Positions 1 through 64,000 of a stretch of DNA of 64,000 bases are shown here, in pieces. Positions within the stretch are counted from its first letter, which is position 1, and every line of letters begins with the position of its first letter. The DNA comes from Methylobacter sp. S3L5C (GTDB lineage Bacteria > Pseudomonadota > Gammaproteobacteria > Methylococcales > Methylomonadaceae), in contig NZ_CP076024.1 of NCBI RefSeq assembly GCF_022788635.1, positions 3,945,503 through 4,009,502 on the forward strand, given 5' to 3'. Under the pieces are notes generated by a model, which was not told the origin of the DNA, ran no database searches, and saw nothing but the letters and a program-made list of their open reading frames with translations. A program made the translations under genes and the position numbers.

Positions 1-179
1 CAATTTATGGTGTCCGAATTAAAGATGGCGCATTGGTTGCCAAACAAACCTTGGCAGGAGCAGGACGCCCGCTTTCCTCGCCATTAATCTACGGCAATAA
101 ACTTTATGTAGCTTCGATAATGCCGGATACGAACAAAGCCATGATAGAGGCTTACCAAATTAACACTGCCCATCATTGA
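1..179 (+). CDS. C-terminal end of a beta-propeller-like (PQQ/WD-type) protein, partial
   Basis: The open frame enters from the left edge (codons start at base 3) and stops at TGA 177-179, giving about 58 residues. The visible end has a blade-like pattern: a lysine-rich turn, GAGRPLSSP, then LIYGNKLYVAS, which resembles the repeated strands of PQQ-like or BamB-like beta-propellers. The start and any signal peptide lie outside the window, so the protein cannot be named. The next gene on this strand begins about 120 bases downstream behind its own regulatory site, so the two are probably not co-transcribed. The propeller call is inference from a short stretch. Confidence 0.55.
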   Translation, partial: IYGVRIKDGALVAKQTLAGAGRPLSSPLIYGNKLYVASIMPDTNKAMIEAYQINTAHH

Positions 180-207
180 TATTGCCCTATCAATTTCAAA
201 CACTTTA

Positions 208-247
208 CTGTCACAAAACTATCATAAAAATGTCATCATGCTTTAAC
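208..247 (+). promoter_or_regulatory. Pho-box-like direct-repeat array
   Basis: Four 7-base half-sites repeat every 11 bases: CTGTCAC (208-214), CTATCAT (219-225), ATGTCAT (230-236) and a weaker CTTTAAC (241-247). They are separated by AAAA, AAAA and CATG. This is the architecture of PhoB-binding sites (CTGTCAT repeated with 4-base A/T-rich spacers). It lies about 50 bases upstream of a 45-codon ORF on the same strand, suggesting control by phosphate starvation. PhoB itself is not in the window. Confidence 0.72.
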
Positions 248-257
248 AAAATGCAAT

Positions 258-286
258 CACAATAACTTTATTAAATCGTTATTGTG
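258..286 (+). promoter_or_regulatory. 9-bp inverted repeat in the leader of the 45-aa ORF
   Basis: CACAATAAC (258-266) and GTTATTGTG (278-286) are perfect inverted repeats with an 11-base A/T-rich centre. The right arm ends 11 bases before the ATG at 298 and covers the only purine-rich stretch (GTGAG) that could act as a ribosome binding site. It could be an operator or an RNA hairpin limiting translation; the sequence does not distinguish these. Confidence 0.45.
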
Positions 287-297
287 AGCTAACTGCC

Positions 298-435
298 ATG
301 AATAAACCCATCATCAAAAGCGACCAGATCAATGCTACCACTATTATGTATGGCTCACTAACAATGGTTTTTTTTGGCTTGCTGGTATCTTGGGGTGTTG
401 AACGCCTAATGAAAGAATTATTTCAGTTAGGCTAG
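298..435 (+). CDS. Small single-span membrane protein, Pho-box fronted, unknown family
   Basis: This 45-residue ORF runs from ATG 298 to TAG 435. It has a polar N-terminus (MNKPIIKSDQINATT), one hydrophobic segment of about 20 residues (roughly residues 16-35, including MVFFGLLVSWGV) and a short amphipathic tail ending FQLG. I do not recognise the family. A Pho-box-like array sits immediately upstream and an inverted repeat lies just before the start codon, so phosphate-responsive expression is plausible. Two small hairpins follow the stop codon. The Shine-Dalgarno is weak (GTGAG). Support for it being a real gene is the upstream regulatory architecture and the sensible membrane topology. Confidence 0.55.
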   Translation: MNKPIIKSDQINATTIMYGSLTMVFFGLLVSWGVERLMKELFQLG

Positions 436-753
436 CCTCCCTAAACCGCACAAGTCAGGTATGCCTGACACGGCGAAATTTATTTGCCGTTCATAAAACC
501 CTGAAACCAATAACAGAATCGTCTGCCAGTTAATTTTATCCTCTTACTTATTCACGCCAACATCCTCAAAAACTCACCAAAATCAGGGCCCCATAGCCTA
601 TCCTTGCTGATTAATTCTCTTTAAAAAAACCTCTGTAGCTGTTTAGGACAGATATTGGTTGTATAATTAAAGGTAAACAGCTTATCTTGCTATGACATTC
701 ATTCTGTCTGATCATGATAAGATTTTTAATCAGCAAATATTATGAGTTAAATT
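436..753. other. Intergenic region with two small hairpins and probable pepA promoter
   Basis: Two adjacent hairpins follow the small ORF: GTCAGG-TATG-CCTGAC (454-469) and ACGGC...GCCGT (470-490). Neither is followed by a clear T-run. A TATAAT hexamer at 662-667, about 90 bases upstream of pepA, is a possible -10 element with no good -35. I see no gene here. Confidence 0.5.
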
Positions 754-2241
754 ATGGAATATGCTATAGAAACCGCGCCATTAGAAACATTACAATGTGA
801 TTGTCTTATTGTCGGTGTTTACCAGGACCTGCAACTCAGCGCATCTGCAAACTCAGTCAACGTTAATACTCAGGGACTGATTAACAAAATTCTTGCCCGT
901 GGTGACATTAGCGGTAAAAATGGCGAAACCGTGTTAATAAATGCTATCCAGGATAGCTCTATTGAACGTATTTTGCTGGTCGGGCTGGGTGAAAACCAGG
1001 CCTTATCTGGCAAAAATTACAAAAAAGCACTGCTTGCCGCCATTAACAGTCTTAAAAAAACATCCATTAAATCAGTTGTCTGTAGCTTGGCAGATGCTGA
1101 CGTTATTGATGCTGATCGACAATGGAAAACCCGCCAAATCATCGAAGTATTTAGCGATGCCATTTATCAATTTACTGCCTACAAATCGAATAAAGAAACG
1201 GACAGTAAAGTTGAGAAAATCTGCATTACCACGCCAGAAGCTGAACGTGGACTTGCCCAAGCCGGCCTGACTCAAGGGAAAGCTATTGCCGAAGGCGTCA
1301 ATCTGACCAAACTGTTAAGTGATTTACCGGGTAATATCTGTACGCCAACCTACCTTGCCGAGCAAGCACTTGAGTTGGGCAAGCAATACCCCAGCCTTGA
1401 TATTAGCATCCTTGAAGAAGCCGACATGGAAAAGTTGGGAATGGGCGCTTTATTATCGGTTTCACGCGGTAGCCGCCAACCCGCTAAAATGATTACGCTG
1501 GATTATCGCGGCGGTGAAAAGAACGGCAAGCCCATCGTGTTGATCGGCAAAGGCCTGACTTTTGATGCCGGTGGTATTTCCTTAAAACAAGCTCCCGGCA
1601 TGGATGAGATGAAATATGATATGTGCGGTGGTGCAACGGTTCTTGGAACGTTGCTGGCTGCAGCACAAATGCAGTTGCCACTGAATATTATCGGCCTGAT
1701 TGCTTCCTCGGAAAATATGCCCGATGGTGACGCCAATAAACCTGGAGATATTTTAACCAGTATGTCCGGAAAAACCATTGAAGTATTAAATACGGATGCT
1801 GAAGGCCGCCTGCTTCTTTGTGACGCCTTAACGTATGCAGAAAGATTTAACCCTGATGTCGTGATAGACATGGCAACGTTAACCGGTGCCTGCCTGGTGG
1901 CCTTGGGCCGTGTCCCCAGCGGCTTGCTTGGTAATAATGACGCTTTGTGTAATGACTTGTTGGCCGCCGGTGAAACGTCTACCGATAGCCTGTGGCGCTT
2001 GCCTTTGTGGGAAGAATATCAGGAGCAAATCAAATCCAATTTTGCCGATCTGGCTAATGTTGGCGGTAAAGATGCCGGTACTATTACTGCAGCCTGCTTC
2101 CTGTCACACTTTGCTGAAAACTTCCACTGGGCGCATCTCGATATTGCCGGTACAGCATGGCGCACTGGTCCTACCAAGGGTGCAACCGGTCGTCCGGTGC
2201 CGTTATTAAGCCAATACCTGATTAACCGGGCGCATGGCTGA
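754..2241 (+). CDS. pepA: Leucyl aminopeptidase (cytosol aminopeptidase, M17 family)
   Basis: This two-metal aminopeptidase of 495 residues, close to the usual family length, removes N-terminal residues from peptides in the cytoplasm. The M17 signature NTDAEGRL is at about residues 346-353, and the metal/catalytic segment GKGLTFDAGGISLK is at about 265-278. Family members form hexamers, and E. coli PepA also acts as a DNA-binding accessory protein (XerCD recombination, carAB control). The gene overlaps the start of holC by 8 bases, an order conserved in many gammaproteobacteria (pepA-holC-valS). The assigned ATG is preceded by an A/T-rich region with a weak ribosome binding site. Confidence 0.96.
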   Translation: MEYAIETAPLETLQCDCLIVGVYQDLQLSASANSVNVNTQGLINKILARGDISGKNGETVLINAIQDSSIERILLVGLGENQALSGKNYKKALLAAINSLKKTSIKSVVCSLADADVIDADRQWKTRQIIEVFSDAIYQFTAYKSNKETDSKVEKICITTPEAERGLAQAGLTQGKAIAEGVNLTKLLSDLPGNICTPTYLAEQALELGKQYPSLDISILEEADMEKLGMGALLSVSRGSRQPAKMITLDYRGGEKNGKPIVLIGKGLTFDAGGISLKQAPGMDEMKYDMCGGATVLGTLLAAAQMQLPLNIIGLIASSENMPDGDANKPGDILTSMSGKTIEVLNTDAEGRLLLCDALTYAERFNPDVVIDMATLTGACLVALGRVPSGLLGNNDALCNDLLAAGETSTDSLWRLPLWEEYQEQIKSNFADLANVGGKDAGTITAACFLSHFAENFHWAHLDIAGTAWRTGPTKGATGRPVPLLSQYLINRAHG

Positions 2242-2719
2242 AGTCAGCTTTTATATCCTGCCGTCACAATCGATACAGGAACGCGATGAGTTTGCCTGCA
2301 AACTCATCGAGAAGGCCTATCGTAACGGTTGTTTTTGTTATGTACTCACTGATAATACAGAACAAAGCCAAAAAATAGACGACCTGCTCTGGACTTTCAG
2401 GGCAGGCAGTTTTATTCCACACCAGATTTACACGGGCGAATTGCCATTTATCGCCAAGGATGGTGTGTATGCCGAAAGCTCGCAGGTAGCGAGCTCGGCC
2501 ATTGAAAAAGTCATTTTGATTGGCTCACTTGATGTGCCTGAGCATTGGCAAAACACCGTTATTAACCTGTCTTCGCATTGCCCCGAACACTTCGACAAAA
2601 TCGAACGCATTTTTGAGATACTGGATAATAGCGAAACCGCCAAAGAACTGGGTAGAAATCGCTACCGACACTATCAGCAGTCAGGTTTAACCATAACTAC
2701 CCATAAGATTGGGCATTAA
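2234..2719 (+). CDS. holC: DNA polymerase III chi subunit, with a short in-frame insertion
   Basis: This 161-residue protein matches HolC, the clamp-loader accessory subunit that links the replicase to single-strand binding protein through the psi subunit. Recognisable features are the start VSFYILPS, the block DDLLW...GSFIPH, and the C-terminal RYRHYQQSG, matching RYKAYRVAG of E. coli. It overlaps pepA by 8 bases and is followed by valS after about 115 bases. At about residues 72-89 the segment [18 protein letters not shown] replaces a stretch that is differently composed in E. coli. The same IAxDGVYA sequence occurs inside the neighbouring valS, so this looks like a mobile or duplicated coding insertion. 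Confidence 0.93.
2448..2500 (+). repeat. Coding repeat element, copy 1 (inside holC)
   Basis: This roughly 53-base segment shares TTATCGCCA, GATGGTGTGTATGCCG and AAGC, in the same order and reading frame, with a segment of valS. Its right half is a perfect hairpin: AGCTCGC, 5-base loop, GCGAGCT. It keeps the reading frame and encodes [17 protein letters not shown]. The boundaries are estimated from alignment with copy 2 by eye. Confidence 0.6.
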
Positions 2720-2835
2720 TTGCGTGTAATCAGGGTCATGTAAACCGGCGAACCAACACCGTATCCTTTTGGTTACCATGCAATAAAACCAACCCAACCA
2801 AATACCTAATTTTTCACAAAAATAATAACGCATCC

Positions 2836-5697
2836 ATGGAAAAAATATACGCTCCGCATTCAATTGAACAACGCTGGTATCAAACTTGGGAAGAAAAAGG
2901 CTACTTTGCCGCCAAATCGGAAGGTGAATCTTATTGCATCATGATCCCACCGCCTAATGTCACCGGCAGCTTACATATGGGTCATGCCTTTCAGGATACC
3001 ATTATGGATGCCCTAACCCGCTATCACCGTATGAAAGGCTATAGCACCTTATGGCAACCGGGCACTGACCATGCGGGTATTGCTACGCAAATGGTGGTCG
3101 AACGGCTATGTAATACCGAAGGCCAAACCCGCCATGATTTGGGGCGCGAAAAATTTCTTGAAAAAGTCTGGCAATGGAAAGAAGAATCCGGCGGTACGAT
3201 TACCCGTCAACTGCGGCGTATGGGCTCTTCCCTGGATTGGGACAGGGAACGTTTTACGATGGATGACGGTATGTCTGATGCCGTGCAAGCCGTATTTATA
3301 CAACTTTATGAAGAAGGCCTGATTTATCGCGGCAAGCGTCTGGTCAACTGGGATCCTGTTTTGCATACCGCGGTATCTGATCTGGAAGTGCTTTCTGAAG
3401 AAGAAAACGGTTTTATGTGGCACCTGCGTTATCCTTTGTCTAATGGCCAAGGCCATTTGGTAGTTGCGACCACGCGCCCTGAAACCATGCTTGGTGATGC
3501 AGCAGTAGCGATACATCCCAATGATGACCGTTACAAACATTTACTGGGCGAATTTGTGGAACTGCCATTAACCGGTCGTCGCATTCCCATTATTGCCGAT
3601 GACTATGTTGATCCTGAATTTGGTACAGGCTGTGTCAAAATTACGCCTGCCCATGACTTTAACGATTACGAAGTGTGGACACGTCATCGCCATACCTCAG
3701 CCATTCAGGATTTACCCCATGGCGGCCTGATTAATATTTTAACGGTTAATGCTGCAATACGCAGTAATGCCGAGGATGAAAATGAGCTGATCCCGCAAAA
3801 ATATTGCGGCCTTGATCGTTTTGAAGCCCGTAAAGTCATGGTTGCTGATCTGGAAGCACTCGATTTGCTGGAAAAAATTGCTGACCATAAATTAATGGTG
3901 CCGCGCGGCGACCGTACCAACAGTGTTATCGAACCCTTATTAACGGATCAGTGGTACGTTAAGGTCGCGCCGTTGGCAGAACCTGCGATTGCTGCGGTTG
4001 AAAACGGCGATATCAAGTTTGTGCCGGACAACTGGAAAAATACCTATTTCGACTGGATGCGCAATATTCAGGACTGGTGTATTTCCCGGCAAATATGGTG
4101 GGGTCATCGTATCCCGGCCTGGTATGACGAACTGGGTAATATTTACGTTGGCAACTCTGAGCAGGACATTCGCGACAAACACAATCTATCAGCGGACTAT
4201 GCACTCAGACAGGATGAAGATGTTCTGGATACCTGGTTTTCTTCCGCATTATGGCCTTTTTCTACCTTGGGCTGGCCGGAAAATACTGAGGAACTGGCCA
4301 AGCATTACCCAACCAGTGTTCTGGTAACGGGTTTTGACATTATTTTCTTCTGGGTAGCCAGGATGATTATGATGGGCCTGAAATTCCAGGGTGCGGTGCC
4401 GTTTAAAGAGGTTTATATCCATGGCTTGGTGCGTGATGCCGAAGGCCAAAAAATGTCCAAATCCAAAGGTAACGTACTCGACCCGATTGATATCATCGAC
4501 GGTATAGAACTGGAAACTTTGGTAGCAAAACGCATTTCAGGCATGATGCAACCGCATTTAGCCAAAAAAATCGAACAAGATACACGTAAACATTTTCCGG
4601 ATGGCATCCAATCTTACGGTACCGATGCCTTGCGCTTCACTTTTGCTTCTTTGGCATCTACGGGACGGGATATTCGTTTTGATCTTGCCAGAACCGAAGG
4701 TTATCGCAATTTTTGCAATAAACTCTGGAATGCTGCACGTTTCGTATTGATGAACACCGAAGAACAGGATAACGGTTTATCTGATGCACCGTGCACCTAC
4801 ACACAAGTTGATCGCTGGATTATTTCCAGACTGGATCAAGTAACAGCGACTACCAGCAACGCGATTGATAATTATCGTTTTGACCTGGCGGCACAAGCGA
4901 TTTATGAATTTACCTGGAATGAATATTGCGACTGGTATCTGGAACTGGCAAAAATATCGCTGCAATCCGATGATGCAGCTCTTCAACGCGGTACCCGCAA
5001 AACGCTGTTGACCGTTTTAGAGTCTATCTTACGCTTGGCACATCCCATCATGCCATTTATCACTGAAGAAATCTGGCAACGTGTAGCACCGTTAGCAGGG
5101 ATTATCGCCAGTGATGGTGTGTATGCCGCAAGCCACTCGGGAACTGGCGCAGCGAACGCTGAATCCATCATGCTGCAACCTTATCCAATCGCTGATGGAG
5201 CACGGATTGATAACAATGCGGTCGCTGAAATCAATTGGGTTATGAACTTTATTTTAGGTGTGCGCCGTATTCGTGGTGAAATGAACATTGCCCCTGGTAA
5301 GCCTTTACCGGTATTACTACAAGATGGCTCAGTGACTGACCAGGATTACTTAACGAATAGCTCGGCTTATTTAAAAAGACTGGGCCGCTTGGAGTCTATT
5401 ACCTGGCTAAATAGCGATGACGCAACGCCTGAATCGGCGATTGCCTTGGTTGGTGAATTGAAAATTCTGATCCCTATGGCAGGCCTTATAGATAAAGAGG
5501 CTGAACTGGCACGATTGGAAAAAGAAATACAAAAGATTAAAAATGATCTGCCGAGAATTGAAGGCAAGTTAAGCAACCCCACCTTTATTGATAAAGCGCC
5601 ACCTGAAGTTATTGACAAAGAAAAAACCAAGCTGGCGGATTTACTGTCAAATCTAAACAACCTTGAACAACAACAAACCAAGATTCAGTTGCTATAA
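2836..5697 (+). CDS. valS: Valyl-tRNA synthetase
   Basis: This class I aminoacyl-tRNA synthetase of 953 residues charges tRNA-Val with valine. The HIGH-type motif is HMGH at about residues 47-50 after PPPNVTGSL, and the KMSKS loop is exact at about 539-543. The CP1 editing domain includes [10 protein letters not shown] and [20 protein letters not shown]-terminal coiled-coil arm ([16 protein letters not shown]) lies at about 890-945. Two stretches look longer than in E. coli ValS: about 10 residues after EVWTRH (near residue 285), and about 18 residues near 756-774 ([19 protein letters not shown]) just before ESIMLQPYP. The second shares a repeat with holC. A strong terminator follows at 5809. 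Confidence 0.97.
5102..5156 (+). repeat. Coding repeat element, copy 2 (inside valS)
   Basis: The segment matches the holC copy at TTATCGCCA, GATGGTGTGTATGCCG and AAGC, in the same reading frame. Its ends form an imperfect palindrome: CGCCAGT (5106-5112) pairs with ACTGGCG (5143-5149). It encodes [17 protein letters not shown] at a position where E. coli ValS goes directly from the conserved tryptophan helix to the IMLQP block. Confidence 0.6.
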
Positions 5698-5808
5698 AAT
5701 AGCAACAGTTTGGGTTAACAAGTCGTTCGGGACGCTACAGGTAACCAGAAAGTATTCCCGCTCCACGCTGAAAAAGCAGTGATTTATTGACGCTGCTTTG
5801 AGAATAAA

Positions 5809-5843
5809 ATGCCCCGTCAGGAAACTAACGGGGCATTTTTTTT
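5809..5843 (+). terminator. Rho-independent terminator after valS
   Basis: AATGCCCCGT (5809-5818) pairs perfectly with ACGGGGCATT (5828-5837) and is followed by a run of T. It lies 112 bases after the valS stop. Confidence 0.9.
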
Positions 5844-5927
5844 GGATTCTGTGACCAAATTATATTCGATCAGCTTGACATGATAAACTACGAAGGAAAA
5901 AAATCGACCAAAAATAGTCAAGGGATT

Positions 5928-6860
5928 TTAGCCTTTACCTCGAGTCCGGGTCCGGGTCGGTGATTTATCCTTTGTCGTTTCCATGGTTTCAAAACGTTTT
6001 TCAATAAACTGTATAATCAATTCGGCAATATCTTTTTCACTGGCCGCTTCAATACCTTTTAAACCGGGTGATGAGTTAACTTCCATAATAACCGGACCAT
6101 GATTTGAACGCAGCAAATCAACACCACAGACATTCAATCCCATTATTTTTGCTGCACGCACTGCGGTTGAGCGCTCTTCAGGTGTCAAACGTATCAGGGC
6201 TGCCGAGCCACCACGATGCAAATTTGAACGAAACTCACCATCCAAAGCTTGCCTCTTCATGGCTGCGACGACTTTATCGCCAACCACAAAACAGCGTATA
6301 TCACTGCCACCCGCTTCTTTAATAAACTCCTGAACCATAATATTGGCATTCAGGCCCATAAAAGCTTGAATAACACTTTCAGCGGCATTATGGGTTTCTG
6401 CCAATACCACGCCAATACCTTGAGTACCTTGCAACAGTTTAATCACTAATGGGGCGCCACCGACTTGAGAAATTAAATCTTCAATATCATCCGGGTTATT
6501 GGCAAAACCGGTTACTGGCAGACCGATACCTTTTCTGGCGAGTAACTGAACCGAGCGTAATTTATCTCTTGAACGTGAGATGGCTACCGACTCATTTAGA
6601 GGAAAAACATTCATCATTTCAAATTGCCTGAGTACTGCAGTACCGTAAAATGTCACTGAAGCACCAATTCTTGGAATAACAGCATCAAATCCGGTTAAAT
6701 CTTCTCCCCGATAATGGATGGATGGATTATGCGAGGTAATATTCATATAGCAACGCAAAACATCCAAAACCCGTACCTCATGTCCGCGTGCTTGCGCTGC
6801 TTCAACCAATCGAGCGGTTGAATAGAGTTTAGCGTTACGGGATAAAATAGCAATTTTCAT
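5928..6860 (-). CDS. rimK: Ribosomal protein S6 glutamate ligase, ATP-grasp family
   Basis: The protein aligns closely with RimK, which adds glutamates to the C-terminus of ribosomal protein S6. Seen are the N-terminal [23 protein letters not shown], the ATP-grasp segments [11 protein letters not shown] and [10 protein letters not shown], and SNLHRGG. I start it at the Met at 6860 because MKIAILSR is the conserved beginning; an upstream Met at 6878 adds six residues without conservation. The C-terminus ends in an arginine/threonine-rich tail (RTRTRGKG). It stands alone between converging and diverging neighbours. Confidence 0.94.
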
Positions 6861-7137
6861 AGTTTCTCTAATTAGCACTTAAGATAGTGCTATATTTTGG
6901 CATGAAATATGGCAACAAACCTAAAAATTTACCTGATCAGTAGTAAAGACAATGGGTTTATAAAGGAATACAGAGACATAGACGTCTTACAATTTGACGT
7001 AGCTAGCGATAGACAATCGTTATTATCAGGAAAAGTACGTAAGTGGGCGAGCACTCTATCCAATTTGATTGCAAACAAGTAACTTACTCGCCAGATATAA
7101 AAAGCATTAATTTTGAACAACTGGATTATCAATAAAA

Positions 7138-7190
7138 AAGCGAGTCGGGATCAAGCCGAAATAATGTTCCGGCTTGGTCCCGACTCGCTT
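7138..7190 (-). terminator. Long-stem terminator downstream of the cohesin-like PEP-CTERM gene
   Basis: A 21-base stem (7138-7158 with 7170-7190) carries one mismatch and an 11-base loop. Read on the minus strand it is followed by a T-run (TTTTTTA), so it terminates transcription coming from the gene ending at 7240. Confidence 0.85.
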
Positions 7191-7239
7191 GGATAATTTT
7201 TCGGATAGCAGGCTTGCCCTGCCTTGCCAGGAGTCTAGC

Positions 7240-7821
7240 CTAGACGAAACGCTTGCGAAATGCGCTAAAACTCATACCTACCAAACCGCTGATAAAAATC
7301 AGCAAGGCAGGAGGTAATGGCACGGCGCTAATAGTAAAGTTGCTACTAACGTTTATTGCTGACCGATCTTGGTTTAAAAAAGTTAAACCTTGATTAAAAT
7401 CCGATAACTCAGAATCAACAAAAATTGAGACATTACCTGCTGCCAGTGCTTGAAAATGCAAACTTGCCAGGGTTAATGTTTGTCCCACAACTACGTCATT
7501 AGTGATAGCGTCATATACCCAACCAGCGGCATTCAGACCATAATTCACTGAATTATCTTCAAACAGCGGATTGATAGTGCTACCGGTAAATGCAAGCAGA
7601 CCGTTAGTTGAATAGAGGGCATTCAAACCAAAAGCCAGCAGAGAATCGGTTAAGTCATTGGCGAACAGATCATGTACGATAACATCGACATCAAAAGAAT
7701 CACCGACCTGAACTTGGTTGCTTGCAGTATCCAGAGAAAACGAAATAATGGCGGCATGGCTTGGGGCGATGCTTAAAAGAAACACGGTAACCAGTGTTAA
7801 AATTTGAATTAGATTTTTCAT
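7240..7821 (-). CDS. Exported protein with cohesin-like domain and PEP-CTERM (VPLPP) sorting tail
   Basis: This 193-residue protein begins with a signal peptide (MKNLIQILTLVTVFLLSIAPSHA). Residues about 25-165 look like a cohesin-type beta-sandwich: VQVGDSFDVDVIV near the start, then GLNALYSTNGLLAF, then LTLASLHFQALAAGNVSIFVDS. The C-terminus is a tripartite PEP-CTERM tail: VPLPP, a hydrophobic span and FRKRFV. Such tails are processed by exosortase and place proteins at the cell surface or in the exopolysaccharide. The gene lies 67 bases downstream of the nuclease gene on the same strand, probably one operon. Because the nuclease ends in a dockerin-like segment, this protein may be its surface receptor; that is inference. 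Confidence 0.75.
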   Translation of the reverse strand: MKNLIQILTLVTVFLLSIAPSHAAIISFSLDTASNQVQVGDSFDVDVIVHDLFANDLTDSLLAFGLNALYSTNGLLAFTGSTINPLFEDNSVNYGLNAAGWVYDAITNDVVVGQTLTLASLHFQALAAGNVSIFVDSELSDFNQGLTFLNQDRSAINVSSNFTISAVPLPPALLIFISGLVGMSFSAFRKRFV

Positions 7822-7888
7822 GATTTTTATCCAAAATAGGGTTGAGGCTTGTCACCGGAAAGCGACCTGACTTTCCGGTGATGGGCGT

Positions 7889-10429
7889 TTATTTAACAGC
7901 CTTTAAACTGCTGTTATAATTGTTGTAATAGCCATACCAGATTCGATAATCGGCAGCGGATATGCAGCCGATTTTGTCATAGTTGGCTTCCTGGTTAAAT
8001 CCAAACTGACCGGGACATTTACCAGCCTGCGCTCTTACCAAGCTGGCGTCGTTTGCATCGACATCACCATCGTTATCAAGATCGCCGGGTACAAACAGCT
8101 TGATCAACAAAGGATCGTGATCAGATGACCGATAAGCATTTGCCGCATAAAAGCTGCTGATTTGCGCACCGCTTTTAAACTCGGTGTTGTAATCTAGCGC
8201 AATCGGTTCATCGGCATTAATGTGCCATTCAGTGATGCCTTTAACTTGCGACGTTAATGCCGCATTGGCCAACGCATGATCAAGGTAACCGGAGGCACCG
8301 TCAAATACATAGCTGTAGGCGCTATTGTTACCGATAAATTTTTCTACCAGATTTTGATAGCCGGCATTACGCAATGCAGTGATCGGATCTTCCTTGGCAT
8401 AAGCATTCAGATCGCCGACAATCAAGGCGTTATCAGAGCCACTATGAGTAGGATCAGCCGATAGCCAAGCTGCTAGTGCTTCAGCTGCATCTGTACGAGT
8501 GAGATTGCAATTACCTTGACCATCGCCGGTATCAGGATCGTTAAGATCAAGACAAGCTGAGCCTTTGGATTTAAGGTGATTAACCGCTATAGTCAGCATT
8601 TTATTGGATGCTTTGTCCAAAAAGGTCTGTGCCAAAGCGGGACGATTTTTGGTATCGACAAATAACTGATTAACAGAAGAATCCAGAATCGCCACAGAGC
8701 CGACTACACTGGCTTTAGCGGGCTTGTAGATGATACCGACGCTAATTTCGTCAGTACCGATTTTACTAACACCAGGGTTAATAAAAGCATAACTTCCGGC
8801 TCCGGCCAACTGGTTAAGACCGTTAACCAAATCAGCAATGGCGCTATTGCTACCATAACCATCATTTTCGATTTCCATCAAACCGATGATGTCAGCATTG
8901 AGGGCATGGATAGCTGGAATGATTTTATTGCGCTGCCGAGTAAATTCAATAGTTGTAGTGGCGCCACGTGCTGTCGGAAACCCGCCACCAAGACCATTGC
9001 CATTGAAGTAGTTAAGTACATTGAAAGCAGAGATACTTAAAGAACCCGGTGTTAATAAGCCCGGTGTTGTCGTGCGATTATTATCCGCCACGAAGGTCAG
9101 TGGCTGTGTAGGCAACAGACGATAAACGCTGTAATCATAGGCCAGAATGCCGGTAGCACTCATTACCGTATTGCCGCTACGCAAAGTATTGGCTGCGCTT
9201 AAGCCAGTCGGCTCAGGATAAATTACCGGATCCGGATTTTGAGTGCTGGAACCGTCGTCAACCAGTATCTGCTTAAGCAGGTTTTGCGCAGCAACATCAA
9301 TAGCTGTCTGACCGGGAGCGGCAATTTGGGTTGGCGTCATTAAACGGCCGCCGGTCGACAACAATAATTCGCCATAGCGCGCCAAGGTGTAATTTTCGGT
9401 AACCGTTAATACTTGTGGTAAATTGATCAGCATACCTTCCCGCCATTCCGGATTATTGCTGAGGTTTTCAAACGGTAGAGTGACACTGACTGCCGTTGGC
9501 AAAGTATTGCCGGTTGAGCAGACATTGACTGAGCTGACAGTTTCCAGACGAGTCATACTGAAGGTTTCGGTAACGGTACCTACGACATGCACTCTGTCAC
9601 CGACATTAACCGGGCTGTTGGAAGTGATGAACAAGCCTTCAGATGTCGCAGCATTTCCATCGCCTTCATTATCAGTTTGTTGTACAAAAAAGCCGTTCAA
9701 CTTGGCACTGTCCTGAAAATCGCCGCTGACTACCGCTTCAACATGCGCAATGGAGCCAATTAATGGACTTGCACTACCACTGCCTTGGATGGCACTAATT
9801 AAAGTCGCACCCTGACCACATTGAGAAACTGGAGGAGGAGTAGTGCCTCCGCCATTCCCGCCATTAAAGCTTTGACCAGTATTGACAGCGGCAAATGAAC
9901 TGGCAGAAGCCGAATTCCAGACAAAATCTTCATAGTTGGTGCCGTTGCCTTTTAATTGCAACGATTGACCGACTGGTGCAGAGGTTTCATTCACTCCAAT
10001 GTTGACTCCGCTCATACCAGCCGCAGCGCCACCAACGGCAACAAAGGTACCTTCATAACTTAAAAACTGCACTACCGTAGTGCCATTTACCAGGGCGATA
10101 GCATCTGGTGAGCCGTTTTGTATGCCGTCAGTTGGATAATTAAAGCTCAGCGTACCAAAGCCATTACCAGATTGATCAGTAATCAAACCACTGAGGGCTT
10201 TTGTATTGTATACGGCGCCGCCGTTGCCATTATAAAGTACGAGCGACCATCCGCTAAGATTGGTACCTGCCGGGCCGGAAATTTCGATAGCTTCGCCGCT
10301 GTCAGTACCGGCATTATCATAGTGAATTTCGTTGATAAAAACCGGGGTAACTGCCTGAGCATTGCCGATAAAGCCGATGGCCCCCACAGCTACCAGTAGT
10401 GGATAGCGACTTAAACTTTTTGCGATCAT
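7889..10429 (-). CDS. ExeM/NucH-type extracellular endonuclease with lamin-tail and dockerin-like domains
   Basis: This secreted multidomain protein has 846 residues from the chosen start; an upstream Met at 10450 adds seven. In order: a signal peptide (ending about GNAQA); a lamin-tail-type domain (FINEIHYDN, about 27-150); an OB-fold-type segment (about 205-430); and an endonuclease/exonuclease/phosphatase catalytic domain (about 455-780) with GLMEIENDG, VNHLKSKG, VGDLNAYAKEDP and SSDHDPLL. The last 60 residues start GDLDNDGDVDANDASLV, a calcium-binding dockerin type I pattern. It likely degrades extracellular DNA outside the cell. The upstream region holds a Pho-box-like site. There is no membrane anchor, consistent with docking to another surface protein. 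Confidence 0.85.
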   Translation of the reverse strand: MIAKSLSRYPLLVAVGAIGFIGNAQAVTPVFINEIHYDNAGTDSGEAIEISGPAGTNLSGWSLVLYNGNGGAVYNTKALSGLITDQSGNGFGTLSFNYPTDGIQNGSPDAIALVNGTTVVQFLSYEGTFVAVGGAAAGMSGVNIGVNETSAPVGQSLQLKGNGTNYEDFVWNSASASSFAAVNTGQSFNGGNGGGTTPPPVSQCGQGATLISAIQGSGSASPLIGSIAHVEAVVSGDFQDSAKLNGFFVQQTDNEGDGNAATSEGLFITSNSPVNVGDRVHVVGTVTETFSMTRLETVSSVNVCSTGNTLPTAVSVTLPFENLSNNPEWREGMLINLPQVLTVTENYTLARYGELLLSTGGRLMTPTQIAAPGQTAIDVAAQNLLKQILVDDGSSTQNPDPVIYPEPTGLSAANTLRSGNTVMSATGILAYDYSVYRLLPTQPLTFVADNNRTTTPGLLTPGSLSISAFNVLNYFNGNGLGGGFPTARGATTTIEFTRQRNKIIPAIHALNADIIGLMEIENDGYGSNSAIADLVNGLNQLAGAGSYAFINPGVSKIGTDEISVGIIYKPAKASVVGSVAILDSSVNQLFVDTKNRPALAQTFLDKASNKMLTIAVNHLKSKGSACLDLNDPDTGDGQGNCNLTRTDAAEALAAWLSADPTHSGSDNALIVGDLNAYAKEDPITALRNAGYQNLVEKFIGNNSAYSYVFDGASGYLDHALANAALTSQVKGITEWHINADEPIALDYNTEFKSGAQISSFYAANAYRSSDHDPLLIKLFVPGDLDNDGDVDANDASLVRAQAGKCPGQFGFNQEANYDKIGCISAADYRIWYGYYNNYNSSLKAVK

Positions 10430-10441
10430 TGTCGTAGTTTC

Positions 10442-10920
10442 TCTTTGCATTAAAATCGGTTAACAGGCTCTAAGCCCATGGCTTGACTCACAGAAAAAAC
10501 ATTACCAATGACCAGGTAACGCCCACCGAGTGACACTTAACTATCCAACTCCCTTAAATTCTGCAAGCTCGTAAATACTACAAGTTAATTATTTACAAGC
10601 CGTTAAGAAACCATGACAGTTTGCGAACAATACGGTGACATGTAATACGAGAAGCTTACATAAATTTATGACGATCAGCTAAAAACCAAAAGCGCTAGTT
10701 GCTACAGTTTGGTGAGTTGATAACCTGTTCAGGTGCACACAGCAATATCCTCATACAAAGTACATATGTATTACATTTCATTAAATCGTCTTGAAATGAT
10801 AATAACGTCATCACAAAAACTCTTCATTATTAGCTCGCTATTTACCAATGCAAAGTACGTGCATTATTTGTCTTTTACCAAACTTAGCACCAATCACTTT
10901 TCTTACTGGAAGTAATCTTA
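10442..10920. other. Divergent intergenic region of the nuclease and nucleotidase arms
   Basis: This 479-base region between two divergent exported-protein operons holds no convincing gene. It contains the Pho-box-like array at 10613-10641. The half-site orientation points toward the nuclease arm, but its position could serve both. Confidence 0.6.
10613..10641 (-). promoter_or_regulatory. Pho-box-like direct repeats upstream of the secreted nuclease
   Basis: Read on the minus strand, three half-sites repeat every 11 bases: ATGTCAC (10641-10635), TTGTTCG (10630-10624) and CTGTCAT (10619-10613), with 4-base spacers. Two match the PhoB core TGTCA exactly; the middle one is degenerate. It lies 184 bases upstream of the nuclease start and about 280 bases upstream of the divergent gene. 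Confidence 0.6.
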
Positions 10921-11481
10921 ATGAACAAAAATAAACTATTTATCGCCGCAGTTTTAATGTCGACACTGTGTGGCCAAGCTGAAGCCGCCTCACTGGTTGC
11001 CGATGGCACATGGAACGAATTTGACGTAAGTAAAATGTTGTCAAATTCTGGAAATCTTGAGTGGATAGACTATGAAAGTAATGACGCATTAAGCTTTGAT
11101 TTTACCTTAACCGGATCAGCCTATTTGAAAGTTGTTGATGGCGGCTTTGCCGGAGATCGTTATAACGTTTACGATAATGGAAATTTGCTGGGGCAAACCT
11201 CGGTTGCTGTTAATACTTACCCGGACAGTATAGGCCATGATTTTGATGCAGCGTCTGCTGATTCTAATTTTAGTTACGGTAGCTTTTTGTTAGGCGCCGG
11301 CACCCATAGCATCACCGGTCTTCTAAGTCAGTCCGCTTTGGATGATTCAAGCATTGAGCTTAACTCCACATTTGGTGCGGTCAGCCTGACAGCTGTTCCA
11401 TTGCCTGCCGCTGCCTGGTTGTATTTAACCGGTACTGCACTGATGAGCTTTGTCGCTCGTCGTCGTAAAACTACTCTTTAG
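10921..11481 (+). CDS. PEP-CTERM sorted exported protein, unknown function
   Basis: This 186-residue protein has a signal peptide (MNKNKLFIAAVLMSTLCGQ... ending AEA) and a C-terminal sorting tail, VPLPAAAWLYLTGTALMSF followed by ARRRK. The body (about 25-155) is a beta-rich domain with FDFTLTGSAYLKVVDGGFAGDRY, a pattern common in exported PEP-CTERM proteins that resemble carbohydrate-binding sandwich folds. The gene is only 11 bases upstream of the 5'-nucleotidase and surely co-transcribed, suggesting it works in the same surface phosphate-scavenging process. No enzymatic motif is visible. Confidence 0.8.
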   Translation: MNKNKLFIAAVLMSTLCGQAEAASLVADGTWNEFDVSKMLSNSGNLEWIDYESNDALSFDFTLTGSAYLKVVDGGFAGDRYNVYDNGNLLGQTSVAVNTYPDSIGHDFDAASADSNFSYGSFLLGAGTHSITGLLSQSALDDSSIELNSTFGAVSLTAVPLPAAAWLYLTGTALMSFVARRRKTTL

Positions 11482-11492
11482 GACTGTAACCT

Positions 11493-13265
11493 ATGAAATT
11501 GAACAAACTTGCAATAGCTATCGCACTCAGTTTAACTGCGATGAATTGTGCCAATGCAGTTCCCAATAACACCACAACCATCAAAATCATTGCCTTCAAT
11601 GACTTTCACGGACAAATGGAATCACCGGGTACGCTTCGCCAAACGCCTATCAGTTCAGCAGCATCAAATGTCGCTGTAGGTGGCGTAGATTGGATGGCAG
11701 GATATATTGCCAAGCTAAAGAGTCAAAATCCTAATACGGTAGTGGTTTCAGCGGGTGACATCATCGGTGCAACACCGCTCATTTCTGCGCTATTCCATGA
11801 TGAAGGCACCATTGAAACCATGAACCGTCTAGGATTGGATTTTAATTCAGTCGGTAATCATGAGTTTGACGAAGGCAAAGCTGAACTAAAACGCATGCAA
11901 ACCGGTGGTTGCCATCCTACTGATTTGAACTCTTGCCGTGGTGTTGACGTTGGCACGCCTGTACCTTTTGAAGGTGCCAAGTTTAAATTTCTAGCTGCCA
12001 ACGTCGTGGAAACGGCTACCGGTAAAACGATTTTTCCGTCTTATGCAATTAAAGTGGTTGGCGGTATTCGCGTAGGCTTTATCGGCATGACTTTAAAAGA
12101 AACACCAACCATTGTTACGCCAAGCGGCGTGGCTGGACTGGAGTTTAAGGATGAAGCTGCAACAGTCAATGCATTGATACCCCAACTGCGTGCACGTGGC
12201 GTTGAATCCATCGTAGTGCTGATACATCAAGGTGGAGTTGTCCCGACTACACAAAGCTTTTCAACGATCAATCTGTGCGATGGCGGTCTGAACAACTCCC
12301 CTATCAAAACTATCGTTAATCAATTGGATGATGAAGTTGATTTAGTCGTCTCAGGCCACACTCATCAAGCCTATAATTGCCAAATCGCCAACCGGGATGG
12401 CCGCATGATCTCGGTCAGCAGTGCAAGCGCTCAAGGCAAAGTATTAACCGATATTAACCTGACTGTTAATAAAGCCACCGGTGAAGTCAGTGCCGTTTCG
12501 GCAAATAATATCGTCGTTGATCGCACTAATGCAACCGTAACACCAAATGCTGCGATTAAAACCATTGTTAATAATTACAAAACTATCTCGACTCCTATAG
12601 CCAATCGTGTGATCGGCACAGTAAGTGCGACGATTACCAAAACAGTCAACAGTGCTGGTGAATCAGCATTAGGCGATGTGATTGCCGATGCGCAGTTATT
12701 AGAAACCCAAGGTGTCGGCTTTGGCGAAACTGTAGTTTCTTTCATGAATCCTGGCGGTATTCGCGCAGATATAAGCTATGCAAACAGCGCAGCAGGCGAA
12801 GGTGACGGTAACGTAACTTACAGTGAAGTATTTACCGTGCAACCTTTTGGCAATACGCTTGTTTCTGTGACATTAACGGGTGATCAAATTCACACGTTGC
12901 TGGAACAACAGTTCACCGGTTGTACTGTAGGTTATCCAGCCAGTGCACCAGTTGGCGGCCAACCTTTTAACCGTATCCTGCAAGTTTCAACCGGCTTTAG
13001 CTATGAATGGAAAGAAAAGGGCACGGCTTGTGATAACGTCGATCCAGCCAGTATTCAAATCAACGGTATCATGGTTGATCCTGCCGCAAACTATCGCGTT
13101 TCGATTAATAACTTTATGGCCGACGGCGGCGATCAGCTTTATGTACTCATACAAGGGACAAACCGTCTCGGTGGGGCACTCGATTTAGATGCACTTGAAT
13201 ATTATTTTAGTTCTAATAGTCTGATAGCACCTGGATTGAAAAATCGCATTACCTTATTACCATAA
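11493..13265 (+). CDS. Secreted 5'-nucleotidase / 2',3'-cyclic phosphodiesterase family (UshA-like)
   Basis: This metallophosphoesterase of 590 residues has a signal peptide ending NCANA. The N-terminal two-metal domain shows AFNDFHGQ (about 30-37), AGDIIGATP, GNHEFDEG (about 120-127) and SGHTHQAYNC (about 286-295). The C-terminal substrate-binding domain has GDVIADAQ, NPGGIRADI and ADGGDQLYVL. It hydrolyses nucleotides outside the cytoplasm, releasing phosphate and nucleosides. It follows a PEP-CTERM gene by 11 bases and stands divergent from a secreted nuclease, so together they could turn extracellular DNA into usable phosphate. Exact substrate preference (UshA-, CpdB- or NutA-like) cannot be decided from sequence alone. 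Confidence 0.9.
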   Translation: MKLNKLAIAIALSLTAMNCANAVPNNTTTIKIIAFNDFHGQMESPGTLRQTPISSAASNVAVGGVDWMAGYIAKLKSQNPNTVVVSAGDIIGATPLISALFHDEGTIETMNRLGLDFNSVGNHEFDEGKAELKRMQTGGCHPTDLNSCRGVDVGTPVPFEGAKFKFLAANVVETATGKTIFPSYAIKVVGGIRVGFIGMTLKETPTIVTPSGVAGLEFKDEAATVNALIPQLRARGVESIVVLIHQGGVVPTTQSFSTINLCDGGLNNSPIKTIVNQLDDEVDLVVSGHTHQAYNCQIANRDGRMISVSSASAQGKVLTDINLTVNKATGEVSAVSANNIVVDRTNATVTPNAAIKTIVNNYKTISTPIANRVIGTVSATITKTVNSAGESALGDVIADAQLLETQGVGFGETVVSFMNPGGIRADISYANSAAGEGDGNVTYSEVFTVQPFGNTLVSVTLTGDQIHTLLEQQFTGCTVGYPASAPVGGQPFNRILQVSTGFSYEWKEKGTACDNVDPASIQINGIMVDPAANYRVSINNFMADGGDQLYVLIQGTNRLGGALDLDALEYYFSSNSLIAPGLKNRITLLP

Positions 13266-13294
13266 CCTTACCTAAGATAAATTTTTATCTTTAA

Positions 13295-13336
13295 AAAGCT
13301 TGGTTGGCTCCATGAGAGCCGGCCAGGCTTTTTTTG
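13295..13336 (+). terminator. Terminator after the 5'-nucleotidase
   Basis: AAAGCTTGGTTGGCT pairs (with two G-U pairs) with AGCCGGCCAGGCTTT and is followed by a T-run; it lies 30 bases after the stop. Confidence 0.85.
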
Positions 13337-13452
13337 TGCTGGCAACAAAGCCTTTTACGTAAAGGCTTGTGTCACATTCCAACCATAGAACCATGATTTA
13401 ATTAAGTCCGTTAAGCGTGCATAAAATAAAGTCACTTAATCAACTTCGGACG

Positions 13453-14538
13453 CTATAACGACTCAGAGGATGAATCGGTATTAAGCCATAACAAAAACAG
13501 CTCGTAACCAAGCGCCAAAATAACCGCACCAATAAACAGGCCGATAACGCCCGAACTGAGAAGACCGCCAATTGCGCCGATAAAAATAACTGCCAACGGT
13601 GTCTTAACGCCTCGACCCAGCAGGATTGGTTTAAGAATATTATCTATTAAACTAAGAGGAATGGCCCAGACCAAAAAAGCTACAGCAGTAAACGTATCAG
13701 CGTTGTAAAACAGGTAAATAATTACCGGGATCAAGATCGGAGCAGTACCAATCTGGGCTATAGAAAAAATCAGACAAAGCAGAGCCCAAAGACCTGCAGC
13801 TGGCAGACCCACAACCATAAAACTGATCCCTGCAAGTAAACTTTGAATGACTGCAACGCCTAAAATACCGTTAGCCACACTGCGTACCGTCGCTTCTGCC
13901 AAGTCGGCAAGATCAGCACCTTTTTCATCAGCAAGCCGATAAGTAATAGCACGAGCGACTCGATTACTGCCACTGGAATTAGCCAATAATACGCCGGCAA
14001 TAATGATGGCAACTATAAAATGTAAAATGGCAAGACCCGCACCGGTTGCCGCTGATAATAGCCAGCTACCGATAACTTTAAATGCCGGTGTGAGTTGTTG
14101 CAAAGCATTATCGATGTTTTGTGAGGCCAGCAACCAAAACTTGGCTAGCGGTTTACCGATAATCATTATGTTGCCAAGATTTTCGGGCGGCGGTGGAATT
14201 GACAGCGAGCCATCTTTTATTTTCTCTGCCAACATTTTTATCCCGTCAATCAGCGTATCAGTCAGCAGTACGGTAGGGACTATTAATATTATCAGGAAGA
14301 TGAAAGTAAAGACCGTAGCCGCAAGTTTGTGCCTTTCACCGAGAATTGTTCGCAGTCGACTGTAAAGTGGATGAGCCGCAATGGCAATAATAATCCCCCA
14401 GATTATCGGCGCGATAAAAGGCTCAACGATCTTGAAACACCAGACCGTAATGATGAGCAACAGAGCTATTCGGATAGTCGCTTCAAGTGATTTGTGGATA
14501 AAAACCCGGTCGCTTGGGGAAAGATTGGAATCATTCAT
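13453..14538 (-). CDS. AI-2E family transporter (PerM/YdiK-like permease)
   Basis: This polytopic membrane protein of 361 residues has the family layout: two N-terminal spans (RIALLLIITVWCFKIVEPF, APIIWGIIIAIAAH), a short soluble loop rich in lysine and proline (about 95-130), then a C-terminal bundle including GVAVIQSLLAGISFMVVGLP, PLSLIDNILKPILLGRG and VIGLFIGAVILALGYELF. Members are implicated in export of small molecules or ion exchange; the autoinducer-2 role applies only to some. It is transcribed toward the nucleotidase terminator, and a deacylase gene lies upstream on the same strand after about 140 bases. Confidence 0.88.
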   Translation of the reverse strand: MNDSNLSPSDRVFIHKSLEATIRIALLLIITVWCFKIVEPFIAPIIWGIIIAIAAHPLYSRLRTILGERHKLAATVFTFIFLIILIVPTVLLTDTLIDGIKMLAEKIKDGSLSIPPPPENLGNIMIIGKPLAKFWLLASQNIDNALQQLTPAFKVIGSWLLSAATGAGLAILHFIVAIIIAGVLLANSSGSNRVARAITYRLADEKGADLADLAEATVRSVANGILGVAVIQSLLAGISFMVVGLPAAGLWALLCLIFSIAQIGTAPILIPVIIYLFYNADTFTAVAFLVWAIPLSLIDNILKPILLGRGVKTPLAVIFIGAIGGLLSSGVIGLFIGAVILALGYELFLLWLNTDSSSESL

Positions 14539-14675
14539 AATGAGTTTCTTAGGTAAATTATAATTTCAGGAAGGTAAATGCTCTTGCAAACGTACTTATA
14601 TATATTTTACTTAGGGGTTACCGTTTTTCTATGTTGTTAGCGATTTTTGAAGACAGATTACAAAACAACCTTCCA

Positions 14676-15725
14676 TTAAACAATAGCTAACTCCTCATAG
14701 TCATTATTATCTTCCGGTAGAATATCATCGTGAAAGTTTTCTACCTGCTCAGCAACTTCCCTGGAATCTTCAAATTTTGCAATATGGTAGACAGCCTCGC
14801 CTTCATGCACCAGAGGTATTTCACTACGACCTATAATAATGCCGCTAAATGGTGAGATAACTTCGATCTCAAGACTGGAAACCGGATCGCTAATCATACC
14901 CAACAAATCATTCTTTGCGACTCGACAGCCCAATGATTTCAGGGTACGAAAAATACCGCTACCGGGTGCCCTTATCCAGCTACTGGAACGAGCGATATAG
15001 GGTTCTTTGGCAGTAGCAATTTTACGATTTTTTCTGCCGGCAATCATGCCCAAATGACGCATCACATTTAGAATTCCCCTTACGCCGGCACGGATTGATA
15101 CTTCATCGAAACGCAAAGCTTCACCCGCTTCATACAGCAACATGGGAATGCCTAGCTCAGCTGCTGATTCTCTTAATGAGCCATCACGCAGATTGGCATT
15201 AATCAAGACGGGAACATTAAACGCCTTGGCCAAGGACAATGTTGTTTCATCATCCAGATTGGCACGTATTTGCGGCAAGTTGCTACGATGAATGGCACCC
15301 GTATGTAAATCAATACCATGTGTGCTGTTTGCCACAATTTCACTCATAAACAGATCCGCTATTCGTGAGGCCAGTGCTCCGGATTTGGAGCCAGGGAAAG
15401 AACGGTTCAAATCTCGCCGATCCGGCAAATATCGCGAATGATGAATAATGCCATAAACATTCACCATGGGGATCGCGATTAATGTTCCGGTTATGCGTTT
15501 TAAGGCGAGGGCTTTTAAAAGACGACGAATAATTTCGACACCATTTAGCTCATCGCCGTGTATTGCCGCACAAATAAATAATCGGGGACCGGATTTTTTG
15601 CCATGGATAATGTGCACCGGCATAGTCATCGGTGTATGCGTGTACAACGGCGGCAAGGGTAAATCAATAAAAACACTGGTATCAGGTAAAACGATTTGGC
15701 CGCTAATAGTCAAGATCTGTTGCAT
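14676..15725 (-). CDS. Succinylglutamate desuccinylase/aspartoacylase family deacylase
   Basis: This zinc-dependent deacylase/carboxypeptidase-like protein has 349 residues. Motifs are AAIHGDELNGVEI (zinc ligands H and E), RRDLNRSFPGS, GIDLHTGAIHR (third ligand) and LLYEAGEALRFDE (catalytic Glu). After about residue 245 a second, barrel-sandwich-like domain follows (RAPGSGIFRTLKSLG...GEAVYHIA), as in many members of this group. The substrate is unknown. In other gammaproteobacteria such genes often accompany rimK, which here lies 8 kb away. The C-terminus is acidic (DDILPEDNNDYEE). Confidence 0.88.
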   Translation of the reverse strand: MQQILTISGQIVLPDTSVFIDLPLPPLYTHTPMTMPVHIIHGKKSGPRLFICAAIHGDELNGVEIIRRLLKALALKRITGTLIAIPMVNVYGIIHHSRYLPDRRDLNRSFPGSKSGALASRIADLFMSEIVANSTHGIDLHTGAIHRSNLPQIRANLDDETTLSLAKAFNVPVLINANLRDGSLRESAAELGIPMLLYEAGEALRFDEVSIRAGVRGILNVMRHLGMIAGRKNRKIATAKEPYIARSSSWIRAPGSGIFRTLKSLGCRVAKNDLLGMISDPVSSLEIEVISPFSGIIIGRSEIPLVHEGEAVYHIAKFEDSREVAEQVENFHDDILPEDNNDYEELAIV

Positions 15726-15772
15726 ATAATGAATATTTATCGCAACTATGGCGATGGATTGTTAATTAATAA

Positions 15773-15930
15773 GGCGATATCCAAGAATGAATATACCCAA
15801 GTGGTGCAGGATTTTTGTTTATTTTCAAGGCGGAAAAATAGGCGCGTAGCTGGCTACGTAACTATTTTGACAACGCAGAAAATAAAAAAAAGACCAGCGA
15901 ATTGGGTCTATTTTTCTCAGGAAATCGCCT
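15773..15930. repeat. Palindromic MITE-like repeat, full copy
   Basis: This 158-base element has imperfect terminal inverted repeats: AGGCGATATCC...AGAA on the left and TTCT...GGAAATCGCCT on the right. Inner arms also pair (ATACCCAAGT with ATTGGGTCTAT). It has no ORF and lies between the Hsp70 stop and the deacylase start. The left arm recurs near 63345, which supports a dispersed repeat. The ends and any target duplication are by eye. Confidence 0.6.
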
Positions 15931-15969
15931 AAGTACGCCTTAACTTACCAGCTTTTGTTACGGTCATAA

Positions 15970-17757
15970 TTATTTTTTGTGTTTTAGGACTTGAGCGGCA
16001 TATACCAAAGCGGCAATACCAGTACGAATTGTACCTATATCAACACCTTTGATTAATTCCCGTAATTTTGTCATTTGCTCTCTGATTATTAATTCCTCGG
16101 ACTCCGTTATTTGAGTGTAATAAATATTCAATGAGAGTTCGATTTCAGAAGCAAGGACTTCGGCGTGGTTACGCACGTCCGCAAGTTCGCGCAGTCTGTG
16201 TGTTGCCTCGGCATAATCCTCGGCACGTTTTATCATACGGCTAATTTCATTCTCACCAAGGCTGGTGCTACCTTCGATTCTTATCTGCTGCTCGTTACCG
16301 GAGACGATATCTTCGGCCATTACAGTGATGATTCCATTGGCATCAATATCGAAGGTAACATCAATCTCAAGCAAACCACGCCGCACTGGTGGCAAGTCAA
16401 CAAGCACGAACGTACCTAACGATTTATTAAAGGCAGCCATCTCCGACTCACCTTGGAGAACGTGAATTTCTACCGAGTCCTGATTATCCTCGGCCGTTGT
16501 AAATGTTTGTGTTTTACGCGTTGGAATACTGGTATTTCGCTCAATCAGTTTCGTGAAGACACCACCCTTGGTCTCTATCCCCAACGAAAGCGAAGTGACA
16601 TCAAGTAACAGAACATTGGTAATTTCCCCACAGAGAACCCCAGCCTGAATTGCCGCACCAATAGCAACGACCTCATCGGGATTAATGTCCTGGTGCGGCT
16701 CTTTACCGATCAACGCCCTAACTTTGTCCTGAATAGCCGGCATACGGGTCATGCCACCAACAAGTACGACGTGATCAATCGCCTCGGCGTTAATGTTTGC
16801 ATCAGCGAGGGCCTGCATAACCGGCCTTACAATACGGGCGATCAGGGCTGCGCTTAGTTCGTTTAACTGGGCACGGGTAAGTTCGAAGTTAAGGTGCTTT
16901 GGGCCTGCTGCTGTAGTTGAAATGGACGGCAGATTAATATGCGTCACCAGCACCGTTGAGAGTTCAATTCTGGCTTTCTCTGCAGCAGCATAAAGGCGCA
17001 ACATGGCAAGCGGATCTTTGGCCAAATCACATGCTTGCTCACGATTAAACTTGTCAAGTAACCAATCAACGATAGCTTTATCAAAGTTATCGCCACCCAA
17101 ATGGTTATCACCGCTGGTAGCCTTAACCTTGAACAGGCCGGCATCAAGCTCAAGGATTGAAACATCAAAAGTACCGCCACCGAGATCAAAGACAAGAATC
17201 ATCTGGTTAGCTGTTTTATCCAGTCCGTAGGCGAGCGAAGCGGCAGTCGGCTCGTTAATAACGCGCAGCACATTAAGCCCGGCGATTCTTCCGGCATCCC
17301 GGGTGGCTTTGCGCTGTGCATCATTAAAATAAGCAGGGACAGTAATGACAGCCTCATTCACGCAATCACCCAAATAAGTCTCGGCATCAGTTTTCAATTT
17401 CTGCAGGATCATTGCACTGATCTCTTGAGGTGCGTACGTTATCCCTTTAACAGTAACGATAACATCACCGCCATCAGCTTTTCCGACAGGATAGGCAACA
17501 ATGGCAATTTCCTCGGCGACCTCATCCCACTGGCGACCCATAAAGCGTTTTATTGAAGTGATGGTGTCCTTTGGGTTATCGGCATGCTGTTGCTTGGCAG
17601 ATAAGCCTACCAGCCGTTGCCCGTCTTGTGTGAAAGCAACCACGGACGGCGTCGTCCGCTCGCCCTCTGCGTTCGGAATAATGAGTGGCTTTCCGCAAAC
17701 AAGCACAGCCATGCAACTATTCGTAGTTCCAAGATCAATGCCGATTGCCTTATTCAT
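15970..17757 (-). CDS. Hsp70-family chaperone paired with a GvpL/F-J-domain protein
   Basis: This DnaK-like chaperone has 595 residues, about 45 fewer than housekeeping DnaK. The nucleotide-binding domain (1 to about 370) shows [40 protein letters not shown] and [11 protein letters not shown]. The substrate-binding domain starts with [17 protein letters not shown]. The helical lid is short and lacks the EEVD-like acidic tail, ending VLKHKK. The ATG overlaps the TGA of the upstream gene in an ATGA, so translation is coupled. The partner carries a J-domain with an intact HPD, the signature of an Hsp70 co-chaperone. This is probably a specialised second Hsp70 with a narrow client range; the housekeeping dnaK-dnaJ-grpE set is not seen here. 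Confidence 0.9.
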
Positions 17758-18842
17758 ACAGCGGACTCAGATTTATTGATGCGAGCCAACACCGCGCCCT
17801 TGTTATCAACAATAAAAGATTTCTCGACGGCCTCCTTGTTAAAAGAGTATTCATTAAACTTTAATGGCTCCCCAAATTTTGGCAAACTATGACAATACGC
17901 GCTAACAATTTCGTAGGCTTCAACGATGTCTTTGGTACGTTGCGCAGCTTTTGTGTCATCAGGATTTCTATCTGGATGATTAGCCAAAAGCAACTGTCGA
18001 TAAGCCGATTTTATACTCTCCCAGGAAGCCTGCTCGGGTAACTGCAATAGCTTTCGTGACTTGTCTACCATCAAAAAATTACCTTGATTCAACTCGATAT
18101 TAACAAAACTATACACTGGCAAGGGTCCTATATAACGAAAAGTTAAATAATCTTCAAGCTCAGTCGCTATAGCGTCAACAGAATCGTCAAATAATGACTC
18201 CTGCTTTTTTTCAACCAGATAACTTCTGTTAAAAATCATTGCCTCTGTTTTGAGTGGTGCATCCAGATAGTCTTTTGATAGCGGTGATAACGTGCCATGG
18301 ATATCCGCAACCAACTTACGCTTTTTCACCTCAGCTGCTTCAAAAAGCAGCTTGCCAGTCTGTACCGCGTCTGTACCCGCCAAGTCAGGATTGCTTTTGA
18401 CGATATCCTGAAGTATCTTTGGCAGCTCCCACGAGGCTTGAATTACCAGCTCCATCGTCCCTTGCAATCTGTCAAGGCAGCTTCTTAATTGAATATAAGC
18501 CTGCTCCAGAACCTTTTCAACCGCTTCATTACTGCTGGCTGTAAAACCGAATTTTAGTGGCAGCATTCCACCGCTGCCGATCTTTTCAAAGAGGAACGAA
18601 TTGACCTGTTGATACTTTAGCAGATATGCCTTGTAACTTTCTTGTTGTTGTTCGGTTATTCCTTCAAGCGGCAAATCAGGAACGAGTTGGTCAATATCGA
18701 TGGCGCTCACAACTGCGGCAATATCCCGGTAACAGACAACTTCAAGAGGTGCCGCATTAATTCCGCCCGCCTGGTATTGAGCCAAGTCCGGCATTTCTGA
18801 GCGATTATCGATTGTCGCATAAATAAAGCGCTTTAATTCCAT
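17754..18842 (-). CDS. GvpL/GvpF-family domain fused to a J-domain
   Basis: This protein has 362 residues from the chosen start (an upstream Met at 18878 adds 12 non-conserved residues). Residues 1 to about 255 match the GvpL/GvpF gas-vesicle accessory family: MELKRFIYATI at the start, ISAIDxDQLVPDLP-like middle, GGMLPLKFGF, and the closing PLPVYSFVNIEL. Residues about 262-318 form a J-domain (WESIKSAYRQLLLANHPDRNPDD) with HPD at about 289-291, followed by a 45-residue tail. GvpF/L proteins help gas-vesicle assembly, and J-domains activate Hsp70 ATPase. The gene overlaps the Hsp70 start by four bases. No gvpA or other gas-vesicle gene lies in the window, so the client is unknown. Confidence 0.88.
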   Translation of the reverse strand: MELKRFIYATIDNRSEMPDLAQYQAGGINAAPLEVVCYRDIAAVVSAIDIDQLVPDLPLEGITEQQQESYKAYLLKYQQVNSFLFEKIGSGGMLPLKFGFTASSNEAVEKVLEQAYIQLRSCLDRLQGTMELVIQASWELPKILQDIVKSNPDLAGTDAVQTGKLLFEAAEVKKRKLVADIHGTLSPLSKDYLDAPLKTEAMIFNRSYLVEKKQESLFDDSVDAIATELEDYLTFRYIGPLPVYSFVNIELNQGNFLMVDKSRKLLQLPEQASWESIKSAYRQLLLANHPDRNPDDTKAAQRTKDIVEAYEIVSAYCHSLPKFGEPLKFNEYSFNKEAVEKSFIVDNKGAVLARINKSESAV

Positions 18843-19194
18843 ACCTGTTACCTCACAACTAACGGATAAAAAATGCAATTATTCACGGCGGTTTTACCGC
18901 CATGCCCTAACCATTATAATTCCATGACCAAGCTCAGGAAATCCGATAAGCTTGCCTCCATTTTTGGAGCATGATGCGCTTGGGGCGAAACACTGTCAAA
19001 CCGGGATTGGTTCAGATGACAAAATTGCCTTGATTTAAATGAGTTTGATAAAGTGCAACCTGTCTTGCTTTTGGTCGATACCAATATTGCAAAGAAATTT
19101 TCTGTCACGGAAATACTGGTATTATAGGGATTTATAGCCAACTAAAGCTCCAGATTTCTGTTCCTGAAATTGATCAATATCTCAAGGAGAAAAG
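18843..19194. other. Divergent intergenic region upstream of the GvpL/F-J gene
   Basis: Minus-strand TATAAT (18918-18913) may be the -10 for the GvpL/F-J operon. Between it and the start codon is a hairpin GGCGGT-TTT-ACCGCC (18887-18901, extendable by G-U pairing), which could be an operator or leader hairpin. The rest shows no gene. DUF4870 on the plus strand has a good AGGAG site at its right edge. Confidence 0.45.
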
Positions 19195-19536
19195 ATGAAT
19201 AACCTAAATTATGATAGCAATTCAGAGACCGATAGACTCATTGTCGTCGCGACTCATCTTGGTGGTATTTTTTTTGGATTTTTACCATCGTTATTGGTCT
19301 ATCTGGTCAAAAATGATGGCTGGATCAAAGAGAATGCAAAAAACGCACTCAACTGGCAACTAACAACACTTATTTATTACGGCATTAGCTGGATTCTGGT
19401 AGTGGTACTTATCGGACTATTTTTACCCTGGCTAATAGTGGTTTTAAATATGGTTTTTTGCTTGGTTGCGGCAGTTCGTTCGAGCAAAGGCGAGGCATAT
19501 AGATACCCGCTGACCATTGAATTTATTAAATTTTGA
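19195..19536 (+). CDS. DUF4870 (Tic20-like) small membrane protein
   Basis: This 113-residue protein has three hydrophobic segments (HLGGIFFGFLPSLLVYLV; LIYYGISWILVVVLIGLF; WLIVVLNMVFCLVAAV) and the typical DUF4870 pattern ENAKNALNWQLT between the first two, with a terminal AYRYPLTIEFIKF. The function of the family is unknown. The ribosome binding site AAGGAGAAAAG is strong. It precedes a DUF2252 gene by 82 bases on the same strand. Confidence 0.85.
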   Translation: MNNLNYDSNSETDRLIVVATHLGGIFFGFLPSLLVYLVKNDGWIKENAKNALNWQLTTLIYYGISWILVVVLIGLFLPWLIVVLNMVFCLVAAVRSSKGEAYRYPLTIEFIKF

Positions 19537-19618
19537 TGCTTAGCTGGTGCACCGGCAGGTGTCTGCATTGGTTGCAGAGTAGCGAACCTCGTTATATTTT
19601 TAAAACGGACTTAAATCA

Positions 19619-20803
19619 ATGAAAATACCTACTCCCGACGAGCGCCATGCCCTATTGATTGCAAGACGCAATAAAAAAATGGCTCGTTCGCCTCATGCCT
19701 ATATGCGTGGTAATACTGCCCAGTATTACGAATGGCTGCACAGTCAACGTGGTCATTCCTTGCCACATGGACCGGCTATTTGGATTTGTGGTGATTGCCA
19801 TCTTGGTAATATTGGTCCGCTAGCCGATATTCATGGCAAGGTCGATGTACAAATACGCGACTTTGATCAGACGGTTATTGGTAATCCGGCACATGACCTT
19901 TTAAGGCTTGCCCTGTCATTGGCAACAGCAGCCCAAGGCTCAAACCTGCCAGGAGTAGTTACAGCACATATGCTTGAGCACATGATGGAAGGTTATGAAC
20001 AAGCCCTCGGCACAGATGAGGAGCGAGTCTTTATCAAAAAACCTGATTTGGTAAAAATAGTTATGCGTGGCGCGGTCAAGCGCACTTGGAAAAAGCTTGC
20101 CAAGGAACGCACGGTCAATACACAATCAGAAATTCTGCAAGGGAAAAAATTCTGGCCACTATCCAAAGCCGAGAAAAATGGCATCAGGCAATTATTTGAA
20201 ACCCCAAAAATATTAGCGTTGGTCACTAAATTAAAGTCGCGCGACAGTGATGCCAAGATTGAGGTATTGGATGCGGCTTACTGGGTAAAAGGTTGTAGCT
20301 CATTGGGCTTGATGCGCTATGCAGTTTTGGTCAGTGTTGATAGGGATGACTATTGCCTTATCGATATTAAAGAAGCCGTACATTCAGCCGCTCCGCGTTA
20401 TCAACATGTCAGCATGCCTCGCCATAATGCAGTGCGTGTCGTTGAAGGAGTGAGTCAAATGTCGCCTGCTTTGGGTGAGCGTATCATTGCCCAACGTTTC
20501 CTGGATCATGGCGTATTTATTCGCGAACTGTTACCACAAGATCTTAAGCTCGATCTTGATCAAATGAGTATAAATGAAGCTATTTGTATGGCAAATTATC
20601 TTGCCTATGTTGTTGGTTGTGCACATGCCAGGCAAATGGATGACATTACCCGCAAAAGCTGGCGCCGTGAACTGAAGCTCAATCAAGGAAAGTCACGCAA
20701 CACGCCGACCTGGTTATGGAAAAGTGTTGTGCAGTTAATGGCTAGTCACGAAGCCGGTTATTTGGATCATTGCCATAAATATGCTTTACCCTTGGATGAT
20801 TGA
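19619..20803 (+). CDS. DUF2252 family protein (kinase-like fold)
   Basis: This soluble protein has 394 residues. It matches DUF2252: MARSPHAYMRGNTAQYYEW near the N-terminus, ICGDCHLGNIGPL, then IRDFDQTVIGNPAHDLLRLA. The CGDxHLxN and DFDxT motifs resemble the catalytic and metal-binding loops of aminoglycoside phosphotransferase-like kinases, so a phosphotransfer role is possible, but no substrate is known. The C-terminus includes VVGCAHARQMD, also typical of the family. It lies 82 bases after DUF4870 and could be co-transcribed with it. Confidence 0.85.
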   Translation: MKIPTPDERHALLIARRNKKMARSPHAYMRGNTAQYYEWLHSQRGHSLPHGPAIWICGDCHLGNIGPLADIHGKVDVQIRDFDQTVIGNPAHDLLRLALSLATAAQGSNLPGVVTAHMLEHMMEGYEQALGTDEERVFIKKPDLVKIVMRGAVKRTWKKLAKERTVNTQSEILQGKKFWPLSKAEKNGIRQLFETPKILALVTKLKSRDSDAKIEVLDAAYWVKGCSSLGLMRYAVLVSVDRDDYCLIDIKEAVHSAAPRYQHVSMPRHNAVRVVEGVSQMSPALGERIIAQRFLDHGVFIRELLPQDLKLDLDQMSINEAICMANYLAYVVGCAHARQMDDITRKSWRRELKLNQGKSRNTPTWLWKSVVQLMASHEAGYLDHCHKYALPLDD

Positions 20804-21147
20804 TAAATTCAGCTGCAGGCACTATAAAACCTGAGTTGTCATTTTGGGTTATGTTAGGTAACATAATTTACCTGCAAGCAAAATAATTTTATCTGCTGTT
20901 GTGCACAGGACTCACCGCACAAGTTACAGAAAATTTTCGATTATTTAAGATAATTTTTTATGGAAAACACCTTCAAAAATAATTTTTTCATTCATTTACT
21001 GCATTGTCAAAATAGTTACATGGCCAGCTACATGGCTATTTTATAGCTGTGAAGACAAATAAAAATCCTGTGCTACTTGGGCATATTTTTCCTGGATATC
21101 ACCTAAATAATTGATCCAGATAAAACTAAAGAGACTATAAATTAGCT
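20804..21147. other. Intergenic region without a visible gene
   Basis: A/T-rich 344 bases. The only structure noted is a short direct repeat, TACATGGCCA and TACATGGCTA, near 21016-21036. No terminator or promoter stands out. Confidence 0.4.
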
Positions 21148-22452
21148 GTGACGACTTTATTCCCGATTCCTGAAAATCATCCGCAACGCTTTGTTCTTCA
21201 CAATGAAGTTCACGCCAGAGCGCCTTTTATGCTCAATTTACCGGTTAGAGCCAGTCATCTTGCGTTATTACTGTCCAGTGATGAAAAGTTGCAGGAACGT
21301 CAGCACTTGATCATGCTCTGTGAAAGATTTGGTGTGGCTCCGCCCGAAAAAGAAGTGGATCATTTTAGTGCCAGCTTTAATTCTTTTCAGATACGCTGGG
21401 AACAACACGGCGAGTTTAGTACTTACAGTTTTTATGTACATGATACCCCTAAAGATCCTTTTATGGATTCTGCCTTAAAAAAAGTGCCAGTGGATTGGTT
21501 AGCGGCACTAACCGGACAAGTTATTGTTGCAGCACATGCAACCATTGTCTGTGCCGACGATATTAATTATGAAGAAAGTACGGATTTAGGTGCACTCTCG
21601 GTTTACTTTGCCGGAAACTCTATTATAGGCTCTAAAGTAACCGGTGAGGCAGCCTCAGTGTTTACAGATTTCCGGATACATATTGATGGATTTAGTCGTT
21701 TTTTAGTTATTAATAACGACTTAAGAGCCGAGCAGGCAGGACGCTTATTACAACGGTTATTTGAAATTGAAGTCTATCGGGTGATGGCATTACTGGCTTT
21801 TCCTATCGCTCGCAAACTTTATCCGGCCTTAAATAAGGCCGATCGCCAACTGTATACCATTACCAACGCAATGACCCTGCCTGATAATAATGATGCTGAA
21901 TTATTGGATGAGTTAACCACTTTGGCTGCTGAAGTTGAAAACTATATATCCGGTAATCATTTTCGCTTTGCCGCTGCCAGCGCCTATTATCAATTAGTGG
22001 AACATCGCATTAATGATTTACGTGAGGTTAGAATTCAAGGTATTCAGACTTTGGGTGAATTTACCAAACGGCGACTGGAGCCGGCGATTAATACTTGCGA
22101 ATCTGTTTCGCACCGTTTTACCCTGTTATCAGAACGTGTCAGTAACGCCAGCCAATTATTGCGAACAAAAGTTGATATTGTTATCGAGCGACAAAATCAG
22201 GGCTTACTCACGTCTATGGCTTTACGTGCAAAAATGCAATTGCGCATGCAGCAAATGGTTGAAGGTATATCGATAGTTGCCATTACTTACTATCTGGCCG
22301 GCCTGATTGGTAAAATAGCCGAAGCACTCAATATTCTTGGCTGGAAAGTCAACCCAGAGCTTATTGAAGGTATTTCTGTACCCTTTATTTTGATTGTTAT
22401 TGGCATTAGCACTAAACGTATCCATAAAATTATTGCCAATACCACTGAATAA
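21148..22452 (+). CDS. DUF3422 family membrane-anchored protein
   Basis: This protein of 434 residues begins at GTG 21148, because the conserved family start (NHPQRFVLHNEVHARAPF) follows within 10 residues and no upstream ATG is in frame. Features are DFRIHIDGFSRFLV in the middle, a helical, coiled-coil-like region (about 250-360) and two C-terminal membrane spans (GISIVAITYYLAGLIGKIAEAL; GISVPFILIVIGIS). DUF3422 has no established biochemical role. The gene stands alone between non-coding stretches. Confidence 0.85.
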   Translation: MTTLFPIPENHPQRFVLHNEVHARAPFMLNLPVRASHLALLLSSDEKLQERQHLIMLCERFGVAPPEKEVDHFSASFNSFQIRWEQHGEFSTYSFYVHDTPKDPFMDSALKKVPVDWLAALTGQVIVAAHATIVCADDINYEESTDLGALSVYFAGNSIIGSKVTGEAASVFTDFRIHIDGFSRFLVINNDLRAEQAGRLLQRLFEIEVYRVMALLAFPIARKLYPALNKADRQLYTITNAMTLPDNNDAELLDELTTLAAEVENYISGNHFRFAAASAYYQLVEHRINDLREVRIQGIQTLGEFTKRRLEPAINTCESVSHRFTLLSERVSNASQLLRTKVDIVIERQNQGLLTSMALRAKMQLRMQQMVEGISIVAITYYLAGLIGKIAEALNILGWKVNPELIEGISVPFILIVIGISTKRIHKIIANTTE

Positions 22453-22534
22453 TCCGCTTACAGGTTATCAACTTAACAAATTGATAATTGCCTTGGCAGT
22501 ACCTGCTTTTGTTAACAATAAAAAACGCTTTTTC

Positions 22535-22822
22535 TTACAATACAGGAAGTGTCAGGGCAAAAACAAAAGCAATTATCACAAAAACAGTAAATAGTGCCTT
22601 TTTAGACAGTCCTGCTTTTATCCTATTGAATTCGTTCAGTAACTCTTGCTTTTTATCATCTGCAGCCAGTATCCGTTTGCAATAGCCACGAAACGAGTGC
22701 CTTTCTTCATTGGCTTCTTCTTCGGCAATAAGCTCTGCTATTGTCGGGTAAAAACTTCCGCATTCAGGACACCGAATATCAAAGCTCTCACGTTTATAGC
22801 CACACGCTAGACATTTATGCAT
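22535..22822 (-). CDS. Small zinc-ribbon protein with C-terminal membrane anchor
   Basis: This 95-residue protein has an N-terminal four-cysteine zinc ribbon (HKCLACGY, then IRCPECGSFYP), an acidic/charged helix (AELIAEEEANEERHSFRGYCKRIL), and a C-terminal hydrophobic span (ALFTVFVIIAFVFALTLPVL). The topology suggests a tail-anchored cytoplasmic zinc-ribbon protein. I do not recognise a named family. It converges with DUF3422 and stands divergent from acnB. Confidence 0.72.
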   Translation of the reverse strand: MHKCLACGYKRESFDIRCPECGSFYPTIAELIAEEEANEERHSFRGYCKRILAADDKKQELLNEFNRIKAGLSKKALFTVFVIIAFVFALTLPVL

Positions 22823-23310
22823 TTCGTACTCCTAAAAATAAATTTCATAAAACCAAGGTGTGCATAGCAGACCCTAAAGGTAAGATAAAACTTATCATGA
22901 TAAACATATACCCATTAGCGGGTTAACATACCATTATCGTCATTAAAAATCAGATCCTGTTGAAAAATATTTTTCGCAAAAAAAAATTTAATGTAGCGCT
23001 ATGAGTTAAAAACTTATCAATAGCAATAGCATTATTTAAAGGATAGGGATTCATTTTTATCTCTATTAAAATAATTTGCTATCATGGTATCTGTTTTGCT
23101 AACTCTTACACTTCACATACAATCATTGTAGATACGGGTTTGGTAATATTGGTCAAGGCTCAATACCATTAATTTAAGAAAACAGACTACTTCTCTCAGG
23201 GAAGATAATCGGCATTAGAAAATTTAAAAATATCTCGCGTTTTACTTTATACCTTGTCTGCAGTTCAGTCTGAAAGTTAGGCATTTTAAATAATTTATAA
23301 GGAGTTCGTT
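22823..23310. other. Long leader/intergenic region upstream of acnB
   Basis: These 488 bases between the zinc-ribbon gene and acnB show no convincing ORF. The acnB ribosome binding site (TAAGGAG) is at the right end. I see no riboswitch-like architecture or terminator. Confidence 0.45.
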
Positions 23311-25866
23311 ATGCTGGAACAATACCGCAAACATGTTGAAGAACGCGCCACTGAAGGCGTTGTAGCCAAGCCGCTTGATGCAGAACAAATGGCTGCTTTG
23401 GTTGAGCTGATTAAAAATCCACCAGAAGGCGAAGAAGAGTTTATTTTAAATCTGTTGGCTAATCGGGTTCCTGCGGGTGTTGATGAAGCCGCTTATATTA
23501 AAGCAGGCTTTCTGGCGGCAATTGCCAAAGGTGAAGTTAGCTCACCTATTTTAACGGCTGCCGATGCAACAGAATTATTGGGTACCATGCTCGGTGGTTA
23601 TAATATTACGCCTTTAATAGACTTGCTGGATGACCCTGAACTGGGAGCCATCGCCGTTAAAGGCTTGTCTCACACTTTACTAATATTTGATGCCTTTCAT
23701 GATGTCCAGGAAAAAGCCGATGCAGGCAATGATTTTGCCAAGCAAGTCATTCAATCCTGGGCAGATGCACAATGGTTTACCAGCAAACCACGCGTACCCG
23801 AAAAAATGACAGTGACGGTTTTTAAAGTTACCGGTGAAACCAATACTGACGATTTATCGCCGGCCCCTGATGCCTGGTCAAGACCTGATATTCCTCTCCA
23901 TGCCAAAGCCATGCTAAAAATGCCGAGAGAAGGTATTAATAATGCGGAGCTTCAAATCGAAGTATTGCATGAGAAAGGCTTTCCAGTGGCTTATGTAGGC
24001 GATGTAGTGGGCACAGGATCATCGCGCAAATCAGCAACTAATTCGGTATTATGGTACATCGGTAATGATATTCCTTTTATTCCCAATAAACGCGATGGTG
24101 GTGTTTGTATCGGTAATAAAATCGCTCCCATTTTCTTCAATACCATGGAAGATTCAGGCGCCTTACCCTTTGAATGTGATGTTACCAGTATGTCCATGGG
24201 CGATGTTATCGATATTTATGTCTATGAGGGCGTTATTAAACGTCATGATAGCGATGAAGTTATTTGTACCTTTGCCTTAAAAACCGATGTTATTCTCGAT
24301 GAGGTTCGTGCCGGAGGACGTATTCCGTTAATTATCGGACGCGGCTTGACTGACCGTGCCCGAAAAGCCTTAGGATTAGAAACCTCTACCGTATTTCTAC
24401 GTCCGGTTGACAAAAAAGACAGTGGTAAAGGTTACACCTTAGCCCAGAAAATAGTGGGTAAAGCTTGTGGTGTACCTGGCGTTCGTCCGCATACTTACTG
24501 TGAACCACGCATGACCACGGTGGGCTCACAGGATACAACCGGCCCGATGACCCGCGATGAATTGAAGGATCTGGCCTGTTTGGGCTTTTCAGCGGATCTG
24601 GTATTGCAATCGTTTTGTCACACGGCGGCCTATCCCAAGCCGGTTGATGTGGTTATGCAACATACTCTGCCCGACTTTATAATGAATCGTGGCGGCGTGT
24701 CGTTGCGTCCTGGCGACGGCATTATTCATTCCTGGTTAAACCGCATGTTATTGCCGGATACCGTCGGTACAGGCGGAGATTCGCATACCCGCTTCCCGAT
24801 CGGTATTTCTTTTCCTGCCGGTTCAGGTTTAGTCGCTTTCGCAGCGGCTACAGGCGTTATTCCACTAGACATGCCGGAATCAGTACTGGTCCGTTTTAAA
24901 GGTGAAATGCAGCCAGGTATTACACTACGTGATATGGTTAATGCCATCCCTTATGCGGCGATACAACGCGGCTTACTGACCATTGATAAAAAAGGTAAGG
25001 AAAATGTCTTTTCGGGACGAATTCTGGAAATCGAAGGTTTGCCCAATTTAAAGGTAGAGCAGGCGTTTGAATTATCCGATGCCTCAGCTGAACGCTCGGC
25101 GGGTGGCTGTACAATTCGTTTAAGTGAAGCACCGATACGTGAATATCTTAATTCCAATATCGCGCTACTAAAATGGATGATTACTGAAGGTTATGGCGAT
25201 GTCCGTACCCTTGAACGTCGCATCAAAAGTATGGAAGAATGGCTGGCTAATCCGGTATTACTGGAGCCTGATGCGGATACTGAATACTTTGAAATCATCG
25301 AAATTGATATGAGCGAGATCAAGGAACCGCTACTGGCATGCCCTAATGATCCGGATGATGTAAAAACCCTCTCCGCTGTCGCCGGTACCAAAATTGATGA
25401 AGTTTTCCTGGGCTCTTGTATGACTAATGTGGGTCATTTTCGTGCTGCCGGTAAGTTACTTGAAAAACATGACGGTGAATTACCAACGCGGTTGTGGGTT
25501 GCTCCTCCCACCAAAATGGATCAAACCCAGTTAACCGAAGAAGGTTATTACAGCACTTTTGGTAAAGCCGGCGCCAGAATGGAAATGCCGGGGTGCTCAT
25601 TATGTATGGGTAATCAAGCACGAGTAGCTGAAAATTCCACCGTGGTGTCTACATCAACACGAAATTTCCCTAATCGCTTGGGGAATGGTGCCAATGTTTA
25701 TCTGTCATCTGCCGAACTGGCAGCAGTGTGTTCAATTTTGGGAAAAATTCCCACTTTTGAAGAATATATGCACTACGCCGAACAGATCAGCGAAACCGCT
25801 GAAGATACTTATCGATATCTTAATTTTAATCAGATGGCTGCTTATCAACAAAAAGCCGAGGTCTAA
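23311..25866 (+). CDS. acnB: Bifunctional aconitate hydratase 2 / 2-methylisocitrate dehydratase
   Basis: This TCA-cycle enzyme interconverts citrate and isocitrate and can act on 2-methylisocitrate. Its 851 residues match the AcnB-type domain order, with the swivelling domain near the N-terminus ([28 protein letters not shown]). The [4Fe-4S] cluster ligands are Cys703 (LGSCMTN), Cys762 and Cys765 (GCSLCMGNQ). [13 protein letters not shown] and [10 protein letters not shown] are also seen. The N-terminal HEAT-like domain (1 to about 160) is characteristic of AcnB and absent from AcnA. The ribosome binding site is AAGGAG. It appears monocistronic, with a hairpin 30 bases after the stop. Confidence 0.97.
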
Positions 25867-25892
25867 AAGACTTAAAGGGATAATAAGCTTGA

Positions 25893-25924
25893 GCTTAACC
25901 GTCCAGAAGGATTGACGGTTAAGC
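25893..25924 (+). terminator. Hairpin downstream of acnB
   Basis: GCTTAACCGTC (25893-25903) pairs perfectly with GACGGTTAAGC (25914-25924), 26 bases after acnB. No T-run follows, so it may be an mRNA-stabilising hairpin rather than a true intrinsic terminator. Confidence 0.55.
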
Positions 25925-26008
25925 CATTCGTGTAAACTTTATTGACCAAAGAAAAGCTTAACCTTTACAACCCTGTTTACTTTCAGAATGGCTCTATAAA
26001 ATTAATTG

Positions 26009-26677
26009 CTAACTGAAGATGCTATTAATAAAAATTGAAATATGTTCTATTTCTTCAGTGCAAACTGAGTGAGCCATCACGTAATCATGCCATTCAATAT
26101 TATATTCCAAGGCATGCAGTGTATTGAATACGGCTTTACTTGATTCTATAGCCACCACTGTATCCAGTATGCCATGCGCCATAAACACCGGCATAGACTT
26201 GTTGACTGTTGGCAGTTCGATTTTTAATTTTTCAAGGGTAGGTAAATAAGCCGAAAGTGTAACAACTCCAGCCAGCTTATGTGGAAAATTTAGCCCGGTA
26301 TGCAACGCAATCACCCCGCCTTGAGAAAATCCAGCCAATAAAATATGCTCTGAAGGAATGCCTTTAGCCATTTCTTGATCAATCAATTGTGTCAGTAGTT
26401 TTTCTGATTGGTAAATCCCCGCCAGATCAACTTTTCTCTCCAGTGAAGCTTCCAAAATATCGTACCAGGCACGCATATGCATTCCGCCATTAATGGTAAT
26501 TGGCTGAATAGGCGCATTGGGGAAAATAAAATGAATATTAGGTGCCGCGTTAACAGATAATTGCGAGGCGACATCTTCAAAATCGTGCCCGTCAGCACCT
26601 AATCCATGTAGCCAGATGACAGAGTATTTGTGCGCTGATTCCGGCTGAATTTCTATTGTACTAAGTTCAGAATACAT
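26009..26677 (-). CDS. Carboxylesterase/phospholipase family alpha/beta hydrolase
   Basis: This soluble serine hydrolase of 222 residues resembles bacterial EstB-type carboxylesterases and acyl-protein thioesterases. It has VIWLHGLGADGHDF (oxyanion loop), the nucleophile elbow GFSQGGVIAL at about residues 116-125, an aspartate in HGILDTVV, and a final histidine in AHSVC. It hydrolyses short-chain esters; the physiological substrate is unknown. The start MYSELSTIEI is the only good ATG. It is transcribed convergently with acnB. Confidence 0.9.
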   Translation of the reverse strand: MYSELSTIEIQPESAHKYSVIWLHGLGADGHDFEDVASQLSVNAAPNIHFIFPNAPIQPITINGGMHMRAWYDILEASLERKVDLAGIYQSEKLLTQLIDQEMAKGIPSEHILLAGFSQGGVIALHTGLNFPHKLAGVVTLSAYLPTLEKLKIELPTVNKSMPVFMAHGILDTVVAIESSKAVFNTLHALEYNIEWHDYVMAHSVCTEEIEHISIFINSIFS

Positions 26678-26901
26678 AGGTATTTTTCCATAAAATCTAT
26701 AAAATTAATCAAAGTGCCTTGGCGTAAATTACCGTCCAAAACTCCCTTCCTATTTAGGAAAGTCAGAATTATTAAACACCAAGGCCAAACAATATAATAC
26801 TTACAACTGTAATAACTACCGTAACAACATCGCTTACTTTAATAGTGGGCTTGCATTAAGTAGAATATACGATTCTAACGGTTCATATCAAATTCTAAAC
26901 C

Positions 26902-27213
26902 ATGTTAAGCGATATTATTTTAATAAGTTTTATATGTCTGGCATACGGATACTGGTTTAATTCCCAGAAAGCCAAAGAAATTGCGCTTAAAATAGCTAGC
27001 GCCCATTGCCTGTCAATGGAGGTTCAAATGCTGGATGGTTATGTAGCATTAAATGGTATTGGGCTAAAAAGAAACAAGGCAGGAAAAATAAGCTTGCGGC
27101 GATCATTTCTGTTTGAGTTTTCATCGACCGGTAATGAGCGCTATAACGGGAATGTATTAATGCTGGGTCGTAAAGTCGAGTCCATATATATGGATCCGTA
27201 TCGAATTGAATAA
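26902..27213 (+). CDS. DUF3301 family small protein
   Basis: This 103-residue protein has an N-terminal membrane span (LSDIILISFICLAYGYWF) followed by a small soluble domain. The DUF3301 pattern is clear: AKEIALKIASAHCLSMEVQMLDGYVAL, then RRSFLFEFSSTGNERYNG and a terminal YMDPYRIE. Family members are common in gammaproteobacteria and have no known function. It lies upstream of glycogen phosphorylase on the same strand, 180 bases away. Confidence 0.85.
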   Translation: MLSDIILISFICLAYGYWFNSQKAKEIALKIASAHCLSMEVQMLDGYVALNGIGLKRNKAGKISLRRSFLFEFSSTGNERYNGNVLMLGRKVESIYMDPYRIE

Positions 27214-27393
27214 ACCAGCCCATTGTATTGATCGATATTATTGCTATTGCACCCTGTTGAAATTTAAGGTGCACTTGTAAAAATTTTATTTCTTTAAAAT
27301 ACTCTTAAACTAAATCTTACATGCGGTGTTTTTACACCATATAGTATAAAATAATTAAGGTCATTAAATATTAACTAATCCCCTGATAAAACT

Positions 27394-29895
27394 ATGCCTC
27401 ATAGACGATTCAAAAAAAGCCAACCCGTATTTTCAATTACGACACTTCCCGATTTAGGTAATGATAAAAATGAAATAATCAGCGATTTTAAGCGCTATTA
27501 TGGCCACAGACTCGGCAGAGATGAAGACTGTAGATCAATTCATTATGTCTATGAAGCTTTATCCATGGTAATAAGCGATCGACTCACAGAGCGCTGGAAA
27601 AAAACTTATAACAGCTATAAAAAAGAGGATTGTAAGAAAGCCTATTATTTATCAATGGAATTTTTAATGGGCCGAACGCTCAGTAATGCCATGTTAAATC
27701 TGGGTATAACAGATAATGTATCACAAGCCATGTATGATTTGGGTCTTGATATTGAAGAGTTAATTGATGCAGAACCCGATGCCGGTTTAGGCAACGGTGG
27801 TTTGGGCCGTTTAGCGGCTTGTTTTATTGATAGCTGTGCAACCTTACAATTACCGGTAACCGGTTATGGCTTACGTTATGAATATGGCATGTTCTCCCAA
27901 ACTATTGTTAATGGTGAACAAGTAGAAGAACCTGATCATTGGCTACGTAATGGCAATGTCTGGGAAATTGAACGTCTTGAGTACAAACAGCGTATTAAAT
28001 TTGGTGGTCGTACCGAGCGCCATATTGATGACAAGGGCAAGATTCGGGTTAGTTGGGTCGATACTCACGACATAATCGCCGTACCTTTTGATACGCCAAT
28101 TCCCGGCTACCAAAATGGTACAGTAAATACTTTGCGCTTATGGAAAGCGACAGCAACCGAAGAATTTGATTTACAAGAGTTTAATGCCGGTGATTATGCA
28201 GAATCAGTCGCTGCGCAAAATACCGCTGAAAATATTACCATGGTGCTGTATCCAAACGATGCCAATGAAAATGGTAAAGCACTGCGTCTACGCCAACAAT
28301 ATTTACTGGCTTCAGCCAGTTTGCAAGATATCCTTGAACTTTGGTCCGGTCGACATCACAATGATTTTTCCAAGTTTGCCGAAAAAAACTGTTTTCAATT
28401 AAACGATACCCATCCAAGTATAGCCGTAGCAGAACTGATGCGCCTGTTGATTGATAATCATGGCTTGGCATGGAATGAAGCTTGGGCAATTACCCGTAAG
28501 ACCATGGCTTATACCAACCATACACTGTTACCAGAAGCATTGGAACGCTGGTCCGTCAATCTTTTTAAACAATTATTACCACGCTTAATGGAGATAATTT
28601 TTGAAATTAACGCCCATTTTCTGGTAGAAGTATCTGCGCGTTGGCCGGGTGATAAAGATCGGGTAACTCGCATGTCGCTAATTGAAGAAGGCGGTGATCA
28701 ACACGTTAGAATTGCTTATTTAGCGATAGTGGGTAGCTATTCCGTAAATGGTGTTGCCGAATTACATTCAAAATTACTACAACAAGGCTTGTTTCATGAT
28801 TTCTATGAGCTATGGCCGGAAAAATTTAATAATAAAACTAATGGCGTTACGCCACGCCGTTGGCTGGCTTCGTGTAATCCGGAACTGGCTGAATTAATTA
28901 CAGAAACCATTAGTGATGCCTGGCTAACTGATTTATCGTTATTAAAAAAACTGGAGCTATACATTAACGATCAGGCGTTTTGCAAACGTTGGCATGAAGT
29001 TCAGCAAGCGGCCAAACAAAAGCTGATTGATTTTAAAAAGCAAGAGTTGGGGGTTGACTTAAATGTGAATGCTTTGTTTGATGTGCAAGTTAAACGGATT
29101 CACGAATATAAGCGCCAATTATTAAATGTTTTACACGTTATCCATCTTTATGAGCGTATCAAGCGTGGTGATACTGCAAACTGGACCGATCGTTGTGTAT
29201 TGATTGGCGGTAAAGCGGCTCCCGGTTATTACATGGCAAAAAAAATTATCAAACTGATTAATAATGTTGCCCATGTTATTAATAACGATGCTGATGTAGG
29301 TGACAAATTAAAACTTGTTTTCCTGCCCAATTATCGAGTCTCTGCAATGGAAAAAATTTGCCCTGGCGCCGATCTTTCCGAGCAAATATCAACTGCCGGA
29401 AAAGAAGCTTCCGGCACGGGTAATATGAAATTCATGATGAACGGCGCATTGACCATTGGTACGCTGGATGGAGCCAATATCGAGATTCGTGAAGAAGTCG
29501 GTGATGATAATTTTTTCCTGTTTGGCTTAACTGAAGACCAGGTTGAAAATTTGCGAGGCCACTACAATCCCGTTGCAATCATTAATCAAGATAACGACCT
29601 AAAAAGGGTAATGGATATGCTTGAAACCGGACATTTTAACCAAGCGGAACCAGGTATTTTTGAAGGTATTATTGACTCAATGAAAAGCCCGCATGACCCT
29701 TGGGTAACTATTGCTGATTTCCGTAGCTTTGTTGACGCACAAAAACGTGTAGAAGCGGCTTTTCAGGATAAAGATCGCTGGACAAAAATGAGTATTATAA
29801 ATTGTGCCAACAGTGGTAAATTCTCTACTGACAGAACGATTTCTGAATATAATAATGAGTTATGGAAACTCACTCCTATTCATGTTCCTAAATAG
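27394..29895 (+). CDS. glgP: Glycogen/starch/alpha-glucan phosphorylase
   Basis: This pyridoxal-phosphate enzyme releases glucose-1-phosphate from glycogen. The 833 residues match GlgP/MalP: YYLSMEFLMGRTLSNAM, DAGLGNGGLGRLAACF, the block QLNDTHPSIAVAELMR, KRIHEYKRQLLN, and the PLP-lysine region AGKEASGTGNMKFMMNG with Lys at about 670, followed by GTLDGANIEI. No other glycogen genes are adjacent. A perfect 14-bp hairpin follows 120 bases after the stop. The ATG at 27394 gives an N-terminus of about normal length. Confidence 0.96.
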   Translation: MPHRRFKKSQPVFSITTLPDLGNDKNEIISDFKRYYGHRLGRDEDCRSIHYVYEALSMVISDRLTERWKKTYNSYKKEDCKKAYYLSMEFLMGRTLSNAMLNLGITDNVSQAMYDLGLDIEELIDAEPDAGLGNGGLGRLAACFIDSCATLQLPVTGYGLRYEYGMFSQTIVNGEQVEEPDHWLRNGNVWEIERLEYKQRIKFGGRTERHIDDKGKIRVSWVDTHDIIAVPFDTPIPGYQNGTVNTLRLWKATATEEFDLQEFNAGDYAESVAAQNTAENITMVLYPNDANENGKALRLRQQYLLASASLQDILELWSGRHHNDFSKFAEKNCFQLNDTHPSIAVAELMRLLIDNHGLAWNEAWAITRKTMAYTNHTLLPEALERWSVNLFKQLLPRLMEIIFEINAHFLVEVSARWPGDKDRVTRMSLIEEGGDQHVRIAYLAIVGSYSVNGVAELHSKLLQQGLFHDFYELWPEKFNNKTNGVTPRRWLASCNPELAELITETISDAWLTDLSLLKKLELYINDQAFCKRWHEVQQAAKQKLIDFKKQELGVDLNVNALFDVQVKRIHEYKRQLLNVLHVIHLYERIKRGDTANWTDRCVLIGGKAAPGYYMAKKIIKLINNVAHVINNDADVGDKLKLVFLPNYRVSAMEKICPGADLSEQISTAGKEASGTGNMKFMMNGALTIGTLDGANIEIREEVGDDNFFLFGLTEDQVENLRGHYNPVAIINQDNDLKRVMDMLETGHFNQAEPGIFEGIIDSMKSPHDPWVTIADFRSFVDAQKRVEAAFQDKDRWTKMSIINCANSGKFSTDRTISEYNNELWKLTPIHVPK

Positions 29896-30331
29896 CTTTT
29901 CACTACTATTTCTCCATAAATCTAATATGGAAACAATACAACCAGCTTATTGTTTCTACCAAGCTAAATTGTAGTAAAAACTCTAACTGTCGTGATTGAT
30001 ACGTCAAGTCATTGTAATAAACTTGTTCCAATTCACTTACAGGATTGGAACAAGTTTAAACTGACTGAAGATATGATAAGTCAAGAGTAGTGACCGATGA
30101 CAATTTAGTTTGTCGGAAAATATATTTGTAATTTGATTCAAAACTACCTAATCAATATTAGAGCTGAATTACAACTAATTTTTAAAGTCATCAAATTAAG
30201 TCTATACGGCTAAATCCAATCTCCTCACCAAGTCTCATAACTTCTTGTTATAAAGATAAATCAACAATTAAATATTGATAACACTTCTAAAATGTATAGT
30301 TTCGCCGGACATAGCTTTCGGAATTTTTGGC
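29896..30331. other. Intergenic region between glgP and the rRNA operon end
   Basis: This A/T-rich region carries one strong hairpin (30019-30057), listed separately, and otherwise no visible gene. Confidence 0.5.
30019..30057. terminator. Perfect 14-bp hairpin after glgP
   Basis: AAACTTGTTCCAAT (30019-30032) pairs perfectly with ATTGGAACAAGTTT (30044-30057) around an 11-base loop. There is no long T-run, so it is a likely but not canonical terminator for glgP. Confidence 0.6.
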
Positions 30332-30364
30332 AAAAAAAAACCCAAGAGATTATCTTGGGTTTTT
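30332..30364 (-). terminator. Terminator of the rRNA operon
   Basis: AAACCCAAGA and TCTTGGGTTT pair, flanked by an A-run on the plus strand (a T-run on the minus strand). It lies immediately beyond the 5S 3' end, as expected for the minus-strand rRNA transcript. Confidence 0.88.
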
Positions 30365-30372
30365 AATTTAAG

Positions 30373-30491
30373 CGCTTGGCAATTCCCTACTTTCGCATGG
30401 CAAACTGCCACACTATCATCGGCGCTAAGCGGTTTCACTTCCGAGTTCGGGATGGGATCGGGTGGTTCACGCTCGCTATGGTCACCAAGCA
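30373..30491 (-). rRNA. rrf: 5S ribosomal RNA
   Basis: The minus strand reads TGCTTGGTGACCATAGCGAG at the 5' end, then CCGATCCCATCCCGAACTCG and GAAGTGAAACCGCTTAGCGC, and closes with GTAGGGAATTGCCAAGCGC. The terminal helix (GCTTGG with CCAAGC) is complete. About 119 nt; last gene of the operon. Confidence 0.95.
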
Positions 30492-30717
30492 AACTGGTGT
30501 CGCCTCAGGCTATTTTATTTGCCTGTCGACGGTCTTCGCTGTGCGGTTAAACACAACGCTGGAAATCTGTAACACTTTTTTGGTTAGCTTCATATCAACT
30601 AACTTTTTGCTGCTTTTTTTGTGTTCTTTTTTACAGTGATTAGCGATAATCGGCTGGCCAGAACAGTTATTGCTAACCGTCCCGGCGTATAACTCGCCCA
30701 AACTGATTGGGTGTTAT

Positions 30718-33610
<2,893 letters not shown>

Positions 33611-33998
33611 ATATAACCCCAATAAGTCTGTTTTCGCCAACCAATCAGCCAACAGGGTATTTTCTGTTGCTTGACTGGCCGGTTAACAGCATTACGTGTT
33701 ATACCGATCAGCTTTCTTAATCGCTTTTTTCTGTTTTTGAGAACTCATTCGCGTGAGCATCTGTGCTTTTGTATACCAACAAGTTTTGCCAATTAATTGC
33801 TTAATCCGGCAAGGCTTGCTACTATCCGCTGACACTGTCGCTGCACGCGAACTCGTTGCGTAATCTTGTCACCTTTACAGATCAAGATTACGTTGTTACA
33901 GATTTCCAAATTGTTAAAGAGCTATTCGTGTATTCAATAAATACACCAATTCTATAAGGTCTCTGCCGATTCTTAAGTGAATCGAAACGTTATAGAAT
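33611..33998 (-). other. Internal transcribed spacer, tRNA-Ala to 23S
   Basis: This 388-base spacer contains a boxA-like antitermination site (minus-strand AGCTCTTTAACAA at 33911-33923) and A/T-rich processing-stem sequence before 23S. No further tRNA is seen. Confidence 0.7.
33911..33923 (-). promoter_or_regulatory. boxA-like antitermination site in the spacer
   Basis: The minus-strand sequence AGCTCTTTAACAA matches the rrn boxA core (TGCTCTTTAACA) that loads the Nus antitermination complex before 23S. Confidence 0.65.
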
Positions 33999-34074
33999 TG
34001 GTGGAGCTAAGCGGGATCGAACCGCTGACCCCCTGCGTGCAAGGCAGGTGCTCTCCCAGCTGAGCTATAGCCCC
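33999..34074 (-). tRNA. alaT: tRNA-Ala(TGC)
   Basis: The minus-strand gene has an acceptor stem GGGGCTA/TAGCTCC, D-arm AGCTCAGCTGGGAGAGC, anticodon loop CTTGCAC with TGC, T-arm GGTTCGATCC, and an encoded CCA. 76 nt, within the 16S-23S spacer. Confidence 0.97.
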
Positions 34075-34148
34075 AATGTGTCTTGCTTATGCTTGCGCTG
34101 CTGCTTACTGACATCCCCGGGCCACATCACGCTTACCTTGCGGCAAGA

Positions 34149-34225
<77 letters not shown>

Positions 34226-34293
34226 TGGGCTCATACTGCGTCTGATCAAAATAATTTGTTGTGGATACGCATGATGACGATAGACCATCTTTG

Positions 34294-35828
<1,535 letters not shown>

Positions 35829-35985
35829 AAATCAGTTTGCCACTCAATAAGATGAGTAGCCAATCTTGGCTCGACTACAAAACTAAACGTTAAAAATTAC
35901 TTCTTAATGTGTTGTCTTTGTGTCGATTATTTTTTAACAGCCTAACAATCACCACAAGTACCCACACAAATTATTTTGATCAAGT

Positions 35986-35998
35986 TGTTAAAGAGCGT
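35986..35998 (-). promoter_or_regulatory. boxA-like antitermination site in the 16S leader
   Basis: The minus-strand ACGCTCTTTAACA matches boxA of rrn leaders. It is about 160 bases upstream of 16S and just downstream of promoter P2. Confidence 0.65.
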
Positions 35999-36026
35999 TG
36001 GTGCCGCAGCACCGTTGAGTCCGGCA

Positions 36027-36054
36027 ATTATACAGAGCGGATTCGGTTTGTCAA
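36027..36054 (-). promoter_or_regulatory. rRNA promoter P2
   Basis: Minus-strand TTGACA (36054-36049) and TATAAT (36032-36027) are separated by 16 bases. Both hexamers are perfect consensus. Confidence 0.85.
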
Positions 36055-36123
36055 CCCCTTGTCGACATTGCCTGTTGCTGTCCTGGTTCAGGGTCAAACT
36101 ACGTTACCCCGAACAAGCCGGCC

Positions 36124-36151
36124 ATTATAGCCTACCTGAACAACTTGTCAA
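36124..36151 (-). promoter_or_regulatory. rRNA promoter P1
   Basis: Minus-strand TTGACA (36151-36146) and TATAAT (36129-36124), with a 16-base spacer, form a second perfect promoter 97 bases upstream of P2. Its -35 lies 18 bases after the trmL stop codon. Confidence 0.85.
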
Positions 36152-36168
36152 CAGCTGAATAACTTAAA

Positions 36169-36633
36169 TTACTGACAACCTGCAAATCCTAGTTGCCCCC
36201 AAGCCTCGTAACTAACAATAGCCACGGCATTTGATAAGTTTATGCTGCGATTATTTGGCCTCATAGGTATTTTCAATTGATGACTTAACGCAATACTATT
36301 TCGTATATCCTCAGGTAGTCCGGCAGTTTCAGACCCAAATAACAAAACATCATCCGCCTGATATTTGACTTTATTATATGACTGACTGCCTTTTGTTGTT
36401 AAGGCAAATAGCCTGTGCCCCTGCATCGCTTTTATAAAAGTATGATAATCCGCATGACAGGTAACATTTGCCAAATCAAAATAATCAAGACCGGATCGAC
36501 GTAGATTCTTTTCCTCAAGATCAAAACCCAACGTACCAATTAAATGAAGATTGCAGCCGTTATTAGCAGTAAGCCTAATAATATTCCCTGTATTTTGAGG
36601 AATTCTTGGCTCATAGAGTGCAATATTAAACAT
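36169..36633 (-). CDS. trmL: tRNA (cytidine/uridine-34-2'-O)-methyltransferase
   Basis: This SPOUT-class methyltransferase of 154 residues methylates the ribose at the wobble position of leucine tRNAs. Motifs typical of TrmL are [28 protein letters not shown] and [23 protein letters not shown], which form the knotted S-adenosylmethionine site. It is full length. Its stop codon is only 18 bases from the -35 of rRNA promoter P1, so read-through from this gene could add to rRNA operon transcription. Confidence 0.95.
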
Positions 36634-36823
36634 ATCTTTAGGTGTTTTTATTCAAAGAAGTTGATTTATGGATGATTATATTATCATTTTAAAAACTTGA
36701 GGATTAAATCATTACCAGAATTTTATAGAAACTCCATGTACAAACAAACACTTAGCTTCTATACTGAAGCTTCAGCTCAGCAAGCCTGAAATAACACCTT
36801 TGGTAGGAATAATTTTACGTTTT

Positions 36824-37822
36824 ATGTTAATCAAAACAACTTTCAAACCTGCCTGGTGGCTGAATAACACCCACTTACAAACGCTATACCCCGCGCTAAT
36901 GCGCAAAGCGCGATTACCCTTAGGATTGCGACGCGAGCGATTAATAACACCGGACAATGATTTTATTGATATTGATTGGTGTGGCGAAGGCAGTCAACCG
37001 CTAATTATTTTATTACATGGCTTAACAGGCAGCTCTCAGTCGGTCTACATCAGAGGCTTACAGAGCGTTTTATTACAGCAAGGGTTTCGTAGTGTCGCAT
37101 TAAATTTTCGTGGTTGCAGTGGTGATTATAACTATTCAGCGCGGTTTTATCACTCAGGAGAAACTGAAGATATTCATTTTCTCTATCAAACCTTACGCCG
37201 ACGCGAACCTCATACACCTTTCGCAGTCGTTGGTTTCTCATTAGGAGGCAATGTACTATTAAAATGGCTGGGTGAGCAAAACAATAGCTTATCGTTATTT
37301 GCCGCTATAGCCGTTTCTGTGCCTTTTGTATTAGGTGCTTGCGCAACCCGACTGGATAAAGGCTTTTCAAGGCTTTATCGCAAAAAATTACTACGCGAAT
37401 TAAAAGACCATGTCCAAGACAAACAACGACATTTGGAAGCAATTGGCCAATACCAGGAAGCCGGTAAAATTGAACAACTAGGGGATCTGTCACCTATTAA
37501 ATCTTTTTGGCAGTATGATAATCAGGTAGTCGCAAAATTATATGGCTTTAAAAATGTACACGACTATTATCAACGCTCCAGTTCTCGACAATTTCTTAAA
37601 TCGATAACAACAACCACTTTATTGATTCAAGCACTTGATGATCCCTTTATGACGGCAGATGTTATTCCTAAATTGGATGAGCTATCATCAAGCATTCATC
37701 TGGAAATTACCCAAGGTGGCGGGCACGTAGGCTTTATTTGCGGCGAAATACCTTTCAAGCCAAATTACTGGTTAGAGCAACGTATTCCTGACTTTTTAAA
37801 ACAACAGCTAACTCATCAATAA
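36824..37822 (+). CDS. yheT: YheT-family alpha/beta hydrolase
   Basis: This cytoplasmic hydrolase has 332 residues from ATG 36824. A longer reading begins with TTG at 36800, but the family start (FKPAWWLNNTHLQTLYP) follows the ATG directly. Motifs are LLHGLTGSSQSVYIRG, the nucleophile elbow GFSLGGNVLLKW, LIQALDDPF with the catalytic Asp, and GGGHVGF with the catalytic His. E. coli YheT is a putative esterase of unknown substrate. The gene is divergent from trmL and convergent with the HIT gene. Confidence 0.9.
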   Translation: MLIKTTFKPAWWLNNTHLQTLYPALMRKARLPLGLRRERLITPDNDFIDIDWCGEGSQPLIILLHGLTGSSQSVYIRGLQSVLLQQGFRSVALNFRGCSGDYNYSARFYHSGETEDIHFLYQTLRRREPHTPFAVVGFSLGGNVLLKWLGEQNNSLSLFAAIAVSVPFVLGACATRLDKGFSRLYRKKLLRELKDHVQDKQRHLEAIGQYQEAGKIEQLGDLSPIKSFWQYDNQVVAKLYGFKNVHDYYQRSSSRQFLKSITTTTLLIQALDDPFMTADVIPKLDELSSSIHLEITQGGGHVGFICGEIPFKPNYWLEQRIPDFLKQQLTHQ

Positions 37823-37849
37823 GCACCTTGCTCACCAAAATAATTTAAT

Positions 37850-38188
37850 TTAACCAGGAGGCCAGATCATTTGTCGACCGCCCAGCAAATGCAAGTGCAG
37901 ATGATAAACATCTTGACCGCCTTTTTTATTGCAGTTAAATACGGTTCTATAGCCCTCTTCAGACAAACCTTCCTGTCTGGCTAATTTTATGGCAACTTGC
38001 AATAATTGACCGGCCAGCAAGGTATCATTCAGAGCATTCAAGTTGGCAATATGCAACTTGGGAATAATAAGAATATGCACAGGGGCTTGAGGATTTATGT
38101 CCCTAAATGCCAAAACCGTATCATCTTCAAAAACGACATCCGGCTTAATTTCACCAGCAACCATTTTGCAAAATAAACACTGAGTCAT
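37850..38188 (-). CDS. hinT: HIT-family purine nucleoside phosphoramidase-like protein
   Basis: This 112-residue protein begins at the Met at 38188, which has AGGAG at ideal spacing; nearer Met codons overlap the ribosome binding site. It shows the HIT fold: CLFCKMVAGEIKPD near the N-terminus, HILIIPKLHI, and the histidine triad HLHLHLLGGR at the C-terminus. HinT-type enzymes hydrolyse AMP-lysine-like phosphoramidates. It lies 65 bases downstream of recR on the same strand and may be co-transcribed. Confidence 0.92.
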   Translation of the reverse strand: MTQCLFCKMVAGEIKPDVVFEDDTVLAFRDINPQAPVHILIIPKLHIANLNALNDTLLAGQLLQVAIKLARQEGLSEEGYRTVFNCNKKGGQDVYHLHLHLLGGRQMIWPPG

Positions 38189-38253
38189 AACCATCACTCC
38201 TTATAATTTTAGCTATCTGACACTTATATGAATCATATAATAGGGAAGGCACG

Positions 38254-38850
38254 CTAAATTTCTTTTCGGCCTTTAAATGCATGCGATAGCGTACCACTAT
38301 CTATAAACTCAAGCTCACCACCCATCGGCACACCATGCGCTATTCTACTGGCCTGAACCTGATATTTTTTGGCTATCTCGCCAATAAAGTAAGCTGTCGC
38401 CTCGCCCTCTACTGTTGAATTGGTCGCCAAAATCAACTCTTTAACGCTACCGGTTGCCAAACGCTGCTCAAGCAAATCGAGACCCAACTCATCAGGACCA
38501 ATACCATCCAGTGGCGACAAGCGCCCATGCAATACAAAATAACAACCTTTAAATTGGGTAGCCTGATCGACGATCCAAACATCAGCGGGACTTTCAACGA
38601 TACAAATAAGGGAATCATCTCTTGAACTGTCTGCACAAATTTCACAAAACGGATACTCAGTAAGCGTTCGGCATTGCTCACAATGACCAATTTTATCAAT
38701 CGCCTGCAGAACTGTTTCTGCCAGATTTCTTGCGCCATTACGATCGCGCTGGAGTAAATAAAAAGCCATACGTTGCGCTGTTTTGGGACCAACGCCGGGT
38801 AAACAACATAAATTTTGTATTAGCTGCCCTAATAAGCCTTTTTTGTGCAT
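38254..38850 (-). CDS. recR: Recombination mediator RecR
   Basis: This protein acts with RecF/RecO to load RecA at single-strand gaps. At 198 residues it has normal length: an N-terminal helix-hairpin-helix ([20 protein letters not shown]), a C4 zinc finger ([16 protein letters not shown], about 57-72), and a Toprim domain ([32 protein letters not shown]). The C-terminus includes [16 protein letters not shown], conserved in RecR. It begins one base after the ybaB stop, within the classic dnaX-ybaB-recR operon. Confidence 0.97.
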
Positions 38851-38851
38851 A

Positions 38852-39175
38852 TTAGAAAGGCAGTTGAAATCCGGGAGGTAAGGGAATTCCAGCAGTTACA
38901 TCAGCCATTTTTTCTTTTTTTAATTTACCAACTTTATTCACTGCGTCATTAATAGCCGCAGCAATAAGATCCTCAAGCATATCTCTATCGTCGCCCAACA
39001 GCGAATCATCAATAGTTACTTTTCTGGCTTCGCGCTTCCCCGTCATGACAATAGTCACTAAACCGCCGCCTGATTCACCTAACACTTGCATTAACCCCAA
39101 CTCTTCTTGAGCCTTTTTCACATCTTCCTGCATTTTTTGGGCTTGCTGCATGATATTACCTAACGCATTTTTCAT
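38852..39175 (-). CDS. ybaB: YbaB/EbfC nucleoid-associated protein
   Basis: This 107-residue protein contains the typical N-terminal [20 protein letters not shown] helix and the DNA-binding core [23 protein letters not shown], ending [12 protein letters not shown]. It forms a dimer that binds DNA and nucleoid. It sits 18 bases after dnaX and one base before recR in the conserved operon. Confidence 0.95.
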
Positions 39176-39193
39176 TTCTTTCCTCTTTTAATT

Positions 39194-40768
39194 TTACAAA
39201 GGCTCTATGGTGCCAGGTAAAACCCGCGCATCAAAACGATCTTTTAAAGCCTGAATGTTATGATCTGAATGAATAAACTCAACCGCCGATTGTTGCTTAT
39301 CTTCACGCTCTTTGGTCAGCTGGACCGCCGGCGTATCCTGGGTAATTTTTTTAGCATTGATGACCAACTTAAGCGGCGCCCCACGATAGACTTGCAATGT
39401 TTTTTGCAAGGTTTCTTCTGCTCGAGCACCTCTGATATGACCTGGATCGACTATCAAGGAGCAAACTTTATCATCAATACTTTCCAATACACAATTACTT
39501 GCAAACTCTTTGGTTAGACCACTCAGCTTCATCGCTACAATCATTGATAACCAATCATTACTGCCAGCATTAACAGACACCTCATTACGCGGCACTACTG
39601 CCGTCACAACCGGCGTAAGCATTTTTACCTGAGGCTTGCTGACAGCTGACTGAATTTTAATGGATTTTATACTGCCCTGCACCAACGTTACCGGCTTAAA
39701 TGTCAGCATACGCAACATAACCATTTCAAAACCGCTGCGTGGATCGGGGGCCAGATCAAGATCTCTTCGCCCCACCAGACCGATTTGATAAAAAAGCTGA
39801 ACATCTTCGGGGGTTAACTGGCCTGACAAGGCAGCGATCATATCAACATCAAAATCGCGATCAACGGCACCCGGCACTTGCTGAACCAAGGCAACACGAT
39901 GCAGGATTTGTAATATTTGATGTAAAATTTCACCAAAATCAGGCGTTAAGTTAGCAATTTCATTGATTTTATCCAGAATATCAACTACATCGCCACGAGC
40001 CAAAGCGCTTAATATGTCATTAACCGGTTGCTGCGCAACTGTGCCAAGCATCGCCCTGACATCATCAGCAGGAACCTTACCATTACCATAGACGATAGCT
40101 TGATCCAACAGACTTAAACCATCACGCATACTGCCATCAGCAGCGCGGGATAATAATTTTAACGCGGCAGGTTCAAATTCAATCGCTTCCTGCTGAAGGA
40201 TAAACTCCATTTGCGAACAAATCTGCGCTGGAAGCAATCGCTTTAGATTAAATTGCAAACAACGGGACAACACAGTAACAGGAATTTTATGAGGATCTGT
40301 TGTTGCCAACAAGAACTTGACATGCGGCGGCGGCTCTTCCAGCGTTTTTAATAACGCATTAAAGCTATGCCCGGACAACATGTGCACTTCATCGATTATA
40401 TAAACTTTATAGCGTCCATGACTGGGCGCATATTGGGCGTTATCGAGTAAATCGCGGGTATCTTCAACTTTAGTGCGGGATGCTGCATCAACTTCAATTA
40501 AATCTAAAAACCGTCCTTCATCAAGATCCCGGCAAACGCTACAAACGCCACAAGGATTAAATTCCTGGAGATTTTCACAATTGATAGCTTTAGCAAGAAT
40601 TCTGGCAATGGTAGTTTTACCTACGCCACGCGTTCCAGTAAATAAATAAGCATGATGGAGCCGATTATGTTGCAAAGCGTTAATTAACGACTTTACTACA
40701 TGCTCTTGTCCGACGACTTCAGTAAAATTGTGAGGACGCCATTTTCTGGCAAGAACCTGATAATTCAT
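39194..40768 (-). CDS. dnaX: DNA polymerase III tau/gamma subunit
   Basis: This clamp-loader ATPase has 524 residues from the chosen start MNYQVLARKWRPHNF, which is the conserved N-terminus. A longer frame to 40828 would overlap the 4.5S RNA gene and is unlikely. It has Walker A GTRGVGKTT, the zinc module CENLQEFNPCGVCSVC, DEVHMLSGHSFNALLKTLEEPP, and SRCLQFNL (sensor 1 region). Compared with E. coli tau (643 residues), the C-terminal linker is shorter, and I see no obvious A-rich slippery heptamer for a gamma form. It leads the dnaX-ybaB-recR operon. Confidence 0.96.
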   Translation of the reverse strand: MNYQVLARKWRPHNFTEVVGQEHVVKSLINALQHNRLHHAYLFTGTRGVGKTTIARILAKAINCENLQEFNPCGVCSVCRDLDEGRFLDLIEVDAASRTKVEDTRDLLDNAQYAPSHGRYKVYIIDEVHMLSGHSFNALLKTLEEPPPHVKFLLATTDPHKIPVTVLSRCLQFNLKRLLPAQICSQMEFILQQEAIEFEPAALKLLSRAADGSMRDGLSLLDQAIVYGNGKVPADDVRAMLGTVAQQPVNDILSALARGDVVDILDKINEIANLTPDFGEILHQILQILHRVALVQQVPGAVDRDFDVDMIAALSGQLTPEDVQLFYQIGLVGRRDLDLAPDPRSGFEMVMLRMLTFKPVTLVQGSIKSIKIQSAVSKPQVKMLTPVVTAVVPRNEVSVNAGSNDWLSMIVAMKLSGLTKEFASNCVLESIDDKVCSLIVDPGHIRGARAEETLQKTLQVYRGAPLKLVINAKKITQDTPAVQLTKEREDKQQSAVEFIHSDHNIQALKDRFDARVLPGTIEPL

Positions 40769-40800
40769 TGCAGGCTCGAAAAATAGTGGGGGTATTGGGC

Positions 40801-40905
40801 GGTAATCATACCAGCCACATCCCGGCACACGAATCTGCTGCTACCGTTGCTTCCTTCCGGACCTGGCGGGGTTTACAGCGTATCGTTGCGAGAGGACCGA
40901 CATGA
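40801..40905 (-). ncRNA. ffs: 4.5S RNA of the signal recognition particle
   Basis: The minus strand contains the conserved domain IV hairpin CAGGTCCGGAAGGAAGCA, the upstream TCTCGCAACG, and the closing GTGTGCCGGGATGTGGCTGG. The ends pair (GGTGATCAT with ATGATTACC), giving a rod of about 105-110 nt. A CATAAT -10-like element is at 40916-40911. The RNA binds Ffh to target membrane proteins. Its 3' end is 32 bases before the dnaX start. Confidence 0.93.
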
Positions 40906-40910
40906 TCACC

Positions 40911-41327
40911 ATTATGCTTTAGCCGTACTGGCTAAAAGATGGCTATTATGATTGATAAAATTTTATAACACAAGCTAATAAATCATGATTTTTTAAAAAA
41001 AGTGTCATCAGCTTTCACTATCACTCTTAAAATGTCCTTTTCAGAAGACTCACAATAAATAAAACACGCTTTATAGGGTGTGCTTTTTTGTTTACAGCAC
41101 ATTCTATAAAAGTAATAATTTATTTTTGTGTCTTGCCTGAAATAAAAACTATAAAGAAGCAGTTGACGACAACATTGTTAGGAATCGCTTTCTATGAAGC
41201 CACGAAATTAAAGACACATTTATGACAACAGCTTTGAAAAATACTTTGCTAGCAATTAAAAATTTTTTTAAACAGGCATAAAAAAAGGCATGTCATTTTC
41301 GGCACGCCCTTTTTTACAATCAAAAAT
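40911..41327. other. Intergenic region between 4.5S RNA and a membrane-protein gene
   Basis: It contains the 4.5S RNA promoter area at its left end and the terminator at 41281-41316 at its right end. Otherwise A/T-rich with no visible gene. Confidence 0.5.
41281..41316 (-). terminator. Terminator after the 112-aa membrane protein gene
   Basis: On the minus strand, GGCGTGCC pairs with GACATGCC (two G-U pairs) and a T-run follows. It lies 12 bases after the stop at 41328. Confidence 0.75.
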
Positions 41328-41666
41328 TTAAGCTTTTACAGCATCAACGATGTCATTAAATGCATCAACTCTTAATTTAGCGGTCTTGATGAGCTCAACA
41401 CCGGTATCAACAATCATTTTGCAAAGTCCGGGGGTTTTGTAAACAACAAAGCACAAATAACCAACAACCGGGATGGCAATTAAAGCGCCGATAAAACCAT
41501 GAAGACCCAAAACACCCATCAATTTTATCAGCAATGCAATAGCATCTAGTGGCAGTAAAACCATCGCACCAAAATACACTATTACCATAAATATAAAGAG
41601 TACAAAAACTATAAACTGAAATAACCTTACCAACGCAACATTAACTTTTTTCATATTATTTTTCAA
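41328..41666 (-). CDS. Small polytopic membrane protein, unknown family
   Basis: This 112-residue protein has three hydrophobic stretches: residues about 14-40 (LFQFIVFVLFIFMVIVYFG), about 42-55, and about 58-78 (IGALIAIPVVGYLCFVVY). A C-terminal helix (VDTGVELIKTAKLRVDAFNDI) follows. I do not recognise the family and no catalytic motif is visible. It has its own terminator and is 107 bases downstream of the rhomboid gene on the same strand. The start could alternatively be the Met four codons later. Confidence 0.7.
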   Translation of the reverse strand: MKNNMKKVNVALVRLFQFIVFVLFIFMVIVYFGAMVLLPLDAIALLIKLMGVLGLHGFIGALIAIPVVGYLCFVVYKTPGLCKMIVDTGVELIKTAKLRVDAFNDIVDAVKA

Positions 41667-41773
41667 TTTCCCGATAACTTTAAGAGCCTTTTTTAATCAG
41701 TAACAATGACTGATTGTTGTTGTTTTCATCAAAAAGCCCGACTTTTGAAGGTCAAAATTATACCTTAAAGCGA

Positions 41774-42442
41774 TCAAATTACGTCATTTTTATTGCTTTT
41801 AAGAAAAACCCGATACAAAATCGACCCGGCAACAAACCCGCCCAAATGTGCCCACCAGGCGACACCTATCGTTACGCCTTCAAAAATAATGGAGGTTGTT
41901 GCATTATCCACTTGTAAAATAATCCACAAACCTAAAAAAGCAATAGCTGGCACATGAAACAACATTGGCGGAAAAAACACGATAACACGCTCAAGTGGAT
42001 ATAGAAAAAAATACGCGGCCAATACTCCAGCTATAGCGCCTGAGGCACCTATAACAGGAATATCCAGCAGAGGATCAAAATACCATTGCAAAAGTGTCGC
42101 AAAGACTCCGCACAGCAAATAAAAAATTAAAAACGGCAGTCGCCCCATTCTGTCTTCCACATTATCGCCAAAAATCCACATAAACCACATATTCATAAGT
42201 AGATGCGTCCAACTTGCATGTAAAAATAAATTGGTTACAAATGATAGATAGCCATCAAAAGGCAAGTTCTCCTGAAAAACGGAATACCGAATAGGCACCA
42301 TACCATAACGATGCAACAGAGCAATAGCAGCCTGATCAGGCATTATTTTCATGGCGATAAAAATGCTAGTGCAGACCGCTATTATTCCCCAGGTCACATA
42401 AGGCTTTGCGTAACAAGGCGCGGTATCTCTAATCGGTATCAT
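41774..42442 (-). CDS. Rhomboid family intramembrane serine protease
   Basis: This polytopic membrane protease has 222 residues from the Met at 42442; a longer frame to 42505 adds an atypical arginine-rich N-terminus. The family layout is seen: the N-terminal span (YVTWGIIAVCTSIFIAM), the L1 loop with LFLHASWTHLLMNMWFMWIFG, the serine motif GASGAIAGVL, and the histidine on the last segment (WWAHLGGFVAG). It cleaves substrates within the membrane; the substrate is unknown. It is divergent from the helicase gene. Confidence 0.93.
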   Translation of the reverse strand: MIPIRDTAPCYAKPYVTWGIIAVCTSIFIAMKIMPDQAAIALLHRYGMVPIRYSVFQENLPFDGYLSFVTNLFLHASWTHLLMNMWFMWIFGDNVEDRMGRLPFLIFYLLCGVFATLLQWYFDPLLDIPVIGASGAIAGVLAAYFFLYPLERVIVFFPPMLFHVPAIAFLGLWIILQVDNATTSIIFEGVTIGVAWWAHLGGFVAGSILYRVFLKSNKNDVI

Positions 42443-42670
42443 TGTTTTTATCCTTTTACGTCGTGAAAAACAAATGGAAGCGGAAATAAAATAAACCAAC
42501 CGCATAAAATCACCAGTTCAAATTCAAAGCTTACCAGCTAAAACCCGATTTGCAATGCATTGGAGAATGTCCTGTTAATTTTAATCATAACGCCTTATAA
42601 CAAAAAGCTTATAATGACACAAAATATCCGCAATTTATCACCTGCGTAACCCAACAACTACTCAAGATTC

Positions 42671-44020
42671 ATGCAGCCTAATCCAACAGACACCCCGCTT
42701 TCTTTCTCAAGCTTATCCCTCGCTGAGCCCCTGCTTATAGCAGTCAGAAAACTAGGGTTTGAACAACCGACACCTGTGCAACAACAAGCCATTCCACCGG
42801 CTTTGGAGCACAAAGACTTACTGGTCAGTGCCGAAACCGGCAGCGGTAAAACCGCCGCATTTTTATTGCCTACACTGCATCACCTACTCACATTATCGAC
42901 CAGAAAACCAGGTACGCGGGCACTCATACTGGCGCCTACGCGTGAACTGGCCCAGCAAATTTTTAAACAGTGCCAACAATTAATCGAATTTACCGATATT
43001 AAGGCCGGCATTATTACTGGTGGCGATGACTTCAGGCTACAGCAAAACATGCTGCGTAGAAATACGGAAATTGTTATTGCAACCCCCGGTCGTATTCTGG
43101 AATTGATGGGGCAGGAGATACCCAACTTTACCAATCTTGAAATTCTCATTCTGGATGAAGCCGATCGCATGCTGGATATGGGCTTTAGTGAAGACGTATT
43201 AACCATCACCAAAAGTTGTAATGAGCAAAGACAAACCTTATTGTTTTCTGCCACGCTAACCCATTTTGGCGTGATCAAAATGGCTGACAAGATTCTGCAA
43301 GATCATAAGGTAGTTGCCTTAAACACCTTGCACGACGGCCATCGCAATATCGAGCAACAAATTATAGTTGCCGACGATAACAACCATAAACAAAAGTTGT
43401 TAGCCTGGTTACTGCTTAATGAAACCTACGACAAAGCACTGGTATTTACCAATAGCCGGATTCAGGCAGATCTGCTACGCGGCCCGTTGCGGGGACAAAA
43501 ACTTCGTGTCGGCGTACTGCATGGTGAAATGGATCAAAAAGATCGCAACCGCATGATGCAACTTTTCCGCGAAGGCGAAGTTAAAGTCATGGTGGCTACA
43601 GATCTTGCCGCCCGTGGTCTTGATATTAAAGGTATCAATCTGGTGATTAATTTTGATGTACCTAGAAACGGTATCAATTATATACATCGCATAGGCCGTA
43701 CCGGAAGGGTTGATGAACTGGGACTAACCATAGCGCTGGTAAAAAGCACCGAATGGAATTTGATGTCAGGTATTGAACGTTTCTTAAAACAGAAATTTAA
43801 ACACCGCACCATTAAAGAGCTTGAAGGCAAGTATAAAGGTCCAAAAAAACTGAAAGCATCAGGCAAAGCGGCCGGTATAAAAAATAAAATAGAACCCAAA
43901 AAAGTAGCAGCAGAAAAAATCAAAATACGCGATAGAGACAAGAAAAATATCGGTAAACGCCGCGCTGCCAGCGCTCAACCTGACCTACCACAGACAGAAC
44001 AGCAAGAACAAAAAGACTAA
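42671..44020 (+). CDS. srmB: DEAD-box RNA helicase, SrmB-like
   Basis: This ATP-dependent RNA helicase has 449 residues. Seen in order are the Q motif (FEQPTPVQQQAIPPAL), motif I (AETGSGKT), PTRELAQQ, TPGR, DEAD (LDEADRMLDMGF), SAT, ARGLDI and HRIGRTGR. The C-terminus is lysine-rich and ends near RDKKNIGKRR, closely resembling the end of E. coli SrmB (TKNIGKRR), which aids 50S ribosome assembly. The SrmB assignment rests on that tail and overall similarity; a RhlE-type paralogue is the alternative. Confidence 0.9.
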   Translation: MQPNPTDTPLSFSSLSLAEPLLIAVRKLGFEQPTPVQQQAIPPALEHKDLLVSAETGSGKTAAFLLPTLHHLLTLSTRKPGTRALILAPTRELAQQIFKQCQQLIEFTDIKAGIITGGDDFRLQQNMLRRNTEIVIATPGRILELMGQEIPNFTNLEILILDEADRMLDMGFSEDVLTITKSCNEQRQTLLFSATLTHFGVIKMADKILQDHKVVALNTLHDGHRNIEQQIIVADDNNHKQKLLAWLLLNETYDKALVFTNSRIQADLLRGPLRGQKLRVGVLHGEMDQKDRNRMMQLFREGEVKVMVATDLAARGLDIKGINLVINFDVPRNGINYIHRIGRTGRVDELGLTIALVKSTEWNLMSGIERFLKQKFKHRTIKELEGKYKGPKKLKASGKAAGIKNKIEPKKVAAEKIKIRDRDKKNIGKRRAASAQPDLPQTEQQEQKD

Positions 44021-44184
44021 CGAGTAAACACACATACACAAAAAAGAACAGTGCCCACAAAAAGCATGAAAAAAAATGGCCTGTCTTGATTGAAGCGTTG
44101 GAAATCGTTGACGAGTTCAACAAGGTTGCCTCGGTAACGATGCGTCCTTTGCTCGGGTCGACCTGACTTTGTGATTTACTTGCT

Positions 44185-44203
44185 GCCACAATCTGTGGCA
44201 GCC
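44185..44203. terminator. Short hairpin between srmB-like and TerB-like genes
   Basis: CTGCCAC-AATCT-GTGGCAG forms a perfect 7-bp stem in the convergent gap. No clear T-run follows, so the terminator call is tentative. Confidence 0.35.
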
Positions 44204-44240
44204 GATTCAAGATAGCATGTTATTAGAACAAGCTATACAA

Positions 44241-44687
44241 TTAACCTGCCACCCTGTTTTTTGCCATAATAAAAGCGGTATGAGGTACATATAGAAGGTC
44301 GGCAATTTTTCGTACCAGATATTCTTCGTTCATATCTAATACGCCATCAACAAAAGCAATTTTCCATAACGCTTCGATTAAGCCAACTTTTTGCTCCAGA
44401 TTATATTCCTTATTAATTAAGGACGTAAATTGAAAATAATCAGTTGCCTGTATTCTTTGTTGTTCGGCTAAAGCCAGCAGAGCCGTTGTTTGTTCAGCCG
44501 TTAATGAAAAATTTTGATGAATTAAGGATAAAATAATTTCCTGTTCTTTTGGCTCAACTTTATCATCCATGTACATCATTTCCAAAAATAAAACAACCGT
44601 CGCAAGTTGTAGCTTTTCTTCCAGAGATTCATCAGGCGCTGAAAGCATCAAATGTTGCTCAAAAAAAAGTTTTATCTGGTTCAGCAT
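44241..44687 (-). CDS. TerB-like (tellurite-resistance fold) protein
   Basis: This all-helical protein of 148 residues shows the TerB family pattern: an acidic metal-binding-like loop after the first helices (MYMDDKVEPKEQEII) and a matching second one (AFVDGVLDMNEEYLVRKIADLL). Family members are found near DnaJ-like and tellurite-resistance proteins, but their role is unclear. It is convergent with the helicase gene and lies downstream of a degraded Sel1-repeat gene. Confidence 0.85.
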   Translation of the reverse strand: MLNQIKLFFEQHLMLSAPDESLEEKLQLATVVLFLEMMYMDDKVEPKEQEIILSLIHQNFSLTAEQTTALLALAEQQRIQATDYFQFTSLINKEYNLEQKVGLIEALWKIAFVDGVLDMNEEYLVRKIADLLYVPHTAFIMAKNRVAG

Positions 44688-44726
44688 GTTTTAAAAATTC
44701 CACTGTTATTGTAAGTTAACAACTAT

Positions 44727-45034
44727 TTACTTCAGTTTACTAATCTGATCAATATTATCTTGTGCCGCACGATGCCCTTGATCCGCAAACTCAAGAGCCC
44801 TGGTTTCGTTCTTTGGTAGGCATAACCCATTCCATAAAGATAAGCGAGCTCGTATTGTGCATCAGGATCTCCTTGCTGCGCTTATCTTTGCAATTGCGTG
44901 ATATTGTCTTCTGTCACAGTAGAGACGGCTTTTTCTAAAGGTTGCTATCTTCGTCCTTTTCATTACAAGCGACAAATACTTACCATTATTACAACAATAG
45001 CAATCCGGCTTATTTGTTGATAGAGTGATGGCAT
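44727..45034 (-). pseudogene. Decayed Sel1-repeat protein gene
   Basis: A minus-strand ATG at 45034 opens a frame with a hydrophobic N-terminus (MPSLYQQISRIAIVVIMVS) that stops early. Further on, one frame reads AQQGDPDAQYELAYLYGMGY, a textbook Sel1-like repeat. It is preceded by an in-frame stop, and after a frameshift the product continues RALEFADQGHRAAQDNIDQ to the stop at 44727. At least one stop and two frame changes show it is non-functional. Sel1 repeats mediate protein contacts. Confidence 0.65.
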
Positions 45035-45305
45035 GATTTATGTTTCTATTAAAAAATAAAAAATTAGTACAGCATCTTAATTTCCGGTAATTTATTTTTT
45101 ATAAATGCTGAATTCCGCAACTTTAGGTCTTATGTTGCTTAAGTCCAGTCATCATCGCCGTCACTTAATTACTCATCTCTCCATAAGGAAGTGTCCGCGA
45201 TACCAAAGTCCGAACCGCCCATGTCGTCATTATCGCTCAGACTTCTTGCTCTCAAATAAAATAACTCGATCATAAATTCCGTACACATAACCGCGCAGAG
45301 TGCGA
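45035..45305. other. Gap between Sel1 relic and EEP gene
   Basis: No gene, promoter or repeat is evident in this 271-base A/T-rich stretch. Confidence 0.35.
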
Positions 45306-46148
45306 TCAAAACATCTCAAAACTTGCCAGATAGCCAAAATGATCGGAAACGATTGGATAGAAATCGTCATTAAAGATGACCTTCATGGCTTTAATTTGCA
45401 TAGGATTACCTTTGCGTTTAAATATATAATCAATGCGTTTGGGGGGATAGTTTTTCCATCCATCTATTTGGCCATGATAGCTGGGCTGATAAAATCGATG
45501 GGGATATAATTCGTGAAATTGATCCACATAGTATTGATTACCGACAATGTGGTTATAAGCATGATCCCCGGCAGGCGCATTAAAATCACCAACAATCAAA
45601 TCGCCTCTGACACCAAAATGCAAACGTGAGTGGATCAGTTTTTGGAGATTATTATATTCCTCATAAAAACCATGATGTGCCCAACTTAAGTGAACATTAG
45701 AAATATGCAATAATCCGAACCATGGAACATCGATACACGACACAGTAATATTTCGAGACATATAATTATCTTTTCGATGATCGTTAGAAACATAGGCTGA
45801 AAAATTGTGCTGCATCGGATAACGACTCATGATGGCGGTACCTTCTCGCCAACGATCAAAACCGATATGACTCCAGTCCTGATGAATATGATACCAAAGA
45901 CCCCACTGACGTAATTTACTACAAATTCGAAAAGCCATGTTGGATGATGATTCGCCGTAAGGACTTACGATGGGATCATGCATATGCTCCCCAACCTCTT
46001 GAAAACAAATAACATCAATTTTTAAGTGAGCAATTGCCTCGGCGATAATATATACCTCGCGCTCATGTTGGTGCATCGTTTCAAAGCAACAGTAACGAGG
46101 GTGTTCCTGATAGGTATGCAGATTAAGTGTCAGCAGCGATAGTTTCAT
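45306..46148 (-). CDS. Endonuclease/exonuclease/phosphatase family hydrolase
   Basis: This protein of 280 residues begins MKLSLLTLNLHTYQEH, the typical first strand with the metal-binding Asn. It continues with VICFQEVGEHM (catalytic Glu), LHISNVHLSW, LIVGDFNAPAGDHAY (Asp/Asn) and IVSDHFGYLASFE (Asp-His). There is no signal peptide, so it is probably cytoplasmic. The family includes nucleases, sphingomyelinases and phosphatases; the substrate cannot be decided here. Confidence 0.88.
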   Translation of the reverse strand: MKLSLLTLNLHTYQEHPRYCCFETMHQHEREVYIIAEAIAHLKIDVICFQEVGEHMHDPIVSPYGESSSNMAFRICSKLRQWGLWYHIHQDWSHIGFDRWREGTAIMSRYPMQHNFSAYVSNDHRKDNYMSRNITVSCIDVPWFGLLHISNVHLSWAHHGFYEEYNNLQKLIHSRLHFGVRGDLIVGDFNAPAGDHAYNHIVGNQYYVDQFHELYPHRFYQPSYHGQIDGWKNYPPKRIDYIFKRKGNPMQIKAMKVIFNDDFYPIVSDHFGYLASFEMF

Positions 46149-46790
46149 AAAGTCGGCTTGTTAAACGTAATGATTAGTGCTTCAGGATTCGTTTAATTTT
46201 AGTGTATCGTACCAAGGTGATTTGATAGCTCTAAATTTTCCACCCATGTTCCATGACATAATTGACGAGACAGTATGAATTAAACTAGCCACCGGTGAAA
46301 AAAAAAACCGGTTTATCTTCCCGGCAACGCAATTGAATAGTTTACATAAGGTAAACTAACAGCCTTATCAATACTAAAAAACACTTAATTAACGGTTATA
46401 GTAAATTACTAATATGTAGGTTTTATGACCAAATAAAGATCTCGTGTGCTCCCTCATAAACTTTCTTTACCTGCCGATTTAATCGGGATTCAACGATAGC
46501 TTTGCCAATTCCCCGATTAGCAACACTTACCAAGAGAGTTTATTTTTGATTTTCATGGTAATTATCTTTGTTTTTATAAGATAATAATCAAAACTACTTG
46601 GTGCATACAAGTTTTCATCAATTGGTCGAAATCGAATTGGCTGTTTACATGATTTGACAGGTAAGGCATTCTGGAAATTTAAACATTCATATCGATGAAT
46701 AACTCTAACGATCCGCTTCGTTTCACCTCCGCGCATATTATGGCTCTGAAATATTATTCAATACTTTTGCGCAATACTTTGGTCTTGAAA
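46149..46790. other. Intergenic region between EEP and Old Yellow Enzyme genes
   Basis: These 642 A/T-rich bases include an ACCGGT-A-rich-ACCGGT motif near 46297-46316. A 69-codon minus-strand ORF (46527-46736) lacks recognisable similarity or a good start context, so I do not call it. Confidence 0.4.
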
Positions 46791-47924
46791 TTAAATGACC
46801 AACTGATCCAAAGCCTTGGTATTAAAACTGACAAGTTGGTCAAGATGACCTTTTTTTACCTTGTTTGGCCATTTTGGATCAGCAAGTAGCGCTCGACCAA
46901 CGGCTACAAGATCGAAGCTTCCTTGATCAATTCCTTTACTCAGCGCATCCACATCAACCGACGTATTCGAATCCGGTGATTCTTCACGAGTAAAATGACC
47001 AGTACGAAATTCTTTTTCCAAACCAACGCTACCTACAGCAATCACAGGTTTTCCTGACAATTTACTGGTCCAGGCTGCAAGTGAGTCAGTTGAGCCTTCA
47101 AATGCCGGCTTAAATAACTTTCTGGTGCTCGGGTGAAAATAATCTACTCCTGCATTGACCAAAGCAGTCAGAATCGTAGCTAGCTCTTCTGGATTCTCGG
47201 CGATTTTTGCATCGTAATCTCCCAGCTTCCACTGTGAAAATCGAAATGTTACCGGAAAATCCGCGCTAACTTTAGAACGCACAGCTCTAATAACCTCCAC
47301 GGCAAAATGCAAGCGATTTTCCAGGCTTCCACCATATCTATCATGACGCTGATTAGTCTTTTCCCATAGAAATTGGTCAATCAGATAGCCATGTGCACCA
47401 TGTACTTCCACACCATCAAAGCCCAATCTTTCAGCATCTGCAGCTGCTTGCGCATAAGCGGTAACGACATCATCGATGTCTTGCTGACTCATTGCCTTTA
47501 CTACTTCCAGACCATCTTTCTCTACTGCCATTGGCCCATAACCCGGAACAGTGATGTCTGGTTCTACACCCGGTTGCCTTGCTGCTCCTACGTGCCAAAT
47601 TTGCGGGATAATCTTGCCACCCACCTCATGTACGGCATCAACAACTTTCTTCCAGCCATTAAGAGCCGCTTCGCCGTGGAATGCCGGCACTCCGGCATAT
47701 CCATTAGCAGCAGGATGACCAATATAGGTGCCTTCTGTAATAATCAAACCAACACCGCCTTCAGCACGTCTTTGGTAGTAAGTTACTACTTTATCGGTAG
47801 GTATGCCGTTCGGAGATTTGTTTCTGGTCATTGGTGCCATTACGATACGATTTGAAAGCTTGCTTTTACCAAACTGTATGGATGAAAAAAGCGCTTGTTT
47901 TGAGTTATTTTGAGGCGTGGTCAT
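46791..47924 (-). CDS. Old Yellow Enzyme family NADH:flavin oxidoreductase
   Basis: This FMN-dependent ene-reductase has 377 residues from MTTPQNNSKQ; an upstream Met adds 22 non-conserved residues. Seen are NRIVMAPMTRNKSPNGIPT, GVGLIITEGTYI, PQIWHVGAARQPG (OYE family), and the active-site block DGVEVHGAHGYLIDQFLW followed by RYGGSLENRLHFAVEV, plus FDLVAVGRALLADPKWPNKV near the end. Such enzymes reduce activated C=C bonds or nitro groups, often in electrophile defence. A 9-bp palindrome 77 bases upstream could be an operator. Confidence 0.93.
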   Translation of the reverse strand: MTTPQNNSKQALFSSIQFGKSKLSNRIVMAPMTRNKSPNGIPTDKVVTYYQRRAEGGVGLIITEGTYIGHPAANGYAGVPAFHGEAALNGWKKVVDAVHEVGGKIIPQIWHVGAARQPGVEPDITVPGYGPMAVEKDGLEVVKAMSQQDIDDVVTAYAQAAADAERLGFDGVEVHGAHGYLIDQFLWEKTNQRHDRYGGSLENRLHFAVEVIRAVRSKVSADFPVTFRFSQWKLGDYDAKIAENPEELATILTALVNAGVDYFHPSTRKLFKPAFEGSTDSLAAWTSKLSGKPVIAVGSVGLEKEFRTGHFTREESPDSNTSVDVDALSKGIDQGSFDLVAVGRALLADPKWPNKVKKGHLDQLVSFNTKALDQLVI

Positions 47925-48000
47925 TATTGTTACCTTATAAAATATGTATGAGTCGTGATTGAACAAAAACCGTAATATTTTTTTGTTCACGGTTTTAATA

Positions 48001-48021
48001 AAAATACAGATTCTGTATTTT
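48001..48021. promoter_or_regulatory. Palindromic operator candidate upstream of the Old Yellow Enzyme
   Basis: AAAATACAG-ATT-CTGTATTTT is a perfect 9-bp inverted repeat with a 3-base centre, 77 bases before the start codon. Spacing and symmetry suit a dimeric repressor such as a TetR-type protein; no such regulator is in the window. Confidence 0.45.
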
Positions 48022-48314
48022 GTGGCTAAAAAAATCTTCGCTAAAAATTAAGACAGCCCCCAAAGTAAAAGCTTTACAAAACCAGATTCTAAATAAAAAA
48101 TATTGAGCAGGTTATAATTTGACTACCGATTAAATGCTGTTCCCCTAACCAATTACGTAGTTTATATAAATAGCTACCATTTACCAACAACAGACCTCTT
48201 ATGTTGACTAATTGGAAGCCGTCTGATCTACTGAAGTATTAAAAATTAATACCACTATAATCTCAAACCTTGGCTTATTCAGTACGGTAACGCACACAGA
48301 GCATTGTTGATTTA

Positions 48315-48470
48315 GAGACGGTTAAAAAATAGGTCTCGTAGCGAAGAAAAACCGTTTTAATCATATTTATTAGTTAATTGATATAGATAGTTTGTGTACT
48401 TAACGAAAATAAGCTGCAAATCAGGCAGAAATTGCTTTTCCGCAGTCGATTTTCTATTCTCGGACAGCCT
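48315..48470. repeat. MITE-like repeat, copy A (left end degraded)
   Basis: The right end TATTCTCGGACAGCCT is intact; the left terminal repeat is decayed. The interior shares GTAGCGA, ATATAGATAGTTTGTG, TTAACGAAAAT and GCTTTTCC with the copies at 51540 and 61401, and it carries no ORF. Confidence 0.7.
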
Positions 48471-48704
48471 TCTGGTAATTAGTCAGGTAAAATTAGCACT
48501 ACAAGCCTTAAATTTCTGATATAACATCTGACAAAATCAGTATGATTTAATACCAGGATCTGTTGATTGTTCGGCGGCATTTACCTTATCCAGACAGGAT
48601 AGTTGACGCTTTACCAATCCGGGAGAATAAGTCGTTTTGAATGAGATGAAACGGATAAAATTAGGCGATGAAAAGTAAACTTGTATTTTGACAAACCTAA
48701 AAAA

Positions 48705-49150
48705 AATTGTCTGGAGCATACATAGCCCTACCAGCAAAAATCTCCGCCAAGATTAAAACATTAGGGCGCTCCAAAAACGGGTTTGGTTATTAGATTCACG
48801 CGCGTTGTGATGCCTTGAGCATGCCTTTAAAATTCATACTGACAGACGGACAGGCAGCTGAATGCAGACAAGCAATATCTTTACTCGAAAATTGTTAATG
48901 CTTCAGCCGTTTTAGAAGAAAAACCTGCTACACAAACCAGTTTCGGGAGTAGTTAGAAAGTCATGAAATAAAAGCGATTATCTCACCTAAATCGAACCGG
49001 AAAGAAGTTGTCAATGTGATTATAGGCATTGTAAGAAGCGAAATGTCATTAAATGCAGTTTGATAAACTCAAATATTAACTCAGAGAGTTGTTGCTGCAC
49101 GATATGAAAAAACTATTCATTACAGGGACACTGTCGCTTTCCCAGAGACT
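48705..49150 (+). pseudogene. Decayed IS5-type transposase remnant
   Basis: Translation on the plus strand shows fragments of an IS5-family DDE transposase with internal stops. Around 48770-48890 it reads LGRSKNGFGY, stop, IHARCDALSMPLKFILTDGQ and ECRQAISLLEN; later it reads SPKSNRKE and then RYEKT. Stops and frame shifts are frequent. Boundaries are approximate and its terminal repeats were not identified. Confidence 0.7.
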
Positions 49151-49540
49151 TTTCTGGCTAAGGTAAATCGTTAACAGAACCCAGATTAGTCGTGGACATT
49201 ATATCTGATAATGACTGCTACATTTTCAGACCATAAAATTGACAGCTAATTGATGATTTTAAAGGTGAGAGTTGGAAATCACTAAAATTTTCTTTATTAA
49301 ACTTGGTTGGGCGGGGAAATTGATTCCACGTCCATAAGCATTTTTCCTTAAGGTCTACATGCTTATCTTGCTCTTTATTTTAGCTAATGACTACCTCTGT
49401 AGAGCCAAGAGAAAATTATCAGCTATTGCGTAAATTTTTAGCGCATCCACACCGGGCAAATTTCAACGCGATCTTATGTAAATCATATCTAAACGTTCAG
49501 CGAACTCCACTCGCATAAGCACAGTCGGCCAAAGGAATAT
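49151..49540. other. A/T-rich gap before the intact-ended IS element
   Basis: Nothing recognisable; it probably includes the end of the decayed transposase copy. Confidence 0.35.
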
Positions 49541-49542
49541 TA

Positions 49543-50472
49543 GACATCTTTCCTAAATAATTGACATAGAATTTGGCTTTGATAGGGTTAAAATAGCGAT
49601 CTACCTCTGAAAACACGGATAGCCATGACTCCTTATGCCCAATTGCCAAGACACAAGCCTGAAGAATTTTTAAGGACTGTCGGCCTGTCACCAGAAGATT
49701 TTCTGCATCTTCACGGTAAGCTGGTGACTTACCTGGACGAACAAAAAGTCCTTAATCCACTGACTAGACGGGGACGAAAAGACTCCAAGATGGCTTTGGA
49801 AGACCGCTTGTTACTGACACTCTATTATCTTCGTCACTATCCGACGTTGATAAATCTGGCTGCGGTCTTCGACATCAGCGAATCGTATTGCCATAAAATC
49901 TATACTCGCACTGTAAGACTATTGATCAAAATCGAAAAACTGCCCAACCGCAAAGCACTGTTGGAAGATCCCGCAGCTACCGTGGTCATTGATGTTTCGG
50001 AGCAGCCTATCGAGCGCCCTGTTAAAAACCAGAAAGCGTACTTTTCAGGAAAAAAAACGCCACACGATCAAAGTCCAACTCGTGATCTGCCTATTGACGA
50101 TGACTATACTCTCCGTAGTGATAGGTAAAGGTCAACAGCATGATTTTTCGATCTTCAAAGATAGCCGTCTATTGTTACATCCTGATGCCCTGTTGTTGGC
50201 GGATTCCGGATACCAAGGGATAAAGAAACACCATCAGAACTCGACTCTACCGGTTAAAAAGAAAAAAGGCCAACCGCTTTCGGCAGAAGACAAAGCCGAT
50301 AATAAGGCACTATCAAAACAGCGTATTTTTATTGAGCATGTTAATCGCCGATGCAAAATTTTCAGGATTGCCAAAGATGTTTATCGGGGCAAACACAAGC
50401 ATTACTCCTTGACATGGAATTTAGTGGCTGCTCTTGTTAACTTACGCTATGGCTGTATTTAGGAAAGATGTC
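49543..50472 (+). mobile_element. IS5-family insertion sequence with perfect terminal repeats
   Basis: The outermost 17 bases GACATCTTTCCTAAATA (49543-49559) are repeated exactly in inverse orientation at 50456-50472. Both ends are flanked by TA (49541-49542 and 50473-50474), consistent with the short target duplications of IS5-family groups. The element is 930 bases and encodes one transposase split over two frames. Perfect ends suggest fairly recent insertion. Confidence 0.9.
49625..50462 (+). CDS. IS5-family DDE transposase split by a frame change at an A8 run
   Basis: The upstream frame (49625-50128) encodes the helix-turn-helix region and the first catalytic Asp (TVVIDVSEQPIERP). At 50050-50057 an A8 run follows GG. 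Skipping one base joins the downstream frame at KKRHTIKVQLV, which continues with the second Asp (LLADSGYQGIKK) and the Glu (FIEHVNRRCK) to the stop at 50462. The joined protein, about 278 residues, matches the family throughout. Productive synthesis would need +1/-2 frameshifting or transcriptional slippage on A8; otherwise a single-base insertion has killed the gene. The stop codon lies in the right terminal repeat. Confidence 0.85.
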
Positions 50473-50623
50473 TATTGATGTGTTTAAGGTTTGTCTACCT
50501 AACCACGTCGTTCCTTTGTGGTTTGGAGGCTTAAAGACTTGGCTTTTATCAAGAAACTCCATTCCATAGCTAACATAACAAATAAGCCGACTATTTTTAT
50601 AAACTATCTTTGATTTTTTAGAT

Positions 50624-50656
50624 TCTGTTGCTGCACAACTTGTATGCAGCAACAGA
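50624..50656. terminator. 12-bp perfect hairpin beyond the cold-shock gene
   Basis: TCTGTTGCTGCA (50624-50635) pairs perfectly with TGCAGCAACAGA (50645-50656). It lies 13 bases beyond the csp stop (minus strand). A canonical T-run is missing, so termination efficiency is uncertain. Confidence 0.6.
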
Positions 50657-50668
50657 CAATTGGCACTT

Positions 50669-50881
50669 TTAGATAACAGTTACGTTTTCTGCTTGTGGGC
50701 CTTTTTGACCTTGAGTGACAGTAAACTGTACTTTTTGGCCTTCATCAAGAGACTTGTAGCCACCTGAATTGTTAATTTGTTGGAAGTGTACGAAAACGTC
50801 AGGACCTGATGCTTGTTCGATAAAACCGAAGCCTTTATCAGAATTAAACCATTTGACGGTACCAGTAGTGATTGTAGACAT
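50669..50881 (-). CDS. Cold-shock domain protein (CspA family)
   Basis: This small RNA/ssDNA-binding protein of 70 residues has one cold-shock domain: [15 protein letters not shown] with RNP1 (KGFGFI) and VFVHF as RNP2, ending [10 protein letters not shown]. Such proteins melt RNA structure and act as RNA chaperones. The promoter (51034-51061) is about 145 bases upstream of the ATG, giving a long 5' untranslated leader as in cold-regulated csp genes. Whether it is cold-induced is not decided by sequence. Confidence 0.95.
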
Positions 50882-51033
50882 AATATAGTCCTATAAATAT
50901 TAGGTAATAAAGCCATTAAGGCGGATAAAGCTGAGAAATTTTGAAATTACTTAGTGAAACAAGGACGAGCTACTACCAAGAGGAACATCGAAACGGTAAA
51001 CAGAGGGTAAATCATATTTTCAAGCCTATAATG

Positions 51034-51061
51034 ATTATAAGAATTATTTTACAAATGTCAA
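51034..51061 (-). promoter_or_regulatory. Promoter of the cold-shock gene
   Basis: On the minus strand, TTGACA (51061-51056) and TATAAT (51039-51034) are both perfect, with a 16-base spacer. The predicted transcript start near 51027 leaves a leader of about 145 nt before the ATG at 50881. Confidence 0.78.
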
Positions 51062-51539
51062 ATTAATTTTTTGTAGAATTCATGATGAGTACAGTCTAAG
51101 CAATCAGGTAATATTAAAAACTTCGTGTTCTTTTTAGTTGTTCGTTTTATGTTGACCCCGGGATATTTTTACAATCTCGGTCTCAATAGCTCAGAACTAA
51201 TTTATTCGGCCACTCTGATGACTTAAATTTTAATCTAGGAGACTTGCTTATGATGCGTATTTTTTTACTATAGCGACCAATATTACAGTAATAATTAGAT
51301 CAGTATGTCTTTAGCCTTTTAGTCTTATTTGGCGCTATAAATGCTCAGGGCATGGGTTTAGATCTTAATGCTCGTTTAGTAATGTCCGTTGTATTTATCA
51401 ACAACTTATTTATAAGCCATTCGCCATATTAGATGAGTGAATTGCAGCGTTACAAAATGTCCGTTGGAACGGGTAATCATGATTGAGACCTACTAAAAAA
51501 CAACTACCATTGCAAAAGCAACCAAGTCAGGAGACCAAG

Positions 51540-51687
51540 AGACTGTCCGAGAATAAAAAACCTACTACGGAAAAGCCATTCCTGTCAGAATACCTGCTCA
51601 TTTTCGTTAAACCCACAAACTATTTATATCAAAAAATCTGACTCAAAATGACTTTCCCTCGCTACTCTACCTATTCTCGGACAGCCT
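51540..51687. repeat. MITE-like repeat, copy B
   Basis: Its 148 bases are bounded by AGACTGTCCGAGAATA and TATTCTCGGACAGCCT, near-perfect terminal inverted repeats. Reversed, it aligns along its length with the copy at 61401, sharing TTTTGAGTCAGATTTTTT and AACGAAAATGAGC. No ORF. Confidence 0.8.
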
Positions 51688-51864
51688 ACCAGAATTGCGC
51701 TTTGGAACTAAGCCCACACTTTGATATACTGAAAAATCAAGAATTATGTCGATAACTATAATGATGCCAGAAATAAATATTTTTTTGTATCAGAGCAAAT
51801 GATTAGATTGAGAAATTATTTTCCAGTATAGTAAATCGCTTATATAGATACTGGATAATAAAGC

Positions 51865-52932
51865 ATGCAAAAAACAGCGTTAATAGTCGGTGCAAGCGGC
51901 ATCGGCGGCAGTAATTTGGCAACTGAACTTATTTCCAATGGCTGGGTCGTCTATGGTCTGGCACGCAATCCGCATCAAGGAATATCAGGCTTGCTCCCGG
52001 TAGCAGCAGACCTGCTAGATCCTGCCATCTTGAAAATTGCTTTGGCCAATGTCGCACCAAGTCATGTGTTCATTACCGCCTGGATGCGCCAGGAGACCGA
52101 GGCCGATAATATTCGTGTCAACGGTGCCATGGTCCGCAATGTGCTGGCAGCATTGGCTTTGAAAAAATCCGTACACCATGTGGCCTTGGTAACCGGGTTA
52201 AAACATTACCTGGGGCCTTTCGAGGCATATGCAAGTGCCGGTACGCTACCAGAAACTCCGTTACGCGAAGAACAACCAAGGCTTCCCGTGGAGAATTTTT
52301 ATTACGAGCAAGAGGACGAATTGTTCACTGCGGCAGCACGTGACGGCTTCAGTTGGACGGTACATAGACCACATACCATTATCGGCAAGGCAGTCGGTAA
52401 TGCCATGAACATGGGCACTACGTTGGCCGTGTATGCGTCAATTTGCAAGGAAACCGGCCGGCCGTTTAAATGGCCTGGCTCACAAACTCAGTGGCAAGGG
52501 CTATCTGATGTAACCGACGCCCATCAAATGGCCAAGCAACTAGTCTGGGCGGCTGATACCAAAGCGGCGCACAATAGCGCCTTCAATATCGTCAACGGTG
52601 ATTTATTTCGCTGGCAATGGTTATGGGGCAGACTCGCAAACTGGTTCGGAGTTGAGTCAGTAGGCTTTGTCGGTACAATCCACCCACTTGAGATTGAAAT
52701 GGCAAACGATAATGCACTGTGGCGCGAGATGGCAAAGCAGTATGGTTTAGCCGAGCCAGATTTAAACAAATTGGCATCGCCATGGCATAGTGACCTTGAT
52801 CTGGGTCGACCAATCGAAGTAATGACTGACATGGCGCGCAGCCGTAAGCTTGGTTTTACCGGCTACCAAGTAACCGAGGATTCATTTTTCGCGTTATTTT
52901 CTCAGCTACGCGCAGAGCGATTAATTCCATAA
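51865..52932 (+). CDS. PRISE-type SDR (progesterone 5-beta-reductase/iridoid-synthase-like)
   Basis: This NADP-dependent reductase has 355 residues. The Rossmann motif is GASGIGGSNLATEL (about 9-22). VALVTGLKHYLGPFEAY and NFYYEQEDELF (conserved tyrosine of the PRISE group), followed by SWTVHRPHTIIGKAVGNAMNMG, match enone 1,4-reductases of this family, best known from plants but also in bacteria. It probably reduces the C=C bond of an enone or aldehyde; the substrate is unknown. By eye it looks richer in G+C than its surroundings and sits between a MITE and non-coding DNA, so acquisition by transfer is possible. Confidence 0.85.
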   Translation: MQKTALIVGASGIGGSNLATELISNGWVVYGLARNPHQGISGLLPVAADLLDPAILKIALANVAPSHVFITAWMRQETEADNIRVNGAMVRNVLAALALKKSVHHVALVTGLKHYLGPFEAYASAGTLPETPLREEQPRLPVENFYYEQEDELFTAAARDGFSWTVHRPHTIIGKAVGNAMNMGTTLAVYASICKETGRPFKWPGSQTQWQGLSDVTDAHQMAKQLVWAADTKAAHNSAFNIVNGDLFRWQWLWGRLANWFGVESVGFVGTIHPLEIEMANDNALWREMAKQYGLAEPDLNKLASPWHSDLDLGRPIEVMTDMARSRKLGFTGYQVTEDSFFALFSQLRAERLIP

Positions 52933-53338
52933 ATCATAACCGCAGCGGCGAACGAAATAAAGCTGATTCACTAATAGTGTGTTTTCGCACTCATCATTAT
53001 ATATTGACGTTATGTAGTCGTTCGTCGTAATCTTGCTATACACACTGGGCATCGGAGCTTTTAACAAGACAAACCTGTAGCGGGTAATCATAAAAGCCAA
53101 GCGTTGTTAAAGGAACAGAAGTACCTTTAAACGACCACCTGGTGCACAAACATTCAGCGGTAACCAGGAGTGGCTTGGAAGCGGGGTTTATTTGGACTGA
53201 CAAACACCCTCTGTTTCAATAACACTATCAATTCAATCCGTCACGATGGCGACACTAAAAATGACCAACTTTGCTGCATCTTTCTCGAACGGCAACAGTT
53301 CGAAATCCACTAAACTGCTTAAAGCCGATATTAGCGAG
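52933..53338. other. Intergenic region without a visible gene
   Basis: These 406 bases show no ORF, promoter, terminator or repeat that I can support. Confidence 0.4.
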
Positions 53339-53590
53339 TTAGATACCTAACAACTTGATAAAGGCTTTAATCTGTACTTCATTAAATGGCCAACCCAGCT
53401 CTTTTTGGGTTTCCGGATGATATAAAACAGGGATGCGAATGGCATATTTTTCTTGCCATTGATCCTGCTCGGCAATATCTATAATTTCAATCGTGATACC
53501 ATGATTATCAGGCAAGCAAGCATTGATAATTTCTTGCGCTTGCTCACATAAATGGCAACCGGATGTCCCCAAAAGCAATAGTTGGATCAT
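53339..53590 (-). CDS. Glutaredoxin-like protein (DUF836 type)
   Basis: This thioredoxin-fold protein of 83 residues has the redox-type motif SGCHLCEQA near residues 11-19, followed by a beta-alpha-beta pattern (GITIEIIDIAEQDQWQEKYAIRIPVLYHP) with the cis-proline at RIPVLYH. The substrate is unknown. Its ATG overlaps the stop of the upstream UPF0114 gene by one base (TAATG), so the two are translationally coupled in the metH gene cluster. Confidence 0.88.
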   Translation of the reverse strand: MIQLLLLGTSGCHLCEQAQEIINACLPDNHGITIEIIDIAEQDQWQEKYAIRIPVLYHPETQKELGWPFNEVQIKAFIKLLGI

Positions 53591-54096
53591 TAGTGCTTGG
53601 TCACTTTATCCAGATAACCCATTAATAAAGCTGATATAACTAGCGTCAGGTGGACAAGAGCAAACCACATAATTTTATCATTATTAACCGTCTCAATATT
53701 CATAAAGATTTTTAGCAAATGAATGGATGATATTGCGACTATGGAGGCCGCTACTTTCATCTTTAGAGACCCATAATCATGAGTACCCAGCCAATCCAGC
53801 TTCTCGGTTGTCTCACTAATATTCAAACGTGATACAAAGTTTTCATAACCACTAAACATGACAATAATTATCAAATTGCCGACCAAGGTAAGATCGATTA
53901 AGGACAGTAACTTTAATACCAGTTGGGACTCGTCAAGCTCCAGGATAAAAGGAATAAAATGATAGAGCTCCTGAAAAAATTTTATAAACAGCGCCACCAA
54001 GGTAAGACTTAAGCCCAAATAAACCGGCGCCAATAACCAGCGACTGACATACATTAATCGCTCCATTGTATAGCTTGCTTTCTGTGCTGGTGACAT
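53590..54096 (-). CDS. yqhA: YqhA/UPF0114 family membrane protein
   Basis: This polytopic inner-membrane protein of 168 residues aligns closely with E. coli Yqh[66 protein letters not shown] and [11 protein letters not shown]. The function is unknown. It starts nine bases after the metH stop and ends in TAATG with the glutaredoxin-like gene. Confidence 0.93.
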
Positions 54097-54105
54097 GATT
54101 TGTCC

Positions 54106-57100
54106 TTAATGGTGTAAATGTGCCGATAACCAACGCTCGGCAATTTCTTCGGCGATATCTTTACGCTTGGCGTAATCCTGCAACTGATCTTTATCTATTT
54201 TACCTACATTAAAATACTGTGACTGAGGATGGGAAAAATACCAGCCACTGACTGCTGATGCAGGGTACATGGCATAACTTTCAGTAAGTTCTATGCTGGT
54301 ATTTGCAGTGACATTAAGCAATTCAAACAACTTCGATTTTTCGGTATGATCAGGGCACGCAGGATAACCGGGCGCAGGACGTATGCCTTGATAAGCCTCG
54401 TTAATTAACTGGCCGGGATCATAAGTTTCCTCTTCGGCATAACCCCAATAGTCTTTTCTGACGGCTTGATGGAGGTATTCTGCAAACGCTTCGGCTAATC
54501 TATCTGCCAATGCTTTAAGCATAATGGCACTGTAATCATCAAGATCTTCCTCAAATTGCTGTAATTTTTCTTCTATACCGATCCCTGTCGTTACTGCGAA
54601 AGCACCTATATAATCGGCTTTACCACTATCAAGCGGCGCAATAAAATCAGACAAGCAATAATTGGGCCGTCCTGGTGCTTTAATATTTTGCTGACGTAAA
54701 TGATGTAAGGTTTCCAACGGTTGCTCGCGGGTATCATCGGTATAGACGATAACATCGTCACCATCACTGTTTGCCGGAAAAAAGCCGACTACAGCTCTGG
54801 CAGTCAACCACTTTTCACTGGTAATTTTTTGCAGCATTGCTTTTGCTTCTTCAAACAACTTTCTGGCTTCAACCCCGACCACATGATCGTCCAATATTTT
54901 TGGATAACTACCGGCCATTTCCCAAGTTTGAAAAAATGGCGTCCAGTCAATGTATGGCACGAGAGAATCAAGCGGAAAATTATCCAGCACTTTAATACCT
55001 AAAAATGACGGCTTAACCGGCTCATAATCTCCCCAGTTAAACTTGTTGCCTCTCGCAGCTTGCAGGGAATGCTGTTTGGTTTTAGCTTCACGACCTTTGT
55101 GGCGATCCCTGACTTCTTCATATTCTATGCGTACATTTTTGACAAAGTCATCCTTTAATTCGGTACTTAACAAATTACTGGCCACGCCGACGCCACGAGA
55201 GGCATCAGTCACATAAATCGTTGGACCCTTGTTATAATGCGGCTCGATTTTTACTGCCGTATGCGCTCTGGAAGTCGTCGCACCACCAATCATTAACGGA
55301 ATGGTAAAACCTTGGCGCTGCATTTCTTTGGCGACATGCACCATTTCATCAAGAGATGGTGTAATCAAACCACTTAAGCCAATAATATCAACTTTTTCCA
55401 AGCGTGCAGTTTGCAAAATTTTTTCTGCCGGAACCATAACACCAAGGTCAATCACTTCATAATTATTGCATTGCAACACCACGCCAACGATATTTTTGCC
55501 GATATCATGCACGTCGCCTTTTACCGTCGCCATGAGGATTTTACCGTTGGTTTTTCTCTCGCTACCCGCTTTATCCGCTTCCATAAACGGCATCAAATAA
55601 GCCACCGCTTTTTTCATCACACGCGCTGATTTAACGACTTGTGGCAAGAACATTTTGCCTGCGCCAAACAAGTCCCCGACAACATTCATACCATCCATTA
55701 ACGCACCTTCTATGACATGCAAGGGTCTTTGCGCTTCCAGCCGTGCTTGTTCGGTATCTTCATCAATGTAATCGGTAATCCCTTTAACCAAGGCATGCTC
55801 AAGGCGCTTACTGACCGACCACTCGCGCCACTCCAGATTTTCCTGCCTGACTTCACTGCTACTACCATCACCCCGGTATTTTTCTGCCAATTCCAGTAAC
55901 TTGTCAGTTCCGCTACCGTCATGGCGGTTTAAGACCACATCTTCTACCGCATTACGTAAATCGTCGGGTATATCGGCATAAATCGTCAGCTGACCGGCAT
56001 TAACAATCCCCATAGACATACCCGCTTGAATGGCGTGGTATAAAAACACCGCATGGATCGCTTCACGCACCGGGTTATTACCGCGAAACGAAAAAGACAC
56101 ATTGGAAACACCGCCGGAAATAAGTGCGTAAGGCAGCGTTCGCTTAATCTCGTGAGTGGCTTCAATAAAATCCAGCCCGTAATTGTTGTGCTCATCAATT
56201 CCTGTGGCGATGGCAAACACATTGGGATCAAAAATAATATCTTCAGGCGGAAACCCGACCTGTTCGGTCAGAATTTTATAAGCTCGCTGACATATTTCGA
56301 TTTTTCTGGTTTTTGTATCCGCCTGCCCTTCTTCATCAAAAGCCATAACGATAACTGCCGCGCCGTAACGACGCACAAGTTTGGCATGTTTAATAAAAGT
56401 GGCTTCGCCTTCTTTTAGTGAAATGGAGTTCACTACACCCTTACCCTGAATGCATTTAAGACCGGCTTCCAAAATCTCCCATTTAGAGGAATCTACCATA
56501 ATAGGTACTTTGGCGATATCCGGCTCAGAGGCAATCAACATCAAAAAGCGTACCATCGCTTCTTTAGACTCCAACATACCTTCATCCATGTTGATATCGA
56601 TAATCTGCGCGCCACTCTCAACCTGCTGCTTGGCAACTTCCAAAGCCGTTTCAAAATCACCGGCGATAACCAGGCGCTTGAACGCAGCGGAACCGGTTAC
56701 ATTGGTGCGCTCGCCAACATTAACAAAGAGTGTGTCAGGACCGATAGACATGGGCTCCAGACCCGCCAAGCGACATCTTTTCTCGATTTCCGGAATTATT
56801 CTCGGAGGACAAGCTTTAACAGCTTCGACGATAGCTTTAATGTGTGCAGGTGAAGTTCCGCAACAACCGCCAATAATATTCAAATAGCCGCTACGCGCCC
56901 AATCAGTCAATTCTTCGGCCATTGCTTCCGGTGACTCATCGTATTCACCAAACTCATTCGGCAACCCGGCATTGGGATGAGCAGAGACATGCGTATCAGC
57001 AATCGTTGATAATTCATCTATATATTGACGTAATTCTTTCGCACCCAAGGCACAGTTAAAACCGAAAGATATCGGTTCAACATGTTTTAATGAATTCCAA

Positions 57101-57801
57101 AAAGCGGCAACGGTTTGTCCAGACAATGTTCTACCCGACGCATCAGTAATCGTACCGGAAATCATCACCGGTAATTTATAGCCGATTTGTTCAAAATATT
57201 GTTCAACAGCAAAAATTGCAGCCTTGGCATTTAGCGTGTCGAAAATTGTTTCAATCAGAATAATATCGGCACCGCCGTCAATAAGACCGCGTGTTGCCTC
57301 CGTGTAAGCATCAACCAATTGATCAAAGGAAATATTTCTAAAACCGGGATCATTGACATCAGGTGACATTGAAGCCGTGCGATTGGTAGGGCCTAAAACA
57401 CCGGCAACAAAACGTGGTTTTTCCGGTGTTTTTTTTGTATATTCCTCGGCAGCTTGTTTGGCTAAGCGGGCCGACTCAACGTTAATTTCATAGGCTAACG
57501 ATTCCATTCGGTAATCAGCCATGGCAATACAGGTTGAATTGAAAGTGTTGGTTTCGACAATATCAGAACCCACTTCAAAATAAGCCATATGAATAGCCTT
57601 GATAATATCAGGCTGAGTTAATGACAATAAATCATTGTTCCCTTTGAGATCAACATCCCATTGAGCAAAACGCTCGCCACGATAATCTTTTTCTTCCAGT
57701 TTGTAGCTTTGGATCATCGTACCCATTGCGCCATCCAGAAACAAGATTCTTTGGGACATACATTGTTTTAATAATTCTGTTTTGCTCATTGATTGTGCCA
57801 A
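54106..57801 (-). CDS. metH: Cobalamin-dependent methionine synthase
   Basis: This 1,231-residue enzyme, close to E. coli MetH, transfers the methyl group of 5-methyltetrahydrofolate to homocysteine via cobalamin. The homocysteine domain ([10 protein letters not shown]; zinc cysteines in [11 protein letters not shown]) occupies about 1-330. The pterin domain ([26 protein letters not shown]) follows. The cobalamin domain has [10 protein letters not shown] with the axial His at about 764 and [13 protein letters not shown]. The AdoMet reactivation domain has [15 protein letters not shown] and [18 protein letters not shown] see no cobalamin riboswitch in the short upstream region, which is divergent from the DUF2970 gene. 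Confidence 0.97.
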
Positions 57802-57886
57802 GGGTAGTTATGTCGCGTGAAGATAATCATTGCTTAAAAGACTATCAAGCACTATTATTTTTATCACTATAATTCAGGAGATGAGG

Positions 57887-58072
57887 ATGTCAAAACCAAC
57901 GATTACTCAAGTCTTTAAAAGTGTTTTATCTGCTTTTATCGGTGTGCAGAGTGAAGACAGCAGAAAAAAAGCTTTCGAACAAGGGTCGCTTTCAACATAT
58001 ATTATTGCAGGATTGATTTGTACCATTCTGTTTGTTATAGCAGTTATTTCTCTTGTTTCTGTTATCGTATAG
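57887..58072 (+). CDS. DUF2970 family small membrane protein
   Basis: This 61-residue protein begins at ATG 57887, preceded by AGGAGATGAGG. A longer frame exists but lacks family similarity. The pattern VFKSVLSAFIGVQSEDSRKKAFEQGS, then YIIAGLICTILFVIAVISLVSV, is that of DUF2970, a one-span protein of unknown role found in gammaproteobacteria. It is divergent from metH. Confidence 0.82.
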   Translation: MSKPTITQVFKSVLSAFIGVQSEDSRKKAFEQGSLSTYIIAGLICTILFVIAVISLVSVIV

Positions 58073-58115
58073 CTGATTAAGTATCACGAGTTGCAAAAAA
58101 AATAAAAAAACTATA

Positions 58116-58144
58116 AAAAAGCCCAAGCAGAACTTGAGCTTTTT
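58116..58144. terminator. Bidirectional terminator between DUF2970 and the membrane-protein gene
   Basis: AAAAAGCCCAAG pairs with CTTGAGCTTTTT (one G-U). A- and T-runs on both sides allow it to end transcription from either direction. Confidence 0.8.
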
Positions 58145-58159
58145 AGTATCAGCTACTTA

Positions 58160-58579
58160 TTATTGTGGCGTTTTGAAGCTTTTCTTTATATTTTGAAACA
58201 TCTCTTTGAGACCACTAAATAAATTTGTCACTGAAAAATTTTCTTTAGTGATAAGTTTTAAACGGACCACTGCAAGAGCCAGAAAGCCGACAATTGAAGG
58301 AGACATTTCTAAATAAAGTGACTTTAATACCCCAATAAATCCCAGGAAATCACCTTCGTTTTTTCTGTCGGCGCCCTGAAGGGATTCATAGTTAGCGCCA
58401 CCTTCACTTGCCCTGAACGACTCTAAAATATAGATATTGAGGTTGACCAATACCATATTTAAAACAAAAAACCCCACTGCACCAATAGCAACCCACATTA
58501 GCACATTACTTACCTTTGCCTTCACAGCTGACTGATAAAACCAGAGCGCTATGAAAATCATCACTATGCCACTTATCAT
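58160..58579 (-). CDS. Membrane protein of unknown function
   Basis: This 139-residue protein has three hydrophobic segments (residues about 3-15; NVLMWVAIGAVGFFVLNMVLVNL; MSPSIVGFLALAVVRLKLI). A polar loop (about 55-80) containing FRASEGGANYESLQGADRKNE lies between spans two and three. The C-terminal tail is basic and probably cytoplasmic. I do not recognise the family. It lies 25 bases after the 128-aa exported protein gene on the same strand, so they probably form a two-gene unit ending at the terminator at 58116. Confidence 0.72.
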   Translation of the reverse strand: MISGIVMIFIALWFYQSAVKAKVSNVLMWVAIGAVGFFVLNMVLVNLNIYILESFRASEGGANYESLQGADRKNEGDFLGFIGVLKSLYLEMSPSIVGFLALAVVRLKLITKENFSVTNLFSGLKEMFQNIKKSFKTPQ

Positions 58580-58604
58580 AATTTATACCCCCTATTATAT
58601 TTAT

Positions 58605-58988
58605 TTATATTTTTGTTAGAAAAAAGTAAAGATAGGTACACTTTAAAATCATATTAGCACCCTCTTTTTCAACAACTTTACATGATTCATATTTTTCACG
58701 CCCAGGCGTTGTCTGCTTTTTAATTTCGCCATTTTCGACCAAATATTTAATGGCTATCTTCATTTCTTTGGTTCGACCAACAGAATCCGTTGCTGTTGTT
58801 TGCAGAACACCATCGGCTTTAAAATCCCACTCAACAGTAACATTTTTCTTCTCCCCGTCCAATTTAGGTGATTCAGCATATAGCTTCCATTTTCCCAGGA
58901 TTTCAGAGTTATCTTTTAACGCAACTTCAGCATTCGCCGAAAATGCAAAAAAGAATACTGCCAATGGTAATATTTTAACGTATTTTTT
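58605..58988 (-). CDS. Small exported protein, unknown family
   Basis: This protein has 127 residues from the Met at 58988, which starts a clear signal peptide (MKKYVKILPLAVFFFAFSANA). The upstream in-frame Met at 59048 would bury the signal. The mature part reads SEILGKWKLYAESP, VTVEWDFKADGVLQTTATDS and KIAIKYLVENGEIK, a small beta-barrel-like pattern similar to lipocalin-like domains that begin with GKW. It ends YLYFFLTKI. The role is unknown. Confidence 0.72.
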   Translation of the reverse strand, partial: KKYVKILPLAVFFFAFSANAEVALKDNSEILGKWKLYAESPKLDGEKKNVTVEWDFKADGVLQTTATDSVGRTKEMKIAIKYLVENGEIKKQTTPGREKYESCKVVEKEGANMILKCTYLYFFLTKI

Positions 58989-59220
58989 CATTATTATTAT
59001 TCTCCCCAATCTATCAGCTTCAAAAACAGAATTCAAACTATACCACATCAGTTATCTAGCTTTAACAACAATAGTCAGGAATATTTATTTTCCTGACCAT
59101 TTTTAATTCCCGCAAACAATAAGCCTTGACTTTAAATCCCTCTAAAGTATCATGCAACTTCCGCTTGCTATGAAATTAGCAATTTTCAAATATAAGAATT
59201 ACTAGGTAGGAGACACATAC

Positions 59221-59352
59221 ATGGGTTTTATTTTAGATTTAACTGAAACACTAAAAACACCAGCTGGCATGGTTGGCGCTGTTGTGGTTGTAGCCGCTGT
59301 ATACGCACTTCTGAAATGGGTATTCGCAGAACATCCAGACGACGAAAAATAA
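59221..59352 (+). CDS. 43-aa single-span membrane peptide
   Basis: The ORF (ATG 59221 to TAA 59352) is preceded by TAGGAGACACATAC, a good ribosome binding site. The peptide has a short N-terminal amphipathic part (MGFILDLTETLKTPAG), one hydrophobic span (MVGAVVVVAAVYALLKWVF) and an acidic tail (AEHPDDEK). A strong terminator follows 30 bases later, supporting a monocistronic small gene. I do not recognise the family. Confidence 0.7.
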   Translation: MGFILDLTETLKTPAGMVGAVVVVAAVYALLKWVFAEHPDDEK

Positions 59353-59382
59353 GCGCAACTAAACAGTTTCGGTTGTTTATAG

Positions 59383-59422
59383 ACCGCTATCTTTCCCCGT
59401 GAATAGATAGCGGTATTTTTTT
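59383..59422 (+). terminator. Terminator after the 43-aa peptide gene
   Basis: ACCGCTATCT (59383-59392) pairs perfectly with AGATAGCGGT (59405-59414), followed by a T-run. Confidence 0.9.
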
Positions 59423-59486
59423 ACCTGAATATTTAACCACTTCAAGTTCCTGACTGTATTATAATTTACACATTTTTATTAATGAA

Positions 59487-61391
59487 ATGTATAAATTCAT
59501 AATCAATAAAATCCTGGCGCTCTACTCTAAACAAGTCCCTGCAACAGGTATTGGCTTGTTCAGGCTTTTTTACGGACTGGTCGCTTTACAGGAAATTTTT
59601 TTCCTGCTTTATTTCAACCATTTAATATTCGATCCTATCCCCTATATAGACGTTGAATTCCCCATGATTCCGTTTTTTTTATGCCTTTGGGGAATTATTG
59701 CCAGTTTTATTATCATTGGCTATCGCTATCAATTTGCTGTTATCAGTAATTACGTCTTCTGGATTATCTTCGTAAATTTCACACCCATGCAACGTGATTT
59801 TGACGGGGGGTTTGATTCATTTATGACCGGCGCCGGTTTTTTTCTGCTTTTTATGCCAGGAGACCGCGCATTTTCGATAGATAACCTAAGACATAAACTC
59901 AGTACACCGTTTACCCATTACAACACCTATTCAAAGCCAACAGTTTCCGGACTCGTTTACTACTTACCAGTCCTGATTTGCCTTGGCTTTCTCTATTTTG
60001 ATTCGGCTGTCCATAAATTGTTTGCCGAACACTGGCGAAACGGTCTTGGCTCTTGGCTACCATCAACACAACCCTATTATGTTTCCGCTATCGACATGTC
60101 GTTTTTGTTGAATAACGAACTCCTACAAAAAACCATAGGCTATGCCATACTAGTCTTTCAATTTACCTTTTTATTCTTTTTTTCAAATCGCCGATTACGT
60201 AGCGTTTATTTATTCGTAGGTCTTGGCATACATCTGGGTATTACCCTGTCGTTAAATATCTATCCTTTTGGCATGGGGATGTTGATATTTTATTTACTAC
60301 TGGTGCCTTTTAGCTGGTGGCGTGCAATCGGTAAACAACTAACTGCGAAACAACCATCACTAACCGTCTTCTTTGATCAACAATGCCCTTTGTGTAATCG
60401 TACGGCACTTATTCTGAATCATTTCGATATATTTAACTGCATAGACTTTAAAAGCGCTCAAGATCATGCTGCACACTATCCGGCAATGACGGCAATACCC
60501 TCCGAAACGCTGTTACTGGATTTATATGCTCTGGACAACGAAAATCGCATTTATTCAGGCGTTAATACTTATATCCAAATACTGAAAAAGATGCGTTATT
60601 TATATCCCATCGGGCTTCTTTTAAGCTTGCCTGGAATCCATACTCTGGCGATAACAAAGTACCGGGTTATAGCTGACTCACGTGCCAGGATCACTTGTAC
60701 AACTGACTGCCTTATATCGCCGAAACTGCAAGACAACAATTGGTATCATCGAATTTTTGAATCTTTTGCCAGCCAAAAACCCAAAGCATTCTCCAGAAAG
60801 TTGGCAAAAATACTCATTGCTTTAATCCTGTTACAATTAAACAGTACAATTCATTATGCACTTATTTACCGATTGAATTTAGAGGTAAAAAACAATCCGG
60901 TCAGCGCACCTGTTGCTGAAGCCAGTAATGCGCTTATTATGATATCGCTGACCTTTTTTGGGATTACTCCACACGCCCTCTACCTGCATGATCATTTTGC
61001 CGGCTATGACCATATTTTAGCAATCACCTATACTGATCAAAATGGCATTGAACGCTGGTTACCGTTTGTTAACGAAGAAGGACGCTTGCTTGCGCCAAAC
61101 TGGGGCCGCGTTCATTCCATGTGGGCTAATATTGCCGTCACACCTACTATCAACAAGACCCGTTTACAAAAATTTATCATGAAAGTAACGGCTTTCTGGG
61201 GGCAAAAAACAGGCTTAAATCTCGATAAAACAGTCTTTCATATCAAGATGAAAAAAATTAATGCACCGACTTATTGGGTTCATGATCAATTACATCAAAA
61301 TTTTTCAGCGCCATGGACCACCATAGGCACAGTCAAATGGACAAATCATTTAATTTCTTTCGACTTACCTGACAATATAAATTCATTATAA
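59487..61391 (+). CDS. HTTM-domain membrane protein fused to a DCC (DUF393) thiol-redox domain
   Basis: This protein has 634 residues. The N-terminal part (1 to about 285) has at least seven hydrophobic segments and the HTTM pattern (GIGLFRLFYGLVALQEIFF, DFDGGFDSFMTGAGFF, FDSAVHKLFAEHWRNGLG), related to vitamin-K-dependent gamma-carboxylases. Residues about 292-400 form a DCC domain with TVFFDQQCPLCNRTALIL, a thioredoxin-like CxxC. A further span near 440-460 and a soluble C-terminal region follow, ending near residue 634. Substrate and reaction are unknown. It is monocistronic, and a MITE lies 10 bases after its stop. Confidence 0.82.
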   Translation: MYKFIINKILALYSKQVPATGIGLFRLFYGLVALQEIFFLLYFNHLIFDPIPYIDVEFPMIPFFLCLWGIIASFIIIGYRYQFAVISNYVFWIIFVNFTPMQRDFDGGFDSFMTGAGFFLLFMPGDRAFSIDNLRHKLSTPFTHYNTYSKPTVSGLVYYLPVLICLGFLYFDSAVHKLFAEHWRNGLGSWLPSTQPYYVSAIDMSFLLNNELLQKTIGYAILVFQFTFLFFFSNRRLRSVYLFVGLGIHLGITLSLNIYPFGMGMLIFYLLLVPFSWWRAIGKQLTAKQPSLTVFFDQQCPLCNRTALILNHFDIFNCIDFKSAQDHAAHYPAMTAIPSETLLLDLYALDNENRIYSGVNTYIQILKKMRYLYPIGLLLSLPGIHTLAITKYRVIADSRARITCTTDCLISPKLQDNNWYHRIFESFASQKPKAFSRKLAKILIALILLQLNSTIHYALIYRLNLEVKNNPVSAPVAEASNALIMISLTFFGITPHALYLHDHFAGYDHILAITYTDQNGIERWLPFVNEEGRLLAPNWGRVHSMWANIAVTPTINKTRLQKFIMKVTAFWGQKTGLNLDKTVFHIKMKKINAPTYWVHDQLHQNFSAPWTTIGTVKWTNHLISFDLPDNINSL

Positions 61392-61400
61392 GTGCCCAGT

Positions 61401-61552
61401 AGGCGGTCCGAGAATAAGAGCCGTAGAGAGAGCTATTTTGAGTCAGATTTTTTGGTTATTTTAGGCAAATAGTTGTTCTATTAAACGAAAATGAGCGGAA
61501 AACAGAGCCAAAATAGCTTTTCCCCAGCAGATTTCCTATTCTCGGACAGCCT
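61401..61552. repeat. MITE-like repeat, copy C
   Basis: Its 152 bases are bounded by AGGCGGTCCGAGAATA and TATTCTCGGACAGCCT. It aligns with copy B in inverse orientation and shares GCTTTTCC and the right end with copy A. No ORF. Confidence 0.8.
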
Positions 61553-61678
61553 CATGGAGCAACTAATATGGTTTTTATTATTGCATCATCATTCCAGTCA
61601 TGTTATAAATTGTCCGTGCTTTTTTACAAATTAGCGCACAATAAATAAAATAATTTAAAACCGTTTGGAGGATATATC

Positions 61679-61792
61679 ATGAAAAAAATCTTAGCTCTTT
61701 TAGCAATGGCATTAATGATTGTTGGTTTGTCTGGCTGCATAGACAACCCGGATGATTCAAAGCAAAAAGTTTCTAGTTCTATTGCACTATAA
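61679..61792 (+). CDS. 37-aa small lipoprotein
   Basis: The ORF (ATG 61679 to TAA 61792) has a strong ribosome binding site (TTTGGAGG) and encodes MKKILALLAMALMIVG followed by the lipobox LSGC and an 18-residue polar tail (IDNPDDSKQKVSSSIAL). It should be lipidated at the Cys. A perfect terminator follows. I do not recognise the family; some small toxin-related (entericidin-like) lipoproteins have similar architecture, but no such similarity is evident. Confidence 0.7.
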   Translation: MKKILALLAMALMIVGLSGCIDNPDDSKQKVSSSIAL

Positions 61793-61809
61793 ACAAAAAA
61801 CTTTTGTAA

Positions 61810-61847
61810 AAACAGAAAGCCCGGTCCTACCTCCGGGTTTTCTGTTT
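61810..61847. terminator. Terminator of the small lipoprotein gene
   Basis: AAACAGAAAGCCCGG pairs (one G-U) with CCGGGTTTTCTGTTT over 15 bp. The T-rich arm lies downstream. It may also serve rimO on the opposite strand. Confidence 0.85.
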
Positions 61848-61896
61848 ATATCATATTAAAGCTTTAGCAATCCTTGAGTAAAACACTCAACAATCA

Positions 61897-63210
61897 TTAC
61901 ACCAAACGCCCCCATAAATCATAGTCATCCGCATCTTCAATTTCAACATCAACAAACTCACCGACGTTAAGATGTGTGGCACCATCAATAAATACCTGAC
62001 CATCTATTTCAGGCGCATCCGATTTACTTCTGGCAACCGCACCTTCTTCTACTACCTCATCAATAAGTACTGTTTCAATTCTGCCTATGCGTTGTTGTAA
62101 ACGCTCAGCACTAATCTCGGCCTGATGCGCCATAAAACGCGCCAACCGCTCTTGCTTGAGCTCTTCAGGGACCAAATCCGGCAAATCATTGGCAACGGCC
62201 CCTTTTACCGGAGAATAAGCAAAACAACCTACTCTATCCAGTTGTGCTTCCGTCATAAATTGCAATAATTGTTCAAACTCCTGATCAGTCTCCCCCGGAA
62301 ATCCGACAATAAATGTACTGCGTAGAGTAATATCAGGACAAATTTCCCGCCACGCCTTAATTCGTTCCAAATTATTTTGGCTGGCCGCTGGACGCTTCAT
62401 TAATTTAAGAATACGGCTATTTGCATGTTGAAAAGGAATATCCAAATAAGGCAAAATTTTTCCTTCTGCCATCAATGGAATCACTTCGTCAACATGAGGA
62501 TACGGATAAACATAGTGCATACGCACCCAGATATCCAAATCACCCAAAGCCTCGGCTAAATCATAAAAACGCGTTTTAACAGAACGCCCTTTCCATTCCC
62601 GACTTTGATATTTTAAATCCAAACCATAAGCACTGGTATCTTGTGACACCACCAACAATTCTTTTACGCCTGCATTTGCCAGTCGCTCCGCTTCCAACAA
62701 GACATCATCAATGGGTCTGCTAACCAGATCTCCACGCATTGACGGGATTATGCAGAACGTACAACGGTGATTACAACCCTCGGATATTTTTAAATAGGCA
62801 TAATGAGCCGGCGTTAACTTTATTCCCTGAGGCGGTAACAGACTGGTAAAAGGATCATGTCTGGGTGGTAAATATTGATGCACAGAAGCCACGACTTCTT
62901 CTAATGCGTGCGCACCCGTGACTTTTAAAACCTGAGGATGACGCGCCCTGATTTCATCTTCACGGGAACCCAAACATCCGGTAACAATTACTTTACCGTT
63001 TTTTGCTAAAGCCTCACCAATACTATCTAGTGATTCTTCTACCGCAGCATCAATAAATCCGCAGGTATTAACAATCACTAAATCAGCATTCTGGTAAGTC
63101 GGTGAAATGTCATAACCTTCTGAACGAAGCTGGGTTAAAATTCTTTCGCTATCAACTAGCGCTTTCGGACAGCCTAAACTAATAAAGCCGACAGTGGGGA
63201 TCTTTGTCAT
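61897..63210 (-). CDS. rimO: Ribosomal protein S12 methylthiotransferase
   Basis: This radical-SAM enzyme methylthiolates an Asp of ribosomal protein S12. From the Met at 63210 it has 437 residues, starting [22 protein letters not shown]. It has the N-terminal [4Fe-4S] MTTase domain, the radical-SAM cluster [16 protein letters not shown], and a C-terminal TRAM domain ([17 protein letters not shown]...DEVD-like end). A longer frame to 63264 adds 18 non-conserved residues. It is divergent from the last gene of the window. Confidence 0.95.
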
Positions 63211-63837
63211 AAATATGTGTAAGGTATAGAAGTAGAGTAATGTTTTTTTGATAATCAGACGCAAAAGTTGTCATCATGCCGATAAACTCACTAGCGCTTG
63301 AATTTGCTTTTTATTGACGAACTAAAGCCGTCATTCTATCACTTTAGGCGATATCCAAGCATGAATATACCAAAATTACACAGAGTTTTTATTCATTTCC
63401 AAAAACGGCAAGGATAGATAGTTAAGACTAAAAACCCTGGATTCACGGTATTCCTGTAGACTATAGCTATCTAATTAAGCGGGACTGAGCTACTACCAAT
63501 GCGCTAAAATTAATCGACATAACAAATTTTTAAATTGATAAGTTATAAAATCAAACAAAAAAACGGCAGCTACTGGCAGAAACTGGCTGGCTTATAATCG
63601 CCAAAGTGCCCAAGTTAACTGATCAGCCATGACAAGAATGAATTTTTTAATACCAGACTTTAATTAAAACAGGTACATTACCATCGGTAAACTATACTGC
63701 TAGATTAATTCACCACGTTTTTAAAGGACTAATAACAAAATTTATTTATTGCTTCTGCTTTTTTGTATGGCGAGCATGTGCATCCATTACATTCCAGATT
63801 TTTACCAAAAATAACCTGGATAAAGAGAAGTTATATA
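63211..63837. other. Intergenic region with a partial palindromic repeat copy
   Basis: The only structure seen is the repeat remnant at about 63343-63420, listed separately. No ORF or clear promoter is evident. Confidence 0.5.
63343..63420. repeat. Partial copy of the palindromic repeat at 15773
   Basis: It shares TTAGGCGATATCCAAG and ATGAATATACC with the left arm of the 15773 element, then diverges. It appears to lack the matching right arm, so it is probably a decayed half-element. Confidence 0.55.
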
Positions 63838-64000
63838 ATGCGACTATTAGTCTTGGTATTAAATTTACTGGTTGGTTCGATATTGTTGACACAATCCACC
63901 CATATTTTGGCAGCCTCTATGGAAATTGAGGCTAATAAAAACAATATCAAGCGGGGAAATGCCTCGCACTTACGAGTAAAAAATAAAAAAAATCAATTAT
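63838..64000 (+). CDS. Exported protein, N-terminal part only
   Basis: ATG 63838 opens a frame running off the right edge (54 residues visible). It begins with a signal peptide (MRLLVLVLNLLVGSILL...HILAA) and continues with a lysine/asparagine-rich stretch. AGAGAAG upstream can serve as a ribosome binding site. The product cannot be identified from this fragment. Confidence 0.6.
   Translation, partial: MRLLVLVLNLLVGSILLTQSTHILAASMEIEANKNNIKRGNASHLRVKNKKNQL

Follow-up and report, generated by a model that had tools for sequence, protein, structure and literature searches.

HscB and HscA form a dedicated J-protein/Hsp70 pair for the Fe-S scaffold IscU. For gas vesicles, it is an open question how the very hydrophobic shell protein GvpA stays soluble and enters the shell. 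In the accessible parts of two studies, GvpF is the primary partner of GvpA and is proposed as its chaperone, and GvpL/F proteins contact many Gvp proteins (PMC9501494, PMC11445434). The ATP-using factor discussed for assembly in the available text of PMC11445434 is the AAA+ protein GvpN, and the portions seen of a study of Serratia sp. ATCC 39006 list F2 and F3 among the genes required in that strain (PMC4982088). In the literature covered, mainly non-subscription and in part excerpts, no description of a GvpL/F–J-domain fusion or of its pairing with an Hsp70 was found; judged by their titles and the first lines of their abstracts, the papers listed that link gas vesicles or GvpF with DnaJ, DnaK or Hsp70, among them a Streptomyces pH-shock study, do not deal with such a fusion.

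Such a fusion is encoded in Methylobacter sp. S3L5C, whose genome consists of one contig of 4.82 Mb. The window, i.e., the whole stretch of DNA analyzed, comprises 64,000 nucleotides at C1:3945503-4009502. The genome is close to that of M. psychrophilus Z-0021, which is reported to form gas vesicles, in numbers that rise between 7 and 20 degrees C, and to lack them at temperatures under 7 degrees C; strain S3L5C is also named as a psychrophile in the accessible part of the same paper (PMC12810054). In window coordinates, the locus comprises the following features:

17754..18842, minus strand: GvpL/GvpF–J-domain fusion gene, 362 aa (ATG at 18842, stop at 17754)
18099..18830, minus strand: GvpL/GvpF domain, probably of the GvpF type, residues 5-248 (PF06386; Foldseek matches 6l5d/4qsg; GvpF-type grouping in the tree)
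17901..18053, minus strand: J-domain, residues 264-314 (PF00226; J-domain structures matched)
17970..17978, minus strand: HPD motif, residues 289-291 (invariant in the aligned fusions)
17787..17882, minus strand: C-terminal extension after the J-domain, residues 321-352 (alignment of fusions)
17754..17757, minus strand: ATGA, the 4 nt shared by the stop codon of the fusion and the start codon of DnaK2
15970..17757, minus strand: DnaK2, a second full-length DnaK-type Hsp70, 595 aa (Pfam HSP70, 759 bits)

The preliminary description of this DNA had placed a fusion with an intact J-domain and an HPD motif near residue 290 at 17754-18842; these coordinates hold, with the gene on the minus strand and the motif at residues 289-291. 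The fusion matches PF06386 over profile positions 2-245 of 245 with 139.1 bits (Pfam cut-off 23.6) and PF00226 with 49.3 bits (cut-off 27.8), and the HPD motif is invariant across 16 aligned fusions. The J-domain is the sole part that matches canonical DnaJ; the fusion reaches 40.8 bits against the 377.2 demanded by TIGR02349. An AlphaFold model built with a 16-row alignment has a mean pLDDT of 82.5 and a pTM of 0.70, with values below 50 at loop 56-59 and in the final 15 residues. In a Foldseek search, the model retrieved 6l5d and 4qsg, crystal structures of GvpF from Anabaena and Microcystis (E ~3e-14), at a TM-score by target of 0.74-0.78, consistent with a GvpF fold, and more weakly J-domain structures including the DnaK-bound 5nro_B (E 6e-3 to 4e-2, probability 1.00). 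The protein is thereby confirmed as a genuine combination of a GvpF-like fold and a J-domain. It has the family and fold of GvpF (PF06386; 4qsg, 6l5d) and groups with that type in the tree; unlike GvpF, it adds a C-terminal J-domain and is the fourth GvpL/F protein beside the three of the gvp cluster, and unlike the cluster GvpF proteins it shares a two-gene unit with an Hsp70 at a distance from that cluster. The C-terminal extension is conserved in the Methylococcales fusions, with some residues invariant, and absent from in-cluster fusions elsewhere; it could contact DnaK2 or the client.

DnaK2 lies directly downstream on the same strand, its start codon overlapping the fusion stop. It scores above both general NCBIfam DnaK cut-offs (853.1 versus 648 bits; 831.6 versus 822.55) and below the HscA cut-offs (599.9 versus 708.55; 597.7 versus 620; 397.4 versus 743). 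Its alignment with E. coli DnaK spans residues 1-590 (1-597 in the E. coli protein), the nucleotide-binding, substrate-binding and lid regions all being present, and K70, T196, R165, N168, T171 and D386 are invariant in nine orthologs; these residues align with E. coli DnaK sites needed for ATP hydrolysis, for docking of the J-domain and for the linker. The only other full-length DnaK of the genome, 641 aa long, stands beside a grpE-like gene and is of the housekeeping kind. In a tree of 12 of 13 DnaK2 and 17 of 18 other DnaK sequences (one of each was dropped by a start-motif filter), DnaK2 forms a clade separate from housekeeping DnaK (SH-aLRT 100), and it lacks the C-terminal tail found in the housekeeping rows. 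On these two grounds, the idea that DnaK2 is a recent copy of the housekeeping gene was rejected. In outline, the pair resembles HscB-HscA, its closest working analogue, in joining a J-protein with a client-specific domain to a second, specialized Hsp70; it differs in that the client-binding part here would be GvpF, not the HscB domain, and in the failure of DnaK2 to reach the HscA thresholds.

A GvpF-type domain, a J-domain and a private Hsp70 next door together suggest that a bound shell protein is handed over to DnaK2. We hypothesize, with a probability of about 0.7, that the fusion and DnaK2 form a J-protein/Hsp70 machine dedicated to gas vesicles and acting on GvpA or its relatives. The GvpF-type domain would bind one of the gas-vesicle proteins, with the hydrophobic GvpA of the shell, or the related GvpA2/GvpA3, as the most likely candidates; the fused J-domain would stimulate the neighboring DnaK2 and pass the client on; and the shell protein would be held soluble and assembly-competent until its insertion into the growing vesicle. 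The pair would work alongside GvpF1/F2/F3, the ordinary GvpF proteins encoded in the gvp cluster. The preliminary description had overlooked DnaK2; the pairing favors its suggestion that the fusion delivers a client to Hsp70, and a client unrelated to vesicles is not supported.

The same description had stated that no gvp gene is nearby, which holds locally for PF06386 and PF00741. The genome-wide search that it proposed, however, recovered five GvpA-family (PF00741) and three further GvpL/F (PF06386) genes, all at C1:1.001-1.015 Mb, so that the pair lies megabases from a complete gvp cluster, which that description had missed, of the same chromosome. The cluster (L048) reads gvpA x3, gvpC-like, gvpN, gvpV, gvpF1, gvpG, an ArsA-type ATPase gene, gvpA2, gvpK, gvpX, gvpA3, gvpY, gvrA, gvpH (Hsp20), gvpZ (CDC48-type AAA), gvpF2, gvpF3, gvrB and gvrC, where names follow position and, where scanned, Pfam, with V, X, Y and W assigned by place only. 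The three tandem gvpA genes (L048:15615-16337) encode an identical 72-aa protein. In gene set, order and the presence of three GvpF proteins, the cluster matches that of Serratia sp. ATCC 39006 as far as the accessible parts of the sources describe it (PMC4982088; gene list in PMC9501494); the part of the gene list seen (PMC9501494) has neither a J-fusion nor a DnaK. The possibility that this genome is devoid of gvp genes was accordingly rejected: near 1.0 Mb it has a complete cluster of the Serratia type, in which three GvpL/F proteins of the ordinary kind are encoded. A complete and co-regulated cluster with its own GvpF/L had been named beforehand as evidence against the earlier proposals, and the cluster found does contain its own GvpF/L. 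A role in gas vesicles is not contradicted by one more GvpF, linked to an Hsp70, in addition to the three ordinary GvpL/F proteins.

Several cluster genes are chaperone-like, namely those for the ArsA-type ATPase, Hsp20 (GvpH) and the CDC48-type AAA protein (GvpZ). The ArsA-type ATPase has two domains (L048:10014-11927; PF02374, 372 bits) and occupies the gvpW place. A scan for sigma-54 sites returned nothing upstream of 13 fusion genes, nor upstream of those gvpA and gvrA genes that were included, and so had no power. Words shared among the upstream regions of this genome were near chance; no common promoter motif emerged, which shows nothing either way.

To assess how the fusion is distributed, a profile built from eight fusions was run on 311 Methylococcales genomes (E <=1e-20). 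The fusion was detected in 14 of them, in 2 of 50 genera (eight genomes in the genus of the window and six in genus g44). All 14 are among the 33 genomes that carry gvpA, and the fusion was found in 0 of the 278 gvpA-negative Methylococcales genomes (hypergeometric 1.2e-15, with genomes treated as independent though related). Within the genus, it was present in 8 of 13 gvpA-positive versus 0 of 20 gvpA-negative genomes among those listed (p 9e-5). A family-level search gave full-length matches in 3 of 151 genomes, all gvpA-positive, and gvpA is present in all 8 genomes of the named fusion loci, which belong to the 14. M. psychrophilus Z-0021 carries the pair, with 89% identity for the fusion and 92% for DnaK2. 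The pair is missing from 19 of the 33 gvpA-positive genomes and is therefore not required for gas vesicles generally. GvpL/F genes occur in 31 of these 33, mostly two or three besides the fusion, and in neither G095 nor G022.

The position of the pair relative to the gvp genes is variable. In G242 (L013), the gvp cluster ends in genes 84% and 76% identical to GvrB and GvrC of the S3L5C cluster, and the pair lies ~0.4 kb beyond them on the same strand. In G142, cluster and pair share one contig and occupy opposite strands, with ~27 kb between them. In G233, the pair is close to the dut-argB-proC region that borders the gvp cluster in G142, and the gvp genes are on other contigs. The stretches read around the pair in the remaining pair-bearing genomes contained no gvp gene. 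As a separate observation, an extra gvpA-family gene with a GvpF1-like gene nearby is found at G142:C149:4291-5784, on a contig different from that of the main gvp genes, and G233:C1 and G239:C83 have a similar arrangement.

This distribution bears on the earlier suggestion of a repurposed GvpL/F chaperone, whose client would be unrelated to gas vesicles. The location of the pair outside the gvp cluster of its own genome would fit that explanation, as would the distance in the tree between its GvpL/F part and the three in-cluster copies. Against this, gvpA accompanies the fusion in 14 of 14 genomes, none of the 278 gvpA-negative genomes searched in the order yielded it, and the fusions outside the order sit in gvp clusters, which makes such a client very improbable. 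A function unlinked to gas vesicles was rejected on the co-occurrence of fusion and gvpA. The other earlier suggestion, that the gene belongs to a gas-vesicle assembly system from which it lies remote, is supported by the same co-occurrence and by the related fusions inside gvp clusters.

The association of the fusion with DnaK2 is constant in the genomes of the order that were searched. DnaK2 directly follows the fusion in 14 of 14 fusion-bearing Methylococcales genomes, a count that includes G238, where the contig ends inside dnaK2, and G203, where the contig start cuts the fusion. The junction is a 4-nt overlap in 12 of the 14 and a 5-nt gap in two (G206, G208). A DnaK2 profile was searched against 78 chosen genomes, comprising 33 gvpA-positive Methylococcales, 6 gvp-carrying genomes outside the order, and 20 gvpA-negative genomes of the genus and 19 of the family. 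Scores at the DnaK2 level, above 1100 bits, were obtained in 13 of the 78, every one with the fusion, and the next-best scores, at 793 bits and below, belonged to housekeeping-type DnaKs. DnaK2 was thus found in 0 of the 64 fusion-less genomes checked, among which G244, G247 and G254 yielded no DnaK whatever and are uninformative. Fusion and DnaK2 distances correlate (r 0.95, 66 pairs), as expected from the common descent of neighbors, and for this reason the correlation is not taken as evidence of contact.

To extend the analysis beyond the order, GvpL/F genes were sought in wider samples, in which 4 of 369 genomes from the class and 5 of 398 from the phylum gave matches; setting aside the S3L5C genome and G192, of the same order, left six genomes outside it. 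In G355, G447 and G761, a GvpL/F–J fusion is located inside the gvp cluster, with Pfam DnaJ scores of 38.3 for G355, 33.0 for G761 and 27.1 for G447, the last slightly below the cut-off of 27.8. G866 and G882 have two GvpL/F genes each and no J fusion. In G955 (L142/L148), the J region of a GvpL/F–J relative seems, by eye, to be broken by a frame change, possibly an assembly error. A further fusion, WP_015497776.1, lies in the gvp cluster of plasmid pOA238_160 of Octadecabacter arcticus 238 (DnaJ 28.0 bits), retains the HPD motif and is annotated in the plasmid record merely as a GvpL/GvpF family protein; the available part of the Octadecabacter genome paper names gvp genes and makes no mention of a J-domain (PMC3646047). 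A loss of the J-domain in all relatives, the other finding named beforehand as adverse, is not what was seen: the domain is present in 14 of 14 fusions of the order, and outside it that of G955 seems broken.

These in-cluster fusions (WP_015497776.1, G355, G447, G761) have the same order of two domains and the HPD motif, and their GvpL/F parts group with the S3L5C fusion; they differ in lying inside gvp clusters, in having no adjoining DnaK and in ending without the C-terminal extension. No DnaK was found in the gvp clusters of G355, G447, G761 or Octadecabacter arcticus. G355, G447 and G761 have one DnaK each at E <=1e-120, so a J-domain there would need the housekeeping DnaK. The in-cluster fusions without a neighboring DnaK, together with the mostly extra-cluster location of the Methylococcales pair, count against a dedicated machine.

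The ancestry of the GvpL/F part was addressed with a tree of 36 domains, from which the J parts had been removed and in which 11 of the 17 full-length fusions known were used. A single branch (90/59, 88% of bootstraps) separates the 11 fusions from the other domains, a grouping that makes a single origin of the fusion likely. They group with Halobacterium GvpF (90/85), apart from Halobacterium GvpL and the F2/F3 rows; support in this tree is moderate, with some long branches, and with that degree of support their GvpL/F part appears to be of the GvpF rather than the GvpL type. Just ahead of the conserved YSF/HSF end, every fusion has GPL, as does the non-fusion G882 protein; most of the other sequences have GPW or GPV there. 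A J-domain tree of 17 rows (11 fusions and the 6 of 24 DnaJ loci that passed the filter) carries long-branch warnings and does not settle the single origin.

The type of the domain also bears on the identity of the client. The pair might serve gas vesicles by acting on another assembly factor (GvpN, GvpG or a GvpJ/GvpS-type protein), or in the dismantling or repair of vesicles, an explanation that fits the same fusion-gvpA co-occurrence data and agrees with the many Gvp contacts of GvpL/F proteins in the accessible parts of PMC9501494 and PMC11445434. We consider it unlikely, given that the GvpL/F part groups with GvpF, the reported GvpA binder, and not with Halobacterium GvpL or F2/F3.

Selection on the pair was estimated from dN/dS, silent sites being saturated in the more distant pairs. 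Relative to the 89%-identical M. psychrophilus copy (L010), the value for the fusion is 0.16 overall, with 0.14 for the GvpL/F part, 0.08 for the J part and 0.58 for the tail, and that for DnaK2 is 0.12. In the closer pairs L012-L013 and L015-L016, the fusion has overall values of 0.21 and 0.14. Both main domains of the fusion are under purifying selection; the tail is looser, with parts invariant. A stress-chaperone pair that hitch-hikes or was co-transferred with gvp, its GvpF part a relic, would be compatible with the canonical Hsp70 sequence of DnaK2 and with the habitats shared by the gvp-cluster genomes of the order. In the nearest pair, however, the GvpL/F part is constrained like the rest (0.14 versus 0.16 for the gene), the model keeps the GvpF fold, and J fusions recur in gvp clusters elsewhere, leaving this account the most far-fetched of those considered.

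Returning to the proposed GvpA-directed machine, the pair may well represent an Hsp70 system devoted to a single client, the shell protein of an organelle, in which GvpF-J and a private DnaK chaperone GvpA. An Hsp70 step would be ATP-driven and is not named in the assembly models as far as these were accessible. The joining of GvpF to a J-domain and its own Hsp70 yields a testable prediction, namely that GvpF-bound shell protein is handed to Hsp70. If true, this would offer a handle on assembly and possibly a helper for producing gas vesicles, which serve as acoustic reporters, in foreign hosts. More widely, GvpF-J proteins in other gvp clusters would mean that several groups of proteobacteria couple the assembly of gas vesicles to Hsp70.

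Two further elements were observed in the window. The leader of the fusion gene contains a near-perfect palindrome, CATGGCGGT-AAA-ACCGCCGTG (18884-18904, minus strand), which folds as a hairpin and is followed by a T-run ~10 bases on; M. psychrophilus has the same element, which may be an attenuator or terminator-like. A complete rRNA operon (5S, 23S, two tRNAs, 16S) is located at 30374-35828 on the minus strand.
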